From NCBI GenBank assembly GCA_027313705.1, contig DAHVDE010000019.1:1-64000 (forward strand): a stretch of DNA of 64,000 nt, written 5' to 3'. This DNA is from Actinomycetota bacterium (GTDB lineage: Bacteria; Actinomycetota; Actinomycetes; Streptosporangiales; Streptosporangiaceae). The position numbers and the translations under genes are program-made. Positions 1-64,000 of the stretch are shown here, piece after piece (the stretch's first letter is position 1; each line of letters starts with the position of its first letter). The notes under the pieces were generated by a model, which was not told where the DNA came from, ran no database searches, and saw only the letters and a list, made by a program, of their open reading frames with translations.

Positions 1-170
1 CCCTGTCTAGCCGGGCCCTGTCTAGCCGGGCCAGCGCCCTGATCGCGGTCGGCGGGGTGCCGCGTGCCTCGCCTGACCCCGCCGAGCCGGCCGGTACGGC
101 CGCTCGCGGCATCAACATCCCTGGCCCCGCCGCTGCCTGCACGGTCGCTGCCTGCACGGTCGCTGCCTGC
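1..170. repeat. Two in-frame 15-bp tandem repeats
   Basis: Positions 1-30 contain two exact copies of a 15-bp unit (ccctgtctagccggg). Positions 131-170 contain two and two-thirds copies of another (cgctgcctgcacggt). Both are multiples of three and keep the minus-strand frame, coding ARQGP and GSDRA repeats. The first array may continue beyond the window. Confidence 0.75.
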
Positions 171-341
171 GCCGCCCCGAGCTTGACCACCGCTTCTGGC
201 GCCGCGCGGATCGGTGTCAAAGCGGTCTGCGCCATATAGCTCATCGACGTCCCAGCCGATATTGTCGCCCGACCCGTAACCATCGGACCAGGAATCCGGC
301 ATCGGCTGCCCGTAGTCGCCCTTCGGCCGACGTGTGCTCAT
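1..341 (-). CDS. N-terminal part of a hydrophilic, probably disordered protein (runs off the left edge)
   Basis: Read on the minus strand, an ATG at 341 opens a frame that stays open to the window edge, about 113 codons. An AGGGGA ribosome site lies about ten bases upstream, which fixes the start. The N-terminus begins MSTRRPKGDYGQPMPD, then becomes rich in Gly, Asp, Arg and Ala. It carries two small tandem repeats, GSDRA near residues 58-70 and ARQGP at the visible end. Nothing folded or membrane-spanning is visible. Such tails often precede the membrane or catalytic part of actinobacterial envelope proteins, but the informative part lies outside the window, so no function is assigned. Confidence 0.6.
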   Translation of the reverse strand, partial: MSTRRPKGDYGQPMPDSWSDGYGSGDNIGWDVDELYGADRFDTDPRGARSGGQARGGAGSDRAGSDRAGSGGARDVDAASGRTGRLGGVRRGTRHPADRDQGAGPARQGPARQ

Positions 342-521
342 GCGATGCGATTCCCCTGACGATGGCTACTTTCCGCACCCCAGCGGGTCCGGGCCGAGCG
401 CGATTTCTACATCATGCGGCATGTGAAGCACCGCCGCTACACGATCGGGCGGGCTGCCTTCACCGACGATCGGTACCGAAACGGTCTTGCGGTCCGGCTT
501 GCGATAGATGCACGATCTGTT

Positions 522-570
522 CAGTACTTGAAAAGTTCAGTGCTTGCAAAGTTCGGCGCTGGCAAAAGCT
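522..570 (+). repeat. Three imperfect 16-bp direct repeats upstream of the PH-like membrane protein
   Basis: Three consecutive units start at 522, 538 and 554: cagtacttgaaaagtt, cagtgcttgcaaagtt and cggcgctggcaaaagc. Each carries a TTGMAAAG-like or TGGCAAAAG-like core. They lie about 50-90 bases before the start codon at 616, in the non-coding gap between two divergent genes. This is where an activator or repressor array would sit, but no regulator is identified. Confidence 0.5.
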
Positions 571-615
571 CAGCGTCAGCCCGCAGGCCGCCGGCCGACA
601 ATTCAGGAGCTTGCC

Positions 616-1269
616 ATGCTGGAAGGTGTCTCCGTACCAGTTGCCGGTCCTTCGGTGATCTTTCCCCGCGGCTACCTCTGGCTGGCTCCGCTGTGGAGCG
701 CGGTGGCGCTTGGCTACATCGCCTTCAGCCGCTGGCCGGCCTGGTTCCGCGCGAACCTCGCCGCCGCCCTCCTGATCGGGCTGGTCACGCTCGTGATCAC
801 CCTTGCCAGCTTGCGCTTCCACGCGTTTTCAGTCGACCGGGGCGGGGTGCGGCTCGGCCTGCCTTCGTCGACGAAGCGCCGCGGGCGCAAGCGCCGCACG
901 GTCAGGTACCTGCCCTGGCAGCAGATCGAGCGGGTAAGGATCACCCGCCGGATCGGCGGCGTCCGGGTTGAGTTCCTGCTCGGCGAGAACGCCACCCTCG
1001 CCGTCCGCGGCTACCGGCCGAACCCGGTGCTCGCCGTGATCCACCGGGTACTGCTGCTGGTGATCCCGTTCTGGTACCTCACCAGGCCGACCGGCCTGAC
1101 GCTACCGCTCGACGGGCCGACTCGCTACCGTGTGGTCCTGCGCGACACCTCGGTCGAGGAGTTGCGGCAGTCGTTGCGTACCCTCGCCCCGCCGCAAGTG
1201 GTCATCGCCGTCATGGTGCGCCGGCGCTCATCCGTATCATCGTCGGCGAGAGCGGCATTGCCCGGCTAA
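616..1269 (+). CDS. Two-TM membrane protein with bacterial PH-like domain
   Basis: A protein of 217 residues. Two hydrophobic helices (about residues 17-37 and 48-68) are followed by a basic beta-rich region of about 120 residues with an [11 protein letters not shown] segment, resembling bacterial PH-like domains anchored to the membrane. The ATG at 616 is chosen because AGGAG lies six bases upstream; in-frame codons further upstream lack a ribosome site. It diverges from the gene leaving the left edge, with a repeat-bearing gap between them. The role is unknown. PH-like assignment is inferred from layout and pattern, not from a database match. Confidence 0.65.
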
Positions 1270-1349
1270 CCAGGCAACACGGCTGGCTCACGGCGAAAGG
1301 GCGCCGCGGCTGCCTGCTGGCGGATGAGGATCTTGAAAGGCGGGACGCG

Positions 1350-2435
1350 ATGGCACATGAGGTACCTGGCGTAATCGCGCGCGGTAAAGGCGCGCAGGTT
1401 GAGCTGACCACGATCGTCGTTCCCGATCCCGGTCCAGGCGAGGCGCTGGTCAAGGTGCAGGCATGCGGCGTCTGCCACACCGACCTGCACTACAGGGAAG
1501 GCGGCATCGGCGCGGACTTCCCCTACCTGCTCGGGCACGAGGCGGCGGGCGTGGTGGAAGCGGTCGGCGAAGGCGTGACCGGCCTCACGCCAGGCGACTT
1601 CGTGATCTTGAACTGGCGCGCGGTCTGCGGCCAGTGCCGTTCTTGCCGCCGCGGTCGCCCCTGGTACTGCTTCAGCACCCACAACGCCGCACAGAAGATG
1701 ACCCTCACCGACGGCACCGTGCTCTCGCCCGCGCTCGGCATCGGGGCATTCGCCGAGAAGACCCTCGTCGCCGCCGGACAGTGCACGAAGGTGAATCCGC
1801 AGGCTAAGCCCGAAGTGGCCGGGCTGCTCGGGTGCGGCGTGATGGCGGGCCTCGGGGCTGCGCTCAACACCGGCGAGGTCGGACGCGGCGACTCGGTGGC
1901 GGTGATCGGCTGCGGTGGCGTGGGCTGCGCCGCGATCCTCGGCGCCAGGCTCGCCGGGGCAAGCACGATCATCGGCGTCGATATCGACGACCGCAAGCTC
2001 GACTGGGCCCGCAAGCTCGGCGCGACCGACACGATCAACTCGGCCAAGACCGATGCCATCGAAGCGATCAAGTCGCTCACCGGCGGCAACGGCGCCGACG
2101 TGGTGATCGAGGCTGTCGGCAGGCCAGAGACCTGCAAGCAGGCCTTCTATGGCCGTGACCTGGCCGGTACTGTCGTGCTCGTCGGCGTGCCTACCCCCGA
2201 GATGACGCTCGAGCTGCCGTTGCTCGACGTATTCGGCCGCGGCGGGCGGCTCAAGTCGTCCTGGTACGGCGACTGCCTGCCAGACCGTGACTTCCCGATG
2301 CTGACCGACCTGCATCTGCAGGGCCGGCTGCCGCTGGAGGCCTTCGTCTCGGAGACGATCGGGGTCGGTGAGGTAGAGGCGGCGTTCGCGAAGATGCAGC
2401 GCGGCGAAGTGCTCCGCAGCGTGGTCGTTTTCTGA
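1350..2435 (+). CDS. S-(hydroxymethyl)mycothiol dehydrogenase-like zinc alcohol dehydrogenase
   Basis: A cytoplasmic zinc- and NAD-dependent medium-chain dehydrogenase of 361 residues, the usual length of mycothiol-dependent formaldehyde dehydrogenases. These oxidise S-hydroxymethyl-mycothiol and can reduce S-nitroso-mycothiol. The catalytic zinc site shows as [11 protein letters not shown] and [12 protein letters not shown]. Structural zinc cysteines lie in [15 protein letters not shown]. The Rossmann motif [15 protein letters not shown] begins near residue 188. An AAAGG ribosome site precedes the ATG. A sulfotransferase-like gene follows after 20 bases and is probably cotranscribed; the metallo-hydrolase that often follows this dehydrogenase is absent. 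Family assignment is firm; the mycothiol substrate is inferred from length and host type. Confidence 0.88.
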
Positions 2436-2455
2436 GACCGCAGGTTCTCACGCCG

Positions 2456-3199
2456 ATGAACGACGTCAGCCGGATCGCGATGTGGTCGGGGCCGCGAACT
2501 TTGTCCACCGCGCTGATGTACTCCTTCGGCAACCGGCCAGATACCGTGGCGGTCGACGAGCCGCTCTATGGCTACTACCTGGCCGCCACCGGGATCGAGC
2601 ATCCAGGCAGGGACGAGATCATCACCTCGATGCCGACGGACTGGCAAGACGTGGTGCGGCAGCTCACCTCAGGCGAGCTGCCGCCCGGCAAGACCGTCAG
2701 CTACCAGAAGCACATGACACACCATCTGCTCCCCGAGGTCGATCGTGGCCAGCTGGCCGGGCTGCGGCACGCGTTCTTGATCAGGGACCCGCGTCGCCTG
2801 CTCGCGTCCTACGCGAAGGTCAGGGCCACGCCGACGCTGGCCGACCTTGGCCTTGAGCAGCAGGTGGAGATCTTCAGGCTCTTCGGCGGGCCGGTCATCG
2901 ACGCCGCGGACATCGCGGCGCGGCCGAGGGAGACGCTCGCGGCACTGTGCGGCGCGCTCGGGATATCGTTCCACGAGACCATGCTCGCCTGGCCCGCAGG
3001 GACAAGGAAGTTCGACGGGGTGTGGGCGAAGTACTGGTATTCCAGCGTCTGGACTTCGACCGGCTTCGCCGTGAGGGGCGGGACCGATGCCGCTGGCCGC
3101 GGGCAAGCGGAACTGCCTGCCGAACTTGAGCCGCTGGCCCGCAGAGCCAGGCCGTTCTACCAGGAACTGGCGGCGCACCGCCTCACCGCCGACCGGTAA
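2456..3199 (+). CDS. Sulfotransferase-family protein
   Basis: A protein of 247 residues with a P-loop-like PAPS-binding start, WSGPRTLSTALMYSF (residues about 9-23), a following DEPLYGYYL segment and a 3-prime-phosphate-binding-like IRDPRRLLASYAKVR near residue 109. These fit the sulfotransferase fold, although substrate and even activity are unknown. It begins 20 bases after the dehydrogenase and is followed after 28 bases by a class IV aminotransferase. From memory, the same two domains are fused in plant branched-chain-aminotransferase-like proteins, which would argue for a shared pathway. No signal peptide, so cytoplasmic. Confidence 0.78.
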   Translation: MNDVSRIAMWSGPRTLSTALMYSFGNRPDTVAVDEPLYGYYLAATGIEHPGRDEIITSMPTDWQDVVRQLTSGELPPGKTVSYQKHMTHHLLPEVDRGQLAGLRHAFLIRDPRRLLASYAKVRATPTLADLGLEQQVEIFRLFGGPVIDAADIAARPRETLAALCGALGISFHETMLAWPAGTRKFDGVWAKYWYSSVWTSTGFAVRGGTDAAGRGQAELPAELEPLARRARPFYQELAAHRLTADR

Positions 3200-3227
3200 G
3201 TCGGTACCGCCAGGAGAGGAGCGCGTG

Positions 3228-4220
3228 ATGCTTCAGCAGTTCGACGAGCGAAATCGTGACCTGATCGTCAGCGTCGGCGGGAAACTGACGCACAGGGACG
3301 AGGCGGGCGTCAGCCCGTTCGACTCGGCGGTGCAAGGCGGCGACGCCGTGTGGGAGGGACTGCGGCTGCATCACGGCCGGATCTTCAGGCTGACCGAGCA
3401 TCTGGCGAGGCTCCGCCGGTCCGCGCGGGCGCTTGCCTTTGCCTCCGTGCCGTCTGACGAGGAGATCGTCGCCGAGATCAGCCGTACCCTCGCGGCCAAC
3501 GGGATGACCGACGGCGTCCATATCAGGCTCACCCTGACCAGGGGCGTCAAGATCACCAGCGGCATGGACCCGAGGCTGAACCAGGCCGGCCCGACCCTGA
3601 TCGTGCTGCCCGAGTTCAAGGCCCCCGTCTACGACGCGACCGGGATCACCTTGATCACCTCGAGCGTCAGGCGTCCGCCGCCGGACAGCCTGGACCCGAA
3701 GATCCACCACAACAACCTGCTCCCCTCGATCCTGGCCAAGATCGAAGCCAACGTCGCCGGCGCCGATGACGCGATCATGCTTGACCATCGCGGTTTCCTG
3801 GCCGAGACCAACGCCACCCACATCTTCTTCCTGACCGGCCAGGCGAGCGGGCCCGTCCTGTGCACTCCGACCGCCTCAGCCTGCCCTGAGGGGATCACCA
3901 GGGATGCCGTGCTGGATCTGGCGGCCAAGGCCGGCCTTGACTGCGCGGTCGGCGACTACTCGCTGACCCAGCTTTACAACGCCGGCGAGGTCTTCGTCAC
4001 CGGCACCATGGGCGGCATCGCGCCAGTGACCAAGATCGACGGCCGGGTCATCGGGGCAGGGGCAGCCGGGCCTGTCACCGGCAGGCTGACCGCGCTGCTT
4101 GCTGACCTGGCCGCGACGACCGGCACGCTCGTCTGCGACCTGGGCGCGGCGGCGGCAGGCGGTGACGTCACCGCTTCAGGGTCGCGCGAAGGGCGAGAAT
4201 ACGTTCGACCGCTGCCTTGA
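3228..4220 (+). CDS. Class IV PLP aminotransferase (BCAT/D-amino-acid transaminase/ADC lyase fold)
   Basis: A PLP enzyme of 330 residues. The catalytic lysine is probably K158 in DPKIHHNNLLPSILAK, matching the lysine-plus-LLP pattern of D-amino-acid transaminases. The conserved acidic residue lies in LAETNATHIFF near 193, and a TGTMGGIAPV phosphate-site loop is near 265. The ATG at 3228 is chosen because GGAGAGGAG precedes it by about seven bases; an in-frame upstream codon would intrude into the sulfotransferase gene. Substrate cannot be read from sequence: branched-chain amino acid, D-amino acid and aminodeoxychorismate roles are all possible. Its 3-prime end overlaps the convergent GH3 gene by 53 bases. 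Confidence 0.85.
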   Translation: MLQQFDERNRDLIVSVGGKLTHRDEAGVSPFDSAVQGGDAVWEGLRLHHGRIFRLTEHLARLRRSARALAFASVPSDEEIVAEISRTLAANGMTDGVHIRLTLTRGVKITSGMDPRLNQAGPTLIVLPEFKAPVYDATGITLITSSVRRPPPDSLDPKIHHNNLLPSILAKIEANVAGADDAIMLDHRGFLAETNATHIFFLTGQASGPVLCTPTASACPEGITRDAVLDLAAKAGLDCAVGDYSLTQLYNAGEVFVTGTMGGIAPVTKIDGRVIGAGAAGPVTGRLTALLADLAATTGTLVCDLGAAAAGGDVTASGSREGREYVRPLP

Positions 4221-5580
4221 ACGCGGCACTGTTCAGCGACTTGTGCGTGTAGTCATAAGCCAGCGAGTTCATCGCGGCCTGGCCTTCGCCCGGCGATCCC
4301 TGGGCGCAGAGCAGCAGGTCCATGCCCGCCCTGGCCGCCAGCGTGGCCCGGCGCGCGATGGACCCGAACGGCCCGAGCGCACCTGCCTCGAGCGCGTCGG
4401 TGATCGTCACGCCGCCGAAGCCGAGCCGGTCACGCAGTTCGCCTTGCACGATCTTCGATGACAAGCCTGCTGGGTGAGCGCGGTCAAGCGCCGGATAGAT
4501 CGCCCACGACACCATCACCAGCTTGACCTTGGCCGCGATGGCCGACTTGTAGGGCTTCTCGTCGGTACCGCGGATCACCGAGAGCGGCAGGTCGAGCGTG
4601 ACCGGGCGCAGGTCGGTGTCCTGACTGGTGGCCGCCGCGCCGAGTCCGGGGAAGTGCTTGACCGTAGCCGCGACACCCTCCGCCTGCTCGGCCTGCGCGA
4701 ACAAGGTGCCGAGCTTGGCCACCTTGGCCGCGTTGCTGCCGAACGAGCGGCCGTACTGGTCGATGAAGTTGCCCGCCTGCCGGTAGACGTCGAGCACTGG
4801 GGCGAGGTTCACGTTCAGCCCGGCGTTGCGCAGGTTCAGCGCGCCTGCCTTGCCTGCCGCGGTCGCGGTGGCCCAGGAATGCGGCGAGACGCCGATCTGC
4901 TTCGCGGAAAGGTATGGCTCGCCAGGCAGCCGCCGCACCTGGCCGCCTTCCTGGTCGGTCATCAGCAGCAGCGGCAGGTGCACGGGATCAGACGGGCTCA
5001 TCGCGTCTCGCTGCAGCTGCGCGGACACGGCCGCGATCTGGGAAAGCGACCGCACGTTGTCAGAGAAGAAGATCACCCCGGCCACGTCACCGGCCTTGAT
5101 CAGGCTGATCAGATGGGCGGGCGGGGTGTAACCGGTGTAGCTGTAGATGACACGCTGGCCGGCCAGCTGGGCAGCGGTCAGCTTCGGCAGCGTCTTTTCC
5201 GCCGTCAGCAGCCCCGAGGCGCTCGGCGAGGTGGCGCCGGGCGCGAGGCCGATCGTCGGCGGCACGGCACCGGCAGGCAGGCTAGCGCGCGCCGAGCCCG
5301 CCGAGTCACCAGAGCCTCTCGCGTGGCCACGTCCGGCCGGCCTGGCCCCAGAATTCGCCGCGCTCGTGCGCACCTGTGCCGAGCGCGGCCACCATGCCAC
5401 ATTCGCGGCCACCACGACAGCCACCACCGCCACTATGACGGCTACCAGGATTATGGTCAGGTTCCTGCCGTTGCCGAAAACGGGATTAGCGGACCGGCCA
5501 CTATTCCGCCCGCGACTCGCGGCTGCGCTGTGACGACCTCCGGCGGTCCGGGGTGTACGTAGTGCCCGGTTGCTTTCCAT
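4168..5580 (-). CDS. Membrane-anchored glycoside hydrolase family 3 protein (NagZ-like)
   Basis: A 470-residue GH3-type protein. A basic N-terminus is followed by one membrane anchor (about residues 40-63), a Ser/Ala/Gly-rich linker to about 125, then a TIM-barrel domain. Recognisable motifs are LLMTDQEGGQVRRL (about 205), NLAPVLDV (about 258), VKHFPGLG (307-314) and ITDALEAG, whose D395 is the likely nucleophile. In NagZ enzymes the stretch after KHFPG(H/L)G carries a D(S/T)H catalytic dyad; here it reads SQDTD, with Asp in place of His. It probably acts outside the membrane on beta-glycosidic N-acetylhexosamines, but activity is uncertain. No strong ribosome site is seen. Confidence 0.85.
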   Translation of the reverse strand: MESNRALRTPRTAGGRHSAAASRGRNSGRSANPVFGNGRNLTIILVAVIVAVVAVVVAANVAWWPRSAQVRTSAANSGARPAGRGHARGSGDSAGSARASLPAGAVPPTIGLAPGATSPSASGLLTAEKTLPKLTAAQLAGQRVIYSYTGYTPPAHLISLIKAGDVAGVIFFSDNVRSLSQIAAVSAQLQRDAMSPSDPVHLPLLLMTDQEGGQVRRLPGEPYLSAKQIGVSPHSWATATAAGKAGALNLRNAGLNVNLAPVLDVYRQAGNFIDQYGRSFGSNAAKVAKLGTLFAQAEQAEGVAATVKHFPGLGAAATSQDTDLRPVTLDLPLSVIRGTDEKPYKSAIAAKVKLVMVSWAIYPALDRAHPAGLSSKIVQGELRDRLGFGGVTITDALEAGALGPFGSIARRATLAARAGMDLLLCAQGSPGEGQAAMNSLAYDYTHKSLNSAAFKAAVERILALRATLKR

Positions 5581-5804
5581 GCCGCCATGCTACGAATAGC
5601 CGGCGCGTGGCGCACGATTACAGCATCCTCCGGCACGTCGGCCGGCGGATCTACCTGAACAGACAGCGGCATATCCGGCCGCGATCCGGTCGGCGGCGCC
5701 AGCCGGCCGCTGCAGCCGATCTGGCATTCCGCTGACCGGGCCAGCACCAGTGGATACTCTGCGTAGTCGATGGATTACATATACGTGATCGCCTGGAGGA
5801 TCAG

Positions 5805-6596
5805 ATGGTTCAGCACGACCAGCCCTGGCCTGCCGGAACGCCATGCTGGGTCGATCTGGGCACCGACGACGTGCCCAGGGCAAGGTCCTTTTACGAGGCA
5901 CTATTCGGCTGGGATACCAAGACAGGCCCGCCAGAGTCTGGCGGTTACGTGATGTGCGAGGTCAACGGCCTGCCGGTAGCTGGCATCGGCCCTAAGACCG
6001 GCTCGCCGCAGGCGCCTTCGGCCTGGGTCACCTATCTGGCCAGCGACAATGCCGACACCACGGCGGCCAAGATCAAGTCGGCGGGCGGGCAGTTGCTCGC
6101 CCGGCCATTTGACGTGATGGAGGCCGGCCGGATGAGCATTGCCGCCGATCCTGGCGGCGCGGTATTCGGCATCTGGCAGCCGAAGGCTCACTCAGGAATG
6201 CGGCTCGCAAACGAGCCCTCCGCCGTATGCTGGAACGAGAACATGAGCAGGGATTTCGACACCAACAAATCCTTTTATCACGCAGTTTTCGGTTACCGCT
6301 ACGACGACATGAGCAGCGACGGCTTCCATTACGCCTCGTTCAAGACCAGCGGCGGGCCGATGGGCGGAATCGGCGACCTCGGCGACCAGGCCCCAGAGGC
6401 GACTCCGGCCCACTGGCGGACGTACTTCGGGGTCAGCGATGCCGACGAGGCCGTCGAGACCGTGGTCAAGCTGGGCGGCGAGGTGATCGCGCCGGCCTGG
6501 GACACCCCTTACGGGCGGATGGCGATCCTGAGCGACGATCAGGGCGCGGTCTTCGCGGTGATGTCGGTGCCCGCAGAAACCGAAGCGGCTGGCTAG
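5805..6596 (+). CDS. Two-domain VOC (glyoxalase/bleomycin-resistance fold) protein
   Basis: A protein of 263 residues made of two vicinal-oxygen-chelate modules (about 10-125 and 135-255). Each begins with the typical pattern: WVDLGTDDVPRARSFYEALFGW in essence for the first, and CWNENMSRDFDTNKSFYHAVFG for the second. It resembles the hydroxylase/27-kDa-antigen type VOC proteins common in actinomycetes. Substrate is unknown. GGAGG about eight bases upstream supports the ATG. It stands alone between the divergent GH3 gene and the convergent exporter gene. Confidence 0.8.
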   Translation: MVQHDQPWPAGTPCWVDLGTDDVPRARSFYEALFGWDTKTGPPESGGYVMCEVNGLPVAGIGPKTGSPQAPSAWVTYLASDNADTTAAKIKSAGGQLLARPFDVMEAGRMSIAADPGGAVFGIWQPKAHSGMRLANEPSAVCWNENMSRDFDTNKSFYHAVFGYRYDDMSSDGFHYASFKTSGGPMGGIGDLGDQAPEATPAHWRTYFGVSDADEAVETVVKLGGEVIAPAWDTPYGRMAILSDDQGAVFAVMSVPAETEAAG

Positions 6597-6605
6597 CGAG
6601 CCAGC
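6588..6605. terminator. Short hairpin between convergent VOC and exporter genes
   Basis: A perfect 7-bp stem, GCTGGCT and AGCCAGC, with an AGCG loop spans the stop codon of the VOC gene. It lies in the 23-base gap between convergent genes, so it could end transcription from both sides. There is no T-run, so intrinsic termination is only possible. Confidence 0.35.
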
Positions 6606-6619
6606 GGGCACGGGCAGGC

Positions 6620-8089
6620 TCAGGCCGGCAGGTCCGCAGCGGGAATCGCCTCGGCGCTCTCGGCCGCCGGGGCGAACTCCGCGGCCACCCGCGCGGCCGT
6701 CCGCCGTGCCCGTGGGCCGCTGGTGATCACGCCAAGCAGCAGCACGGCGGCGCCGCAGCCGGCGATCACCCACCAGCCGACGTGGCTCGCGGCGGCGAAC
6801 CCGGTCCGCAGGCTGGCGCCCGCCAGCGCCGACTCCACCACCGAGCCCACCACGGCCACGCCAAGCGATGACCCTACCTGCCTGCTCGTGGACGCCACGG
6901 CGGCGGCCACTCCGGCCTGTGCTCGCGGCATGCCCGCCATCGCCGTGTTCGTGATCGGCGCGTTGACCAAGCCGAAGCCGAGCCCGAAAAGCAGGTAGCT
7001 GATCACCAGGCTAAGCGTCGAGGTGCCCGCCGCCAGCCTGGTCAGGCTGACCGCGCTGACCGTGATCGCCATTCCGGCGACGAGCAAGGGCAGCCTCGGA
7101 CCCCTGCTGCCCACGATCCGGCCTGACAGCGGGCTGCAGATCGCCGTGGCCGCCGCCATCGGCAGCATGTAAAAGCCGGCCGCCAGCGCGGAAAGACCCC
7201 GCACGTCTTGCAGATACAAGGTACTGAGCAGCAAGAAGCCACCGAGGCCGGCGAACGCGCACACGGCGATCAAGGTGGCGCCGGAAAACGGCGCGCTGTG
7301 GAAGAACCTGATGTCGAGCAACGGCTCGGCCCGCCGCCGCTCGTAAAGCACGAATCCCGCCGCCGCCACCGCGGCGAGCGCGAAGCAGCCGATGATCAGC
7401 GGCGAGGTCCAGCCGCGGCCGGGGCCTTCGATGATGCCGTAGACCAGCAAGCCGAGGGTGACCATGACAAGCGCTTGCCCGACCGGGTCGAACCGGCGTG
7501 CCCGCGGCGCCTTGGACTCTGGAACGAACAGTGCGGTCAGCGCGATCGCGGCCAGCCCGACCGGGATGTTCACCCAGAAGATCGACCGCCAGCCGACCGA
7601 CGTGACCAGGAGCCCGCCGACCACGGGGCCGAGCGCCATGCTCAGGCCGATGACGCCGCCCCAGATCCCGATTGCCCTGGCCCGCTCGGTCCGCTCGGTG
7701 AACGTGTTCGTGATGATCGACATCGCGACGGGGTTCAGCATCGATCCGCCGATGGCCTGGAGCATCCGGAAGACGACGAGCAGTTCCAGGCTTGGCGCGA
7801 GGCTGCAAAGCAGGGAACCTAGCGTGAAGAGCGCCAGGCCGACCTGGAAGGTCCGGCGCCGCCCGACCCGGTCGGCCGTAGACCCGGACAGCATCAGCAA
7901 GCTCGCCAGGACCAGCGAGTAGGCCGCGATCACCCACTGGAGCCCTGACACGCTCGCGTGCAGGTCCCGCTGGATCGAGGGGAGCGCGACGTTCACGACC
8001 GTGACGTCGAGGCCCACGATGAACAGGCTCATGCAGCAGATCGCGAGTACGAGCATCCGACGTGACCGGCTCAGCTCGACAGCACTCAC
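6620..8089 (-). CDS. DHA2-type MFS drug exporter (EmrB/QacA-like)
   Basis: A 489-residue integral membrane protein with the length and hydrophobic pattern of 14-helix DHA2 exporters, driven by proton antiport. The motif-A loop reads SGSTADRVGRRRTFQVG after helix 2, and the helix 5 motif C appears as GVIGLSMALGPVVGGLL. The start is a GTG with a GAGGGGAT site about ten bases upstream; the ATG a few bases earlier meets a stop at once. Substrates cannot be predicted. It is followed on the same strand by the ABC exporter, so the two may form a resistance region. Confidence 0.88.
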   Translation of the reverse strand: MSAVELSRSRRMLVLAICCMSLFIVGLDVTVVNVALPSIQRDLHASVSGLQWVIAAYSLVLASLLMLSGSTADRVGRRRTFQVGLALFTLGSLLCSLAPSLELLVVFRMLQAIGGSMLNPVAMSIITNTFTERTERARAIGIWGGVIGLSMALGPVVGGLLVTSVGWRSIFWVNIPVGLAAIALTALFVPESKAPRARRFDPVGQALVMVTLGLLVYGIIEGPGRGWTSPLIIGCFALAAVAAAGFVLYERRRAEPLLDIRFFHSAPFSGATLIAVCAFAGLGGFLLLSTLYLQDVRGLSALAAGFYMLPMAAATAICSPLSGRIVGSRGPRLPLLVAGMAITVSAVSLTRLAAGTSTLSLVISYLLFGLGFGLVNAPITNTAMAGMPRAQAGVAAAVASTSRQVGSSLGVAVVGSVVESALAGASLRTGFAAASHVGWWVIAGCGAAVLLLGVITSGPRARRTAARVAAEFAPAAESAEAIPAADLPA

Positions 8090-8143
8090 TAACTCATTAT
8101 CCCCTCGACGACTATCGGGCGGGGACCGCGCCCCCGCTGGGCG

Positions 8144-9733
8144 TCAGCCGATGTCCCGCCGTCGCAGCCCCGCCAGTCCCGCGCCAGCCAGCGCCAGCGC
8201 GAGCAGGCACAGCCAGGCCAGCGGCGCCGCGGGCACCGTGCCGCCTGGCAGCTTGGGCGACTGGGTGAACGGCGAGACGTCGAGCACCCAGTGTGACAGC
8301 CGGAGCAGCGGCCCGAGCAGCAGCATCACCGCAAACAACCCGAATACCGTCCAGCTTCCCGCCACACTGCGATATGGGGCAATTCCGAAGAACGCCACCG
8401 CTAGTCCGCCGAGCACCAGGGCGGCTGGCGCGAGGACCAGTCCCGCCGCGACCAGGTTCAAGAAACCCGGGCCGGCCCCGCCTGAGTACCCGATCGCGGT
8501 CCCGAGCCCGGCGGCCAGCGTGATCGCGACCGTGCCGGCGCCGGCGATCAGCAGATGGCCGCCTGCCCAGGCGAGCCGTCCTGTCCCTGTGGCGAGCACC
8601 GGCTCGGCTAGACCGCCGGTCTCCTGCGACCGCAGGCGCAGTACCGCCGAGATCGAGTAGGCGGCGATGACGAGGCCGGTGAAGCCGAGAATCGCCGCCA
8701 GGTAGACCTCGCTGAGGTTGCCGCGGCCGCCATAGTCCGCGATCGCCTTCCTGGCTGCCGCGCCCTTGAGCAGCCCGGCCACGCCCTTCGCCGAAGAGCC
8801 GATCAGCACCCCGTAGATCACCACCCCGGCCAGCCAGGCGTACAGGGTTCCGCGCTGCAGCCGCCAGGCGAGCGCCAGCGGACTGGCCAGCGAGGACGCG
8901 GCCCGAGCTGGCCCTGGCCGCTGCGGCAGCAGTCCCGCGTCGTAGTCACGGCGCACCGCGAGCACTCCCCCGGCGATCACGCACGCCGCCGCGGCCGCCA
9001 GCCCGAGCGCTGCCACCCACGGCCTGGCGCCGCCGAACGCGCGGTCGAGCACGGTCCAGCCGACTGGCGACAGCCAGCTCAGCCAGCTCGGCCCAGACCC
9101 GGTCGCGGTATCACCGACTGCACGGAGCAGGAAGGCCCCGGCAAGCACGCCGATCGCCAGGCCCCTGGCCGCTCGCGCGGACGCCGACAGTTGCGCGGTC
9201 ACCGCCGCGACCCCGGTGAAGACCAGGCCGCACGCGGCGATCCCCGCCGCCATCGTCACCGAGCCGCCGGCCGGCAGCCCGAGCGCGATCGCCGTGACTG
9301 CCATGGCCGCCCCGGTGACCACGTTGGCGGCCACCGCGACGAGCACGCCTGCCGCTAGCGCCGCGTGCCTGCCGACGGCGCCGGCCCCGATCAGTTCCAG
9401 GCGCCCGCTTTCCTCGTCGGCCCTGGTGTGCCTGATGACCACGAAGATGGCGAACAGCGCGCCGACTACGCCGAGCACGGCGGAGATCCGCCAGGCGGTG
9501 AGCGCGCCGAGCGAGTCGCCGTACAGCGGCCCGTACAGGGCAAGGAAGGCAGAGCTGTGCGCCGCCCCGGCGGCGAAGCCGGCCCGGCTCGCCTCTGTCT
9601 TGTACAGCCCGCGGAAACCGACGATGGTCGCCGCCACGAACGCCGCGAAAACATACAGCCAGACGGCGAGCAAGATGCGGTCCCGCCGCAGCGCCAGCCT
9701 GGCCAGCGCGCCCGTGCCGACCAGCGTCCTCAT
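8144..9733 (-). CDS. ABC-2 exporter membrane subunit (polyketide-antibiotic exporter type)
   Basis: A 529-residue polytopic membrane protein with about 12 hydrophobic segments in two similar halves, matching the large permeases annotated as exporters of polyketide antibiotics. The ATG at 9733 is chosen because it overlaps the stop of the ATPase gene by four bases (ATGA), a sign of translational coupling; a longer open frame upstream is only the ATPase gene in another frame. It has no ATPase motif of its own and must work with the upstream subunit. Cargo unknown. Confidence 0.85.
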
Positions 9734-10644
9734 GAGGTCGCCCTGGCGTGCTGCTCGCTGGCGGCAGAGGTGTAGTGCCTCAGGAAGAGTTCCTCGAGGG
9801 TGGGCGGCTGACTGGTCAGGCTCCGCACCCCGGCAGCGGTCAGCGCCCGCAGGAACGCGGTCAGCTTGTCCGTGTCGACCTCGCACCGCACCCGGTTGCC
9901 TTCGATGTCCAGGGCGTGCACGCCGGGCAGCCGGTCAAGGCCCTCCGGCGGCCCGGCCAGCTCGGCCGAGATCGACGTCCTGGTCAGGTGGCGCAACTCG
10001 GCCAGGGTGCCGGACTCCACCGCCCGGCCGTCCCTGATGATCGTCACCCGGTCGCAGAGCGCCTCGACCTCGGACAAGATGTGGCTGGACAGCAGCACCG
10101 TGCGGCCGCGCTTGCGCTCTTGCTCGATGCAGGACAGAAAGACCGACTCCATCAGCGGGTCGAGCCCGGCGGTCGGCTCGTCGAGCAGCAGCAGTTCCAC
10201 GTCGGAGGCAAGCGCCGCGATCAGCGCGACCTTCTGCCTGTTGCCCTTGGAATACGCGGACGCGCGCTTGGCCGGGTCGAGCTCGAACCTGTCGATCAGG
10301 CTGGCCCGCCGCTCCTCGTCCAGCCCGCCACGCAACCGCCCGAGCAGGTCGATCACCTGCCCGCCGGTGAAGTTCGGCCACAAGCTGACGTCGCCTGGCA
10401 CGTAGGCGAGCCGCCGGTGCAATTCGGTGGCCTGGGTCCACGGATCGCCGCCGAGAATCCTGGCCTCGCCGCTATCGGGCCGCAGCAGCCCGAGCAAGAT
10501 CCTGATCGTGGTTGTCTTCCCCGCCCCGTTGGGTCCGAGGAACCCGTGCACTTCACCGCTGGCTACCTGAAGGTCAAGCCCGTCGAGCGCGACGGTGCGG
10601 CCGAAGACCTTGCGCAGGCCGGCGATGTCGATTGCCGCAGTCAT
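9730..10644 (-). CDS. ABC transporter ATP-binding protein (antibiotic-exporter type)
   Basis: A 304-residue ATPase. Walker A is GPNGAGKTT (about 38-46), Walker B with the D-loop is [12 protein letters not shown] (about 156-167), and the switch histidine is in [13 protein letters not shown]. The signature loop reads YSKGNRQK rather than the usual LSGGQ, a variant I associate with this exporter family. The C-terminal hundred residues form the extra domain common to drug-export ATPases. It is coupled to the permease by ATGA and diverges from a MarR/GbsR-type regulator that is the likely controller. Confidence 0.9.
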
Positions 10645-10755
10645 GCCGCCGACACTACACTAAATTCACAAAAATCTGAAAGTCATAAATCCTGGCACCC
10701 GCCAGAAAGCACCGGGCGGCTCTAGACTGCCGTCTACCAGTCGAAGGAGGTCAAG
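10645..10755. promoter_or_regulatory. AT-rich divergent promoter region between ABC exporter and MarR/GbsR-type regulator
   Basis: The 111-base gap holds an unusually AT-rich stretch for this genome (about 10652-10690), including a small TTCA...TGAA inverted repeat next to the ATPase start. On the other side the regulator has a near-perfect AAGGAGG ribosome site at 10743-10749. The layout suggests one regulator-controlled divergent promoter. No exact operator can be named. Confidence 0.5.
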
Positions 10756-11265
10756 GTGACTCGCCAACCGGGGCCGGACCAACCCAGTTACCTGGGCGAC
10801 CGCGACCGCGAGCGAGTGCTGAGCTTCATCGAGCGGTTCGCTTCTGTCCAGATCGAGTCTGGCATCCCGAGGATGCCAGCCCGGGTGTTCGCGGCGCTGC
10901 TCGCGACCGACGCCGCGCGGCTGTCCGCCGCCGAGCTCGCCGACCTGCTCGACGCCAGCCCGGCCGCCATCTCGGGCGGAGTCAAGTACCTGAGCATGGT
11001 CGGCCTGGTCGATCGCGAGGGTGAACGCGGCTCGCGGAAGCTGTTCTACCGGGTGCCAGACAACGTCTGGGCTGACCTGATGCGGGTCAGGGACCGGCTG
11101 ATGGAACGCTGGCTGACGGTCCTGCGGGAGGGCAGGGAGCTGCTCGGGCCCGATACGCCTGCCGGGGCGAGAATGGCCGGCTCGGTAGACTACTTCGAGT
11201 TCGTGAACGGAGAGTTGCATGATGCCGCGCTCCGGTGGCAGGAGTATCAGGCGTCGCGTCGGTAA
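10756..11265 (+). CDS. MarR/GbsR-type transcriptional regulator
   Basis: A 169-residue winged-helix regulator. Helices read MPARVFAALLATDAARLSAAE, then the helix-turn-helix AELADLLDASPAAISGGVKYL (about 58-80) and the wing VDREGERGSRKLFYRV. A C-terminal dimerisation helix region follows. GTG start, with AAGGAGG six bases upstream. Its position, divergent from the ABC exporter genes, suggests that it represses them and itself and responds to the transported compound. It could also be listed simply as MarR family. Confidence 0.82.
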   Translation: MTRQPGPDQPSYLGDRDRERVLSFIERFASVQIESGIPRMPARVFAALLATDAARLSAAELADLLDASPAAISGGVKYLSMVGLVDREGERGSRKLFYRVPDNVWADLMRVRDRLMERWLTVLREGRELLGPDTPAGARMAGSVDYFEFVNGELHDAALRWQEYQASRR

Positions 11266-11296
11266 CGTATATTGAGCATTTGAGGAGGCTGTGAAG

Positions 11297-12217
11297 GTGT
11301 CGCGCGACCCTGGAGACCTGTATCAGCTGACCCAAGCTGGCCTGGACCTCGAGTCAGGCCTGGTCATGCTCTATTACCTGGACGGCTTCATCGACGCCGG
11401 TGCCGCAGGCAGGCAACTGGCCGCCCATCTGCTGGCTACCTTCGACCACACCGAGATCGCCAGGTTTGATGTCGATTCCCTGATCGACTACCGGTCCAGG
11501 CGCCCGGCGATGTTCTTCGCCAAGGACCACTGGGAGAGCGTCGAGGTACCGCAGATCGTCGTGTACCTGCTCAAGGACGCCGCGGGCACGCCTTTCCTGC
11601 TGCTCGACGGGCTCGAGCCTGACCGGGAGTGGGAGACCTTCACCAAGGCCGTGCTCCACCTGTCCGCCGCGCTCAAGGTCCGGCTGATCGCCAGCTTCCA
11701 CGGCATTCCCATGGGCGTGCCGCACACCAGGCCGCTCGGCGTGACCGGCCATGCCACCTCGCCCGAGCTGATCGACTCCTACCAGCCTCTCGTTGACCGG
11801 CTCCAGGTGCCAGGCAGCGCGATGGCGCTGATCGAGCTGCGCATGGGCGAGGCGAGCCGTCCTGCCGTTGGCTTCGCCGTCCACGTGCCGCACTACCTGG
11901 CGCACGCCTCGTATCCGACCGCCGCCGTCGCCCTCCTGGCCGCCGTCGAGCGCGCCACCGGCCTTGACCTGCCTTCCGAGGCGCTGCGCGAGGCATCGGC
12001 GGTCACCGACGCCGAGATCGCCCGCCAGGTAGCCAGCTCAGAGGAGGTCACCGAGGTCGTGCGGTCGCTGGAAGAGCAGTACGACGCCTATAACGCCGGC
12101 CGCTCCGACCTGCTGGCCGGCCAGCCGGAGAACATGCCGACCGCCGACGAGCTCGGCGCGCAGTTCGAGCGCTTCCTCGCCGAACAGCAATACGGCAACG
12201 AGAACCCAGACTCCTGA
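11297..12217 (+). CDS. PAC2-family protein
   Basis: A protein of 306 residues resembling the PAC2 family (proteasome-assembly-chaperone-like, widespread in actinobacteria). Visible hallmarks are the LVMLYYLDGFIDAGAAGRQ start, the F(H)G...PH segment FHGIPMGVPHTRP and the VHVPHYLA segment. The family is linked by fold, not proven function, to proteasome assembly. The GTG at 11297 is preferred over the GTG at 11291 because GAGGAGG at 11282-11288 is then eight bases away. It follows the regulator by 31 bases. Confidence 0.82.
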   Translation: MSRDPGDLYQLTQAGLDLESGLVMLYYLDGFIDAGAAGRQLAAHLLATFDHTEIARFDVDSLIDYRSRRPAMFFAKDHWESVEVPQIVVYLLKDAAGTPFLLLDGLEPDREWETFTKAVLHLSAALKVRLIASFHGIPMGVPHTRPLGVTGHATSPELIDSYQPLVDRLQVPGSAMALIELRMGEASRPAVGFAVHVPHYLAHASYPTAAVALLAAVERATGLDLPSEALREASAVTDAEIARQVASSEEVTEVVRSLEEQYDAYNAGRSDLLAGQPENMPTADELGAQFERFLAEQQYGNENPDS

Positions 12218-12330
12218 CCCGCGTCAGCCTTGACCTGGATTTGGCCTGCGCCGGTGGTCGGCTTCAGGCTCGGCCGGGCATCATCGTGGCACCGGCTCGG
12301 CGGCGGACCGCACGGGGCAGCCGCTGGCCG

Positions 12331-12357
12331 GGCCACATGTACGGGGGTCATGTGGCC
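12331..12357. repeat. Perfect 9-bp inverted repeat in the gap after the PAC2 gene
   Basis: GGCCACATG and CATGTGGCC flank a nine-base loop. The element lies 113 bases after the PAC2 stop and about 140 bases before the methyltransferase start, in a 282-base gap with no convincing gene. It could be a terminator without a T-run or a dimeric-regulator site. Confidence 0.45.
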
Positions 12358-12499
12358 ACGGGGAACAGGGCGGCGATCGGGGTTGATCCGCGGCTAGCGA
12401 CGCGCCGCTGGATCCGCCGCACTGCTGCGGCGCCGCCGCCCTGTTTCCCGCTTCTCCCCGGCAGAAAAGCAGTTGCCAGGCTGTGCCAGATTTGTTGCC

Positions 12500-13321
12500 G
12501 TGGACGATTATGCAGCGATCAACATGGCCAACTGGGACGAGCGGGTGCCCGCCCACGCGGCATCGCCCGACTATCACGTCGCCGACTTCATCGCCGACCC
12601 TGGTTTCCTCAGCAAGGTAGTGCGCTTCGACCGGCCAAGGCTCGGCGACCTGTCCGGGTTGCGCGGCGTGCACCTGCAGTGCCACATCGGCACCGACACG
12701 ATCTCGCTGGCCAGGCTCGGGGCGTCCATGACCGGGCTCGACTTTTCCTTGCCCGCCGTCCGGCAGGCCAGCGACCTCGCCGCCAGGACCGGCGCCGATG
12801 CCGTCTTCGTCGAGTCCGACGTCTACCTCGCCGCCGACGTGCTCAGCCGCGGGTCCTTCGACTTCGTCTACACCGGAGTCGGCGCGCTGTGCTGGCTGCC
12901 GAGCGTGCGCCGGTGGGCGAAGGTCGTCGCTGACCTGCTCAGGCCTGGCGGACGCCTGTTCATCAGGGACGGCCACCCCATGCTCTGGGCCATGCAGGAC
13001 GGCCGCGACGACGACCTGCTCGTGGTCAAGTATCCCTACTTCGAGACGGCTGATCCGCTTGTGCTCGACGAAGACGGCACTTACGTAGAGACCGACGCCG
13101 AGTTCACCGCGACCCTCACCCACTCGTGGAACCACGGCCTCGGCGACATCGTCACCGCCCTGCTCGGTGCCGGGCTTTCGATCACCGAGCTGACCGAACA
13201 CGACAGCGTGCCGTGGAACGCGCTGCCCGGCCTGATGGAACGCACCGAACTCGACGAGTGGCGGCTGATCGACCGGCCTGAGCGGCTCGCCGCCAGCTAC
13301 ACGATCCAGGCGGTGCGCTAG
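12500..13321 (+). CDS. Class I SAM-dependent methyltransferase
   Basis: A 273-residue cytoplasmic methyltransferase. The SAM-binding motif I reads LRGVHLQCHIGTDTISLARLG (about 57-77), with an acidic post-I residue in MTGLDFS and motif II-like FDFVYTGVGALCWLP. The start is uncertain: GTG at 12500 gives VDDYAAINMANWDERVP, matching the typical start of this family, while a TTG 27 bases upstream is also open; neither has a clear ribosome site. The methyl acceptor is unknown. Confidence 0.8.
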   Translation: MDDYAAINMANWDERVPAHAASPDYHVADFIADPGFLSKVVRFDRPRLGDLSGLRGVHLQCHIGTDTISLARLGASMTGLDFSLPAVRQASDLAARTGADAVFVESDVYLAADVLSRGSFDFVYTGVGALCWLPSVRRWAKVVADLLRPGGRLFIRDGHPMLWAMQDGRDDDLLVVKYPYFETADPLVLDEDGTYVETDAEFTATLTHSWNHGLGDIVTALLGAGLSITELTEHDSVPWNALPGLMERTELDEWRLIDRPERLAASYTIQAVR

Positions 13322-13372
13322 GCTCGCCTGGCCGCCAGAGCAATCGGCAGGTCACGGGGCAAGTCTGAGCAG

Positions 13373-14623
13373 ATGGGCACAGCATTGGCTAGGCGGGAAG
13401 TCGACCGGAGCGGTTCTGCGCCTAGGCCAAGGCTCCCGGCGGAGATCAGGACGCTGCTGGTCTTCGTCTGCGCCCTGGTGTTCACCGACACGACCTTCTT
13501 CACCGCCCTGACCCCGCTTGTGCCGTACTACGCGCACAGCGCGGCGCTGTCGAAGGCGGGCGTCGGCATCCTGGTCGCCGCCTACCCGTTCGGCACGCTG
13601 ATCGGCGCCCTGCCAGGAGGCATGCTGGTGGCCAGGTTCGGCGCGCGGAGCGGTGTCGTGTTCGGCCTGGCCCTGATGAGCACGTCGACATTCGTCTTCG
13701 GCTGGTCGACGAACGCGGTCGTGCTTGACGGCGCGCGTTTCGTGCAGGGACTCGGCGGTGCCTGTACCTGGGCAGCGGGCATGGCCTGGCTGGCCAGCGT
13801 GGCGCCAGAGGACCGCAGGGGCGAGGTGCTCGGGACCGCGCTCGGGGCCGCCGTGGGCGGCGCCTTGTTCGGCCCCGTGGTCGGCGCGGTAGCCGAGCAG
13901 GCAGGCACCGGTCCCGCTTTCTCGGCCGCCGCCGTGTTCGGCGCGGTGCTGCTTGGCGTCAACTTCGTCATGAAGGGCCCGGCAAGGTCAGAGCCGCAAG
14001 GTCTCGGGGCGGCTTTCGCCGCAGTGAAGGACCGCGGTGTCGCCGTCGGCCTTTGGCTCACCTCGGTGGCTGGCATGGCCTTCGGCGTGATCGATGTGCT
14101 GGCGCCATTGCGGCTCAGCCACCTCGGGGCGACTGCCTTGCTGATCAGCGCGACGTTCCTTGCCTCGGCCGCGTTCGAGACCGGCCTTTCGCCGCTCACC
14201 GGCCGCCTGGCCGACCGCCGCGGCCCTTACCTGCCGCTGCGGATCTCACTGCTCGCCGGGACGGCCGTCAGCCTGCTCGCCGCCGTGGTCAGCCCGCTCG
14301 GCGTGCTGATGGCGCTGCTCATTGTCGGTATGCCGGCGTTCGGCACGGTGTTCGCGCCGTCGAGTGCCCTGCTCGCGAACTCGGCGGAAAAGCTCGAGTT
14401 GCATCAGGGACTGGCCTTCGGGCTCGGCAACCTGGCGTGGGCGGCCGGCCAGACCATCGCCGCGTCTGGCAGTGGCGCCATCGCGCAGGCCACCAACGAC
14501 TTCGTGCCATACGCTCTTCTCGCCGGTATCTGCGTCACGACGTTCTGGATGCTGCGCGGTCCCAAGTACGGGAGGTCTGATGCTGTTCCCGACATCGCTG
14601 GTCGGAAGTTACCCGCAGCCTGA
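13373..14623 (+). CDS. MFS transporter (DHA1-like)
   Basis: A 416-residue protein with about 12 transmembrane segments after a charged N-terminus. The helix 2-3 loop reads [17 protein letters not shown], a motif-A variant, and a second copy, [14 protein letters not shown], lies at the start of the second half. The substrate is unknown. Its 3-prime end overlaps the MetE-like gene by 44 bases in another frame, so the two are probably cotranscribed; a methionine- or homocysteine-related cargo is conceivable but unproven. Confidence 0.82.
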
Positions 14624-15608
14624 CTGGCTCATCGACAGGGCCAGGCTGGCCGGCCGGTTCCCGCCCAGGGTCAGGGCGAAGGAACTCTGGCGGGTAGCGC
14701 CCGAGTACCTGGCGCAGGCGCAGGCGGACGCGACCAGGCTGGCCATCGCCGACCAGGAACAAGCCGGCCTTGACATCCTCACCGACGGTGAGATCGGCAG
14801 GGAAAGCTATTCCAACGCGTTCGCCACCGCGCTCGACGGACTTGACCTGGACAACCCCGGTACCGCGCTGGACAGGAGCGGGCACCAGAACCCGGTGCCG
14901 CGCATCGTGGGGCCGATCAGCCGCCGCGAGCCGGTCGGGGTGGCCGCGCTTGAGTTCCTGCGGGCGCAGGCCGTTCCTGGCAAGACCATCAAGGTCACCG
15001 TGCCAGGGCCGTTCACCATGGCACAGCAAGCGCAGAACGACTACTACCCGTCGGTCGAGGAAGCCGCGTACGCGTACGCGCACGCGGTGCACGACGAGGT
15101 GGCGGACCTGTTCGCGGCCGGCGCCGACGTCGTGCAGCTTGACGAGCCCTATCTCCAGGCAAGGCCGGAGGCGGCCCGCCAGTTCGGGGTAGGCGTCATC
15201 AACACCGCGCTGGCCGCGATCAGCGGCACGACCGCCGTGCACCTGTGCTTCGGCTACGCGGCGATCATCCACGACCGGCCGAGCGGCTACTCGTTCCTGC
15301 CTGAACTGGCCGAGTGCACTGCCGATCAGATCTCGATCGAGACCGCGCAGTCCGGGCTCGACTGCTCCGTGCTCGGCTGCCTCGCCGACGCAGGCAAGAC
15401 GGTCATACTCGGGGTACTTGACCTGGGAGACCCTACGGTCGAAGAACCCGCGCTCGTCGCCGCCCGCGTCCGCCGCGCGCTGCCTTACGTGCCCGCAGGC
15501 AAGCTGGTGCTCGCGCCGGACTGCGGCATGAAATACCTGCCGCGCGACTCGGCGAGAGGCAAGCTCAGGTCGCTGACGGCGGCAGCCGCGCAGCTTCGCG
15601 AAGGCTAG
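14580..15608 (+). CDS. Cobalamin-independent methionine synthase C-terminal-type protein (core MetE)
   Basis: A 342-residue protein corresponding only to the catalytic half of MetE. All four expected zinc ligands can be placed: H and C in VHLCFGYA, E in ISIETAQSG and C in [11 protein letters not shown]. The start [14 protein letters not shown] is typical of the family; GGGAGG just upstream supports ATG 14580. A longer in-frame opening runs back through the MFS gene and is not used. Such core MetE proteins transfer methyl groups to homocysteine or related thiols, but the methyl donor is uncertain without the N-terminal domain. Confidence 0.83.
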
Positions 15609-15784
15609 CCGTCCGCCTCGCGGGTTAGGCGCCTGCGCAGCTCCAAAAAATTCCCGGCCAATTTGGAACCAGATCGGGTCGCCTGGGCCTCTATTTGGTT
15701 GGGCGGTTAGCTCCTGGCGTTCGCTTCGGGCAATCCCCTCGGGCACTTTGGCGTTCTCGGACGGCACCTTTGCGGGAGCTGCGA

Positions 15785-15979
15785 TTGGCTAGAGAAGAGG
15801 AGTTCGCTGAGTTCGTGGCCGCGCGCTACCTCGTGCTGGTCAGGACCGGACTCGCGATGACCGGCGACACCGGTCAGGCCGTGGACCTGGCTCAGTCAGA
15901 ACGCCTGCCAGCGGGCCGCCCGCGGCCTGGCCAGCTTGCGCCGCGCCGGGTTGCTCGAACCAGAAGGAGAACGCCGTGA
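15785..15979 (+). pseudogene. Remnant of a SigE-family ECF sigma factor
   Basis: A TTG with GGGAG upstream starts the frame LAREEEFAEFVAARYLVLVR followed by TGLAMTGDTGQAVDLAQ, the usual opening of SigE-family sigma factors (region 2). After about 40 residues the sequence jumps: a frame shifted by one base reads QNACQRAARGLASLRRAGLL, like the end of region 4. About 100 middle residues are missing. This is best explained as an internal deletion with frameshift. The remnant stop overlaps the start of the next remnant by four bases, preserving the ancestral operon joint. Confidence 0.7.
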
Positions 15980-16614
15980 GCGATGAATTGCGACTTCGCA
16001 ATCTGCTTTTGCTGGCGACTGACCTGCCTGACGATGTGCGGCCTCCGGTGCAGGCGATGATCAGGGCGGCGCGCGACAGCCGCCGCCGCCGGATGCGGTT
16101 CGGCGCGATCGCCGCCGGGCTGGTTACCGCCCTGGCATGCTGTTCCAGCCGGGACAAATCTCGTTGTGCGCCTCGGCCTGCACCGACCCTTCCCTGTTGT
16201 TCAGCGAACGTCGGCCCGGCTTACGTCGTGCCTTCCTCCGGGCGCCAGATCGCCAGATACGCCGCCTTCCTCTTTGACCCGGCGAGTAACCGCTGACACC
16301 AGCTTCCGGTGCTGCCGACCGCGGCCGCCTTGTCGGGCTGCGCCGTGCCAGCGGCGAGCACAACCGCGGCGGCGGGACATGCCACGCCGGCAACGACCGG
16401 CAGTCCGGGGCACGACATCGTCGTCGCATCGGTCAGCGCCAGCAGCGGCGTGCTCGGCGTCGCCGCTTACAGCCCGGTCTCCCGCCGGTGGAACATGATC
16501 ACGCCACGACTGCCTGCCAGGCATCCGGTGCAGGCAGCCGCCATGGCAGCAGCCTACGGCCGCCTCGTGCTGTGGTCACTGTACCGCGGCGACCTCCTGG
16601 CGCTTCGGCCCTAA
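15976..16614 (+). pseudogene. Decayed Kelch-like membrane protein that accompanies SigE-type sigma factors
   Basis: The first frame opens MSDELRLRNLLLLATDLPDD and continues with a basic stretch and a hydrophobic run (IAAGLVTALA), as in membrane proteins encoded after SigE-family sigma factors. It then turns to unrelated sequence and stops at 16296. In another frame, 16309-16614 contains VLGVAAYSPVSRRWNMITPR and LVLWSLY, which look like Kelch repeats of the same protein type. Only about a third of the expected extracytoplasmic part remains. Frameshift plus deletion is inferred. Confidence 0.6.
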
Positions 16615-16649
16615 GGCACCCAGAGCGGCGAACGCACCAGCGCTACTAC

Positions 16650-17633
16650 CTAGAACCGGCCGAATGGCACCAGCGACGTCACCGCGACCGCGAGGAACAA
16701 GAACGTCAGGTAGCCGATCGACAGGTGGAACAGCCGCATCGGAGCGGCACCGCCGCCGCCAGCGATCCGGGTGCGCAGCCGGTGCGCTTCGATCAGGAAC
16801 CACCCGCCGAGACCGACCGCGCAGGTACCGTAAATCCAGCCGGCATACGGAGTAAGCGCGAAGGTGGTCGCGACCATGATCCAGCTATAGATTACGATCT
16901 TGCGGGCGACGACCGCCGGAGCGGCCACGACAGGAAGCATCGGGACACTGGCGGCGGCGTAGTCGTCCTTGAACTTCATTGCCAGCGCCCAGAAGTGCGG
17001 AGGTGTCCAGAAAAAGATCACGGCGAACAGCACGACCGCTGGCCAGGCCACCGTTCCGGTCACCGCAGCCCATCCGACCAGGACAGGAAAACAGCCGGCC
17101 GCTCCGCCGATCACGATGTTGGACGCCGTCCTGCGCTTCAGGCCGAGCGTGTAGACGAAGACGTAGAACAGCAGCGCGGCATCCGCCAGAGCCGCCGCCA
17201 GCCAGTTGGCCAGCAAGCCGAGCAGCAGGGTCGCCGCGATGCCAAGGACAATGCCGGAGATCATGGCCTCGGCGGGCTTGATCGTCGCCCCCCGCGCGCC
17301 CTTGGCCACCAGCGGGCGGCGCGAGGTGCGCCGCATTACCGCGTCGATATCACGATCGATATAGCAGTTGATCGTGTTCGCGCTGCCCGCAGCCAGAGCG
17401 CCGCCGACGAGAGTCACCAGCATGAGTTCGACAGAAGGCAAGCCCCGCTTGGCGAGCAGCATCGTCGGCAGCGTCGTGACCAAGAGCAACTCGATGATCC
17501 GCGGCTTAGTGAGCGCGAACAGGGAGCGCAGCACCAGTCCTGGTGACCGCCGCGTCACGAGCGACGAATCGCCCTGGCCGACGGCGGCCTTCAGTGCCGC
17601 CGTCTCAGGCAGCGCGTTCGTCGCCTGCGTCAC
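16650..17633 (-). CDS. ctaB: Protoheme IX farnesyltransferase (heme O synthase, CtaB/CyoE)
   Basis: A 327-residue UbiA-superfamily membrane enzyme that farnesylates heme b to heme O, the precursor of heme A. The first prenyl-diphosphate motif is [22 protein letters not shown] (N...D..D), and the second conserved loop reads [20 protein letters not shown]. Eight to nine helices are expected. The start is GTG with CGGAGG seven bases upstream, overlapping the stop of the small membrane protein by four bases. Its position at the end of the oxidase operon indicates that it supplies heme to that oxidase. Confidence 0.93.
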
Positions 17634-17938
17634 TCGCTACCCTCCGTGCTCTCCCCTGTCGCGTCCTCAGGAGCCTCGCCCTCCGCATCCTCGCCATCAT
17701 CTTGCAGAGTACTACCGTTCGTAGTGCTCTGCGTGGCCGAGGTACCTTGTCGCGCCGCCATCGCCCAGCGACTTGATGTCAGCGCCACGTGCCCAGGTAC
17801 CCGATGCGCGCTGCGGAAGCGCAAGAACAGCGCCGCCGCCACGATGATGAACATCAGCATCGGGAAGGCGAACGTCAGATTATACCCATGCGGTACATTA
17901 TCTGGCGAAATCGCCGCCGCGAGCAGTACTCGATGCAC
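17630..17938 (-). CDS. Small one-TM protein in the oxidase operon
   Basis: A predicted 102-residue protein. The GTG at 17938 follows GAGGAGG at a good distance, so I prefer it over an upstream in-frame codon that would overlap subunit III. A short N-terminal part is followed by one transmembrane helix ([18 protein letters not shown]), then a soluble tail ending in an acidic Glu/Asp/Ser/Thr-rich stretch. It lies between subunit III and ctaB and overlaps ctaB by four bases. It could be a small oxidase subunit or assembly factor; I recognise no family. Confidence 0.65.
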
Positions 17939-17967
17939 TACTGCCTCCTCAGTGCCAGAATCCAGGG

Positions 17968-18636
17968 TCAGTGCACCACATAGAAGAGCAGCCACAGCAC
18001 TAGGGCCGCCACTGCCGTGAAGTTGTAGAACAGCGTGAACGCGCTCAGGTTAGCCTGGAATCGCTGCACGTCGGCCGCCTCGTCAAAGGTCGGAGGCTGC
18101 TCGACGAACGAGATGTCAGGGATGTTCCTGCTGCGTGCCACCAGGATCTCGAGCCACACCATGCAGCCGAGGACCAGCAGGGCGAAGACCGGCATCGCGC
18201 CGACGAACACGCTCGCGAAGCCTGCCTGGCCTGGCTGGAACGGCAGAATGGTGAGCTGCCAGATCTGAAGCGCGGCAGCCACGAGGCCGAGCAGCAGCGC
18301 TGCCACCGCCGCTGCGAACCACGGCTGCTTGCGCCCCGCCTTGATCTGGGTCAGGCCGACCGACTGGATGATGGCGCTGGCCACGGTAAGTGCCATGATC
18401 AGCAGGCCCTCGATCTTGTTGGGCGGCGTCAGGCTCGACGGATACCAGTTGCCGTGCGAGTTCACCGAGCGCAAGTAGAAGAACGCGAAGACGAAGCCGC
18501 CGAGACCGGAGGTGACGATACCGATCATCAGCCGGGAACCCGTCCACGCCGCGTTCAGCGCCGCTTCGTGGTAGAAGGCTTCTTCTTCCTGCTCGCGGCT
18601 CAGGCCGCTTGGTGTGGCAGAGGTCATCTCGGCCAT
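17968..18636 (-). CDS. ctaE: Heme-copper oxidase subunit III
   Basis: A 222-residue membrane protein with five hydrophobic segments, matching short (five-helix) forms of subunit III. The N-terminus carries an acidic EQEEEAFYHEAALNAAW stretch before helix 1, and FFYLRSVNSHGNWYPS resembles the segment after the first helix in such subunits. It contains no redox centre; subunit III stabilises the oxidase and its proton uptake. GGAGG lies about ten bases before the ATG. It starts five bases after the subunit I stop. Confidence 0.87.
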   Translation of the reverse strand: MAEMTSATPSGLSREQEEEAFYHEAALNAAWTGSRLMIGIVTSGLGGFVFAFFYLRSVNSHGNWYPSSLTPPNKIEGLLIMALTVASAIIQSVGLTQIKAGRKQPWFAAAVAALLLGLVAAALQIWQLTILPFQPGQAGFASVFVGAMPVFALLVLGCMVWLEILVARSRNIPDISFVEQPPTFDEAADVQRFQANLSAFTLFYNFTAVAALVLWLLFYVVH

Positions 18637-18641
18637 GTCTG

Positions 18642-20630
18642 CTAAGCCTCCGCTCTGGCGGTCTCGGATTCTGAGAGTCCGGCAGCCAGAACTCCGACTG
18701 GCGGATTGAGGTCGGCCACCGGAGGCGCGTCCTTCACTCCGTACTCGTACGGACCGGAGAGCACCACGGGCACGGTCTCGAAGTTGTCAGCCGGCGGCGG
18801 CGAGGAAACCTGCCATTCCAGCCCGCGCGACTTCCACGGGTTCCCCGTCTCCCGGTTCCTGACCACGACGGTCGACCAGACGAAGTTGATGATGAAGATA
18901 AGGATCGAGACGCCGAGGAAGAACGAGGAGATCGATACCCAGTCGTTCAGCGTCGTCAGGTTGCGTGCGTACTCGAACACCCGGCGCGGCTGGCCTGCCA
19001 GGCCTACCGCGAACAGCGGCAGGAAGGTCGAGTTGAACGCGATGAACATGAGCCAGAAGTGGACCCGGCCCAGCTTCTCGTTCAGCGAGATGCCCATCAT
19101 CTTCGGCAGCCAGTAGTAACAGCCGCCCATGAAGGCGAAGATCAGGCCGCCCATGATGGTGTAGTGGAAGTGCGCCATCACGAAGAAGCTGCCGTGCTCG
19201 GTGGTGTCGGCAGGAACGTCAGAGAGGTAGACGCCCGAGATGCCGCCGATCAGGAAGTTGAAGTAGAAGGCCAGGCAGAACAGCATCGGAACGGTGAACC
19301 TGATCTTCGCTTTCCAAAGCGTCCCCATGCCGACCAGGAAGATGAAGCCGGTCGGAATCGAGATCAGCTCGGTGGTCAGCATGTACAGCGGGCGCATGTC
19401 GGGGTCGATGCCGCTGTCGAACAGGTGATGCTGCCACACGAAGAAGCTGAGCAGCGTCACGCCGATCATGCCCGCCGAAGCGACCTTGTAACCGAACAGC
19501 GGCTTGCGAGTGAACACCGGCAGCAGCTCAGAGACGATGGCGAAGCCTGGCAGCGCCAGGATGTACACCTCGGGATGCCCGAAGAACCAGAACAGGTCCT
19601 CGTACAGATAGGTGCTGCCGCCCAGGTTGTCGGTGAAGAACGCCGTCTGCGCGGTCCGGTCAAGCAGCAGCATGTACATGCCGCCTGACAGGATCGGCGC
19701 GGCCAGCGCCATCATGGTGCCGGTGCCGAGGATGCCCCAGACGAACATCGGCAGCCTGCCCCAGCGCATGCCAGGCGCCCGGTAGCAGATGACCGTGACC
19801 AGGATGTTGAACGAGGCCAGGATCATCGAGATACCCATCAGGCCGAACGCGAAAGCGTAAGCGTCGGCGCCTGAGGTGTCCTGTACCGACAGCGTCGGGT
19901 AACCGGTCCAGCCGAAGTGGAAGCCGCCGAGCGGCAGCGCCGAGAGCAGCACCAGGAAGGCGGCCGGGGTAAGCCAGAACGACAGTGCCTCGATCCTCGG
20001 GAAGGCGACTCGCTTCGAGCCGATCATCAACGGGATTAGGTAGTTGCCGAACGGGCCGAGGATCACCGACGTCATCAGCATCATCATCATCGTGCCGTGC
20101 TCGCCCACGATCTCGACGTAGACGCTCGAGCTGAATACGTGGTGCACCGGCGAGAGCAGCTCTGTCCTGATGCCCATCGCCAGCAGGCCAGCAGTGCAGA
20201 AATAAATGATCATGCCAATGAGGTACTGGATACCGACGACCTTGTGGTCGAGGGTAAACCTGAAGTACTTAGCTACGCCGCCGTTGGCCTCGTGCCCGTT
20301 CTGCGGCAGTCTCTTGCCCAGCATCAGCTTGACGAGGTCGTTGAAGACCCCGAGGCCGATCAGCCAGCCGACCAGCATGAACGTGTACCCGAGCACGATC
20401 GCGAAGTCGTTGCCGTCGGACGTGCCGATCTGCTGGTACGCCGCAGGCGAGTTCGCTGTCGGCACCGCCCAGTAGTTGCCGAGCCAGTGCCCGAACGCGT
20501 AACCAATGATCGCGCCTATCACACCGGTGTGCAGCGCCGGGCGTGCCCACCAGGCACCGGCTCCCGGCGTGCCGACGGGATCAGGCCCTCCGGGCCGTTG
20601 GGTTGTTCCCGCCTCTGTTTCGATGGCCAT
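18642..20630 (-). CDS. ctaD: Heme-copper oxidase subunit I lacking the classical D- and K-channel residues
   Basis: A 662-residue catalytic subunit that reduces oxygen to water. Metal ligands are present: H178 in EHGTMM and H489 in HFHY for the low-spin heme, H352 and Y356 in GHPEVY, H401/H402 in WQHHLF, and H487 for the high-spin heme. Two extra hydrophobic helices (about 33-55 and 75-98) precede the canonical helix I (DHKVVGIQYLIG). The D-channel entry normally written PDMAFPRMNN reads KRVAFPRIEA, and the K-channel PTGIK reads PTGFI. The glutamate of GHPEVY is kept. ATG 20630 has AGAGGTGA upstream. It lies within the subunit II-I-III operon. Confidence 0.93.
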   Translation of the reverse strand: MAIETEAGTTQRPGGPDPVGTPGAGAWWARPALHTGVIGAIIGYAFGHWLGNYWAVPTANSPAAYQQIGTSDGNDFAIVLGYTFMLVGWLIGLGVFNDLVKLMLGKRLPQNGHEANGGVAKYFRFTLDHKVVGIQYLIGMIIYFCTAGLLAMGIRTELLSPVHHVFSSSVYVEIVGEHGTMMMMLMTSVILGPFGNYLIPLMIGSKRVAFPRIEALSFWLTPAAFLVLLSALPLGGFHFGWTGYPTLSVQDTSGADAYAFAFGLMGISMILASFNILVTVICYRAPGMRWGRLPMFVWGILGTGTMMALAAPILSGGMYMLLLDRTAQTAFFTDNLGGSTYLYEDLFWFFGHPEVYILALPGFAIVSELLPVFTRKPLFGYKVASAGMIGVTLLSFFVWQHHLFDSGIDPDMRPLYMLTTELISIPTGFIFLVGMGTLWKAKIRFTVPMLFCLAFYFNFLIGGISGVYLSDVPADTTEHGSFFVMAHFHYTIMGGLIFAFMGGCYYWLPKMMGISLNEKLGRVHFWLMFIAFNSTFLPLFAVGLAGQPRRVFEYARNLTTLNDWVSISSFFLGVSILIFIINFVWSTVVVRNRETGNPWKSRGLEWQVSSPPPADNFETVPVVLSGPYEYGVKDAPPVADLNPPVGVLAAGLSESETARAEA

Positions 20631-20687
20631 CCGGTCACCTCTCCATGTCAACGGATGCTGATGCCAGCGCTTGGGCGCCTATCTGGC

Positions 20688-21680
20688 TCATGGCTGTGAA
20701 GGGTCGTTCGGCGGATAGTAGCCGCCGCCCGCACCGGTCAGGCCGAGCTTGACTAGCACGGTTCCGAGCTGCTTGATCTCGGTCGGGTCGTACGTCGTGG
20801 CGTAAGGCGGCAGCATCTTGGTGACGTCGGCGAAGTGTGCCTGGCTCGCGGTAGCCCAGGACTGGAACGCCGACTGGGTCATCACCGAGCCGTAGTCGTA
20901 CATCGCGCCGTGCCATAGTCCGCACAGCTCGTCGCAGCGTACGGTGATCGATCCGAGCTGGAGCGGCTTGGTGTACGCGACGTTGTTCACGCCAGGGTCC
21001 GCGTCGGCCTTCACACCGAGCTGGTAGGCCCAGAAGTCGTGAATGACGTCGATGGAAGTGACGTCGAACTCCACCCATTGGTTCTGCGGAACCGCGAGGT
21101 AAGTGGTCTCGAAGCCACCGAACTGGGGATACCGGTAGGTGAACCGCCATTGCTGCGCGATCACCTGGATCACCAGCGGCTTGCTGGCCGAGTAAGGCGC
21201 CATTTGCTGCGCCACGGTCAGTTCGGCACCTGGCGGGTTCACGATCGGCGACGGACCTTCGCCGCTGCCCGCGCCCGCGCCTGGCCCGTTCACGAGTTCG
21301 TAGGTACCGAAGCCGAACAGGCAGAGCACGATCACGGTGGTCAAAGTGATCCAGGTGACCTGAACCCTGGTGTTGCCGTGAATCGGCGGACCGTCTTCCT
21401 CGTCGCCTTCCCTGTGCCGCCAGACGATCAGCGAGTAAATGAACTGGATCAGCACGAAGACCATCACCGGCGCGGCCATGGCCGACATCACCTTGATGTC
21501 GAACTGCTGGCCGTTGGCTGCCGATGCCAGGTCTCCTGGTGGCAGATGCGGTCCGAGCACAAACCAGATCAGCAGATCGGAGGCTAGCGCGAGCACCAGC
21601 CAGATGATGAAGATCCGCATGCCATGGTTGGGCTCGCGCTCGCCCGCCCCGGTGGCCGGAGCCGAAGTCTCCGCGGCCAT
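20688..21680 (-). CDS. ctaC: Heme-copper oxidase subunit II with CuA site
   Basis: A 330-residue subunit II. It has three probable N-terminal helices (about 22-43, 66-88, 107-126; the usual number is two), then a periplasmic-side cupredoxin domain. The CuA ligands are complete: H214 in DVIHDFWAYQ, then C249, C253, H257 and M260 in RCDELCGLWHGAM. The start is ATG 21680, sharing one base with the stop of the upstream cupredoxin-like gene (TGATG); the longer open frame lies inside that gene and is rejected. No fused cytochrome c domain is present, so the electron donor must be separate. Confidence 0.92.
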   Translation of the reverse strand: MAAETSAPATGAGEREPNHGMRIFIIWLVLALASDLLIWFVLGPHLPPGDLASAANGQQFDIKVMSAMAAPVMVFVLIQFIYSLIVWRHREGDEEDGPPIHGNTRVQVTWITLTTVIVLCLFGFGTYELVNGPGAGAGSGEGPSPIVNPPGAELTVAQQMAPYSASKPLVIQVIAQQWRFTYRYPQFGGFETTYLAVPQNQWVEFDVTSIDVIHDFWAYQLGVKADADPGVNNVAYTKPLQLGSITVRCDELCGLWHGAMYDYGSVMTQSAFQSWATASQAHFADVTKMLPPYATTYDPTEIKQLGTVLVKLGLTGAGGGYYPPNDPSQP

Positions 21681-22366
21681 CAGGACACCACCTCCATCTG
21701 TCCGGTCATAAAGCCGATGGTCTGCATGGGGCCGCCGAACCCGTCTAGGTAACCAAGACCGCAAGGCACGCGGCACTGCCAGAAGTAGTCGCCGTCACTC
21801 TTCGGGGCGTTGAAACTGAAGGTAACCGTGGTGTGCGGACCCGAAGTACACGGCGATAGCCCGCACACGTTCTTGTTGGCACTCAGCGTGGTCGGTGAGG
21901 CGACTGGCACGTTCAGCCCGATACCAGGGATGGAGAACGTGTGCCCGACCGAACAGCTAGCCCACGAGTTCAGCACGGAGACCGGCGAGCCGTTGACGTC
22001 CTCGACGCCGCCGATCGTCCCTGTCACCATGCCCCAGAACGGGTTGCGCAGCGGGGTGCAGCCGTCGTACCCAAGTATGGTCACGTTGACCCGGCTGCCT
22101 GCTGGTACCTGGAACAAGGTGGTATGCACCCAGGCTCCGGTCTTCGGGTCCTTGATGAAGTAAGAGACCCAGTCCGGATGGTTGCTCACCGTATTCTGCG
22201 GATCTTCTTGCAGCATGATGCTGACTGGCTGACCTGGCGCCACGCCTGCCGCATAGTCCACCACCGGGGGTCCAGCAAGCAGGAAGTGGATGACGACGAA
22301 GATCACGCCACCGACCACGGCGAGGAACGCCACAAGGAGAGTTCCTACGCGGACCGGCAGGGACAT
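21680..22366 (-). CDS. Membrane-anchored cupredoxin-like protein heading the oxidase operon
   Basis: A 228-residue protein with one N-terminal anchor (about 7-31) and a cupredoxin-like outer domain. Likely copper-related residues are H142 in VGHTFSIPG, C198 and C202 in WQCRVPCGLG, and M214 in GGPMQTIG. The C-x3-C spacing resembles CuA, but the canonical His and Met after the second Cys are not at the usual positions (Tyr206 sits where His is expected). It is the first gene of the operon and coupled to subunit II by TGATG. It may be a second subunit II-like module, an electron donor or a copper-insertion factor. GAGGTGGTGA precedes the ATG. Confidence 0.78.
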   Translation of the reverse strand: MSLPVRVGTLLVAFLAVVGGVIFVVIHFLLAGPPVVDYAAGVAPGQPVSIMLQEDPQNTVSNHPDWVSYFIKDPKTGAWVHTTLFQVPAGSRVNVTILGYDGCTPLRNPFWGMVTGTIGGVEDVNGSPVSVLNSWASCSVGHTFSIPGIGLNVPVASPTTLSANKNVCGLSPCTSGPHTTVTFSFNAPKSDGDYFWQCRVPCGLGYLDGFGGPMQTIGFMTGQMEVVS

Positions 22367-22752
22367 CAGTCACCACCTCGTTTCTTCGCGGCGCATAGCG
22401 CGCGCACGACTCGGTCCGGGCGGCGTCGCCCATGCGGGCCGCGCCGGAAGCAAACGACTGCCCTGATACTGCTGCTCGCCGTAAGCGGCGGCAAGACTGC
22501 CGGGTATGCATGACGAAACTGTCATCATCTGTCACAGGACTTGCCTGCCTCGCCAGGAGCACACGACCCTGATAACCATCAAGCCGATCGGTTTACTTTC
22601 GCGATGTATGCGACGATTGCGACTTTTAGTCTTGACTTGCAGCGACGGCAGGAGTAGAACGCAAAGGACTACGACGGCGTGCTCCGCAGCCCCGGACCAA
22701 CATGGCGCAGCAGCACGTCGGCTCAGTCTGCCAGGTAGATGACAGGAACAAA
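22367..22752. other. 386-base divergent intergenic region between the oxidase operon and the two-component system
   Basis: No supported gene lies here. The left part, next to the oxidase operon, must hold its promoter, but I cannot name a convincing minus-strand box. Two TGTCA pentamers ten bases apart lie near 22518-22532. The right part contains a good plus-strand promoter for the response regulator, listed separately. Short open frames in this gap have no ribosome site. Confidence 0.6.
22632..22660 (+). promoter_or_regulatory. Sigma-70-type promoter for the response regulator
   Basis: TTGACT at 22632-22637 and TAGAAC at 22655-22660 are separated by 17 bases, a good match to the housekeeping consensus. 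The predicted transcript would start near 22667 and give a leader of about 85 bases before the ATG at 22753. Confidence 0.5.
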
Positions 22753-23475
22753 ATGACCTCAGTACGCGACGAGGCAGTTCAAGTGACGTGGGATGACCCG
22801 TCCTGCCCTGACGCCGCGAGGCCGCGCATTCTGGTGATCGACGACGAACCCCACATCAGCGCCTTCGTGGCCAGGGCACTCGAGCATTCCGGCTATCAGG
22901 TTGGCGTCGCGGCCAGCGCGGCCGACGGCATCGAGCAGGCCGGCGCCGGAGGTTGCGACCTGGTAATACTCGACCTGATCATGCCCGATCTGGACGGCAG
23001 GGCCGTGCTGGCCGCTATCTTGCGTAGCCGGCCTACCCAGGCCGTGCTCGTACTGTCTTGCAGCTCGGATGTAGGCACCAAGGTGGAATGCCTTGATCTG
23101 GGTGCCCGTGACTACCTGACGAAACCGTTCTCGCTGGCCGAGCTCGCAGCCAGGGTCAGGGCCGGGCTAAGGGAAACCGCCAAGCGCAGCGAGGTCATGC
23201 GCCTGGGCGACCTGACGCTCGACGCCGGCCGGCTCGTCGCCGACAACGGTGCCGGTCCCGCGGCACTGACCAGGCTGGAGTTTCTCTGCCTGCGCGCGCT
23301 GATGGAGCACGGTGGCGGCTCGGTAACCAAGAGCGAGTTGCTCGCCTCGGTCTGGGGCATTGACTTCGACCCTGGCTCGAACCTGGTCGATGTCTGCATC
23401 AGGAGATTGCGGGCCAAGCTGGGGTTCAATCTCATAGAGACGGTGCGCGGTGAGGGATACCGACTCGCGTCCTGA
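22753..23475 (+). CDS. OmpR/PhoB-type response regulator
   Basis: A 240-residue two-component regulator. The receiver domain (about 24-140) has the acidic pair in VIDDEPHIS, the phosphorylatable aspartate in VILDLIMPDLDG and the conserved lysine in YLTKPFSLAEL. The C-terminal winged helix ends with DVCIRRLRAKLG and VRGEGYRLA, typical of the OmpR class. The ATG at 22753 is chosen for the AGGAA seven bases upstream. It overlaps the kinase gene by 26 bases and diverges from the oxidase operon, so oxidase control is a reasonable inference. Confidence 0.9.
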   Translation: MTSVRDEAVQVTWDDPSCPDAARPRILVIDDEPHISAFVARALEHSGYQVGVAASAADGIEQAGAGGCDLVILDLIMPDLDGRAVLAAILRSRPTQAVLVLSCSSDVGTKVECLDLGARDYLTKPFSLAELAARVRAGLRETAKRSEVMRLGDLTLDAGRLVADNGAGPAALTRLEFLCLRALMEHGGGSVTKSELLASVWGIDFDPGSNLVDVCIRRLRAKLGFNLIETVRGEGYRLAS

Positions 23476-24619
23476 AGGCACCCTGGCGAACGGGCTGCTG
23501 CACGGTCGCCAGCCCGAGCTTGCCTGGCTGCTGCTCTGGCTGGTCTGCGTCGTGATCATGGTGACCTTTCCCGACTGGCAGGTCATTCCCTTCGACGCGA
23601 TCTGGATCAGCCTCGCGCTGCTTTACGGCTACCGGCTCTGGCCGAGCCGCCGCACCATCGCGCTGACCGCGACCGCGGCGGCGACCACGGTCGCCGCGCT
23701 CGCTGCCGACATGGTCGAGCACCTGCGCATCATGAACGCCTCAGTCGAGCAGATACCGCTGCTGACGACGATCTTCATCGTGATGGCGCTCCAGGCGCAC
23801 CGCCGGATGCTTGCCGGGGACCGGGCCAAGATGGCCGCCGACGCCCAGCGGATGCTCGCCGCGCAACGCCAGTTCCTGCAGGACGCATCGCACCAGCTCA
23901 GGACGCCGATCACGATCGCGCTCGGGCACGCGGAACTGCTCGGCGAGGACCTGGCCGGCCAGCAGCGGCGCGATATCAGCGTGGTAGTCGGCGAACTGGA
24001 AAGGCTGAAGACGCTCAGCGACCGGCTCTTGCTGATCGCGGCATCAGAGCACCAGAGTTCCCTGACCATGGAACCGACCGCACTCGACTCGCTCACGGTT
24101 GAGGTACTGCACCGCTGGCGGCGGACCGCGCCAAGGCGCTGGCAGCTCGGCAGGCTGGACCCGGTGACCGCGCTGGCCGATACCGAGCGCCTGGCGATGG
24201 CACTTGACGCGCTCGTCGAGAACGCGGTCAAGCACACCACGCCAGGCGACGCGATCAGGCTGGCGGTCAGCAGGGACGCCGATGACCGGTTCGCGCACAT
24301 AACCGTCGAAGACACCGGCGAAGGCATCTCCGATACCGACCTGCCGCACGTATTCGAGCGCTTCAGGACTTTTGCCAGAAGCAGCGCCAGAGGCACGGGG
24401 CTCGGCCTGGCCCTGGTCGAGGCCGTCGCCCGAGGTCATGGCGGGAGAGCGTGCGTGCACAGCAGGCACGGCCAAGGCAGCCGCTTCGAACTCCTGATCC
24501 CGGCCGCGCAATTCAGCCCAGAAGCCGCCTTCCCCGGCGCTCAGGTACCAGCCGAGGATCTTTCCGGCAAAGTAAGCACCGGCCGTCCCGCCCGCGTATC
24601 GCAGCGAGAAGCGCCGTGA
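23450..24619 (+). CDS. Sensor histidine kinase
   Basis: A 389-residue kinase paired with the overlapping regulator gene. The first part holds three or four hydrophobic helices (about 15-110) with almost no external loop, so sensing probably occurs within the membrane or through a partner. The phospho-acceptor box reads DASHQLRTPITIA near residue 150. The catalytic domain shows ALVENAVKHTTPGD (N box), VEDTGEGI (G1) and GTGLGLALVEAVARGHGG (G2). GTG start inside the regulator gene. The signal is unknown; the neighbouring oxidase and CtaG genes suggest a respiratory or copper cue. Confidence 0.9.
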   Translation: MRDTDSRPEGTLANGLLHGRQPELAWLLLWLVCVVIMVTFPDWQVIPFDAIWISLALLYGYRLWPSRRTIALTATAAATTVAALAADMVEHLRIMNASVEQIPLLTTIFIVMALQAHRRMLAGDRAKMAADAQRMLAAQRQFLQDASHQLRTPITIALGHAELLGEDLAGQQRRDISVVVGELERLKTLSDRLLLIAASEHQSSLTMEPTALDSLTVEVLHRWRRTAPRRWQLGRLDPVTALADTERLAMALDALVENAVKHTTPGDAIRLAVSRDADDRFAHITVEDTGEGISDTDLPHVFERFRTFARSSARGTGLGLALVEAVARGHGGRACVHSRHGQGSRFELLIPAAQFSPEAAFPGAQVPAEDLSGKVSTGRPARVSQREAP

Positions 24620-24674
24620 ACTGTATCCTCATGCCGCCTGGCAGGCAGCACCTACCGCAGAACGGGCCGAGTCA

Positions 24675-25325
24675 ATGCAGCCGACAATGACAGAACCGCC
24701 GCTGATCCCGCTCCGCAAGAGCGGCTGGCCGACCAGGCGAGCACCTCGCTGGACGCTGGTCGCCGCCCCGATCTTGCTGATCGCGGCAGTCCTGGTGGGC
24801 TTGTCGCACCATCCCACGAAGGGTCAGCGCGCCTTCGACCTTAGCGGCCTGATCAGCTCGCTGAACACCGACGTCGAGTCATGCGCGGGCGGCGTAGGCG
24901 ACTCGCTCGGTGCGCTGAAGTACATCGACAATGGCTCGAGCCACGACGTGAGCACCGCTATCAACATCGCGCAGACCGGCGCAGCCAACTGCTCGCCAGC
25001 TAACAACCAGCAGATGGACGACCTCACCAACGTCCAGGTTCCTGAGTCGCTTGCCAGCTATCACCTCCAGGCCGGAGTCAACGACCTGGTCAACTGGGGC
25101 GCGCACTACGCCGCCGCAGTGCAGAGCGACGTCGCGACCGTGCTCATGGACCGCGGCAAGCCGGCCGAGGCGAGTGCGGTGGCGGCGCTGAACGCGGCGA
25201 TCAGGACGCTCAAGGCGAAACGGGCCGCCGTCTTCGCCGCCTTCGCCCCCGCGATCAAGGCGCTCTCGCCTTCGACCAAGCTGACGACCCTTTGGGTAAC
25301 GGCCCGCCCGCCAAGCACCTACTAA
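24675..25325 (+). CDS. Anchored extracytoplasmic protein of unknown function
   Basis: A 216-residue protein with one N-terminal anchor (about 27-44) and an exported, mainly helical domain containing two cysteines (near 71 and 98) that could form a disulfide. I recognise no family. It lies 55 bases after the kinase and ten bases before ctaG, so it is probably part of the same operon. A role as signal receiver for the kinase, or as an oxidase assembly factor, is possible from context only. The start is uncertain: a second ATG lies 12 bases downstream. Confidence 0.65.
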   Translation: MQPTMTEPPLIPLRKSGWPTRRAPRWTLVAAPILLIAAVLVGLSHHPTKGQRAFDLSGLISSLNTDVESCAGGVGDSLGALKYIDNGSSHDVSTAINIAQTGAANCSPANNQQMDDLTNVQVPESLASYHLQAGVNDLVNWGAHYAAAVQSDVATVLMDRGKPAEASAVAALNAAIRTLKAKRAAVFAAFAPAIKALSPSTKLTTLWVTARPPSTY

Positions 25326-25335
25326 ATGAGGCGAA

Positions 25336-26232
25336 ATGTACAACCTCACTGACCACTGGTCATTCGACCCGTTCCTGATTATTGCCCTGGTGCTCGCCGG
25401 CTGGCATGAAGCCGGACTTGCCAAGCTGGCCAAGAAATCACGACCTGAGCGCACCAGGGAACGCAGGCTCAGGTCGCTGTATTTCTACGGTGGCCTGGTT
25501 ACCTTGCTGTTCGCGGTTGAATCCCCGATTGACTACTGGGCTGATAGCTATTTCTTCATGCACATGATCCAGCACCTGCTGCTGATGTTCGGCGCCCCGG
25601 TGCTGATCGTGGCCGGGGCGCCCTGGCAGCCTTTGCTCGACGGACTGCCGGGCCGGCTGGGCAAGAAGGCGACCCGCGAAGTGCTCAGCAGCGGCTGGAC
25701 GCGCCCGATCAGGATGATCGGGGGTTTCGTCCTGCGGCCGTGGGTATCGATTTTCTTGTTCAACGCCGTGATGGTCTTCTGGCACCTGCCAGGACCTTTC
25801 GACCTGGCATACCGCAATCATCTGGTGCATATTTGGCTGATGCACGGTAGTTTCTTTATCGCTGGCATCCTTTTCTGGCTCCAGTTCCTGCCTTCCCTGC
25901 CCTTCCGCATTAGGATGAGCCGCCCGGCGCAGATGGGCGCGCTGCTTATCACCAACGTGGAGATGTGGGTGCTGGCGATGGCGATGAGCATTCTCGCGAC
26001 AACGTCCTGGTATTCGGTCTACGCGCACGTTCGGGGTTCTGCCTTGTCGCCACTGGCCGACCAGCAGATCGGCGCCGCGTTTTTGTGGGTGTGCGGGGAC
26101 TTCTGGGCCATCCCGGCCATGCTGTTCGTCGTGCGGAAGCTAATCGCCGAGGACGGCGACGTCGGGTCGGCCGTCGACCGGATGCTCGGGCGGCGCGCCT
26201 CGCGCGCTTACCAGTGGGCCGGCCGTCAGTAA
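25336..26232 (+). CDS. ctaG: CtaG-type cytochrome c oxidase assembly protein
   Basis: A 298-residue membrane protein with about seven helices, of the caa3-type CtaG family involved in assembling the copper sites of the oxidase. Histidines that could bind copper are conserved: MHMIQHLLLMFGAP near residue 75, VFWHLPGPF near 145, and LVHIWLMHGSFF near 160. A later LADQQIGAAFLW segment is also characteristic. GAGG lies seven bases before the ATG. It closes the operon divergent from the oxidase genes and is followed by a strong bidirectional hairpin. Confidence 0.85.
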   Translation: MYNLTDHWSFDPFLIIALVLAGWHEAGLAKLAKKSRPERTRERRLRSLYFYGGLVTLLFAVESPIDYWADSYFFMHMIQHLLLMFGAPVLIVAGAPWQPLLDGLPGRLGKKATREVLSSGWTRPIRMIGGFVLRPWVSIFLFNAVMVFWHLPGPFDLAYRNHLVHIWLMHGSFFIAGILFWLQFLPSLPFRIRMSRPAQMGALLITNVEMWVLAMAMSILATTSWYSVYAHVRGSALSPLADQQIGAAFLWVCGDFWAIPAMLFVVRKLIAEDGDVGSAVDRMLGRRASRAYQWAGRQ

Positions 26233-26319
26233 CCGCCACGTAACACCGCCACGTAACCCGGTATGCGGCCCCTGTTCGCGTGTCGTTACCCGGCGAAGCT
26301 CATTCCTTTGGGCATTATG

Positions 26320-26360
26320 TGATCAGGCCCCTCCAGGTATGAGCTGGAGGGGCCTGATCA
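26320..26360. terminator. Strong bidirectional hairpin terminator
   Basis: A perfect 16-bp stem (TGATCAGGCCCCTCCA and its complement) with a nine-base loop lies between the convergent ctaG and DUF2332 genes. The right arm overlaps the stop codon of the DUF2332 gene. Length and GC content give a very stable hairpin, but there is no long T-run. Confidence 0.8.
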
Positions 26361-27428
26361 GCCTTCCCACCGCACCGGAATACCGTGCGGCGGTGCGGTG
26401 CCGAGGACTCTCCGTTTCTCGCCCGGCCAGGTCACCAGTTCTACCGGCGTGCCGTCCGTGCCCTTGACGGGCTCGAGGCTGACATGAGCGAATCGTGCCG
26501 ACGGTGTCGCTTGCGCGCCGAGAGCGGCGATGCCCGCGTCGAGCGCGGCGGCCTCCTCTTCCTCCAGGTACTGCCGCATGATCGAATGCCACAGGACGGT
26601 CCAGGTGCCGGGTTCAAGCCCGATGCCGCCGACCGTCCGCGAGGCCGGCTCGGCGCGCAATTCTGCCGGGATTGCCGCGGCTAGCTCGAAGGCGCCGCGC
26701 AGGCGCAGGAAACGCTCGATCTGATCGGCCCACACGTATGAGGAAAGCCTGAGCCTGCCTGCCTCGCTCAGCGGGTCGACCGGTGCGATGTCGGCGCCGA
26801 TCCGATCGACGATCTCGACCTTTCTGGCGGCCGGGGCCGGTCCGAGCCAGGCGCCGTGCAGCCGGACAGGAGAGCTGGCAGGTCCGAAGGACTGACCGCC
26901 GCCGGTGATCTCGAAGTGATCGACCCGCAGGTTAAGGCCGGCACTCGCACCGACCTCGACCAGCCTGATCGGAAGGTCGGCCTTCGCCACGAGCCGGCAG
27001 AGGGCACCGGCCAGGGCAGCGCCCCTGCCTACCTCGTTCGTCTGCGGCGGATGACTGAGCCAGCGCCGCACCTCCTCGGGCTGCTCGGCGAGCACGCTGA
27101 GCAGGGCGGGCCAGGCACGGCCGGCCCCTGGCCCGGCATCGGCCCTGCCGCCCGCCGAGGGATAGAACTCGGCCAGTTCGCCTGCCTGCCCGGTCAGCAC
27201 GAGCGCGTGGACCCCGCCGAGCATCCGCAGCGCGGGAGCGGTACGGCCCCTGTCGTCAAAATGCCCGTCGAGAACCGCGAGCGTGGGTCCGCCAGCCAGC
27301 AGATCATCGGCCGCGTGGCGGAGCAACCCGGCGTAGAGCGGGCTGCCAAGCGCCGCGCACAGATTCGCCTGCCACCTGAACCGCAGCGCGGTCCGCTCCT
27401 GCGGCAGCCGCGCCGCCTCCCGATCCAT
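26358..27428 (-). CDS. DUF2332-family protein
   Basis: A 356-residue cytoplasmic protein matching what I know of DUF2332. The N-terminus contains ALRFRWQANLCAALGSPLYAGLL; the middle contains IRLVEVGASAGLNLRVDHF, which resembles a SAM-binding glycine motif; the end holds an LWHSIMRQYLEEEEAA helix. A methyltransferase-like fold is a reasonable guess but unproven. AAGGAGGTG precedes the ATG by six bases. Its stop codon is embedded in the convergent terminator stem. Confidence 0.78.
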   Translation of the reverse strand: MDREAARLPQERTALRFRWQANLCAALGSPLYAGLLRHAADDLLAGGPTLAVLDGHFDDRGRTAPALRMLGGVHALVLTGQAGELAEFYPSAGGRADAGPGAGRAWPALLSVLAEQPEEVRRWLSHPPQTNEVGRGAALAGALCRLVAKADLPIRLVEVGASAGLNLRVDHFEITGGGQSFGPASSPVRLHGAWLGPAPAARKVEIVDRIGADIAPVDPLSEAGRLRLSSYVWADQIERFLRLRGAFELAAAIPAELRAEPASRTVGGIGLEPGTWTVLWHSIMRQYLEEEEAAALDAGIAALGAQATPSARFAHVSLEPVKGTDGTPVELVTWPGEKRRVLGTAPPHGIPVRWEG

Positions 27429-27538
27429 CCAGGCACCTCCTTGACTGGGCCACCATCACGATGGCACTGCACCCATGCCGCACGGCGGCGGGGTGCCGCC
27501 TTCGAGCCCTGGGCGCGGTGTCAGGCTAGGCTGCGGAC

Positions 27539-28801
27539 GTGGAGGTTCTGCGAGAGCGGGTCGAGGCACTCAGGCACCGTGCCATCGCGCCGACGGAAAA
27601 GGGCTTCGGCACCATCGCGGCAGGGAAGACGGTGACCGCGGCGGCACTCGAACTCCAGCGCCCGCCCGCGCTCGGCGGCGAGTTCACGATGCCGTTGCTC
27701 GTCCTGCGTGACTCCGCGCTGCGGCACAACGCTGCCGTCATGGCCGGCTGGTGCGCGGCCGCGGGAGTGCGACTGGCACCGCACGGCAAGACGACCATGG
27801 CACCGCAACTTTTCACGCGCCAGCTTGACGCCGGGGCCGCAGGGATCACCGCCGCGACGATCAGCCAGGCGCAAGTATTCAGGTCGTTCGGTATCAGCAA
27901 GATCCTGATCGCCAACGAGCTCACCGACCTGGCAGGCATCCGCTGGCTGGCCGCCGAGCTCAGCGCTGATCAGGACTGGGAGTGCTTCGCCTACGTAGAC
28001 AGCCTCGCCGGAGTCACGCTCCTCGATGAGGCACTGGCAACCGCCGGGGCGTCCAGGCCGTTGCGGGTATTGGTGGAACTGGGGTTCCCCGGCGGTCGCA
28101 CCGGCTGCCGCGGCATTGCCGGTGCACTCGCCGTCGCGGCGGCGGTGGAGCAGGCGAGCCTGCTTGAGCTGGCAGGGACCGCAGGGTACGAAGGCGGCCT
28201 CGGTCATGACGCCGAGCCGCAGACGCTGGCTGCGGTAGCCGGCTACTGCCGGCAGCTCAGGGAGCTAGGCGAAGCGCTCGCCGCCCTGGTCGCCGACCCG
28301 ATCATCAGCGTGGGGGGCAGCGCCTACTTCGACGTGGCGGCCAGGGAACTGGATGGGGCCGCCGCCGAGGTGTTGCTGCGCAGCGGCTGCTACCTGACGC
28401 ATGACCACGGCGAGTACGCGCGGATCGGGCCGGCCGGGCGGGGAAGCGGACCACAGCTGATCCCGGCGATCGAATTGTGGGCTCCAGTGCTCTCCGCACC
28501 AGAACCTGGACTAGCCCTCGCCTGTGCCGGGCGCAGGGACGTGGCCTTCGATCAGGGACTGCCGACCCCGCTGTGGATTCGCCGCCCCGATGGTGTGGTC
28601 CTGCCCGCTGGTGACCTGACGGTGACCAGGCTCGATGATCAGCACGCCTACCTGAGCCTGCCTGAGGGAACCGCGCTCGCTCCAGGCGACCTGGTCGGAT
28701 TCGGGATCTCACACCCGTGCACCACGTTCGACAAGTGGCGGGTGATCCCCGTCGTCGACGACGACTACCAGGTCATCGACGCGATTCACACGTTCTTCTG
28801 A
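27539..28801 (+). CDS. Fold-type III PLP enzyme, D-serine dehydratase/amino-acid deaminase-like
   Basis: A 420-residue enzyme of the alanine-racemase-like barrel group with a C-terminal D-serine-dehydratase-like domain. The PLP lysine is in LAPHGKTTMAPQL near residue 87. The zinc-binding His/Cys pair of the DSD1 group appears in GISHPCTTFDKW near residue 383. Probable reaction: zinc-dependent deamination of a D-hydroxy-amino acid; D-threonine aldolase activity is an alternative. GTG start without a clear ribosome site. The last 93 bases overlap the convergent GT87 gene; the C-terminal motif in that overlap is conserved, so this reading frame is the older one. Confidence 0.82.
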   Translation: MEVLRERVEALRHRAIAPTEKGFGTIAAGKTVTAAALELQRPPALGGEFTMPLLVLRDSALRHNAAVMAGWCAAAGVRLAPHGKTTMAPQLFTRQLDAGAAGITAATISQAQVFRSFGISKILIANELTDLAGIRWLAAELSADQDWECFAYVDSLAGVTLLDEALATAGASRPLRVLVELGFPGGRTGCRGIAGALAVAAAVEQASLLELAGTAGYEGGLGHDAEPQTLAAVAGYCRQLRELGEALAALVADPIISVGGSAYFDVAARELDGAAAEVLLRSGCYLTHDHGEYARIGPAGRGSGPQLIPAIELWAPVLSAPEPGLALACAGRRDVAFDQGLPTPLWIRRPDGVVLPAGDLTVTRLDDQHAYLSLPEGTALAPGDLVGFGISHPCTTFDKWRVIPVVDDDYQVIDAIHTFF

Positions 28802-29992
28802 ACGAGCGCTCCGAACCAGGGCCGTGGCCACTGCCGCCGCCAGGGCGAGCACGCCTGCGACCACGTAGATCTCGCTTTCCGCAAGGTCAACCGCGGACAA
28901 GTGCAGCCAGTCGGCACCGTGGACGTGGCGCGCGAGGTCTAGCCACCCCGCGATGGCCACGGCGGCAGCGCCAGCCGTCGCGGTGATCAGCCAGGACCGG
29001 CGCAGGTCCGTCCGGCGCTGGTAAAGCCAGCGAGCGGCGACGAGCAGGGCGGGGATCGCGATCACCCAGTGGTGCGTCCAGGAGATCGGCGATATGAGCA
29101 GGCCGGTGATCGCGCAGAGGCTGAAGCCGAGCCCCTCATTCCCCTGGCGCTGTGCCCTCGCCGCGACCGCAAGCCCGCTGGCCGCCACGACGAGAAGGAC
29201 AGGCAGCCAGCCGGGCAGAACCTGAGAAATATGCACGTTCCTGGCGATCACCCCGGCGAGGCTCTGGTTCTCGGGATTCTGGACCGGACTGATCCTTGCG
29301 GGCTCGAGGAAGGTCGCATCCCAGAAGAACAATGAACTCGACGGCAGCACGGCCGCGCCGATGCCGATTGTCATGGCAAAGGCGGCTGACGCCGTAACGG
29401 CGGCGCGCAGGCGCCTGGTAAGCAGCAAGTAGACGATGAAGATCGCCGGCGTGAGCTTGATTCCGGCGCACAGGCCGATCAGCACGCCCTTTCTGGCATC
29501 TGGCCTGGTGAGGTCGAAGAGTATGGCGGCGCCGAGAAGCAGGTCGATCTGACCGTAGCCGAGCGTGGTCCTGGCGGGCTCAAGCCAGATACCGACCGTA
29601 CTCGCGGCGAGAGCCAGCCGCTGGGCCGCTGGCCGGTCAAGTGCCCAGTTCACCGACGCCAGCCGCAGGACGCAGCAGAGCATCAGCGGCAGCGCGATCA
29701 CACTTGCCGCGGTCAGCAGCGCGGCCGCAGCCGGCCAGGGCAGCATCACGAGCGCGACAAAGCACGCGGCCGCGAAGGGCGTATAGGAGAACGGCAAGCC
29801 CGCGTATCTCAGCCGGTAAAGGTGCAGGCCATGCCAGACGGCCTGGCCACCGAGCCGGTAGACGTGCAGGTCAGTGAACCTTGCCTGCCCGGTGGCCGCG
29901 AAGACGCAGCACAGCGAGGCTGACAGCAGGTAGGCAGCGAGGTAGTAACGGATGCCCGGCGCCTTCAGTTGCTCGCCGAACCTCGCGAGCAA
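28709..29992 (-). CDS. GT87-type polyprenyl-phosphate-mannose-dependent mannosyltransferase-like membrane protein
   Basis: A 427-residue membrane protein with about ten hydrophobic helices. The first outer loop carries the acidic FTDLHVYRLGGQAVWHG segment typical of GT87/DUF2029 enzymes, which use polyprenyl-phospho-mannose on the outer face. LGYGQIDLLLGA and GIKLTPAIF are further family-like segments. The start is TTG with GGGAGG five bases upstream. The last 30 residues, rich in Val and Asp, are encoded opposite the PLP enzyme and look like a read-through tail. The acceptor is unknown. Confidence 0.8.
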   Translation of the reverse strand: MLARFGEQLKAPGIRYYLAAYLLSASLCCVFAATGQARFTDLHVYRLGGQAVWHGLHLYRLRYAGLPFSYTPFAAACFVALVMLPWPAAAALLTAASVIALPLMLCCVLRLASVNWALDRPAAQRLALAASTVGIWLEPARTTLGYGQIDLLLGAAILFDLTRPDARKGVLIGLCAGIKLTPAIFIVYLLLTRRLRAAVTASAAFAMTIGIGAAVLPSSSLFFWDATFLEPARISPVQNPENQSLAGVIARNVHISQVLPGWLPVLLVVAASGLAVAARAQRQGNEGLGFSLCAITGLLISPISWTHHWVIAIPALLVAARWLYQRRTDLRRSWLITATAGAAAVAIAGWLDLARHVHGADWLHLSAVDLAESEIYVVAGVLALAAAVATALVRSARSEERVNRVDDLVVVVDDGDHPPLVERGARV

Positions 29993-30009
29993 GTAGCCTC
30001 CCGCAGCGG

Positions 30010-31533
30010 TCAGGGCGTGACGGCGCCACGCGCTATAACCTGCAAGGTACCCAACGAAGGGTCGGCCGCGTAGGCGATGCGGCCACCATCGGCTTTTATT
30101 TCGCGCAGTGAGCTAACGGCTTCGGCGGTAATCAGCTCACCAGGCGCCAGAACCGGAACTCCAGGCGGATACGGCGCAATCAGTTCCGCGCTGACCCGGC
30201 CGATCGCGGCGTCGGCGCTGACCGTTTCGTTATCGGCGAAGAAGGCGTCGCGCGGCGACATCACCACCTCGGGAACGACCGTCCATGACGCCGCGACCCC
30301 TGGCTTGCGCGGCGTGGTCCTGTGCCGCTCGATCGAGGCGATCAGCACGTCGAGGAACGTATTGACGCGCGCTTCGTCGTCGGCCAGCGTGATGATCGGG
30401 ATGACGGTGTCGCGATCCGCGCTCTCGACCGGCATGCCCGCGCTGATCAGGTCCTGCTCGATGGTGTAACCCCTGGTGCCGGTGCCCGCGATCAGGACGG
30501 CCAGCTTGGTCGGCTCGACGCCAGGACCCTCAAGCACGGCGACGCCAGGCACCTGGCGCAGCCGTTGCCTGGCCATGGCAACGAGCCCGAGCAGGCGGCC
30601 GCACAGTTCCTCGCCGTCCTTGGCCAGGAGCGCTCTGGCGGCGTCGATGCTGGCCATGATCGATCCGGCCGGGCTGGTCGTGTGAGTGGCCTCGAAGGCG
30701 CGGTCGAGCCTGGCCGCATTGAGCAGTCCGGTGCGAGCCAGCACGATAGCGCCCTGCGTGTAAGCAGGCAGCGCCTTGTGCGCGCTAGTAACCATGCCGT
30801 CCGCGCCAGCCGCGATGGCGTGCGGCGGCAGGTCGGGATGGAAGCCCAGATGGGCCGCCCAGGCCGCGTCCACGAGCAGCGGCACTCCGGCTTCGTGCGC
30901 GACGTTCGCCTGGCCGCGCAGGTCACCGGTCGTGCCGACATAAGAAGGCTCGCCGAGGAACACGCCGCACGCGTCAGGATGCTCTTTCAGCGCCGCGCGG
31001 ACAGTGGCCACGCTGACGGCGGCAGGCAGACCGGAATCCAGGTCGACCTCCGGGCGGACCCACACCGGACGCAGTCCAGCGAGCACCAGTCCGAGCAGCA
31101 GCGAGCGGTGCAGGATGCGGGTCACGATGATCTCCCGGCCCGGCGAGCCGACGGCTAGCGCCAGGGCCTGATTGCCATGGGTAGAACCCGCCACGGAAAA
31201 CCGGCACCAGTCAGCGCCCCAGAGCCTGGCCGCGCGGCGCTCCGCGTCGGCGCGAGGCACATCGGCATGCTTGATGGAGTCGACTCCGCCATAAAGCGGC
31301 GCGTCACCAAGGTTGACCGCGCCGGTCAGGTCCTGCCGCGCCTTGTGCCCAGGCACCGCCATGGGGGTGAACTTGCCAGCTGCGACCTGCTCCGTCACCC
31401 GCAGCCAGCCGTCGAGCAGCGGCGCGTCCTGGCGCAAGCCCCGCGGGTCACGAGGATCTTGACCCGATTCGACGACCGGGACGGAGACGGCGAAATCGGA
31501 CTCAAAGCGCGTTTTAGGTGCATCGGAACTCAT
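30010..31533 (-). CDS. Orn/Lys/Arg decarboxylase-family PLP enzyme
   Basis: A 507-residue fold-type I PLP enzyme. The PLP lysine is K253 in TSAHKALPAY. The N-terminal substrate region contains MAVPGHKARQD and the glycine-rich VAGSTHGNQAL cofactor loop. The aspartate that pairs with the PLP ring lies in LLVDAAWAAHLGF, where most relatives have VDEAHGAH. It lacks the N-terminal wing domain of the enterobacterial inducible enzymes. Substrate (arginine, lysine or ornithine) is not predictable. The start at 31533 is chosen by family length; an upstream in-frame start would add 19 residues. The GT87 gene follows after 17 bases. Confidence 0.82.
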   Translation of the reverse strand: MSSDAPKTRFESDFAVSVPVVESGQDPRDPRGLRQDAPLLDGWLRVTEQVAAGKFTPMAVPGHKARQDLTGAVNLGDAPLYGGVDSIKHADVPRADAERRAARLWGADWCRFSVAGSTHGNQALALAVGSPGREIIVTRILHRSLLLGLVLAGLRPVWVRPEVDLDSGLPAAVSVATVRAALKEHPDACGVFLGEPSYVGTTGDLRGQANVAHEAGVPLLVDAAWAAHLGFHPDLPPHAIAAGADGMVTSAHKALPAYTQGAIVLARTGLLNAARLDRAFEATHTTSPAGSIMASIDAARALLAKDGEELCGRLLGLVAMARQRLRQVPGVAVLEGPGVEPTKLAVLIAGTGTRGYTIEQDLISAGMPVESADRDTVIPIITLADDEARVNTFLDVLIASIERHRTTPRKPGVAASWTVVPEVVMSPRDAFFADNETVSADAAIGRVSAELIAPYPPGVPVLAPGELITAEAVSSLREIKADGGRIAYAADPSLGTLQVIARGAVTP

Positions 31534-31634
31534 CGGCCTAGTGTGCTTCATCGCCACCACCGCCCACGCCACCACCACCACCCAAGCCACCCGATGCCGC
31601 CCGCCACCGACGACTCCACCGGTAGGGTGCAGAC

Positions 31635-32603
31635 ATGCGAGCGGCGCTTTATGAGCAGATCGGCCCGAGCGCGGAAGTGCTGCGGGTTCAGGAGATCGAG
31701 CGACCCGAGCCTGGCCACGGCGAGGTCAGAGTCCGGATCGAGTGCTCGGGCGTCAACCCGACCGACTGGAAGTCGCGCAGCGGGCTTACCTCGCGCCCGG
31801 TCGACGGGTTCCAGATCCCGCACCACGACGGCACCGGCGTCATCGACGCAGTCGGCGAAGGCGTCGCCGCCAGCAGGATCGGCCAGCGCGTCTGGACCTG
31901 GATGGCGGCTGCCGGGCGGAAATGGGGCACCGCCGCCCAATGGTCAGTTCTGCCGGACCGGCAGGCAGTGCCGCTGCCCGCCGGCATATCCAGCGAGCTC
32001 GGCGCCAGTCTCGGCGTGCCCGCGATGACCGCGCACCGGTGCCTGTTCGCCGACGGGCCGATCACGGGGAAGACCATCTTGGTGGCGGGCGGCGCGGGCG
32101 CGGTTGGCCACTTCGCGATCGAGCTCGCCAAGCACGCGGGCGCCCGCGTGGTCGCCACCGTCAGCGGCCAGGAGAAGGCGGAACTCGCCGCCAGGGCCGG
32201 CGCAGACCTGGTCGTAAACTACCGGGAAGCAGACGCGGCCAGCAAGATCAGAGAATTCGGCCCGGTGGACAGGATCGTCGAGCTAGCACTCGACGCGAAC
32301 CTCGCACTCGACCTCGCGGTGATCGCGCCGAACAGCGAAATCATCACCTACGCCTCGACCCCGACCGATCCGGTGCTGCCGGTCAGGTCTTGCATGAACG
32401 CTAACGTGCTGCTCAGATTCGTGCTGCTCTACGGCATCCCGGCGGACGGCTTCGACCAGGCTGCCGCCGACATCACGAAGGCCCTGACCGACGGCGCACT
32501 CAGCGAACTGCCGGTGCACAGGTATGACCTGGCCGACATCGTGGCCGCCCAGGACGCCGTCCAGGCCGGCGTGGTCGGCAAGGTCCTCGTGATCCCTGAC
32601 TGA
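31635..32603 (+). CDS. NADPH:quinone reductase-like (zinc-free MDR) oxidoreductase
   Basis: A 322-residue medium-chain dehydrogenase without zinc cysteines. The N-terminal GroES-like domain includes GVNPTDWKSRSG; the Rossmann motif is VAGGAGAVGHFAIELAKHAGA near residue 155. The family reduces quinones or enones with NADPH. It diverges from the decarboxylase gene across a 101-base gap containing many CCACC repeats. The substrate is unknown. Confidence 0.85.
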   Translation: MRAALYEQIGPSAEVLRVQEIERPEPGHGEVRVRIECSGVNPTDWKSRSGLTSRPVDGFQIPHHDGTGVIDAVGEGVAASRIGQRVWTWMAAAGRKWGTAAQWSVLPDRQAVPLPAGISSELGASLGVPAMTAHRCLFADGPITGKTILVAGGAGAVGHFAIELAKHAGARVVATVSGQEKAELAARAGADLVVNYREADAASKIREFGPVDRIVELALDANLALDLAVIAPNSEIITYASTPTDPVLPVRSCMNANVLLRFVLLYGIPADGFDQAAADITKALTDGALSELPVHRYDLADIVAAQDAVQAGVVGKVLVIPD

Positions 32604-32657
32604 CCTGGCGCGGCTCGATCGAGCCACGAGCTTCATCGTCATCCGCTGACCTCATGC

Positions 32658-32741
32658 TTAACCACTCGGTGATCTCTTAGTTAACTGCTCGGTCGCCCCG
32701 AAATTGGCTGTCACGTTCGACTACTGACTGTGACTGTCAGT
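32658..32741 (+). promoter_or_regulatory. Direct and inverted repeats upstream of the DUF222/HNH gene
   Basis: TTAACCACTCGGT at 32658 and TTAACTGCTCGGT at 32681 are near-identical 13-mers spaced 23 bases apart. Further on, ACTGAC at 32723-32728 and GTCAGT at 32736-32741 form a perfect inverted repeat around a seven-base loop. They occupy the non-coding gap before the start codon at 32803 and look like regulator sites. Confidence 0.4.
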
Positions 32742-32802
32742 GGGTATCGCTAAGGTGATCGATAGATCGGCAGCGAAGAGAGCGAGCGTCAGGGAGGTGA
32801 GC

Positions 32803-35046
32803 ATGGCACAACAGCAGGGTCAGGCCCCGTCTACCGGAATCGGTGCGAGCGATGGCTTGTCGTGGTCCTGGCATCTGGACTTGGATGCCTTGCTGACCGC
32901 ACTCTCAGAGCCCGCGCCGTGGAATCACCTCCCTCAGCGCGCTGCCCGCCAGACCGAATCGAGCGCAGCCCAAGCTACCCGAGACCGCACCACCCCACCC
33001 AGCACCGCGCCACCCAGCACCGCGCCACCGGCCGATCCGATGGAGGAGGATTTCGCGGCATTCCTTGACGCGCTGGACGCGGGACAGACGTCGGTGTTCC
33101 CGTTGTCGATGGCGGCCGGGCGGGTTGCCGAGGCATTGCCGGCCGGTCCTGACCTGGCCGCGTGGCTGGCCGGGTGTCCGGCCGAGGAGCTAGCGGACGG
33201 CGCACTGCCCGGCGCGGCCGCCGCCTGGCGACGGATCGGTGCCTGGGCGCAAGCCGGCGAGCTCGCGGTCGTCGCTCAGATGGCATCACGGTCCGCCGCC
33301 AGGGATACCAAGAACGCTGTGGGCCAAGATGGCCGTCCAGGCAAGGTCACTCCCGATGCCTGCGGCCAGGTGTCGCTGGCCCTGACCTTGTCGCAGGTCG
33401 CCGCCCAGTCCTGGATCGATCTGGCCGTTACCCTCCGCTGGCGGCTGCCAGGCACTGGCACCGCGCTCCGCGCAGGCACCATCGACCTGCCCAGGGCCAG
33501 GGCCATCGCCGAGGCAACCGCACCCCTGGACGACGACAAGGCCAAGGCCGTCGAAGATAAGGTCCTGCCCCGCGCCGCCGAGCAGACCACCGGCCAACTC
33601 CGGGCCGCACTGCGCCGCGCCGTCATCACCGCCGACCCAGATGGCGCCGAACGACGGCGTGAAGAAGCCGAGCAACGCGCCAAGGTCACCCTCTATCCCG
33701 ACCCCGACGGCACCGCCGCGCTCACCGGCCAGAACCTCCCCGGCATCCGCGCCGCCGCGGCCATGGCCCGCATCACCGCCCTCGCTCGCGCGCTCAAAGC
33801 CTCGGGTGCCACCGGCGGCATCGACCTGCTCCGCGCCAAAGTCTTCCTCGGCCTCCTGCTTGGCACCCTCCCGCACATCCCGCCATCGCCAGGCGATCCC
33901 CCCGACCCCCAGCCCCCGGTAGACCCGCAGCCACCAGACGACCAGCCAGGACCACACCTAGACGACTGGCCCTGGAATGACGACCCCGCGCCCGCGACCG
34001 GCAACACTACCGAGCCGAAGCCAGGCAAAACCCACCAACCGAAACCCGGCAAAGGCAGTGCACCACGCGATGAGGGCGCCTCCGGCACGGAAACGCAGGC
34101 CGATGACGACAACCCAGCCAACGACAACCCAGCCAACGACAACAACCCAGCCAACGACAACCCAGCCAACGAGAACCTGCTACCCGGCGGCCAGAGTCCG
34201 CTGGCTCGACCTGGCTCGTGGCCGGAAGCGACTCCGTTCATACCGCCAGGACCGGCGGCGCTGCGGAATCTCCCTCCGGTCGGCAGCGGGTTCCTCGACC
34301 TGCGGCTACCGTGGGCGACACTGTCCAATGGCGGCCCGGAACCCGGCTACCTGACGCGCCTTGGCCCCATCACTCCGGCCCAGGCCAGCTACCTGGCCCG
34401 ACTGGCCGCCAGCGACCCAGCCGTCGACTGGCGGATCGTCCTCACCGACGACACAGGCCGGGCCATCGCCGTCACCCGCATCCGACGAGGCCGGTCACCG
34501 ACTCGCCCAGCCCGGGCCGGCCCTGCCAGCAACCCTCCCGGCGACAGCGACAGCAGCCTCGTCCGCCGAGTCACCGTAATCGTCGCCACTGCCGAACTGG
34601 CCGTTGCATCAGGATGCGGCCCGCAGGCGGACGGGCAACTGGCCATGCTGGCACCCGCGATCATCGCGGCCGCCCGGCAGGCAGCTAGCCAGGCTGCTGA
34701 CCGCACCGCCGCCGACGCTGCTGCTGCCGGAGGATGCGCGCACACGCAGGTCAGCCAGGCATATCAGGTGCCGGCCCGGCTACGTGAATACGTGAACCTG
34801 CGGGACCTTACGTGCCGGTTCCCGACCTGTCGCCAGCCCGCCTGGCGATGCGACTGCGACCACAGCCAGCCATACGACGAGGGCGGACCGACCTGCTGCT
34901 GTAACTTGGGCGCCTTGTGCAGATATCACCATAAATTGAAGCAGCATCCCCTGTGGCGACTCGACCAGCCAACTCCTGGCCACTTCACGTGGACCACGTC
35001 CGCTGGCCGGACCTACACCATTCAACCCGACACGCAAGCCGCCTGA
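32803..35046 (+). CDS. DUF222 and HNH-endonuclease domain protein (13E12 type)
   Basis: A 747-residue protein. The DUF222 region spans roughly residues 80-360 and continues after an insert at about 500-560. The insert is proline-, aspartate- and asparagine-rich, with a tandem PANDN array. The C-terminus carries an HNH nuclease module with CRFPTC, the core CDCDHSQPYDEGGPT and NLGALCRYHHKLKQHP, including four zinc-type cysteines. AGGGAGGTGAGC just before ATG 32803 fixes the start. Such genes are multicopy in many actinobacteria and suspected to be mobile or rearranging; their DNA target and role are unknown. Confidence 0.88.
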   Translation: MAQQQGQAPSTGIGASDGLSWSWHLDLDALLTALSEPAPWNHLPQRAARQTESSAAQATRDRTTPPSTAPPSTAPPADPMEEDFAAFLDALDAGQTSVFPLSMAAGRVAEALPAGPDLAAWLAGCPAEELADGALPGAAAAWRRIGAWAQAGELAVVAQMASRSAARDTKNAVGQDGRPGKVTPDACGQVSLALTLSQVAAQSWIDLAVTLRWRLPGTGTALRAGTIDLPRARAIAEATAPLDDDKAKAVEDKVLPRAAEQTTGQLRAALRRAVITADPDGAERRREEAEQRAKVTLYPDPDGTAALTGQNLPGIRAAAAMARITALARALKASGATGGIDLLRAKVFLGLLLGTLPHIPPSPGDPPDPQPPVDPQPPDDQPGPHLDDWPWNDDPAPATGNTTEPKPGKTHQPKPGKGSAPRDEGASGTETQADDDNPANDNPANDNNPANDNPANENLLPGGQSPLARPGSWPEATPFIPPGPAALRNLPPVGSGFLDLRLPWATLSNGGPEPGYLTRLGPITPAQASYLARLAASDPAVDWRIVLTDDTGRAIAVTRIRRGRSPTRPARAGPASNPPGDSDSSLVRRVTVIVATAELAVASGCGPQADGQLAMLAPAIIAAARQAASQAADRTAADAAAAGGCAHTQVSQAYQVPARLREYVNLRDLTCRFPTCRQPAWRCDCDHSQPYDEGGPTCCCNLGALCRYHHKLKQHPLWRLDQPTPGHFTWTTSAGRTYTIQPDTQAA
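34107..34174 (+). repeat. In-frame tandem array coding NPAND units
   Basis: Four to five copies of a 15-base unit (aacgacaacccagcc), one with an extra codon, code for repeated Asn-Pro-Ala-Asn-Asp. The array lies in the linker of the DUF222/HNH protein and changes length without breaking frame. Confidence 0.8.
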
Positions 35047-35126
35047 ACACCATGATCACCTGGGGTCATGATCGCTAGGCCCGAACTCACGGGCCAGGAA
35101 GCTTCAGCCGCACACCGCAGCAGTCA

Positions 35127-35202
35127 CCCCGCCGCACGGCCCGACTCCCCGCCGCACGGCCCGACAACCCCACCGCACGGCCCGACTCCCCGCCGCACGG
35201 CT
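35127..35202. repeat. Four 20-21-bp tandem repeats after the DUF222/HNH gene
   Basis: Units based on ccccgccgcacggcccgact begin at 35127, 35147, 35168 and 35188, with few changes. They fill most of the 173-base gap between the HNH gene and the convergent membrane-protein gene. Just before them, at about 35051-35073, CATGATC occurs twice within an imperfect palindrome right after the stop codon. No gene is present in this gap. Confidence 0.65.
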
Positions 35203-35219
35203 GCGCTTTTCGTTCGAGG

Positions 35220-36125
35220 CTAGGCGACGGCGGGTGTTTCTGGTGCGTGGCGGTGCGTGCCGACCATGGCGAGCACTGCCCGGCCCGTGGTGACGGCCAT
35301 GATCGCGCTCACCACCAGCCAGCCGGTCGCATCACCCGGATGCGTCAGGCTGGTGCGAACGGCGATGCCCCAGGTGAGCGTGGCGAGGGTAGCGACTGCC
35401 ATCGCGGCAGTCACGGCCGCGGCGGCCGCGCCGCCGATCCGCCAGGTGCTCTCTGAGAACTCCGATGACCTGATTACGGTGACGACTGCCTGCGTTGAGA
35501 TCGCGATCCCGGCTATTCCGAGTAGCAGCCAGGCGACGGCGAACGTCAATTTGCCCGACGTCTCCGGCCCGTTCCCGTGCAGGAGTCTCGTCCCGGCGAT
35601 CCAGGCGGCTCCTATCAGCACTGGCACCGCCATCAAGGCGAACGTCCGCCATCGCCCGGCACGAGCGGCGTTCCGGCCGGCGTCAAGGGCGTAGACGAGC
35701 GCCGCCACCGCGGTGGCGGCGACGCCGAACACGCCGGCGGCGAGCAGCACGTGATAGGCGTCCGGCACCACCGGATGCGCGGAGGCCAGTTCATGTGCCG
35801 CCGGCGCGGTCGGATAGATCCCTAGGTCATGCCCGAACCAGGTGGCTACCGTAGCGAAGGCTACCCAACTCCACAGGACCCGGATCAGCGCTTCCCTGGA
35901 ACGCTCCGACATGTCAATCCTCCTATCAAAGAGCCATGCGGCAGCCGCGCCGCAAAGCAGGTCGATGGCCATCGGAATGGCCGCGTGGCCGTGCTCGCTC
36001 AGATCCTTGACCAGGAGGTCGACTTCCTCGCCGTAACGGGCCCGCCAGGCAGGCGGGTAGACGGCGAGCAGCCGGCTCGGCCAGGGACTCGGCTCCGTCG
36101 CCGGCCCGGCGGGCACGTCGTTCAT
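35220..36125 (-). CDS. Multi-spanning membrane protein paired with a PadR regulator
   Basis: A 301-residue membrane protein. The soluble N-terminus contains YPPAWRARYGEEVDLLVKDL, a pattern often seen in membrane proteins encoded next to PadR regulators, followed by about six helices. No transport or enzyme motif is visible. It overlaps the PadR gene by four bases (ATGA), so the two are translated together. A role as the regulated target or signal partner of PadR is inferred from this coupling. Confidence 0.7.
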   Translation of the reverse strand: MNDVPAGPATEPSPWPSRLLAVYPPAWRARYGEEVDLLVKDLSEHGHAAIPMAIDLLCGAAAAWLFDRRIDMSERSREALIRVLWSWVAFATVATWFGHDLGIYPTAPAAHELASAHPVVPDAYHVLLAAGVFGVAATAVAALVYALDAGRNAARAGRWRTFALMAVPVLIGAAWIAGTRLLHGNGPETSGKLTFAVAWLLLGIAGIAISTQAVVTVIRSSEFSESTWRIGGAAAAAVTAAMAVATLATLTWGIAVRTSLTHPGDATGWLVVSAIMAVTTGRAVLAMVGTHRHAPETPAVA

Positions 36126-36424
36126 GAAGTTGGCCGCAACTCGAGGCGCGCCAGGCCGGTCGCCGCCACTCGCTGCGCGGCCTGCAAGTGCCTGGCCAGG
36201 GCCTCCGCGCCAGCCGCCGTGATCCGGTAGGGCCGCCGGCGGTCCTCGGCCGGCAGCGCCTCGATCCAGCCGCGCCCCTCAAGCCGGCTCAGTGCCCCGT
36301 ACAAGGTGCCAGGCCCGAGCTTGGTGCCGGCGAACCATTCGATGTCCTTAGCGAGGGCGTATCCGTGCTTCGGCCCGTCGGCGAGGCTCGTCAGCACGAG
36401 TACGACCGGTTCGGTGAAGTCCAC
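36122..36424 (-). CDS. PadR-family transcriptional regulator
   Basis: A 100-residue regulator of the short PadR type. The winged helix reads LTSLADGPKHGYALAKDIE (helices 1-2), LGPGTLYGALSRLEGRGWIE (recognition helix) and a wing RRRPYRITAAG. A C-terminal helix probably mediates dimerisation. GTG start. An AGTAG/CTACT inverted repeat 16 bases upstream is a likely self-operator. It is cotranscribed with the membrane protein that follows. The inducer is unknown. Confidence 0.87.
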   Translation of the reverse strand: MDFTEPVVLVLTSLADGPKHGYALAKDIEWFAGTKLGPGTLYGALSRLEGRGWIEALPAEDRRRPYRITAAGAEALARHLQAAQRVAATGLARLELRPTS

Positions 36425-36439
36425 GCGGCACTCCAGTTC

Positions 36440-36451
36440 AGTAGCTCTACT
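36440..36451. promoter_or_regulatory. Candidate PadR operator
   Basis: AGTAG and CTACT form a perfect inverted repeat around CT, 16 bases upstream of the PadR start. The adjacent AT-rich TAATAAAG on the minus strand could be a -10 element. Autoregulation by PadR is the natural reading. Confidence 0.45.
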
Positions 36452-36546
36452 TTATTACGCACGACGATACTACGGGTGCCGATATACCGCAAGATGATTT
36501 AGCCAGCAAGCATTCCGGCGCCGCCTGCTGGTAGATGAAAAGAGAT

Positions 36547-36584
36547 CTTTGCAAGCCTTACGTTGCAATCATTACTTTGCAAAG
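36547..36584. promoter_or_regulatory. Three TTGCAA sites at exact 14-bp spacing
   Basis: TTGCAA occurs at 36549, 36563 and 36577, exactly 14 bases apart. The last lies in the perfect palindrome CTTTGCAAAG and the first in CTTTGCAAG. The array ends 15 bases before the start codon of the ArsR-type regulator, so bound protein would cover the promoter. It is probably the operator of that regulator. Confidence 0.6.
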
Positions 36585-36598
36585 CTATCTTTGGAATT

Positions 36599-37225
36599 AT
36601 GCATCCCGACGACGTACCCACCCAGCCGCCATCCCGGTCGGTCAATGACCTCACCGACCCGAAGGCGCTGCGCGCACTCGCGCACCCGATCAGGCTGGCT
36701 CTGCTCGGCCTGCTTCGCACCCAGGGACCGCTGACCGCGACCAAGGCGGGCCAACTGCTCGGCGAGAGCTCGGCGAGCACGTCATTCCATCTCCGGCAGC
36801 TCAGCAAGTACGGGCTGGTCGAAGAGGCGGGCGGCGGACATGGCAGGGAACGTCCGTGGCGGGCGACGGCGATGTTCACCGATGTTCCTGAGGTGACCGA
36901 CAATCCCGATCTCGCGATCGCGTCCGACCTGTTCAGGTCGCTGGTCGCGGAGCGTTACTTCGCTAACTTGATGAAATGGCAGGAACTGCGTGCCAGCGAG
37001 CCAGTCGAATGGCGGCAGGCAGCGACCCAGAACGACATGCTTGCCTGGCTGACCGCCGACGAACTGCGCGAACTGACCGCTGCCGTGCACGGACTGCTTG
37101 ACGTCTACGTTGACCGGCTGACCGAGCCGCGGCTGCGCCCGGCAGGCTCGAGGCTCGTGCAGCACATAGAACTGGCCTTCCCGATCGATAATCACCGGAT
37201 GCAGCCGCACGGCGGCCAGTCATGA
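36599..37225 (+). CDS. ArsR-type winged-helix transcriptional regulator
   Basis: A 208-residue regulator. The DNA-binding domain spans about residues 20-95 with ALRALAHPIRLALLGLLR, the recognition part AGQLLGESSASTSFHLRQLSKYGLV and a wing RERPWRAT. A longer C-terminal helical region follows, as in regulators placed beside MFS genes; no metal-binding cysteines are seen. The ATG at 36599 has no ribosome site, and with an operator array ending 15 bases upstream the transcript may be nearly leaderless. It overlaps the MFS gene by four bases and probably controls it. Confidence 0.82.
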   Translation: MHPDDVPTQPPSRSVNDLTDPKALRALAHPIRLALLGLLRTQGPLTATKAGQLLGESSASTSFHLRQLSKYGLVEEAGGGHGRERPWRATAMFTDVPEVTDNPDLAIASDLFRSLVAERYFANLMKWQELRASEPVEWRQAATQNDMLAWLTADELRELTAAVHGLLDVYVDRLTEPRLRPAGSRLVQHIELAFPIDNHRMQPHGGQS

Positions 37226-38511
37226 GAATGAGCGTGCCGCCGCTGCTCAAGGACACCGCCTTTCGCAGGTACTGGAGCGGTCAGACCATCTCCATGTTCG
37301 GCGACCAGATTTCCTCGATCGCGCTGCCGCTGGTCGGTGTGCTCGCCTTGCACGCCGGCGCCGCGCAGATGGGCATCCTCACGGCGCTGGTCTGGCTGCC
37401 TAACTTGTTCTTCGGACTGCACGCCGGGGCCTGGGTTGACCGGCGCGGCCACCGGCGGGCCACGATGATCATCGCCGACGTGGCCCGTGCGCTGCTGCTC
37501 GCCAGCATCCCGGTCAGCTACGCGGCCGGCCTGCTGACCCTCTGGCAGCTTTACGGCGTGGCCTTCATGACCGGCACGTTTGGAGTGCTTTTCACGGTGG
37601 GCAATCCGGCGCTCTTCGTGGCGCTTGTCCCCGATGACCAGTACGTCAAGGGCAATTCCCTGATCTATGGCAGCCGCGCGTTCTCGTTCATGGGCGGCCC
37701 GAGCGCCGGCGGTCTCCTCGTGCAGGCACTGAGCGCACCAGGCGCCGTACTTGCCGACGCGCTTTCCTACCTCGGCTCGGCGTTCTTCCTGGCCGCAATC
37801 CACCCAGAGGAACCGCAAGCAGCCGCAGGCGAGGGTTCCGTGACCGCTGGCGCGAGGTTCGTCAGGCGATCGCCGATAGTCCGCTCTTCGCTACTATCCG
37901 CGTCCGTCATCAACTTCTTCAACTTCTTCTTCGCCGCCCTCATGGTCCTCTTCGCGATCAAGTACCTGCACGTGCGGCCTGGGGTACTCGGCCTCGTGCT
38001 CGGCATCGGCGCGGTGGGAGGCGTGGCCGGCGCGATCGTAGCCGGGCGACTGGCCGACCGGATCGGCATCGGACGCGCCTACGCACTCGGCTGCCTGCTG
38101 TTCACCGCCCCGGCCGCGCTGATTCCCGCTGCCGCCGGCCCGCATCTGGTGATCCTGCTTATGCTTGGCGGCAGCGAGTTCGTCGCCGGATTCGGCGTCA
38201 TGGTGCTGGACATCGCCATCGGGGCGATCTTCGCGCAGGTCGTCCCCGACGACCTGCGCTCCCGCGTAAGCGGTGCCTTCCAGGCCGTCAACTACGGCAT
38301 TCGCCCGCTTGGCTCGCTCGCGGCCGGCGCACTGGGAACCTACCTCGGCATCAGGACCACGCTGTGGATCGCCACGGCAGGCGAGACCGCCGGCTTCCTG
38401 CTCTTGCTGCCCGGCCCGTTGCCCAGGTTCACGATGACGTCGCGTCAGGAGCCGGCCGACTCCCAGCGAGCGGTCGCCGCCGCCAGCGCGCCAGGGGTCA
38501 GCTCGCCGTAA
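37222..38511 (+). CDS. MFS transporter (EntS/MFS_3-like)
   Basis: A 429-residue transporter with about 12 helices. The opening FRRYWSGQTISMFGDQISSIALPL is typical of the MFS_3 group, to which enterobactin and macrolide exporters belong. The motif-A loop reads GAWVDRRGHRRATM. Its start overlaps the ArsR-type regulator by four bases (ATGA), marking a regulator-exporter unit. The substrate is unknown. The last 67 bases overlap the convergent allantoicase gene. Confidence 0.85.
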   Translation: MRMSVPPLLKDTAFRRYWSGQTISMFGDQISSIALPLVGVLALHAGAAQMGILTALVWLPNLFFGLHAGAWVDRRGHRRATMIIADVARALLLASIPVSYAAGLLTLWQLYGVAFMTGTFGVLFTVGNPALFVALVPDDQYVKGNSLIYGSRAFSFMGGPSAGGLLVQALSAPGAVLADALSYLGSAFFLAAIHPEEPQAAAGEGSVTAGARFVRRSPIVRSSLLSASVINFFNFFFAALMVLFAIKYLHVRPGVLGLVLGIGAVGGVAGAIVAGRLADRIGIGRAYALGCLLFTAPAALIPAAAGPHLVILLMLGGSEFVAGFGVMVLDIAIGAIFAQVVPDDLRSRVSGAFQAVNYGIRPLGSLAAGALGTYLGIRTTLWIATAGETAGFLLLLPGPLPRFTMTSRQEPADSQRAVAAASAPGVSSP

Positions 38512-39419
38512 AGACGCAGCCTGGACAGGCCACCGTCGGGGAAGACGTCCAGGCGGACGCGGGTCATCGGCTCGTCGGCCTTCACGACGAGCCGATGCCT
38601 GGTATCTGGCTGGACTCGCGTGACTCCGAGCAACGGAGCCTGCCCGGTCAGGGCGACCCAGCCTGGCGCGTTGCCCAGGAAGTAGGATGTGTCGATCTCG
38701 ACATGCCTGACGATGCCTTCGCCGGCCAGGTCGACCACCACGTAATCGTTGCCCGAGTCCCTGCGCCGCGCGTTCTCCCAGCCGTCGCTCATCACGCGGG
38801 CCCTTCCCGGCATGATCAGATTGGCCGGGCTCGAGTAGAAGGCGTTCGAGCAGTCGCCGATCCGGCCGCCGTTCTCGGCCGCCGCGAGGTCGATCGTGCC
38901 GGTCAGGAATGCTGGATCGGGAACGACCTCGCCGTGGACGCGCAGCCTGGCGACACCGCCGTCCGGGTAGATGGACAGCCGGATGTGGCTCCAGCGCCGC
39001 CGGTCGTGCACGGGGTAACTGTTCAAGCTGTCACCGCTCGCGGCGGTTCTCGGCACCAGCACGTGCCACCGCAGGCCGGCCAGTTCGGCTGGCGAGGGGT
39101 AACCCTCGGCGGTCGCGGCCTCGATCGAGATCTCGGCTGGGTAGTTGCCGGTGAAGTGCGAGGTGTCGACGGTCACTTCGCGGACGATGCCCTGGCAGCC
39201 CAGGCGCACGATGGCGTGATCATGACCTGGTTCCCGGCGGCGCCTGGTCTCCCAGCCGTCGTAGATCTTGCCCTTGTCGCCGAACTCGGCCGCGGCGAAC
39301 CCGGCGGGCTCCGGCTTGATCAGGTTCTCCTTTCCGGCGAAGAACTCGTCGTTGGCGAAGACGACGCTGCCGCCGAGCGCGCGGCTGGCCAGATCAGGGA
39401 AGGTGCACGGGACCGTCAT
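38445..39419 (-). CDS. alc: Allantoicase
   Basis: A 324-residue enzyme that hydrolyses allantoate to ureidoglycolate and urea. It consists of two jelly-roll repeats (about 20-165 and 185-320). Each carries a similar D(G/N)WE(T/N)-type segment: KIYDGWETRRRREPGHDHAIV in the first and VMSDGWENARRRDSGNDYVVV in the second. Each is followed by a VDTSHFTGNYP- or IDTSYFLGNAP-type loop. GAGGTGACC precedes the ATG, which overlaps allantoinase by four bases. It is the last gene of the purine cluster. Confidence 0.92.
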   Translation of the reverse strand: MTVPCTFPDLASRALGGSVVFANDEFFAGKENLIKPEPAGFAAAEFGDKGKIYDGWETRRRREPGHDHAIVRLGCQGIVREVTVDTSHFTGNYPAEISIEAATAEGYPSPAELAGLRWHVLVPRTAASGDSLNSYPVHDRRRWSHIRLSIYPDGGVARLRVHGEVVPDPAFLTGTIDLAAAENGGRIGDCSNAFYSSPANLIMPGRARVMSDGWENARRRDSGNDYVVVDLAGEGIVRHVEIDTSYFLGNAPGWVALTGQAPLLGVTRVQPDTRHRLVVKADEPMTRVRLDVFPDGGLSRLRLYGELTPGALAAATARWESAGS

Positions 39420-40789
39420 CTGGTCACCTCTGCGCTCAGCAGCTTGCCTGCGCCGGGCGGCTCGCCTCTTACCCAGGTGCGCCGCACTACCCCGCGAAGC
39501 TCCTGGCGCAGATACGGCGTCAGCCGGTGCCTGGTCACGAGCATCTCCCCGGTAACGCGGAACCTCTCGTCGGGAGCGAATGCCACCAGGTCAGCGTCGC
39601 GGCCCGGCGCGATCACACCCTTGCTTTCCAGCCCGGCCAGCCTGGCCGGACTGGCGGCCATCCAGCCAGCTACCTCGGCCAGGTCGTGGCCGCGCCGCGC
39701 GGCCCTGGTCCAGATCACGGGCAGGCCGAGCTGCAGCGAGGAGATACCGCCCCACGCGGCGCCGAAGTCGCCGTCCTCCAGCCGCTTGAGCTCGGCTGGG
39801 CAAGGCGAGTGGTCGGATACCACGCAGTCGATGACCCCGCCCTCCAGCGCCTCCCAAAGCAGTTCCTGGTTCACGGCACCCCTGATCGGCGGGCAGCACT
39901 TGAACTCGGTGTGCCCGTCCCTCACCTGCTCGGCCATCAAGGTCAGGTAGTGCGGACAGGTCTCGGCCGAGATCTGGACTCCCCGCGCCCGCGCCCGCGC
40001 GAGCAACGGGACAGCGTCGGCCGCCGACAAGTGCAGCACATGAACCCGGGCGCCGGTCTTGTCGGCCAGGTCGGTCAGCCGCGCGATCGCGGCGACCTCG
40101 GCGCTGGCCGGCCTTGACCGCTCGAAGTCGCGGTAGCGCCGTCCGGTCGCCGCCGCCAGGCGAGCAGCGTCCTCGGCGTGCACGACAAGCAAGCTGTCAA
40201 GCTCGGCCACCTGCCGCACGGCCTGCGCTAGCTCCGCGTCGTCGAGCGGCGGGAACTCAGGCACCCCGGAGTCGGCCATGAAGCACTTGAAGCCGAAGAC
40301 CCCCGCCTCGTGCAAGGCCGGCCTGGCGGCGGCGTTGCCTGGCAAGGCGCCACCCCAGAAGCCCACGTCGACAGCGCACTTGCCCCGCGCCGCCGCCCGT
40401 TTAGCCGCCAGTGCCGAGACGTCGGTCGTCGGCGGCACCGAATTGAGCGGCATGTCGATGATCGTCGTCACGCCGCCGGCCGCAGCCGCCGCTGTCGCCG
40501 TGGCGAACCCCTCCCAGTCGGTTCGTCCCGGCTCGTTGACGTGCACGTGCGTGTCCACCAGGCCCGGCAGCAGAACCTCGTCCTCGGCCAGTTCGATGAC
40601 CTCCGCAGCGCCGCCAGCCTCCGCAGCCCCGCCAGCCTCCGCAGCCCCGCCAGCCCTGCCAGCCCCGCCAGCCCCGCCAGCGTGCGGCGGAAACTCGAGC
40701 ACGGCGGTGATTTTGCCGCGGTCCACGCGGACTTCGGCGGGCCTGATTCCTTCCGGCGTCACTACCCGGCGGGCGCGGAAGACGATCAT
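39416..40789 (-). CDS. allB: Allantoinase
   Basis: A 457-residue cyclic amidohydrolase that opens allantoin to allantoate. Metal ligands appear in VDTHVHVNEPGR, the carboxylated lysine in FGFKCFMADSG, further histidines in VVHAEDAA and VHVLHLSAAD, and the final aspartate in VVSDHSPCP. A Gly/Ala/Glu repeat insert lies at about residues 36-63, between the first strand and the metal motif. It overlaps both neighbours by four bases. Dihydropyrimidinase is an alternative, excluded by the neighbouring allantoicase and uricase genes. Confidence 0.93.
   Translation of the reverse strand: MIVFRARRVVTPEGIRPAEVRVDRGKITAVLEFPPHAGGAGGAGRAGGAAEAGGAAEAGGAAEVIELAEDEVLLPGLVDTHVHVNEPGRTDWEGFATATAAAAAGGVTTIIDMPLNSVPPTTDVSALAAKRAAARGKCAVDVGFWGGALPGNAAARPALHEAGVFGFKCFMADSGVPEFPPLDDAELAQAVRQVAELDSLLVVHAEDAARLAAATGRRYRDFERSRPASAEVAAIARLTDLADKTGARVHVLHLSAADAVPLLARARARGVQISAETCPHYLTLMAEQVRDGHTEFKCCPPIRGAVNQELLWEALEGGVIDCVVSDHSPCPAELKRLEDGDFGAAWGGISSLQLGLPVIWTRAARRGHDLAEVAGWMAASPARLAGLESKGVIAPGRDADLVAFAPDERFRVTGEMLVTRHRLTPYLRQELRGVVRRTWVRGEPPGAGKLLSAEVTR
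40602..40680. repeat. In-frame repeat insert within the allantoinase gene
   Basis: An 18-base unit (ccgcagccccgccagcct) is repeated about three times and then decays to shorter gccccgcca units. It codes for GGAAEA-type repeats near the N-terminus of allantoinase, in a surface position before the metal-binding barrel. It looks like slippage growth and should not harm folding. Confidence 0.7.
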
Positions 40790-42075
40790 GGCAGCTGACC
40801 GTGCCGCGCGGCCGCCATGATCTGTGCCTTCTCCAGCCCGGTCCGCGCGGTGACCTCGGAGTCCGCGAAGGCGCCGCAGAACAGGCCGCGCAGCAGGTAA
40901 CCGGCCAGCGCCCGGCCGGTCGCCGGTTCTTCCAGGCCGGCGGCGGCTCGCTGCCCGTAGGCGCGCAACCGTTCGCAGGCGGCGTCCAGTCCTTGCCGGT
41001 AAAACCCGTAGGTCGCGGCGTAGCGGCTGACCAGCTGGGCCGGGTGCAGATCCCAGCCCTGGTAGAAGCCGCGCTCAAGGGAACGCCTGACCAGGCCGAC
41101 GTGGGACTGCCAGGCCCGCGTCACCTCGGCTCTGGTGCCGACGGGAAGCAGGTTGGACGAGCCATCGCAAAGGCGGACGCCGGTGCCCGCTGCGGCCGCC
41201 TGCATGACGGACTTGGCGTAGTCGGCGGCCGGATGGTCAAGGCTCTGCTGCCCGGCGCTCACGCCGACTGCGGCGCTGTAGTCGTACGTGCCGTAATGCA
41301 GGCCGGTGAGCCTGCCCCGGCCGGCCTGAACGCACCTGGCGATCGTGGCCGCGCCGTCGGCGCCGACTATCAGCTGCGGCATCTCGACCTGGATCTCGTA
41401 CCGCAGCCAGCCCTGATGGGCAAAGCCGTAGGCCGCCTCGAACCGCTCGCAGACCATGTTCATGGCGATGACCTGGGCGACTGAGGTCACCTTCGGCAGC
41501 GTGATGACCGGGGCGCCGAGTTCGGCACCGCCGTCACCGAATGCGCGGAGGAAGGCGTCGATCGTGCCGATCGCGCGGCGCCTGGTCGCCCGCTCCAGGC
41601 TCTTGCACCTGATGCCGCTGAACGGCGGCGCCAGTTTGGTGCTGAGCAGCTCGCGCAGCGACCTAGCCGCCGCACGGGCGTGGCTGTCCTCGGTGTCGTC
41701 GCTCCTGGTGCCGTAGCCGTCTTCGAAGTCGATCCGCAGGTCCTCGATCGGCTCGCGGGCGAGCTTGGTCATCACCAGCGGCCGCACCTGCTCGGCGAGT
41801 TCTGGGCTGAGGCCGAAGGCCGACGCGAACCCGGCGGTATCACGGACGAACTCGTCAAGCGCGCCGATCGCCTGCGTGCCCCACTGCCTTACGGTGCCCG
41901 GGTCGAAGCGGTGCGCGGGAACGTAGGCCGTGTGCACCGGCTGCCGCCCGGCCGTATCCCCGCGGTAGCCAACGGCTAGCTCGGCGTCCGCGACGGCAAG
42001 CAACTCATCCAGATCCTCCGCGAGGTACCGCAACACAGGCAGCGGCGCAGGCAGCGGCGCTGGCAGGTCAGCCAT
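40786..42075 (-). CDS. DUF6986-type aldolase/citrate-lyase-fold protein in the purine cluster
   Basis: A 429-residue protein that I associate with DUF6986, within the HpcH/HpaI aldolase, citrate lyase beta and malate synthase superfamily. Supporting segments are LRIDFEDGYG near 114 (metal-binding acidic residues), VITLPKVTS near 190, IQVEMPQLIVG near 230 and GLHYGTYDYSAAVG near 258. The chemistry in this fold is metal-dependent C-C bond formation or cleavage on keto acids such as glyoxylate. It overlaps allantoinase by four bases and the xanthine dehydrogenase gene by one, so it is part of the pathway unit. Candidate roles are ureidoglycolate cleavage or glyoxylate condensation. The ATG at 42075 is preferred to the GTG just upstream. 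Confidence 0.75.
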   Translation of the reverse strand: MADLPAPLPAPLPVLRYLAEDLDELLAVADAELAVGYRGDTAGRQPVHTAYVPAHRFDPGTVRQWGTQAIGALDEFVRDTAGFASAFGLSPELAEQVRPLVMTKLAREPIEDLRIDFEDGYGTRSDDTEDSHARAAARSLRELLSTKLAPPFSGIRCKSLERATRRRAIGTIDAFLRAFGDGGAELGAPVITLPKVTSVAQVIAMNMVCERFEAAYGFAHQGWLRYEIQVEMPQLIVGADGAATIARCVQAGRGRLTGLHYGTYDYSAAVGVSAGQQSLDHPAADYAKSVMQAAAAGTGVRLCDGSSNLLPVGTRAEVTRAWQSHVGLVRRSLERGFYQGWDLHPAQLVSRYAATYGFYRQGLDAACERLRAYGQRAAAGLEEPATGRALAGYLLRGLFCGAFADSEVTARTGLEKAQIMAAARHGQLP

Positions 42076-44420
42076 CACGTCCCCGTTATGTCGTGCGGGC
42101 GGACCGGGACCCGGTTCAGCTCAAGGCCGGTCGCGGCCCGGAGGGCGGCCACGATGGCCGGACCAGAGGAGATCGTCGGCGGCTCGCCGACGCCCCTGAC
42201 CCCGTAAGGCGCATGCGGGTCCTGGTACTCAAGCACGTCTATCCGCATGGGCGGCACGTCGAGAATGGTGGGGATCAGGTAGTCGGTAAAGGAAGGATTC
42301 TTGATCATCCCGTCCCGTACCTGAATCTCCTCCATGACCGCGAGCCCGAGTCCCTGGGCGCTGCCGCCTTGAATCTGCCCGACCACGGCCTGCGGGTTCA
42401 GTGCCTTGCCGACATCTTGCGCGCAGTCAAGTGCGACCACTTTCACCAGGCCAAGCTCGAGGTCGACGTCGACCACGGCCCGGTGCGCGGCGAACGCGTA
42501 CTGTACGTGCGCGAACCCCTGACCGGTCTGGGGGTCAACGGGCCAGGTCTTCCTGTGCCGCCACTGCACCGTCTCCTCGATGACCTCGTCGCCGAGAAAA
42601 TCCCCGATCAGCCCGGCCGGGCCGGCGCCGGCGCCGTCGTCGCCCGTGCGCAGCCACACCAGGTTGTCCGCAAGCACCAGTTCGGCCCCAGGCAGTTCCA
42701 GCCGCAGCCTGACCAGCGTGAACAGCCGCTCGCGCACAAGTTCGCAGGCATGTTTGACCGCACCGCCGGTGACGTAGGTCTGGCGTGAGGCTGACGTCGA
42801 GCCGGCCGAGCCGACTCCGGTGTCCTTAGGCACGACCACCACCTGGCCGACGCCAAGCTCGGTGCGGCAGATCTGCTGTTCGATCGTGACCAGCCCCTGA
42901 CCGACCTCGGCGGCGGCGGTGTGCACGCTGACCACCGGCTCGCCCGCAACGTTCTCCAGCCGCACCCGCGCGGTCGAGTAGTCGTCGTAGCCTTCTGAGA
43001 ACCCGACGTTCTTGTAGCCCACGGCGTAGCCGACTCCCCTGACGACGCCCTCGCCGTGCGTGGTGTTGCCGACCCCGCCTGGCAACTGCCGCAGATCGCC
43101 GCCCGAGCCGGCCGAACCGCCCGAACCGCCCGAACCGGCGGCGGGCAACGGCATGCGCTCGACCCGGCGAAGCAGTTCCGCGACCGGCGCCGGGCTGTCT
43201 ATGACCTGCCCGGTCGGGCCTGAGCTGCCCATTTCCATCGCGTTCAGGCAGCGGAACTGGACTGGGTCAAGGCCGAGCGCGGCGGCCAGCTTGTCCATCT
43301 GGGCCTCGTAGCCGAAGGCGGCCTGCACCGAACCGAAGCCGCGCATCGCCCCGCAAGGCGGGTTGTTGGTGTAAACGCCGTAGACGTCGATGCGCACGCT
43401 TGGCACGACGTAAGGACCCGCCCCCATCGTGCCCGCGTTGCCGACCACCGCCGAGGTGCTCGAGGCGTAGGCACCGCCGTCCAGGTGGATCACGGCCTTG
43501 ACGTAGACCAGCTTGCCGTCCCGGCCGGCCCCGTGCTCGTAGCTGATCAGCGCCGGATGCCGGTGCACGTGCCCGAAGAACGACTCTTCCCTGCTGTAGA
43601 CCATCTTGACCGGCTTGCCGGTGTGCAGGGCCAGCAGGCAGGCGTGCACGTGCATGGACAAGTCCTCGCGGCCGCCGAAAGCGCCGCCGACGCCCGCCAG
43701 CGTCAGCCGCACCTGCTCGGGCCGCAGCCCGAGCGCGGCGCACACCTGCTTCTGGTCCACGTGCAGCCACTGCGTGGACACGTACAGGTCGACGCCGCCG
43801 TTGCCGTCCGGCACGGCCAGCCCGGCCTCCGGGCCGAGGAAAGCCTGGTCCTGCATGCCGACCTGGTAACAACCGGTGACTACGACCTCGGCGGCAGGCT
43901 CCGGGTCGCCCTTGCGAATCTTCAGGTGCCTGACCAGGTTTCCGCCCGGATGCAGCCGCGGCGCGGCCGGGTCCAGCGCCGCGACCGGATCGGTCACCGG
44001 GTCAAGCGGCTCGTACTCGACGACGATCTTGCCCGCCGCTCGCCTGGCGACCTCGGGGTGATCGGCCGCGACCAGGGCCACCGGCTCGCCCGCGTACCGC
44101 ACCACACCGGAAGCTAGGACGGGCTGGTCGGCGTGCTCGAGTCCGTACGCATTGTCGCCGGGCACGTCCTGCGCGGTCAGGACGGCGTAGACCCCCCCGG
44201 TCGCCAGTGCCGCACCGATGCTGACCGACTTGATCTTGGCGTAAGGGTGCGGACTACGCAGCGTGACGCCCCAGATCATGTCGTCCATCCACAGGTCGCT
44301 GCCGTACGCGAACTCCCCGGTAACCTTCAGCCGCCCGTCTGGCCGGCGTGCGCTGGTCCCGATCAGGCCTTCGGGCTGGCCGCTGACCGACTGGCTAGGT
44401 TGCTGCGTTGCTCTGCTCAC
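42075..44420 (-). CDS. Xanthine dehydrogenase molybdenum-binding subunit
   Basis: A 781-residue molybdopterin subunit that hydroxylates hypoxanthine/xanthine to urate. Visible motifs are GGAFGGRED for the molybdenum cofactor site, CGAMRGFGSVQ with the arginine region, TAAAEVGQGL, and the catalytic glutamate in VRGVGEPPTISSGPA near the end. It differs from fused XDHs in that the Fe-S and FAD chains are separate genes upstream, with the deaminase gene lying between. The GTG at 44420 is chosen over the TTG before it. A Gly/Ser repeat linker is near residues 430-445. Confidence 0.9.
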   Translation of the reverse strand: MSRATQQPSQSVSGQPEGLIGTSARRPDGRLKVTGEFAYGSDLWMDDMIWGVTLRSPHPYAKIKSVSIGAALATGGVYAVLTAQDVPGDNAYGLEHADQPVLASGVVRYAGEPVALVAADHPEVARRAAGKIVVEYEPLDPVTDPVAALDPAAPRLHPGGNLVRHLKIRKGDPEPAAEVVVTGCYQVGMQDQAFLGPEAGLAVPDGNGGVDLYVSTQWLHVDQKQVCAALGLRPEQVRLTLAGVGGAFGGREDLSMHVHACLLALHTGKPVKMVYSREESFFGHVHRHPALISYEHGAGRDGKLVYVKAVIHLDGGAYASSTSAVVGNAGTMGAGPYVVPSVRIDVYGVYTNNPPCGAMRGFGSVQAAFGYEAQMDKLAAALGLDPVQFRCLNAMEMGSSGPTGQVIDSPAPVAELLRRVERMPLPAAGSGGSGGSAGSGGDLRQLPGGVGNTTHGEGVVRGVGYAVGYKNVGFSEGYDDYSTARVRLENVAGEPVVSVHTAAAEVGQGLVTIEQQICRTELGVGQVVVVPKDTGVGSAGSTSASRQTYVTGGAVKHACELVRERLFTLVRLRLELPGAELVLADNLVWLRTGDDGAGAGPAGLIGDFLGDEVIEETVQWRHRKTWPVDPQTGQGFAHVQYAFAAHRAVVDVDLELGLVKVVALDCAQDVGKALNPQAVVGQIQGGSAQGLGLAVMEEIQVRDGMIKNPSFTDYLIPTILDVPPMRIDVLEYQDPHAPYGVRGVGEPPTISSGPAIVAALRAATGLELNRVPVRPHDITGT

Positions 44421-44515
44421 CAATCCGAGCCTACGTTCCGCCAGGGGAAACCTCCATCATCAGCCTGGCCAGGCCAGGCCAGGCCAGCCAGTGATCACGC
44501 GGATCGCCGGTGACG

Positions 44516-45859
44516 TCAGCGCAAGGCGGCCGCGGCCCGCGCCGCGGCGGCGGCCACGGCAGCCTCGTCCACGGTGCGCACCTGGTCGTCTTCCACCACC
44601 GCCACCCCGTTCACCAGCAGCAGCCGCAGCGGCGGCCGGGCACCGAGCACAAGGGCGGCGACCGGATCGGCGATCCCGGCGCTCGGCAGTTCGTCCAGTC
44701 GCCACAGTGCGACATCGGCCAGCTTGCCCGCCTCGAGCGAGCCGATCTCGCCGGCCCGCCCGAGCAGCGCCGCACCGCCGAGAGTGGCCAGTTCCAGAGC
44801 CTGCCGCACGGTGAGTGCCTGCGGGCCACCGGTCGCCCTGGCCAGCAAGAGGGCCTGACGTACCTCACCGAGCATCGAGCCTTCCTCGTTGGAGGCCGCG
44901 CCGTCGACCCCGAGGCCGACCCGGACTCCGGCCGAGACCAGGTCAGCGGTGCGGCAGATGCCCGCGCCGAGCCTGGCGTTCGACGAAGGGCAGTGGGCGA
45001 CTCCGGTTCGCGTCGCCGCGAACCTCGCGATGGCCGCGTCGTCCAGGTGAACGCCATGGGCCAGCCACACGTCCTCGGCCAGCCAGCCGAGCGAATCGAG
45101 GTACTCCACCGGGGTGGCGCCGAAGTGCTCGCGGCAGTAGCTGTCCTCGTCGGCGGTTTCCGCCAGGTGGGTGTGCAGCCGCACCCCCTCCCGCCTGGCC
45201 AGGCTGGCCGCCGCCACCATGAGGTCGCCGGTCACCGAGAACGGCGAGCACGGCGCCACCCCCATCCGCAGCATGGAGTCGGGTGCCGGATCGTGGTAAT
45301 CACGAATCGCCTGCTCGGTCGCGGCCAGCACGGTATCGAGATCTTCCGCGACCTCGTCAGGCGGCAGCCCGCCGGCCGACTTGCCCAGGTCCATCGACCC
45401 GCGAGTCGGATGAAACCGCAGGCCAACGCGGCGGGCCGCGGCCACGGTGGCGGCCAGCACGTCTCCGCCGCCGCGCGGGAACAGGTAATGATGGTCAGAA
45501 CTTGTCGTGCAGCCCGTCCTGGCCAGCCAGGCAAGCGCCGCCGTCGCCGCGTCCGCGGTCAGTTGCTCGTCGATCCTGGCCCAGACCGGGTAGAGCCCGA
45601 CGAGCCACTCGAACAGCGTCGAGTCGGCGCAGCGCCCTCTTGTCGCCCACTGGTACAGATGATCATGGGTATTGACCAGGCCGGGAGTGGCCAGGCAGCC
45701 GGCCGCATCCACGACCTGCGTGTCGCCTGAGCGCGGCCCGGCCCCTGGACCTACCGAGGTGATCTTGTTGCCTTCGATGGCGACGTGCCCGCTGGGGTAC
45801 TCCGATCGTGTGCCGTCCATGGTCACGACGTGACAGCCGGTGAGCAGGATTCCGGTCAT
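44516..45859 (-). CDS. 8-oxoguanine deaminase-type amidohydrolase
   Basis: A 447-residue metal-dependent deaminase. The HxH motif is [13 protein letters not shown] near residue 65. Later ligands appear in [21 protein letters not shown] and [24 protein letters not shown] and the following SSDHHYLFP segment match the 8-oxoguanine deaminase/guanine deaminase-like group, converting 8-oxoguanine or guanine-type rings to urate or xanthine. It is coupled to the Fe-S subunit by ATGA and lies between xanthine dehydrogenase subunits, so it feeds the same pathway. Plain guanine deamination is also possible. Confidence 0.85.
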
Positions 45860-46338
45860 CGGCCGGTCTCTGGCCTCATCAGGTCAGCGGCCGTCCTGAC
45901 CGCCGCCAGGATCTGCTCGTACCCGGTGCACCGGCACAGGTTCCCCGCGAGCGCTTCCCTGATATCGGCATCGGCTGGATCGGGCTGCCTGGCCAGCAGG
46001 TCGTGCGCGGCGACGAGCAGCCCTGGCGTGCAGAAACCGCACTGAACCGCCCCGGCTTCGATGAATGCCTGCTGAAGCGGATGCAGTTCGCCGTCAGCGG
46101 CGGCCAGCCCTTCCACGGTCATGATCTCGCCACCGTCCGCCTGCCCGGCCGCGACCAGGCAGGCACACACAGGCACGCCGTCAAGGTAGACCGTGCACGA
46201 GCCGCATTCGCCTTGCTCGCAGGCGTTCTTCGAGCCGGGGAGCCCCATCCGCTCGCGCAGCACGAACAGCAGGCTCTCCCCGGGCCACACGTCATCGGCC
46301 AGCCGGGTGACTCCGTTCACCTTCGCCGTGACTCGCAT
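45856..46338 (-). CDS. Xanthine dehydrogenase [2Fe-2S] subunit
   Basis: A 160-residue iron-sulfur chain carrying electrons from the molybdenum site to FAD. The plant-type ferredoxin cysteines are in [17 protein letters not shown] near 39-47 plus VCAC; the second cluster is in VQCGFCTPG near 98 and [12 protein letters not shown] near 133. Length and order match the small XDH/CO-dehydrogenase family subunit. It is five bases after the FAD subunit and overlaps the deaminase by four bases. Confidence 0.94.
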
Positions 46339-46343
46339 GGAAC

Positions 46344-47243
46344 CTACCTCGCTTCCTCGCAGTAGTCCCGCCAGGCCCAGCCGAGCGTGCGCCTCGCCAG
46401 CACGCCAAGGGCATGCCGCCGGTAGCCGGCCGTACCCCGAACGTCATCGATCGGCCGAGCCGCCGCGCTCACCAGGGCCGCGAACTCCGACATCACCGGC
46501 TCGGGCAGCGGCCGCCTTGACTCCCAGAGCCCGGCGTCGCCGATCGCCCCGGCCAGGAACGACTCGGCCGCCAGCGCGCGTACCGGGGTCGGCGCGGCCG
46601 AACCGATGCCGGTGCCGACCAAGCCGCGTTCCGGGTCGAGTGCCAGCGCGAACGCGGCGACCGCGATCACCATCGCGTTCCTGGTCCCGATCTTGGCAAA
46701 CTGCTCTGGCCCGGAAGGCGGGCGGATCCAGACCGCCGCGATCAGTTCGTCGGGCGCGAGCGCGCTGCGCTTGACCCCGGTGAAGAAGTCATCGATGCCG
46801 ATACGGCGGCTACCGCGCACGGAGGCGACCTCGACCTCCGCTCGCGCCGCGAGCAGCGAAGGATGGCAGTCTCCGGCCGGCGACGCGGAGCCGAGGTTGC
46901 CGCCGATCGTGCCTCGGTTCCTGATCTGGGGCGAGCCAACCGTGCGCGCCGCGATCGCCAGGCCGCGCAGCCGCCGCCCGAGCTCGCGGCGCTCAGCCTG
47001 ACCGCGCTCGCCGGTCAGTTCCGCGTAAGTCACCCCGGCACCGACAGCCAGCCAGCCATCGGCCTGATGCCAGCCGCGCAGCTCGGGTACCGGCGACAGG
47101 TCAAGCAGGGCGGCCGGCCTCCGCCGGTCGAAGTTCAGTTCGACCATGACGTCGGTGCCGCCAGCGATCGGCAGCGCATCGCGGCGCTCCGCCTTGGCAG
47201 CGAGCGCTTCCTGCCAGGTCCGTGCCCGCAAGAACTCCATCAT
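46344..47243 (-). CDS. Xanthine dehydrogenase FAD-binding subunit
   Basis: A 299-residue FAD chain. The FAD phosphate motif is LPIAGGTDVMVELN near residue 25, and the second motif is IRNRGTIGGNLGSASPAGD near residue 106, both diagnostic of this family. It passes electrons from the Fe-S chain to NAD. Consecutive GTG, ATG and ATG codons leave the exact start open; 47243 is chosen. It lies 25 bases after uricase on the same strand. Confidence 0.92.
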   Translation of the reverse strand: MMEFLRARTWQEALAAKAERRDALPIAGGTDVMVELNFDRRRPAALLDLSPVPELRGWHQADGWLAVGAGVTYAELTGERGQAERRELGRRLRGLAIAARTVGSPQIRNRGTIGGNLGSASPAGDCHPSLLAARAEVEVASVRGSRRIGIDDFFTGVKRSALAPDELIAAVWIRPPSGPEQFAKIGTRNAMVIAVAAFALALDPERGLVGTGIGSAAPTPVRALAAESFLAGAIGDAGLWESRRPLPEPVMSEFAALVSAAARPIDDVRGTAGYRRHALGVLARRTLGWAWRDYCEEAR

Positions 47244-47268
47244 CACCCCATCGCCGGCCAGCGGCCGC

Positions 47269-48183
47269 TCAGGCGAAGCAGGCCGGCGAGTCCCAGGCCG
47301 GCCCGGCGGGCGGGGCGTCGTCGCGCCGCACCGCGCACTGAATCAGCCCGTAAGGCCGGTCGGCCGCATAAAACACCTCACCTGGGTTATCCAGCCCGAA
47401 CGGTGCCAGGTCGGCGAGGAAATGATGTTTGTTGGGCGCGGAAAGCCTTATCTCGACTATATCTTCCCGCACGGCGAGCACCGCCGAGCCCATCTCGAAC
47501 AGCGTCTGCTGCAGCGCGTGGCTGTAAACTTCGGCGAACCGTTCCAGCAGCACCCATCTGACCTGCGCGAAGGCATCATCCCACGGTATCTCGCGGCCCG
47601 CGTATCGCCACCTGGCGGTCAGCGAGGTCGCCAGGATACGGTCCGTCGTCTCGGCCAGCGTGGTGTACTGGTCACGATAAAACCCGGTAAATTCTGATCC
47701 CGTCGTCTTAAGAACAACCAGGTCCTTAATCCCCGAGATAACCCAAAGGCCTTTTTCTGCAAAATAACCCAGGCCGTCGGTGACGGCCACGGAGGCGGTG
47801 CGAGTCCCGGCGCCGGTGCGGACGAACGTGTGAGCGTGACCGGCCCCGCCGTCAGGCACTCGCTCCCAGGAATACTCCTGCACCTCCACCCTGGCCTGGT
47901 GCACCGAGGGAATATCGGCCAGGAAATGGCCGGCCAGGGCGATCGAGTACTCCTCGATCGCGGCCGAAGCGTGCTTGCTTGCGAAAGCGAAGCAGGTGTT
48001 CTTCTGGCTGTCGGTCGGAAGCACCTTGGCCTGGTCGCCGGTCAGGTGCGCGTCGTCGAAGTCACCACGCAGCGCGGTGGAGACGTTCAGGTCGCGGATC
48101 TCGTGCCGTTCGGTGTCGCGGCGGATCCGCACGACCCTGGTCTCCGCCTTGCCATACTGCGTCTCGCTCAGCCTGATCGGCAT
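47269..48183 (-). CDS. Urate oxidase (uricase)
   Basis: A 304-residue cofactor-free enzyme oxidising urate to 5-hydroxyisourate. The catalytic lysine is in YGKAETRVVRI near residue 10 and the threonine in KVLPTDSQKNT near residue 59, with the C-terminal KHHFLADLAPFGLDNPGEVFY segment typical of the family. GGGAGCTGACC upstream selects ATG 48183 over an upstream in-frame codon. It is four bases after HIU hydrolase. Confidence 0.95.
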   Translation of the reverse strand: MPIRLSETQYGKAETRVVRIRRDTERHEIRDLNVSTALRGDFDDAHLTGDQAKVLPTDSQKNTCFAFASKHASAAIEEYSIALAGHFLADIPSVHQARVEVQEYSWERVPDGGAGHAHTFVRTGAGTRTASVAVTDGLGYFAEKGLWVISGIKDLVVLKTTGSEFTGFYRDQYTTLAETTDRILATSLTARWRYAGREIPWDDAFAQVRWVLLERFAEVYSHALQQTLFEMGSAVLAVREDIVEIRLSAPNKHHFLADLAPFGLDNPGEVFYAADRPYGLIQCAVRRDDAPPAGPAWDSPACFA

Positions 48184-48187
48184 CTGG

Positions 48188-48502
48188 TCAGCTCCCGCGG
48201 TAGGTTGAGTAGGCATAAGGGCTGATCAGCACGGGCACGTGATACCTCGAACGCCGCCCGTCGGCGCGGAAAGTCACGACAACCTCAGGAAAGAAGGCGT
48301 CGGGACCGAGGTAGTTCTCCGTCTCGAACACCAGCCGGTAGACCCCGGCACTGAGCGCCCCGACCCCGAAGTCGGCAAGCCGGCCGTCGATGTCGGTGAT
48401 CCCTTGCCCGAGTTCCCTGCCTTCCCGCTCGAGCCTGACCACGAGCCCGGCCGCGGGCTCGCCCTTGACCGTGTCAAGCACGTGCGTGCTTACCCCGCTC
48501 AC
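48188..48502 (-). CDS. 5-hydroxyisourate hydrolase (transthyretin-like)
   Basis: A 104-residue enzyme converting 5-hydroxyisourate to OHCU. The catalytic histidines and arginine can be placed in VSTHVLDTVKG (residue about 7), RRSRYHVPVLIS (near 88) and the C-terminal tetrapeptide YRGS that defines the family. The GTG start overlaps the OHCU decarboxylase stop by four bases. The family works as a tetramer. Confidence 0.95.
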   Translation of the reverse strand: MSGVSTHVLDTVKGEPAAGLVVRLEREGRELGQGITDIDGRLADFGVGALSAGVYRLVFETENYLGPDAFFPEVVVTFRADGRRSRYHVPVLISPYAYSTYRGS

Positions 48503-48984
48503 GTCATCACCTGCCTGCGCAATCGAAGACCGTTGATCTTCGCCAGTTCCCCGGCAACCACCTTCCGCTCCTCAACAGGTGAGTTCCCCAGCCGATCGGT
48601 GAGGAACTCGAGCAACTCGGCCCCGCTCCGCCCAGTCGCGCAGGCCAGGTAGATATGCCCGAATTTCTCCTCGTAGGCCGCGTTTCCCTTCCCCAGCGCT
48701 CGCATCAGTACATCATCAGCCTGTGACACTCCGGCTTGCTCGTCGCCATGCGAGCCGCCCGCTCCGCGCTTGTCCCCGATCCTACGGTGACCGCCGAGCG
48801 CTTCCCGCAGGTCCTCGGTGGTGAGCAGGGCCACCGCGGCCTCGTTCGCCGCCAGGAGCGCGCCGGCCGAAGCGAATGGCCGGGCCGCAAGCACTGCCTC
48901 GGTCCAGCGCCGCGACGAGCAGCAGTCAACCAGCCACCGCCTGACCTGCTCGTCAGGCAGCGAGTTCAGTTCGGCCAGCGTCAT
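48499..48984 (-). CDS. OHCU decarboxylase
   Basis: A 161-residue enzyme that decarboxylates OHCU stereospecifically to S-allantoin. The family signature HPRIG is represented as GGHRRIGDK near residue 66, with Arg in place of Pro; the histidine is kept. The helix FGHIYLACATGRSGAELLEFL near residue 109 and the RLGNSP segment are also typical. It lies eight bases after the permease and overlaps HIU hydrolase by four bases. Confidence 0.93.
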   Translation of the reverse strand: MTLAELNSLPDEQVRRWLVDCCSSRRWTEAVLAARPFASAGALLAANEAAVALLTTEDLREALGGHRRIGDKRGAGGSHGDEQAGVSQADDVLMRALGKGNAAYEEKFGHIYLACATGRSGAELLEFLTDRLGNSPVEERKVVAGELAKINGLRLRRQVMT

Positions 48985-48992
48985 TGGCCCTG

Positions 48993-50438
48993 CTACCTGG
49001 CCAGCACAGGAGTCTCCGCACCCTCCGCCCGCACCTTGCGCCCGGCCATCAGGTAGTAGGCGAGCCCGCCGACCGCAAGGCCGATGAAGACGCTGAAGTC
49101 AGAGCCGTAGCTGCCGCCGAACCTGCTCGCCAGCGGCCCGACATAAGGCGAGTACGCGTTCAGCCAGAGCGCGGCGGTGACCATGCCGAGCAACTGGGCG
49201 ATGAGGGCTGGCCAGTGGAAGCCCCCGGCACGGTAGTAAAGGCCGCCGGTCTCATTCAGCAGCGACACCGGATCGTACCTGTTCTTGCGCAGCCAGGAAT
49301 CCACCAGGTAAATAGCGCACCACGGACCCAGCCACAAGATGATGAACAGCAGGAAGTCGGTCAGCAGCGTGTAGAACCTGGATGAGAACACCGCGTAAGC
49401 GGCGATCGCCAGGCAGATGGTGGTGTCGATGACCACGCAGGTCACCCGGTGCAGTCCGGGGACGATCGACTGGAGCGTCACCCCTGAGGAGTACAAGTCG
49501 AGCGTGTTGATCGCGAAGAGCTGGAAGATCACGAAGATCAGGTAGGGCACCACGAACCAGGCAGGGAACCCGGCTGTCAGCCCGGTCACGCTGGTGGCGG
49601 CGCTCTTGGGCAGTTCGGCCCCGAGCGCAGCGCCTAGCACCTCGAGCAGCACGGAAGGAATCAGCCCGCCGAGCATGACCGCGAGCACGATGTTGCGCTT
49701 GCTGGCCGATGGCGGCAGGTAACGGGAGTAATCGTTGCCGTTCTCGGTCCAGCCGAGCCCGCCAGCCGCGATCACCAGCGCCAGGAAGATCGTCATCGAA
49801 CCCCAGCTAGCGCTCGGCGGCCCGGCGTGGTACCTGTGTGCCACGAAGAAGGTCATGATCACGAACAAGACGATGAAGGGGAAAGCCAGGATCCGCAGCA
49901 CCTTGAGCACGGCGGCGTGACCGAGCAGCGGCAGCACCGCCTGGATGCCGATCGCGACGACCAGGAAGGCGACCCTGAGCCAGTCTGGCACCGGATTGAG
50001 CCCGGCTCGGTTGGCCAGGGCGATGGCTGCGAACACGACCAGGGCGATGCCCTCGATCTCGAAACCGACCTGGGTGATCCAGTTGAACAGCGAAGGTACC
50101 CGGTTACCGTTCGGCCCGAAGGCGGCCCGGCTTACCCCAAAGGCGGTGGTGCCTGCTCTTGGCCCTTGCACGCTGGCCAGGCCGGTGAGCACGTAGCTTA
50201 GGTTGCCGACCACGATGACGAGTACCGCCTGCGGGAATGAGAGCCCGAACACGACGACGCCGAGCACCCCGTACAGGAGGAACTCGACGTTCCAGATCGC
50301 GCCCGCCCACATCCAGAACAGGCTTCCCGGCCGGCCCCACCGTTCGCTGAACGGCACGTGCTCGATGCCCCTGTGCTCTACCGCCGTTATCGAAGGTGGC
50401 ACTCCCGCCGCTGCCACCACGTCACTCGAATCCGCCAC
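48993..50438 (-). CDS. NCS1-family nucleobase permease
   Basis: A 481-residue, 12-helix permease. The N-terminal region GIEHVPFSERWGRPGSLFWMWAG in essence and the QGPRAGTTAFGVSRAAFGPNGN loop are typical of NCS1 cytosine/purine/allantoin permeases. Its place at the head of the purine cluster suggests import of a purine, urate or allantoin. GTG start without a clear ribosome site. It appears to be the first gene of the operon. Confidence 0.9.
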   Translation of the reverse strand: MADSSDVVAAAGVPPSITAVEHRGIEHVPFSERWGRPGSLFWMWAGAIWNVEFLLYGVLGVVVFGLSFPQAVLVIVVGNLSYVLTGLASVQGPRAGTTAFGVSRAAFGPNGNRVPSLFNWITQVGFEIEGIALVVFAAIALANRAGLNPVPDWLRVAFLVVAIGIQAVLPLLGHAAVLKVLRILAFPFIVLFVIMTFFVAHRYHAGPPSASWGSMTIFLALVIAAGGLGWTENGNDYSRYLPPSASKRNIVLAVMLGGLIPSVLLEVLGAALGAELPKSAATSVTGLTAGFPAWFVVPYLIFVIFQLFAINTLDLYSSGVTLQSIVPGLHRVTCVVIDTTICLAIAAYAVFSSRFYTLLTDFLLFIILWLGPWCAIYLVDSWLRKNRYDPVSLLNETGGLYYRAGGFHWPALIAQLLGMVTAALWLNAYSPYVGPLASRFGGSYGSDFSVFIGLAVGGLAYYLMAGRKVRAEGAETPVLAR

Positions 50439-50546
50439 TGGCTTTGGCCCTTCCGCTCGCAGGCACCGTGCAAGGCGGACATTACTAGACCAGAGCCCGT
50501 GGCTGAAGTGGCCAGTTCCTGAATCGGCGGTTAGCGCAGCGAAAAG

Positions 50547-51284
50547 CTAGGCTCGCCAGCCGCGCGGCGGGCGCGGCAGGCCGGCCGCCGCCACAGGTGC
50601 CCGCCTGAGCTCGTCCTCGGCACAAGGGGCGTCGCGCAGCCACGTGATCAAGGCGACATACACCACGGGGATGGCGCAGAGCGCAGAAATCACCCAGAGC
50701 GCGACCGCCGCGATCTGCTGGTCGGCGGCGACGCTCAGACCGTGGCCGCGGCCGACGTAAGCCGAGAACCAGGCCGCGTGCGAGAATGCCATGATGTAGG
50801 CGCCAGCCCAGGTCGTCCACATCGGTATCGCCGCGAAGAACGCGCGCAGCGGCCTGCCCAGCCGCGGCAGGAACGGCGGCGACTCGATCAGTTCGAGCCA
50901 GAGCGCGCAGCCAGCGCCGATCAGGCTGACCGCTTCTGCCAGGGTGAGAGCCGGATTGCGCACCATCGCGTTCACGCAGGCCGGCAAGCGCCAGGCCACG
51001 ATCAGTGCCAGGAAGACGACAAGCACCAGCATCGAAAACCACGCCGAGGGCCGGTGCGACCTGCCGTTAGCGAGGCGGTCAAGCCGCTGCCCGCCGATCA
51101 GCCGCCACGGCGCCCCGAGCACGATCAGCGCAGGGACGGCGAAGGCGAACACGGCGAACTGCACCGCCTGCACGAACACGTACCGGCTGGCGGCCGGCCC
51201 GACCGGAGGAACGAGCATCACGACAGCAAGCAGTACTCCGGCAGGTGACAGCCAGGGCCGCCACCGCGCTATCAGGCTCCGCAT
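50547..51284 (-). CDS. CtaG-like membrane protein without the usual histidines
   Basis: A 245-residue protein with about six helices that lines up with the CtaG gene at 25336: LIVLGAPWRLIGG matches LIVAGAPWQPLLDG, and LSVAADQQIAAVALWV matches LSPLADQQIGAAFLWV. But the MHMIQHLLLM histidines are replaced (VQAVQFAVFAF), and the VFWHLPG and LVHIWLMHG histidines are also gone. Copper handling of the usual kind is therefore doubtful. ATG 51284 has AGGAACG upstream; a GTG 27 bases earlier is possible. It lies upstream of the permease on the same strand. Confidence 0.72.
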   Translation of the reverse strand: MRSLIARWRPWLSPAGVLLAVVMLVPPVGPAASRYVFVQAVQFAVFAFAVPALIVLGAPWRLIGGQRLDRLANGRSHRPSAWFSMLVLVVFLALIVAWRLPACVNAMVRNPALTLAEAVSLIGAGCALWLELIESPPFLPRLGRPLRAFFAAIPMWTTWAGAYIMAFSHAAWFSAYVGRGHGLSVAADQQIAAVALWVISALCAIPVVYVALITWLRDAPCAEDELRRAPVAAAGLPRPPRGWRA

Positions 51285-51347
51285 GCGCTCGTTCCTAGCG
51301 GTAGCGGGCACCCTACGTCAACCCAGCGACTGCCTGGTTCTCCTCGA

Positions 51348-52409
51348 TCAGGTATTGCAGTACGTACGGGCCAGGCCGCCCCCGCCGTTCATGTACAAGG
51401 CAGCCAGGCCAGCCACGTTGCCCTGCTTGCTCATGACGGCTGCTTCCGCCTGCTGCCCGAGCACGTATCGGTTCATGAAGGCAAGCGTGACCCGCGCGGT
51501 GACCTGCTCGTAGCCGTTGACGCCCCAGTAGGGCTCGGTGTGACTGGCGCCGAACAGGTCGAGGTAGTAGCGCGGGACCGACTGATCGGCCAGGTACATG
51601 GTGACGCTGCAGCCCGGCGGATTGATGACGTCGGCGGAACCCTGGCTGAACAGCACGGGCACGGTCGGCGCGGTGAAGTACTGCCCGGCCATCGGCGGCC
51701 ACTCGTTGCCCGACTCGACGGCGACCGCGCGGACCCGCTGATCGGTGCAGCAGGTGTTGCCGAGTATGGCCGCGACGACGGCGCCGCCGTCCGACTGGCC
51801 GGCGATGCCGATCTCGCGCTTGTCGAGCAGGCTAGCCAGGATGCCCCGCTTCCCTGCGCTGAGCTTGAGCACTCTGGTGAGGTCGTAAGACATGTCGTAT
51901 GGCTCGTTGAGCAGGTCGGACTCCGTCGCGGCCAGGCCGACCCTGCAGTCCGCGTGCGGGAAGTCGACGGCCACGACAACGTAGCCTGCCGACGCCCAGT
52001 ACTTGAGCATGTCGCTGTAAGGGCCGGCGCACTGCATGAATCCCGGTGCGAAACCGAGCAGCGGAAACGGGCCCGGCGCGGGCTTGGTGGCAGCCGCTGG
52101 CCGGCCGGCCAGCGGGTACCAGATCTGGGTCAGCAGCTTCCTGGCAGGCAGCTGGCGGTTGTCAGGACCGATGTGCGCCGGCTCGGTGAACGTAGTCGTG
52201 AAGTACCCGGTCCAGTAACTGCGGGCGACGCCGATCACTGGCTTGCCGTTCGGGCCCTGCGCCGCCAGCGTCGCCTGCGGTGTCGGCGAGGCGGAAGCGC
52301 GCTTCGCCGGTGAATGATGCTGGCCGGCCGGCGGGCCTGAGGAGACAGCGGCGCAGGCGGTGACCGCCAGGGCCACCCACACGATCATCAGGCCGGTCTT
52401 GACACCCAT
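51348..52409 (-). CDS. Secreted lipoprotein alpha/beta-hydrolase
   Basis: A 353-residue hydrolase. The signal peptide ends with a lipobox, ALAVTAC, putting the lipidated cysteine at residue 19; a Pro/Ser/Thr linker follows. The catalytic triad can be placed: Ser in GIAGQSDGGAVVAA, Asp in SQGSADVINPP and His in FGASHTEPYWG. The fold resembles platelet-activating-factor acetylhydrolase or cutinase-like esterases. It starts five bases after the DNA ligase stop, which is an unexpected operon partner. The natural substrate is unknown. Confidence 0.82.
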   Translation of the reverse strand: MGVKTGLMIVWVALAVTACAAVSSGPPAGQHHSPAKRASASPTPQATLAAQGPNGKPVIGVARSYWTGYFTTTFTEPAHIGPDNRQLPARKLLTQIWYPLAGRPAAATKPAPGPFPLLGFAPGFMQCAGPYSDMLKYWASAGYVVVAVDFPHADCRVGLAATESDLLNEPYDMSYDLTRVLKLSAGKRGILASLLDKREIGIAGQSDGGAVVAAILGNTCCTDQRVRAVAVESGNEWPPMAGQYFTAPTVPVLFSQGSADVINPPGCSVTMYLADQSVPRYYLDLFGASHTEPYWGVNGYEQVTARVTLAFMNRYVLGQQAEAAVMSKQGNVAGLAALYMNGGGGLARTYCNT

Positions 52410-52414
52410 CCCGG

Positions 52415-53482
52415 TCAGCCCGCCAGGATCTCGGCCAGGTTGAAGCTTACCGGCTCCTCGAGCTGGCGAAAGCCGCACGAGGCGGGGTCGCGGTCAGGGC
52501 GCCAGCGCACGAACTGGGCGGTGTGCCGGAACCTGGCGCCTTCCATATGGTCATATCTGACCTCCACCACTCGCTCTGGCCGCAGCGGCACGAAGGACAA
52601 GTCCTTGCCCGCGTTCCACCGGCTGCCCTCGCCCGCGCGCGGATTCCTGACGCCCTCGGCTGGCCAGGCCCAGTTCCACGGGTGACCTTCGAAGCCGGTG
52701 ACTAGCGGTGCGAGCTCGGCGAATAGCTCCTTGCGCTTGGCCATGGGGAACGCCCCAATCACTCCGACACTTGCCAATTTAGCGTTGCCATCGTAAAGCC
52801 CGAGCAGCAGTGAGCCGACCGCATCGCCGCCCGACTTGTGCGTCCGGTAACCGGCGACCACGCAGTCGGCGGTGCGCTCATGCTTGACCTTGAACATGAC
52901 GCGCTTGTCAGGCTCGTAGCTGCCGCCGAGCGGCTTGGCGACGACGCCGTCGAGGCCCGCGCCTTCGAACTGGCTGAACCAGTCACTCGCCAGGCCCGCG
53001 TCGGTCGTGGCCGGCGTCAGGTAGACCGGCGGACTGGCGCTCGCCAGCGCCTCGGCCAGCACCCGCCTGCGCCTTTCGAACGGTGCCGCCATGTAGTCGG
53101 TGTCGCCGAGAGCCAGCAGGTCGAACGCCACGAACGCGGCCGGCGTCTGCCCGGCCAGCAGCCGCACCCGGCTTTCCGCCGGATGGATGCGCTGGAGCAG
53201 GGCCTCGAAGTCCAGGCGCCTTCCATCGGCATCGGGCACGACGATCTCGCCGTCGAGCACGCAGCGGGCCGGCAGGCTCGCTTGCACGGCCGCCACGATC
53301 TCGGGAAAGTACCTGGTCATCGGCCGCTCGTTGCGGCTGCCGATCTCGACTTCCGCCCCGTCTTTGAAGATGACCGACCTGAAGCCGTCCCACTTGGGCT
53401 CGTAGCTCATCGCGCCGCCGGGAATCTCGGCGACCGATTTAGCCAGCATCGGCGCCACCGGCGGCATCACTGGAAGCTGCAT
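52415..53482 (-). CDS. ligC: ATP-dependent DNA ligase, LigC type
   Basis: A 355-residue ligase with only the nucleotidyltransferase and OB domains. The adenylation motif is YEPKWDGFRS with lysine near residue 29. Further motifs are VLDGEIVVPD, VAFDLLALGDTDY, EGAGLDGVVAKPLGGSYEP and RTADCVVAGYR. The opening MQLPVMPPVAPMLAK matches LigC proteins, so ATG 53482 is preferred over one 12 bases upstream. LigC takes part in minor repair pathways, including stationary-phase base excision and end joining. No Ku or LigD gene is nearby. Confidence 0.9.
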   Translation of the reverse strand: MQLPVMPPVAPMLAKSVAEIPGGAMSYEPKWDGFRSVIFKDGAEVEIGSRNERPMTRYFPEIVAAVQASLPARCVLDGEIVVPDADGRRLDFEALLQRIHPAESRVRLLAGQTPAAFVAFDLLALGDTDYMAAPFERRRRVLAEALASASPPVYLTPATTDAGLASDWFSQFEGAGLDGVVAKPLGGSYEPDKRVMFKVKHERTADCVVAGYRTHKSGGDAVGSLLLGLYDGNAKLASVGVIGAFPMAKRKELFAELAPLVTGFEGHPWNWAWPAEGVRNPRAGEGSRWNAGKDLSFVPLRPERVVEVRYDHMEGARFRHTAQFVRWRPDRDPASCGFRQLEEPVSFNLAEILAG

Positions 53483-53631
53483 GCGTCCCATCATCTACCC
53501 CGAGCCCGCCCGCCTGCCTGCGGTCAGGCCGCATCGGCCGCTGGAAGGAACGCAGGAATTTGCCGCTGTCCTCTGATATATCTGGCACTCGGCTCACCTG
53601 GCAATTTTCGGCGATCGACAACGGAGGATCA

Positions 53632-55662
53632 GTGCGCATAGGCTCGCCAAGCGGATCGTTCACCAGGCTGGCCGCCGTGGCCGCCGCGCTCGCGCTCGCC
53701 GGAGGGCTAGGCGCTGTCATGCCCGCTGCGGCTTCCACCGCTGCCGGCCGCCGGGTTTCCGCCGCCGGCCGGCCTGCGGCCACCAGGCCCGCGCTGCCCG
53801 CGGGCCAGCGCTACGTGTGCCCGCAGGCCACCAAACCTGGTCAGATGGAGTGCATGGCGATCGTCAAGTCGCTGCCAGGCGGCCTCGCACCTGCGGTGAC
53901 TGACGCGACCAACGGCGACTACGGGCCCGCTCAGCTGCGGAGCGCATACAAGCTGGTCAGCGCTGCGGTCAGGAGAGGCAAGGGCGTGACGGTCGCGATC
54001 GTCGATGCCTACCGGGATCCGAAGGCAGCCTCGGACCTGAGCCATTACCGCTCGCACTTCCACTTGAAGCCGTGCACGACCGCCAGCAAGTGCCTGCGGA
54101 TCGTGAACGAGTCAGGCAAGGCCAGCCCGCTTCCGTCCACGAACCCAAACTGGGCATTCGAGGAATCGCTTGACCTCGACATGGTCTCGGCGATCTGCCC
54201 GAACTGCCGCATCCTGCTGGTCGAGGCAAGCAGCACGTTCACAAGTGACCTGGGCAAGGCCGAAGACACCGCCATCCGCCTCGGCGCCAGGTACGTGTCC
54301 AACAGCTGGTCGGGCAGCGAATTCTACGGTCAGGACTACGCTAACGCGTTCTTCAATCACCCTGGCGACGTCATCGACTTCGCAGCCGGCGACTATGGCT
54401 ACGCCCCGCAGTACCCGACGGACTTGCAGTACGTCACCGCGGTGGGCGGGACTACGCTCACGCACGCGCGCAACCGTCGCGGCTGGCAGGAAAGCGCCTG
54501 GGGCGTTGCGCAGCTAGGTTCTGAGGGTACGGGTGGCGGCTGCTCGGCGTTCGAGCCGAAGCCATCCTGGCAGCGGGCCGACGCCAGCTACCTGAGCGGC
54601 TGCCTGAACCGCACTGAGGTTGACGTCTCCGCCGACGCCGACCCGAACACCGGCGCCCTGGTCTACGACAGCTACCAGCAGTATCCGCCTGGATTCGAGG
54701 AAGTTGGCGGCACGAGCGAGGCCACGCCGATCATCACCGCCACCTATGCGCTCGCCGGGACACCGAGCAGGGGCTCCTATCCGGCCGAATATCCCTATTT
54801 GCACACCGGGCACCTGTTCGATGTCACCTCGGGCGTGAACGGCACCTGCGAGAAGGCCAGGCGGTACCTCTGCCACGCCGCGAAGGGTTATGACGGCCCG
54901 ACCGGACTCGGCACGCCGGACGGCACCGGGGCGTTCGGCAACGGCACCACCCACCGGGTGGCCCTGGTCGACCCTGGCACCCAGGACGTGCAGGCAAGGT
55001 CGATGTTCTCGCTGACTATCACCGGGCTGGACACCAGCCACGCCGCCGCGCTGAGGTGGAGTGCAACCGGGCTGCCGCGCGGGCTGAGCATTCACGCCGT
55101 CAGCCACTCGACCAACGGCAAGATCACCGGCAAGCTCCCCGCCACCCCGCGCACCTTCGAGGTCACGGTGACAGGCAGGGACGGCAGTGTCAGGGCGACC
55201 ACGCACTTCGCGATCGTGAGCTTGCCATCGCTAACCGCAGCCGGCGGGTCGATCGTGGCCGGAATGAACCTGTGCCTGGACAACACGAGCGGCACCACGG
55301 TCAAGGTCGAGCCCTGCGTCAGTTCGCCAGGCGTCCCCGCCAGGCAGCGCTGGACGCTGGCCGGATCTGGCCAGATCGAGAGCGCCTCGGGCAGGTGCCT
55401 CGCCGCGACGGGCTTCCTGGCCAGAACCGTAGTGAAGCTCGAAGCCTGCAATATAGGCAACGGCTTCCAGTTCTGGTCTGCCGGGCCGTCAGGCGAGCTC
55501 CAGAATGACGCGCTCAGCCCGGCGGGAACGCCGTTCAGCATGTGCCTGGCCGATCCCGGCAGTAACCGTGCCGTGGCCTTTCCCGCCAGCGGCGGGATAG
55601 GCACCCAGGTCGAGCAAGACCAGTGCTACGGGTACGCGGGCGAGATCTGGACGCTTGGCTAG
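53632..55662 (+). CDS. Secreted S53 (sedolisin) peptidase with Ig-like and ricin-type lectin tail
   Basis: A 676-residue secreted acid-type serine-carboxyl peptidase. A signal peptide covers about 1-36. The catalytic residues are present: Glu177 and Asp181 in EESLDLDMVSAI, Asp254 in DFAAGDYGYAP and Ser362 in GGTSEATPII. The long pro-kumamolisin domain normally found first is missing or very short. After the protease come a putative Ig-like module (about 450-530) and a beta-trefoil lectin-like domain with NLCLDNTSG and RQRWTL repeats. GGAGG precedes the GTG start. The prepilin peptidase gene follows after ten bases. Confidence 0.87.
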   Translation: MRIGSPSGSFTRLAAVAAALALAGGLGAVMPAAASTAAGRRVSAAGRPAATRPALPAGQRYVCPQATKPGQMECMAIVKSLPGGLAPAVTDATNGDYGPAQLRSAYKLVSAAVRRGKGVTVAIVDAYRDPKAASDLSHYRSHFHLKPCTTASKCLRIVNESGKASPLPSTNPNWAFEESLDLDMVSAICPNCRILLVEASSTFTSDLGKAEDTAIRLGARYVSNSWSGSEFYGQDYANAFFNHPGDVIDFAAGDYGYAPQYPTDLQYVTAVGGTTLTHARNRRGWQESAWGVAQLGSEGTGGGCSAFEPKPSWQRADASYLSGCLNRTEVDVSADADPNTGALVYDSYQQYPPGFEEVGGTSEATPIITATYALAGTPSRGSYPAEYPYLHTGHLFDVTSGVNGTCEKARRYLCHAAKGYDGPTGLGTPDGTGAFGNGTTHRVALVDPGTQDVQARSMFSLTITGLDTSHAAALRWSATGLPRGLSIHAVSHSTNGKITGKLPATPRTFEVTVTGRDGSVRATTHFAIVSLPSLTAAGGSIVAGMNLCLDNTSGTTVKVEPCVSSPGVPARQRWTLAGSGQIESASGRCLAATGFLARTVVKLEACNIGNGFQFWSAGPSGELQNDALSPAGTPFSMCLADPGSNRAVAFPASGGIGTQVEQDQCYGYAGEIWTLG

Positions 55663-55672
55663 GAGGCCGGAT

Positions 55673-56392
55673 ATGAGCCTGACCATGGCCGCGATCTGGG
55701 CGGTGACCGGCACGGCGGCCGGCACGGCGGCCGGCTTAGCGTTACGCGGCGAGGTCGTGCGGCTGTCCGTGCCTGCCGGACAGCCGCTGGAGACTTCGTG
55801 CGGTGCCTGCGCGGCACCGTTGCCTGATCAGGTCGCACTCCGCTGCCATGCCTGCTCGCGCTGGCTCGGGCCGCCGCTGGCGCTCGAGCTGACCACCGCT
55901 GCGGTCGTCTCGCTCTTACTGCTCAGGTTCGGCGGCCAGCCGTTCGTCGGCGCGTTCGCCTACCTGGCGGTTATCGGGGTGGCGCTGACGCAGGTTGACG
56001 TCGCCGTTCAACGACTGCCGGACCGGCTGACCTTGCCCGCATACCCGGCTCTGCTCGTGCTGCTCGCCTCGGCTGCGGTGGCGCAGGACGAGTGGGGCGC
56101 GTTCGCTCGTGCCGTGCTCGGCGCACTGGCCATCGGCGCGAGCTACCTGATACTGGCAATCGCCAGCGGCGGCCAGCTAGGCGGCGGAGATGTCAAGCTG
56201 GCCGGCCTGACCGGGCTGGTGCTGGGCTGGCTGAGCTGGCACACGCTGATCGCCGGTGCCTGCGCAGGCTTCGCCCTCGCCGGGCTGATCAGCGCCGTAC
56301 TGCTGATCACCAGGCGGATCAGCCGCCGCGATCCGATCAGCTTCGGCCCGTACCTGCTCGCAGGCGCGCTGCTCGCGGTGCTGGCGGCCTGA
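55673..56392 (+). CDS. A24-type prepilin peptidase
   Basis: A 239-residue membrane aspartyl peptidase with about seven helices. Two CxxC pairs (CGAC and CHAC, about 44-66) form the zinc motif of bifunctional prepilin peptidases. The catalytic aspartates are in TQVDVAVQRLPDRLTLP near 109 and in LGGGDVKLAG near 174. It cleaves type IV-type pilin leaders; an N-methylase activity is possible since the cysteines are kept. No pilin gene is in the window. AGGAGG six bases upstream selects ATG 55673. Confidence 0.87.
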   Translation: MSLTMAAIWAVTGTAAGTAAGLALRGEVVRLSVPAGQPLETSCGACAAPLPDQVALRCHACSRWLGPPLALELTTAAVVSLLLLRFGGQPFVGAFAYLAVIGVALTQVDVAVQRLPDRLTLPAYPALLVLLASAAVAQDEWGAFARAVLGALAIGASYLILAIASGGQLGGGDVKLAGLTGLVLGWLSWHTLIAGACAGFALAGLISAVLLITRRISRRDPISFGPYLLAGALLAVLAA

Positions 56393-56606
56393 TCGTCAGC
56401 TACCTAAGGACGGGTACTCGCGACCGGGGACAACAGCCATGGGCAGTGCGACGCCGGCCCCTGGTCGGGAATCCAGGTTCGGAAAACCCGGGCTAAGGCA
56501 CGCAGGGCAGAAGAGATAAGGCATGCTCCCGATGCGGACTCGGGTACCTTACGGCGAACCTTAAGAGTGCCTGGCCAAGGCGGGCCGGGATACTCAGGAG
56601 GTTGTC

Positions 56607-56846
56607 ATGCATCCCACAGTGGCTCATATGCTCGCTGTCCAGCATCTGGACGAGCTGCGAGCTCAGGCAGCGCAGGCGCGGCCCTGTCCACGGGCCGACC
56701 TCGGCCGGCCATCTGATCGTCACAGCCTGACGCCCGTTCTTACCAGCCGTCCCGATGGGCGATCGCCGCTGCCTCCGTCCGGCTGCTCGCCTTCAGCTTG
56801 GCCAAGATGTTGGAAACATGGACACTGGCGGTTTTCGGCGAGATGA
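56607..56846 (+). CDS. Small basic protein overlapping the LAL regulator gene
   Basis: A 79-residue frame with a strong AGGAGG ribosome site five bases before its ATG. The first 30 residues (MHPTVAHMLAVQHLDELRAQ and on) form an amphipathic helix like those of the many short actinobacterial proteins of unknown function. The last 35 residues are encoded opposite the LuxR-type gene and look random, so the ancestral protein may have ended earlier. The ribosome site is the strongest evidence. The 214-base gap before it holds no gene. Confidence 0.5.
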   Translation: MHPTVAHMLAVQHLDELRAQAAQARPCPRADLGRPSDRHSLTPVLTSRPDGRSPLPPSGCSPSAWPRCWKHGHWRFSAR

Positions 56847-59736
56847 ACAACTCCGTGCCGATCTCCTTATTGCTGTGCCCCGCGGCAATCAGCCTCAGCA
56901 CCTCAAGTTCTCTTCCGGTCAGGCCGGCTAGCGGCCCGCCTGACCCGGCCACCGTCAGGTCCTCGTATCCTTCGCCCGCCCGGCCGGCCAGCCTGGCCCG
57001 GCGGCCAAGATCAGCAAGTGCCGCCTGCAGCGGTGCCGCCTTGAGCTTCGCGGCCGCCCTGCTGGCGAGTTCCCATTCCCTCCCTGCCGCCTCCCGGTCA
57101 CCAGACTCCGCCAGTGCCTCGGCCAGCCGCCAGCGCGACCTCGCGGTCTCGTAGACGAAGGCCGGCCAGAACGCGTCGACCGCTTTGCGCCACAGCGCCG
57201 GATCGTTCACGCCGCCGACCCGGCCGTGTTCCGCAGCCGCCCTGGCCAGCCAGCCGCGACCGTCGACGCCGAGCGCGAACCCCTGCAGCCGCGGGTTACG
57301 GGCACTGTCGCGGGCAATCGCCAGCAACTCATCCGCCTTGGCCTTCGCCGACGCCAGGGCGCGGGCATCGTTCGCCTGCCGTGCCGCCGCAGCCAGGTCG
57401 GCCAGCGCGGACAGCCCGACCGCCGCCACCCTGATCAGCTGCGGACCCCTGAACCCGCCGTCATTGTCGATCTCGTCCTTGATCGTTGCCTGCGCGTCGG
57501 CGAGCGCGGCTTCCGCTTCGCCGTGCCACAGCTTGTGCTCGGCCATCAGCCCGCAGGTGATGTACCTGGTGAACTGATCTTGGTCAAGCATCGGCTCGAG
57601 CCAGCGCAGGCGCTCGGCGACAGCCAGGGTACCGCGGGCGACCGCGACGAAAAGCGCCATCGCCGACAGCCGCGCCTCGGCGGCGTTGGTCACCCTGACC
57701 GCGAAACCGTCCGCGATGGCCTGGGCGTGGTCCCATCGTCCGTCGGCAACGTGCGCAAGGTAGTGCACGTACTGAAGGTCGATGCCGTACTGCGCGAGGC
57801 CGAGGCCAGCTCCCTGCGCCCGCGCCGTGCCCTCGTGCGCCACCCGGGCGGCGGCGGCCAGGTCGCCCTGCTCGAGCTTGAGCCGCGCGAGCTGGAAGGC
57901 GGCGCGGAGCTCGACGCCAAGCATCCGCGCTTGCGCCGCCTGCTGATGAGCCCTGGTGAGCAGGCCGGCCGCCGCCTCGATCTGACCAGAACGCTCGTGG
58001 ATCAAGCCAAGCGTGGTCAGCGCGTCCGCCTCGATCCACGGGGCGGCAGCCGCGGTCGCGACCGCGCGCGCCTGCTCCGCGCGCGCCGTCGCCGGACCGA
58101 GGTCAGGCAGGGTCAGCAGGGCGCGAGCGTGCGTGGCGAGGGCGCGAGCGTGTTCCCAGCGAGGTGGCTCGGCAGGCAGCGCGTCTACGGCGGCCTGCGC
58201 GGCGGCGGCCGCCGCTTCATCCTCGCCCAGGTCGTTGAGGAAATAGGCGAGACGTTCACTGGCCCGGCTGAGCAGCGCCCGGTCACCGTCGAAGTCGCGG
58301 AGCAGCCGGCGCAGCTGGCTGGCCGCGCGGGCCAGGTCGCCGCTGTCGGCAGCGCTGATGGCCGATTTGAAGGCCAGCTTGCCCCGCGTCATGCCGCTGC
58401 GCTCCGGCGCGTCGCCGACCCGGTCCCACAGCGAAAGCGCCTGGTCGTAATGCCGGTGCGCGTCGGCAGGCGCGGCCAGGCGCTCGGCTTCACGCCCGGC
58501 GAGCACCGACGCGCTGAAGGCGCCAGGTATGTCGTGACTGGCCAGGTAATGGTGGGCAAGCTCGGCCGCGGTGCCTGGCACCTCGGCCAGGCGCTGGCCC
58601 TCAGCGAGCAGTTCGGCGAGGCGTGCGTGCAGCCGGGTTCGCTCACCTGGCAGCAGGTCGGCGTAGACAGCCTCCCTGAGCAGTGCATGCCTGAACGAGT
58701 AACCCTGGTCGCCGTCTGGCACCAGGAGCTGGCTGGCGACCGCCTCCCGCAGCGCGGCGTCGTAGACCTCCTCGTCAAGCCCGCACGCACGCCTGACTAG
58801 CTCGTCGTCGACCCGGCGGCCGGTCACCGCCGCCGTTCTCAGCACCTGCTGTGCCGCCGCGGACAACCGCTCCATCCTGGCAAGCAGCAGGTCGGCGAGC
58901 CCGGCGGGAAGCTGGCTGCCCGTCGAAGCCGCGGCCAGCAGTTCCTCGGCATAGTAGGCGTTGCCTTCGGCCCTGGTGATCATCCGCCCGATCGCCGTGG
59001 CGTCTAGCCGCCGGCCGGACAACGAGGTGAGCAGCTCGGCCATGGCAGAAGAAGAAAGCGGGCCAAGCTCGATCGAGGCGACTATCGGCAGCCTGAGCAG
59101 TTCGGCTACCAGGGGCCTGAGCGGATGCCTGCGGTGCATGTCGTCGCTGCGGTACGTGGCGAGGACCGCGAGCCGCTCCGAGTGCAGCATCCGGCTCAGG
59201 AAGGTCACCAGGTCACGGGTCGACTGATCGGCCCAGTGCAGATCCTCCAGTATCAGCAGCACCGGCGACGCCGCGGTCAGCTCGGTGAGCATCCCGAGCA
59301 CGGCACCGAAGAGTTGCTGTTGCACCAGGCCTGGCATGTCGCCGCCGGCCGGCTGGTTCTCGCCGCGGTCGGGCAGCAGTCTGGAAAGCACCGGCCTGGC
59401 CGCCAGCGCGTCAAGCACCACGCCCCTGCGCATCGGCCCTGTCGTGGCGTCCCGCAGCGCATCGGCGAGCGGAAGGTAAGGAACGGCGTCCCCGATCTCG
59501 GCGCATCGCCCGGACAGCACTGTGAAGCCGCGGCCCCTTGCCAGGGTGCCGAGCTCGGCCACCAGCCTGGTCTTGCCCACGCCCGCGTCACCGCTGATCA
59601 GCGCCACCACCGGCTGTCCCTGCGCGGCCGCGTCGAGAAGGGCAAGCAGTCGCCCGAGCTCGGCATCCCTGCCGATCAGCCGAGTTACCGGAAGCTGCAG
59701 CACCACTCCAGTATCACAGCAGACCAGGACACTCAT
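56740..59736 (-). CDS. LAL-type (large ATP-binding LuxR) transcriptional regulator
   Basis: A 998-residue regulator. The N-terminal AAA-like ATPase carries Walker A in ISGDAGVGKTRLVAEL (about 47-62) and Walker B in VLLILEDLHWADQST near 163. A long helical, TPR-like middle part follows. The C-terminal LuxR helix-turn-helix is LTGRELEVLRLIAAGHSNKE plus IGTELFISPKTASVHVSNIL (about 932-975). Such proteins activate sugar or secondary-metabolite genes. The start is uncertain because ATG 59736 has no ribosome site and a GTG at 59703 follows GGAG. Confidence 0.9.
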   Translation of the reverse strand: MSVLVCCDTGVVLQLPVTRLIGRDAELGRLLALLDAAAQGQPVVALISGDAGVGKTRLVAELGTLARGRGFTVLSGRCAEIGDAVPYLPLADALRDATTGPMRRGVVLDALAARPVLSRLLPDRGENQPAGGDMPGLVQQQLFGAVLGMLTELTAASPVLLILEDLHWADQSTRDLVTFLSRMLHSERLAVLATYRSDDMHRRHPLRPLVAELLRLPIVASIELGPLSSSAMAELLTSLSGRRLDATAIGRMITRAEGNAYYAEELLAAASTGSQLPAGLADLLLARMERLSAAAQQVLRTAAVTGRRVDDELVRRACGLDEEVYDAALREAVASQLLVPDGDQGYSFRHALLREAVYADLLPGERTRLHARLAELLAEGQRLAEVPGTAAELAHHYLASHDIPGAFSASVLAGREAERLAAPADAHRHYDQALSLWDRVGDAPERSGMTRGKLAFKSAISAADSGDLARAASQLRRLLRDFDGDRALLSRASERLAYFLNDLGEDEAAAAAAQAAVDALPAEPPRWEHARALATHARALLTLPDLGPATARAEQARAVATAAAAPWIEADALTTLGLIHERSGQIEAAAGLLTRAHQQAAQARMLGVELRAAFQLARLKLEQGDLAAAARVAHEGTARAQGAGLGLAQYGIDLQYVHYLAHVADGRWDHAQAIADGFAVRVTNAAEARLSAMALFVAVARGTLAVAERLRWLEPMLDQDQFTRYITCGLMAEHKLWHGEAEAALADAQATIKDEIDNDGGFRGPQLIRVAAVGLSALADLAAAARQANDARALASAKAKADELLAIARDSARNPRLQGFALGVDGRGWLARAAAEHGRVGGVNDPALWRKAVDAFWPAFVYETARSRWRLAEALAESGDREAAGREWELASRAAAKLKAAPLQAALADLGRRARLAGRAGEGYEDLTVAGSGGPLAGLTGRELEVLRLIAAGHSNKEIGTELFISPKTASVHVSNILAKLKASSRTEAAAIAHRDGW

Positions 59737-59827
59737 GGACAGTCAATAACCGATCGCCTCGCCGGCACCCGGCCCGGCGGACCGGCCGGCAGACCGGCTC
59801 GTCCGGGGCGAACGCCCGGCTGGCAAG

Positions 59828-61150
59828 ATGCCTGTTGTGCCGGTTACGCCTCGTTCGCCCCGCAGCCTGTTTCGCGGAATGCCTCGTGAAGTGGCGATCC
59901 TCAGCTCGGTGTCGTTCACGGTCGCGCTCGGCTACGGGATCGTGGCGCCCGCCATCCCGGCTTTCGCCCGCCAGTTCGGCGTGAGCACGGCCGCAGCAGC
60001 CGGCGTGATCAGCGCCTTCGCGCTGATGCGGGTGGTGGGGGCGCTTCCGGCCGGCAAGCTTGTCGACCGGTTCGGCGAGCGGCGGATCATGGCGGCCGGC
60101 ATCGCCATCGTCGCGGTCAGCAGCGCCCTGGCCGGGTTCTCTGGATCGTTTGTGCAGCTCATCGTGTTGCGCGGGGTTGGCGGGCTTGGTTCGGCGATGT
60201 TCGGGGTGAGCGCTCAGACGCTGCTGCTCCGCACGGTCACGGCCGAGCAGCGCGGCCGGGCCAGCGGCTTGTATTCCGGCGGGTTCCTGCTCGGCAGCAT
60301 CAGCGGCCCGGCGATCGGCGGCGTCGTCGCCGCCTGGTCGCTTCGGGCACCTTTCTTTATCTACGGCATCATGCTGCTCGTACCTGCCGCCATCGCCTTC
60401 TTGGTACTGCGCGACCGGAGCGGGCGGGTCGCCGCGAGTCACGCCCGCCAAGCGAGCCTGGCAGCGAGTCAGGGGAACCGGGAAGCCGGCCAGCTGCTCG
60501 CCGGTCTTCGCCAGGTCGTGCGCAGCCGCGTCTATCAGGCGGCCGCGTCGGCCAACCTGGCCGATGGCTTCGCCGTGCTCGGCGTGCGCAGCGCGATCGT
60601 TCCCCTGTTCGTGCACTACGTCCTGCACAGGTCGCCGGCCTGGACCGGCATCGGGTTCGGGATAGTGGCGGCGCTGAACGGAGCCGTGCTGCTCCCGGCC
60701 GGAGTCGCGGCCGACCGGATCGGAAGGCGGCCGGTCATCGTGGCCGGCAGCCTCGTGTCGGCGGCAGGCATGGCCCTGCTGGCGTTCGTCCCTGGGCTGA
60801 CCGGCTTCCTGGTGGCCATGGCCACCATCGGCATCGGCTCTGGCCTGCTCGACGTCGCCCCTTCCGCCATGATCGGCGACCTGCTCAGCCAGCTCAGCCG
60901 CGCCGGGACCGCCGACCAGGCCAGCACGGCCAGCACGGCCGGCGGAGCCGTGGTCGCGTCCTATCAGATGGCGGGTGACATCGGCTCGGTAACCGGGCCG
61001 ATCGCGGTCGGTTTCCTGGTCGACTCCGTGTCTTACCAAGCGGCGTTCCTGGTGGCCTCGGCCGTGCTCGGAATAGCCGCCTGCATCGGGCTGGCAGCGC
61101 CGGAAACCAGGAAGCCCGCAAGGACCATGCCAGAGCCGGCTAGATCGTAA
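59828..61150 (+). CDS. MFS transporter (DHA1-like)
   Basis: A 440-residue transporter with about 12 helices. Motif A after helix 2 reads PAGKLVDRFGERRIMAAG; a second copy, PAGVAADRIGRRPVIVAG, opens the second half. The helix 5 region GGFLLGSISGPAIGG resembles the antiporter motif of drug exporters. The substrate is unknown. It diverges from the LAL regulator across 91 bases, which makes the regulator a candidate controller. The 3-prime end overlaps the next, convergent gene by 11 bases. Confidence 0.86.
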   Translation: MPVVPVTPRSPRSLFRGMPREVAILSSVSFTVALGYGIVAPAIPAFARQFGVSTAAAAGVISAFALMRVVGALPAGKLVDRFGERRIMAAGIAIVAVSSALAGFSGSFVQLIVLRGVGGLGSAMFGVSAQTLLLRTVTAEQRGRASGLYSGGFLLGSISGPAIGGVVAAWSLRAPFFIYGIMLLVPAAIAFLVLRDRSGRVAASHARQASLAASQGNREAGQLLAGLRQVVRSRVYQAAASANLADGFAVLGVRSAIVPLFVHYVLHRSPAWTGIGFGIVAALNGAVLLPAGVAADRIGRRPVIVAGSLVSAAGMALLAFVPGLTGFLVAMATIGIGSGLLDVAPSAMIGDLLSQLSRAGTADQASTASTAGGAVVASYQMAGDIGSVTGPIAVGFLVDSVSYQAAFLVASAVLGIAACIGLAAPETRKPARTMPEPARS

Positions 61151-61967
61151 AGGCCAGGTTGCTGGCGAGCTGCCTGGCCAGGTTGGCGTCGCCGCCAAGC
61201 TCGATCCGGTCGAGCGCGGCACCGGGATCTTCCCGGCCTCCGGCCAGCCGCAGGAACAGCGACGAGGACATGGCGAGAGTGGCGGTCGGCTCACCGTCGA
61301 TCGCCTCGACGACCTTGGCCCGCCCAGAGGTCACGACCGCATACTCACGCGAGAGCGGACCGGTCAGCGTGATCAGCACTGAACTGCCTTCTGGCGCTCG
61401 TCCCCGCTTGCCGATGATGTAGCCGAGCGCGCCGGCCACCTCGTCGAGCGACCGCTCGGCGGCCGGTCCGTCCTCGTTGCCTGGCATCCCGACGGCCGTC
61501 CTGATGTCCTGCTCGTGCATCCAGCAGTCGAAGACCCTGATCTCCATGAACCGCCGGTAGGTTCCCTGACCAGCAGGAGTCCAAGAAGGCGCGTTGAAGC
61601 CGGCTACGGACATCTCGCTCAGGCTGGCCAGCCTCTTGCTGGTGATGTCGGTGAACTCGGCGAGCAGGTCGGCGTGTGACCTGGCACGCAAAGCCACCAC
61701 CCACATCTCGTTGACCTTGCCGAAGTCGTTACGCACGTGCTCGCCGGCCTCGCTGCCCGCGGGGACCTCGGGCATGGCGGCACCGGAGAGGGCGAGTTCG
61801 GTCCCGACCATGTGCGCGAGCGTGTCGTGCACGTCCCAGCCCGGCAGGACTTTCCTGGCCCACGCCTCGTCGCCGAGCGGGGCGAGCAATCCGGCGATGG
61901 CAGCCCATTCGTCCCCGAGCAAGGCGACAAGCCGGTCCTTGCCCGCAGCCAGTTCTTCCTCGTTCAC
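61140..61967 (-). CDS. Mycothiol-dependent maleylpyruvate isomerase-family protein
   Basis: A 275-residue protein of the DinB-like, mycothiol-dependent enzyme family. Metal-binding histidines are in WDVHDTLAHMVGTE near residue 47 and FDCWMHEQDIR near residue 150. The C-terminal domain resembles sterol-carrier-like tails of this group. The substrate is unknown; true maleylpyruvate isomerase activity should not be assumed. GGGGAGGAGT precedes the GTG start. Confidence 0.85.
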   Translation of the reverse strand: MNEEELAAGKDRLVALLGDEWAAIAGLLAPLGDEAWARKVLPGWDVHDTLAHMVGTELALSGAAMPEVPAGSEAGEHVRNDFGKVNEMWVVALRARSHADLLAEFTDITSKRLASLSEMSVAGFNAPSWTPAGQGTYRRFMEIRVFDCWMHEQDIRTAVGMPGNEDGPAAERSLDEVAGALGYIIGKRGRAPEGSSVLITLTGPLSREYAVVTSGRAKVVEAIDGEPTATLAMSSSLFLRLAGGREDPGAALDRIELGGDANLARQLASNLAFTI

Positions 61968-62187
61968 CGTGACTCCTCCCCGATGGCGGCTCCGCTGACC
62001 GGAAAGTCAATCACGGCTCCCCTGTTCACGCTCACTCAGTCCCTGCCACGGGGCCGACGACAATTTCGGGAAGACTTTCAGCGAGCAGATCAGTAGCATT
62101 GCTAAGGAAATGCGTCAATTCCGCCTGCTCACTTCGGGCTAAGTGGCCTATGCTGGTTCCCTGAGAACTCCGGCGACTGGGCAAACG

Positions 62188-63939
62188 ATGACACAACGCG
62201 GTCACAGCGATGTCACTGATCTTGTCACCGGCAGCCTAAGCGGTGAGGTCGCGGGCACCGGCCTTACGGACGAGCAGACGACGGATATCGTCGCCGATAT
62301 CGCGCTCACCGTCTTTCATCCGAGTGCCACCATGGTCGACGCCGGGTTCTTCGCCTGGGACATCGCATCAGGCGAGGTCATCTGCGACCCGGTGACGTTC
62401 CGCATGCACGGGCTGTCTGACCGACTGGTCGCCACGATGGACGTCTTCCTCTCACGGGTTCCGGCGGACGATTTAGTGCAGGTTCAAGAGGCGATGCGGA
62501 CCATGGTCGCCTCGACGGGCACTTACCAGATCGAATACCGGGTTCTCGGCGAGGACGGCGGCATGCGCTCGATGGAGGCGCGGGGCCGGATCATGCCTGG
62601 TCCTGACGGGCATCCCGCGCGGATGATGGGCATGGTGATGGATGTCACCGCGTTGCGTGCCCGCCGCGAGGAAGAGGAGCGCCAGCTCAGGCAGCTAGCC
62701 GACCGGGCGGCCAAGTCACGCGACTTCACCGCGGAACTCGCGTCCGCGAGCAGTGTCGCGGCGATCGTCGAGGCCGCGAGCGCGGGGCTGAGCGCCTACG
62801 GCGCGGACAGTTTCATCTTGATGGCAACCAGAGACGCGCGTCTTGAGGTGGTGGCCACCTGCGGGCTCGACGATGCCAGCGTGCGGGCGCTGAGCAGCCT
62901 CGACGCCGCACAGCCGACGCCGATCTCCATGTGCGTCGACTGGCGGGCACCGGTTTACCTTCCCGAACGGGAGAGCCTCGCCGACGACTTCTCGCACCTG
63001 GTAGAGATTGCCGAGAAGTCAGGACAGCAGGCGTGGGCCGCACTGCCGGTCATCGACTCAGCCAACAGGACCGGCGCCTGCCTGTTCGGCTTCCCTGAGC
63101 AGCAGGAGTTCTCGGCCGAAGAACGCAACCTGCTGTATGCCGCGTCCGGCTTGCTCAGTCAGTCGGTCGAGCGGGCCCGCATGCACGAGACTCAGCATGC
63201 GCTCGCCACCGCGCTCCAGCAGGGCATGCTGCCGCGCGGCCCGCTGACCGCCCCTGGCCTGACGATCGCGACCAGGTATCAGGCGGCGACTTCTGGAATC
63301 GAGATCGGCGGCGATTTCTACGACGTGGTCAGCTGCGCGGGTGACCAGGTCGCGCTGGTGATCGGCGACGTTCAGGGGCACAACTTGCTCGCCGCGTCGC
63401 TGATGGGGCGGCTGCGCACCGCGGTGCACGCCTACACCAGGGAGGGTCACGGACCGGCCGAGGTGATGACGAGGACGAACAGGTGGCTGGCCGACCTGAA
63501 TACCGGGCCAGACATCGCCTTGTTCGCCACCTGCTGTTTCGTGGTGGTCGACCCGGTTACCGGCACGCTGACCATGAGCCGTGCCGGGCACCCGCCGCCC
63601 GTCTTGCTCAGCCCAGGCCGAGAACCTCGAATACTCGACTGTGATCCTGGCCTTCCGCTCGGCGTCGAGTCGGCGACCGAGTACACGACACGGGCGGTGA
63701 GCGTCGAACCTGGCTCCCTGCTCGTGCTTACGACCGACGGACTGCTCGAATCAGACGCGGGTGACGACTACAACCTGAGCCGCCTGCTCGACGTGCTGAG
63801 GCTTTCACACGCCGACGACCTCGACGAACTGGCCAACGACCTGCTTAACAGCGTCCAGCGGTCAAGAAGGCACGGCGACGACGTAGCGCTGCTGCTGGCG
63901 CGACTCGATACCATGTCAGGCCGCAGCTGCCTGCCGTGA
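62188..63939 (+). CDS. PAS-GAF-PP2C (SpoIIE/RsbU-type) serine phosphatase
   Basis: A 583-residue soluble signalling phosphatase. A PAS-like domain (about 50-150), a GAF domain (about 180-325) and a PP2C/SpoIIE catalytic domain (about 350-580) follow in order. The phosphatase shows EIGGDFYDVV, LVIGDVQGHN and LVLTTDGLLES with the metal-binding aspartates. It probably dephosphorylates an anti-sigma-factor antagonist in a partner-switching stress circuit, but no such partner is nearby. The ATG at 62188 is chosen; a GTG 45 bases upstream is also open and neither has a good ribosome site. The last 61 bases of the window after the stop hold nothing recognisable. Confidence 0.87.
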   Translation: MTQRGHSDVTDLVTGSLSGEVAGTGLTDEQTTDIVADIALTVFHPSATMVDAGFFAWDIASGEVICDPVTFRMHGLSDRLVATMDVFLSRVPADDLVQVQEAMRTMVASTGTYQIEYRVLGEDGGMRSMEARGRIMPGPDGHPARMMGMVMDVTALRARREEEERQLRQLADRAAKSRDFTAELASASSVAAIVEAASAGLSAYGADSFILMATRDARLEVVATCGLDDASVRALSSLDAAQPTPISMCVDWRAPVYLPERESLADDFSHLVEIAEKSGQQAWAALPVIDSANRTGACLFGFPEQQEFSAEERNLLYAASGLLSQSVERARMHETQHALATALQQGMLPRGPLTAPGLTIATRYQAATSGIEIGGDFYDVVSCAGDQVALVIGDVQGHNLLAASLMGRLRTAVHAYTREGHGPAEVMTRTNRWLADLNTGPDIALFATCCFVVVDPVTGTLTMSRAGHPPPVLLSPGREPRILDCDPGLPLGVESATEYTTRAVSVEPGSLLVLTTDGLLESDAGDDYNLSRLLDVLRLSHADDLDELANDLLNSVQRSRRHGDDVALLLARLDTMSGRSCLP

Positions 63940-64000
63940 ATACGCCGACGCCAAAGGACCGGCGCGAATGACCTGCTACGAAAACTGAATTTTGATATTA

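What the first reader, a model, noticed from the sequence alone, without database searches (positions are those of the whole stretch)
18642..20630. Heme-copper oxidase subunit I with both canonical proton channels erased
All six metal-binding histidines and the GHPEVY tyrosine and glutamate are present, so the active site looks functional. Yet the D-channel aspartate (D132 in Rhodobacter numbering, within PDMAFPR) is Arg207 here (KRVAFPR), the following channel asparagines read Glu-Ala, and the K-channel lysine (K362, within PTGIK) is Ile430 (PTGFI). Two extra N-terminal helices are added. The enzyme may pump by another route or not pump at all. The substitutions are read from motif-anchored alignment done by eye.
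Basis: partly seen in the sequence, partly recalled or inferred. Interest (0 to 1): 0.75.

Follow-up and report, generated by a model that had tools for sequence, protein, structure and literature searches.

The report
Rewired oxidase of acid-loving iron oxidisers
This is a real oxygen-consuming respiratory enzyme from a family found in acid-loving, often iron-oxidising, Actinobacteria; in nearly all members the acidic entrance of one proton channel has moved by seven residues and the lysine of the other is gone, so they may make water from oxygen while pumping few protons or none.

Summary
The gene (18642-20630, minus strand, 662 aa) encodes an A-type heme-copper oxidase subunit I with all six metal-binding histidines, E286 and Y288 (Rhodobacter numbering). 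Gap-free alignment to solved oxidases gives D132->R207, N139->E214, N140->A215 and K362->I430.

It is not a one-off. Across 72 distinct sequences of a fully supported clade in Actinomycetota, D132 is Arg/Lys (70) or Gly (2), N139 is Glu (71), and K362 is never Lys. None of 34 comparison oxidases has R/K-132 or E-139. Members include Acidithrix ferrooxidans, Ferrithrix, Ferrimicrobium and Trebonia; isolates checked also carry a canonical D/N/K oxidase. The conserved operon is cupredoxin-like protein, CoxB (CuA intact), CoxA, CoxIII-like protein.

I correct "both channels erased". The K-channel lysine is lost. The D-channel looks rebuilt: Y33, N121, S142, N207 and E286 persist and the entrance acid sits at the N139 position, where an acid decouples pumping in laboratory mutants. 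The two extra N-terminal helices are a described "2TM" feature.

My reading: an oxidase for high-potential donors such as iron, using cytoplasmic protons through the altered D-path and pumping little or nothing. Pumping is untested.

The parts
18642..20630 (-). coxA: A-type heme-copper oxidase subunit I, 662 aa, 2TM type
   Evidence: PF00115 E=1e-121; solved relatives E down to 4e-117; fold match to R. sphaeroides aa3
20466..20534 (-). extra N-terminal helix 1 (residues 33-55)
   Evidence: AlphaFold helix
20352..20408 (-). extra N-terminal helix 2 (residues 75-93)
   Evidence: AlphaFold helix; hydropathy
20010..20012 (-). R207 codon, D-channel entrance position D132
19989..19991 (-). E214 codon, D-channel asparagine-gate position N139
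   Evidence: Glu in 71/72 clade sequences
19569..19571 (-). E354 codon (E286), end of the D-channel
19563..19565 (-). Y356 codon (Y288), active-site tyrosine
19341..19343 (-). I430 codon, K-channel position K362
20688..21680 (-). coxB: subunit II with intact CuA site (longest ORF runs to 21776; conserved Met at 21680 is the likelier start)
   Evidence: PF00116 5e-11, TIGR02866 1e-34; H246, C281, E283, C285, H289, M292 conserved
21680..22366 (-). conserved membrane-anchored cupredoxin-like protein of unknown family
   Evidence: no Pfam/NCBIfam hit; upstream of coxB in clade operons; invariant H142, C198, C202, M214 and C168/C173
17968..18636 (-). CoxIII-like subunit (weak similarity)
   Evidence: phmmer to COX3 E=0.009; conserved next to coxA
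17630..17995 (-). small membrane protein, often present in Streptosporangiaceae copies of the operon
16650..17633 (-). ctaB, heme O synthase
   Evidence: NF003349 2e-124
22702..24619 (+). divergent two-component system (response regulator and histidine kinase)
   Evidence: PF00072/PF00486, PF00512/PF02518; conserved beside the operon in many relatives
25336..26232 (+). ctaG (caa3 type), CuB assembly factor
   Evidence: PF09678 5e-48

Best explanation
The gene encodes subunit I of a catalytically competent aa3-type cytochrome c oxidase of the '2TM' subgroup, in a clade seen here only in Actinomycetota and rich in acidophilic iron oxidisers. Shown: the K-channel lysine is lost; the D-channel entrance Asp is Arg/Lys; a Glu replaces the Asn gate seven residues on; most of the path from there to E286 is kept; CuA, heme and CuB ligands are kept. 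Inferred: Glu214 takes over as proton acceptor at the cytoplasmic mouth, and the protons for water formation reach E354/Y356 through this shortened D-path, without a K-path. Inferred: the enzyme takes electrons of high potential (Fe(II) through periplasmic copper proteins, perhaps the cupredoxin-like partner), conserves energy by charge separation and cytoplasmic proton consumption, and pumps well under 1 H+/e-, possibly none. The second, canonical oxidase of the same cells would serve the ordinary bc-linked chain.
For: Clade-wide fixed pattern R/K-132, E-139, non-Lys-362 with E286, Y288, N207 and all ligands invariant. E-139 persists when 132 is Gly. CuA site conserved. Conserved operon with a cupredoxin-like protein, resembling Cup-CoxBACD-CtaAB of Acidithiobacillus (PMC10654088). 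Iron oxidisers Acidithrix and Ferrithrix each carry one canonical and one clade oxidase; F. acidiphilum has two a-type oxidases and an aa3 turns over at 35 per s on iron at a chain potential of 0.786 V (PMC8350767). Acid at the N139 position abolishes pumping but keeps O2 reduction in model enzymes (PMC12901375). Fe(II) couple +0.77 V at pH 2 (PMC13053071) leaves too little driving force for full pumping.
Against: In the decoupled model mutants D132 is still present; from memory, the D132N/N139D double mutant pumps again. K362M in model enzymes blocks heme a3 reduction (PMC12901375), and no replacement for K362 was identified. Position S193/S201 of the D-path is hydrophobic here. Conexibacter sp. 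DBS9H8 has R-132 with S-139 and so no acid at either place. The host is not shown to oxidise iron: no sulfocyanin/rusticyanin-family (PF06525) gene was found, and Trebonia-type members are soil bacteria. Not verified that WP_052566320.1 belongs to this clade.
Confidence: 0.5

Rival explanations
1. A fully pumping oxidase with a shifted D-channel: E214 replaces D132 functionally, as in the laboratory double mutant D132N/N139D, and the D-path carries both substrate and pumped protons.
For: E-139 conserved in 71/72 while 132 is never acidic; E286, N207, N121 and S142 mostly kept; D132N/N139D recoupling is known to me from the literature but could not be read here.
Against: Driving force from Fe(II) is too small for 1 H+/e-, although members living on organic carbon would not face that limit; 132 is Arg/Lys rather than neutral; K362 and S201 equivalents lost.
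Confidence: 0.27
2. Protons enter by another route: an H-type path, the periplasmic side, or a new path using clade-specific buried acids such as E421 on helix VIII and E177 beside the heme a ligand.
For: E421, S424, Q400, D471 and G480 are fixed in all 72 clade sequences, E177 in 68 of 71, and all are rare or absent elsewhere.
Against: By position E421 lies toward the periplasmic side of Y288, not on a cytoplasmic entry path (inferred from helix order); taking substrate protons from outside would conserve no energy; the D-path is largely kept.
Confidence: 0.13
3. A different chemistry (NO reductase-like or an oxygen sensor), not respiration.
For: Loss of the canonical channel residues; a two-component system next door.
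Against: Y288, CuA site, CoxIII-like protein, ctaB and ctaG all present; no NOR glutamates replacing ligands; far closer to aa3 oxidases than to anything else.
Confidence: 0.04
4. Pseudogene, chimera or sequencing error.
For: The host is a draft assembly of 118 contigs.
Against: Uninterrupted 662-aa frame, all ligands intact, same residues in 72 distinct sequences including isolates.
Confidence: 0.01

Closest known systems
Actinobacterial aa3 oxidase subunit I CtaD (M. smegmatis, PDB 6adq/8ovc)
   Same: Best sequence hit (about 40% identity), same fold, ligands, E286 and Y288
   Different: D115, N122 and K340 there; R207, E214 and I430 here; two extra N-terminal helices here; NCBIfam actinobacterial equivalog cut-off is not reached (462 vs 880 bits)
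'2TM' COX1 of iron-oxidising bacteria (Degli Esposti et al. 2021, PMC8239418)
   Same: Two extra N-terminal helices; acidophilic iron-oxidiser hosts; caa3-type ctaG nearby
   Different: That paper centres on Proteobacteria and archaea in the text I could read; the R/E/I set in this actinobacterial clade is not described there (supplement unread)
Cytochrome 605 of Ferrimicrobium acidiphilum (WP_052566320.1)
   Same: aa3-type oxidase in the same group of organisms, active in iron respiration (PMC8350767)
   Different: Its sequence was not compared here; it could be the canonical or the clade oxidase of that species
D-channel and K-channel point mutants of R. sphaeroides / P. denitrificans aa3 (N139D, D132N, K362M)
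   Same: The same positions changed; an acid at 139 decouples pumping while activity stays (PMC12901375)
   Different: Here all three positions change together, naturally, with a positive charge at 132 and Glu rather than Asp at 139
Alphaproteobacterial plasmid-borne oxidases lacking K362 (L145, L146, L151-L153)
   Same: K362 replaced, N121 lost, A-type active site
   Different: K362 is Gln, D132 mostly kept, N207 is Glu; separate in the tree

Membership tests
Heme-copper oxidase superfamily, subunit I (PF00115) | Six histidine ligands for two hemes and CuB | tested here: met
   H178, H352, H401, H402, H487, H489; PF00115 407 bits vs cut-off 34.8
A-type oxidase (A1) | Active-site Tyr in GHPEVY with E278 (P. 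denitrificans) / E286 | tested here: met
   E354, Y356; 72/72 in clade
A-type oxidase (A1) | D-channel Asp124, Asn131 and Ser193 | tested here: not met
   R207, E214, M269 (definition from PMC3084760)
A-type oxidase (A1) | D-channel Tyr35, Asn113, Ser134, Asn199 | tested here: met
   Y136, N196, S217, N275
A-type oxidase (A1) | K-channel Lys354 | tested here: not met
   I430; no Lys in 72 clade sequences
A-type oxidase (A1) | K-channel Thr351, Ser291, Tyr280 | tested here: met
   T427, S367, Y356 in this protein; S367 is variable in the clade
A2-type oxidase | Tyr in place of the D-channel Glu278 | tested here: not met
   E354 is present
B-type oxidase | Closest similarity to ba3-type enzymes | tested here: not met
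   Best A-type hits E about 1e-117, ba3 about 5e-12
2TM COX1 subgroup | Two additional N-terminal transmembrane helices | tested here: met
   Helices 33-55 and 75-93; hydropathy weaker for the first
2TM COX1 subgroup | Phylogenetic placement with the published 2TM clade | not tested
   Acidithiobacillus-type sequences could not be fetched
Cytochrome c oxidase (CuA-bearing) | CuA ligands in subunit II | tested here: met
   H246, C281, E283, C285, H289, M292 conserved
Iron-respiration oxidase | Function in Fe(II)-dependent respiration | tested here: inconclusive
   Clade hosts include iron oxidisers and gene order resembles the Acidithiobacillus set; no functional data for the clade enzyme itself
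Non-pumping oxidase | Pumped protons per electron | not testable with these tools
   Needs the purified enzyme or cells

The most novel reading that the evidence does not exclude
A natural, non-pumping branch of A-type heme-copper oxidases in which the D-channel entrance was inverted (Arg/Lys at 132, Glu at 139) and the K-channel abolished, so that one altered channel supplies all substrate protons. It would be an adaptation to iron respiration at almost no driving force, run beside a normal pumping oxidase in the same cell.
Probability: 0.35. Interest if true: 0.8.

Novelty: new variant of a known kind. Interest (0 to 1): 0.6.

Why it matters
Decades of work on oxidase pumping rest on point mutants at exactly these positions. 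A large natural family that carries a lysine-less K-channel, a positive charge at the D-channel mouth and an acid at the asparagine gate is an evolutionary version of those experiments. If it does not pump, it shows how iron oxidisers with very little driving force separate oxygen reduction from pumping; if it does pump, the D132 and K362 requirements are not universal in A-type enzymes. Either outcome is measurable in culturable species (Acidithrix, Ferrithrix, Ferrimicrobium, Trebonia).

Tried and rejected
A DNA pattern scan for AFPRxEA across 396 genomes was too unspecific: most hits lay outside COX1, though it found five more clade members; it was replaced by the profile search. AlphaFold coordinates are not exposed, so I could not measure R207-E214 distances or trace water paths; only fold-level comparison was possible. 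Acidithiobacillus, Sulfobacillus and Leptospirillum oxidase sequences could not be fetched, so whether their COX1 share R/E/I is open. Papers on D132N/N139D recoupling and the Degli Esposti 2020 review did not turn up in the library. I rejected 'K362 loss is unique to this clade': six comparison oxidases have Gln and one Glu there. I dropped 'R413 is clade-specific' because some canonical oxidases have it. I make no claim that the cupredoxin-like protein is homologous to Cup/AcoP: no sequence hit in solved structures. The last paper search was a mistaken call after the cap.

Full report
Observation. The reading frame at 18642-20630 (minus strand) encodes 662 aa, matches Pfam COX1 over residues 132-570 with E=1e-121 and is one of two COX1 genes in the host genome. 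phmmer alignments to solved mycobacterial subunits I are gap-free across the D- and K-channel segments. M. smegmatis Asp115 and Lys340, after which the channels are named (PMC11189923), fall on R207 and I430; Asn122 falls on E214. The host's other oxidase has D, N and K at these places in an equally clean pairwise alignment. All six metal-binding histidines, E354 (E286), Y356 (Y288) and the propionate arginines are present.

How general it is. Whole-genome searches returned relatives at about 55-85% identity, well separated from canonical oxidases at about 40%. I compared 72 distinct clade sequences with 34 other oxidases (actinobacterial, alphaproteobacterial, cyanobacterial, planctomycete, haloarchaeal, acidobacterial). 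Position 132 is R59/K11/G2 in the clade and never R/K outside; position 139 is E71/S1 in the clade and never E outside; position 362 is I55/L12/V3/T2 in the clade and K27/Q6/E1 outside. The clade is one side of a branch with 100% SH-aLRT support; the rooting is by midpoint and several comparison branches are long and unsure, but the clade itself is not in doubt. It was found in 7 of 396 Actinomycetota genomes sampled, the window's own included. Named members are Acidithrix ferrooxidans, Ferrithrix thermotolerans, Ferrimicrobium sp., Acidiferrimicrobium sp., Trebonia kvetii and Conexibacter sp. DBS9H8; the rest are MAGs, some from bog, palsa and other soils judging by isolate names.

Two oxidases per cell. 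The Ferrimicrobium MAG shows only the clade enzyme, but it is a draft. This split fits two electron routes better than a decaying duplicate, and agrees with the report that F. acidiphilum has just two a-type oxidases (PMC8350767).

What is rebuilt. The D-channel residues listed for A1 enzymes (PMC3084760) are mixed here: the equivalents of Y35, N113, S134, N199 and E278 are kept (Y136, N196, S217, N275, E354), while D124, N131 and S193 have become R207, E214 and M269. The entrance carboxylate is displaced by seven residues rather than deleted. The Glu is the firmer of the two changes: where 132 is Gly the Glu stays (L088, L103). One member, Conexibacter, has R132 with S139 and so has neither acid. 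K362 is hydrophobic or Thr throughout and no replacement lysine is evident. Other fixed clade traits are E177 beside heme a ligand H178 (68 of 71), Q400 before the CuB histidine pair, E421 and S424 on helix VIII, D471, and G480 where other oxidases have Asp; by my knowledge of the bovine and Rhodobacter structures that Asp helps bind Mg.

Surroundings. The operon on the minus strand is cupredoxin-like protein, coxB, coxA, CoxIII-like gene, a small gene and ctaB, with a divergent two-component system and ctaG on the plus strand. CoxB keeps every CuA ligand, so this is not a quinol oxidase. The first gene matches no Pfam or NCBIfam family and no solved structure convincingly, yet H142, C198, C202 and M214 are invariant, which suggests a copper site. 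The arrangement recalls the Cup, CoxBACD and CtaAB iron-oxidation genes of Acidithiobacillus (PMC10654088). No c-type cytochrome motif (CXXCH) was seen in the seven clade loci scanned. The predicted structure, modest in confidence (mean pLDDT 68), has helices 33-55 and 75-93 ahead of the canonical ones and matches R. sphaeroides and P. denitrificans aa3 with TM about 0.8 on the target.

Mechanism. Most likely, Glu214 collects cytoplasmic protons and passes them to E354 and the active site along the retained D-path; without K362 the protons for the reductive phase must use the same path. This is inference. In model enzymes an acid at the N139 position, with D132 still present, abolishes pumping but not activity, and K362M blocks heme a3 reduction (PMC12901375). 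From memory, the D132N/N139D double mutant regains pumping, so sequence alone cannot decide. Thermodynamics tilts the choice: Fe(II) at +0.77 V (PMC13053071) and a cellular chain at +0.786 V (PMC8350767), against about +0.85 V for O2 at cytoplasmic pH (general knowledge), leave under 0.1 V per electron, too little for one pumped proton against an acidophile's proton-motive force. I therefore favour low or zero pumping at about 0.5, full pumping through the shifted channel at 0.27 and another proton route at 0.13. The argument from iron applies only to members that respire iron; for the window's host this is not shown, and no sulfocyanin/rusticyanin-family gene was found in it. It also has a cytochrome bd oxidase.

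Comparison and novelty. It belongs to the heme-copper superfamily and to the A type by sequence and fold, but fails the A1 definition at D124, N131, S193 and K354 and the A2 definition at Glu278. The two extra N-terminal helices are the '2TM' feature already described for iron oxidisers, and that work also reports repeated K-channel loss and D-channel variants among archaeal enzymes (PMC8239418); its supplementary channel tables could not be read. What I did not find described is the coupled set D132R/K, N139E and non-Lys 362, fixed across an actinobacterial clade that keeps a canonical oxidase beside it. Hence 'new variant of a known kind', interest 0.6.

Noticed in passing
L106/L172 (Conexibacter sp. 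DBS9H8) and L170 (Acidiferrimicrobium sp. IK): A third COX1 type in these acidophiles lacks D132, N139 and also E286 (Val) and has Glu at the K362 position: a different channel-poor oxidase, unrelated to the clade described.
   Followed up: no
L145, L146, L151, L152, L153: Plasmid-borne alphaproteobacterial oxidases with K362->Gln and N207->Glu; in Rhizobium sp. N621 D132 is also Asn. They are a second natural set of altered proton channels.
   Followed up: partly
L100 (Acidobacteria bacterium AB60): COX1 with HPWVY instead of HPEVY, Cys at W280 and Gln at K362.
   Followed up: no
window 21680-22366: Conserved cupredoxin-like protein in no Pfam or NCBIfam family, present upstream of coxB in nearly every clade locus with enough flank; invariant His, two Cys and Met suggest a copper site.
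   Followed up: partly
window 24675-25325: Conserved unannotated 216-aa protein between the histidine kinase and ctaG, with relatives beside many clade operons.
   Followed up: no
G000:C34:7270-8589: The host also encodes a cytochrome bd oxidase subunit I, so it has at least three terminal oxidases.
   Followed up: no
window 53560-55662: Subtilase-family protease with a C-terminal ricin-type beta-trefoil lectin domain.
   Followed up: no
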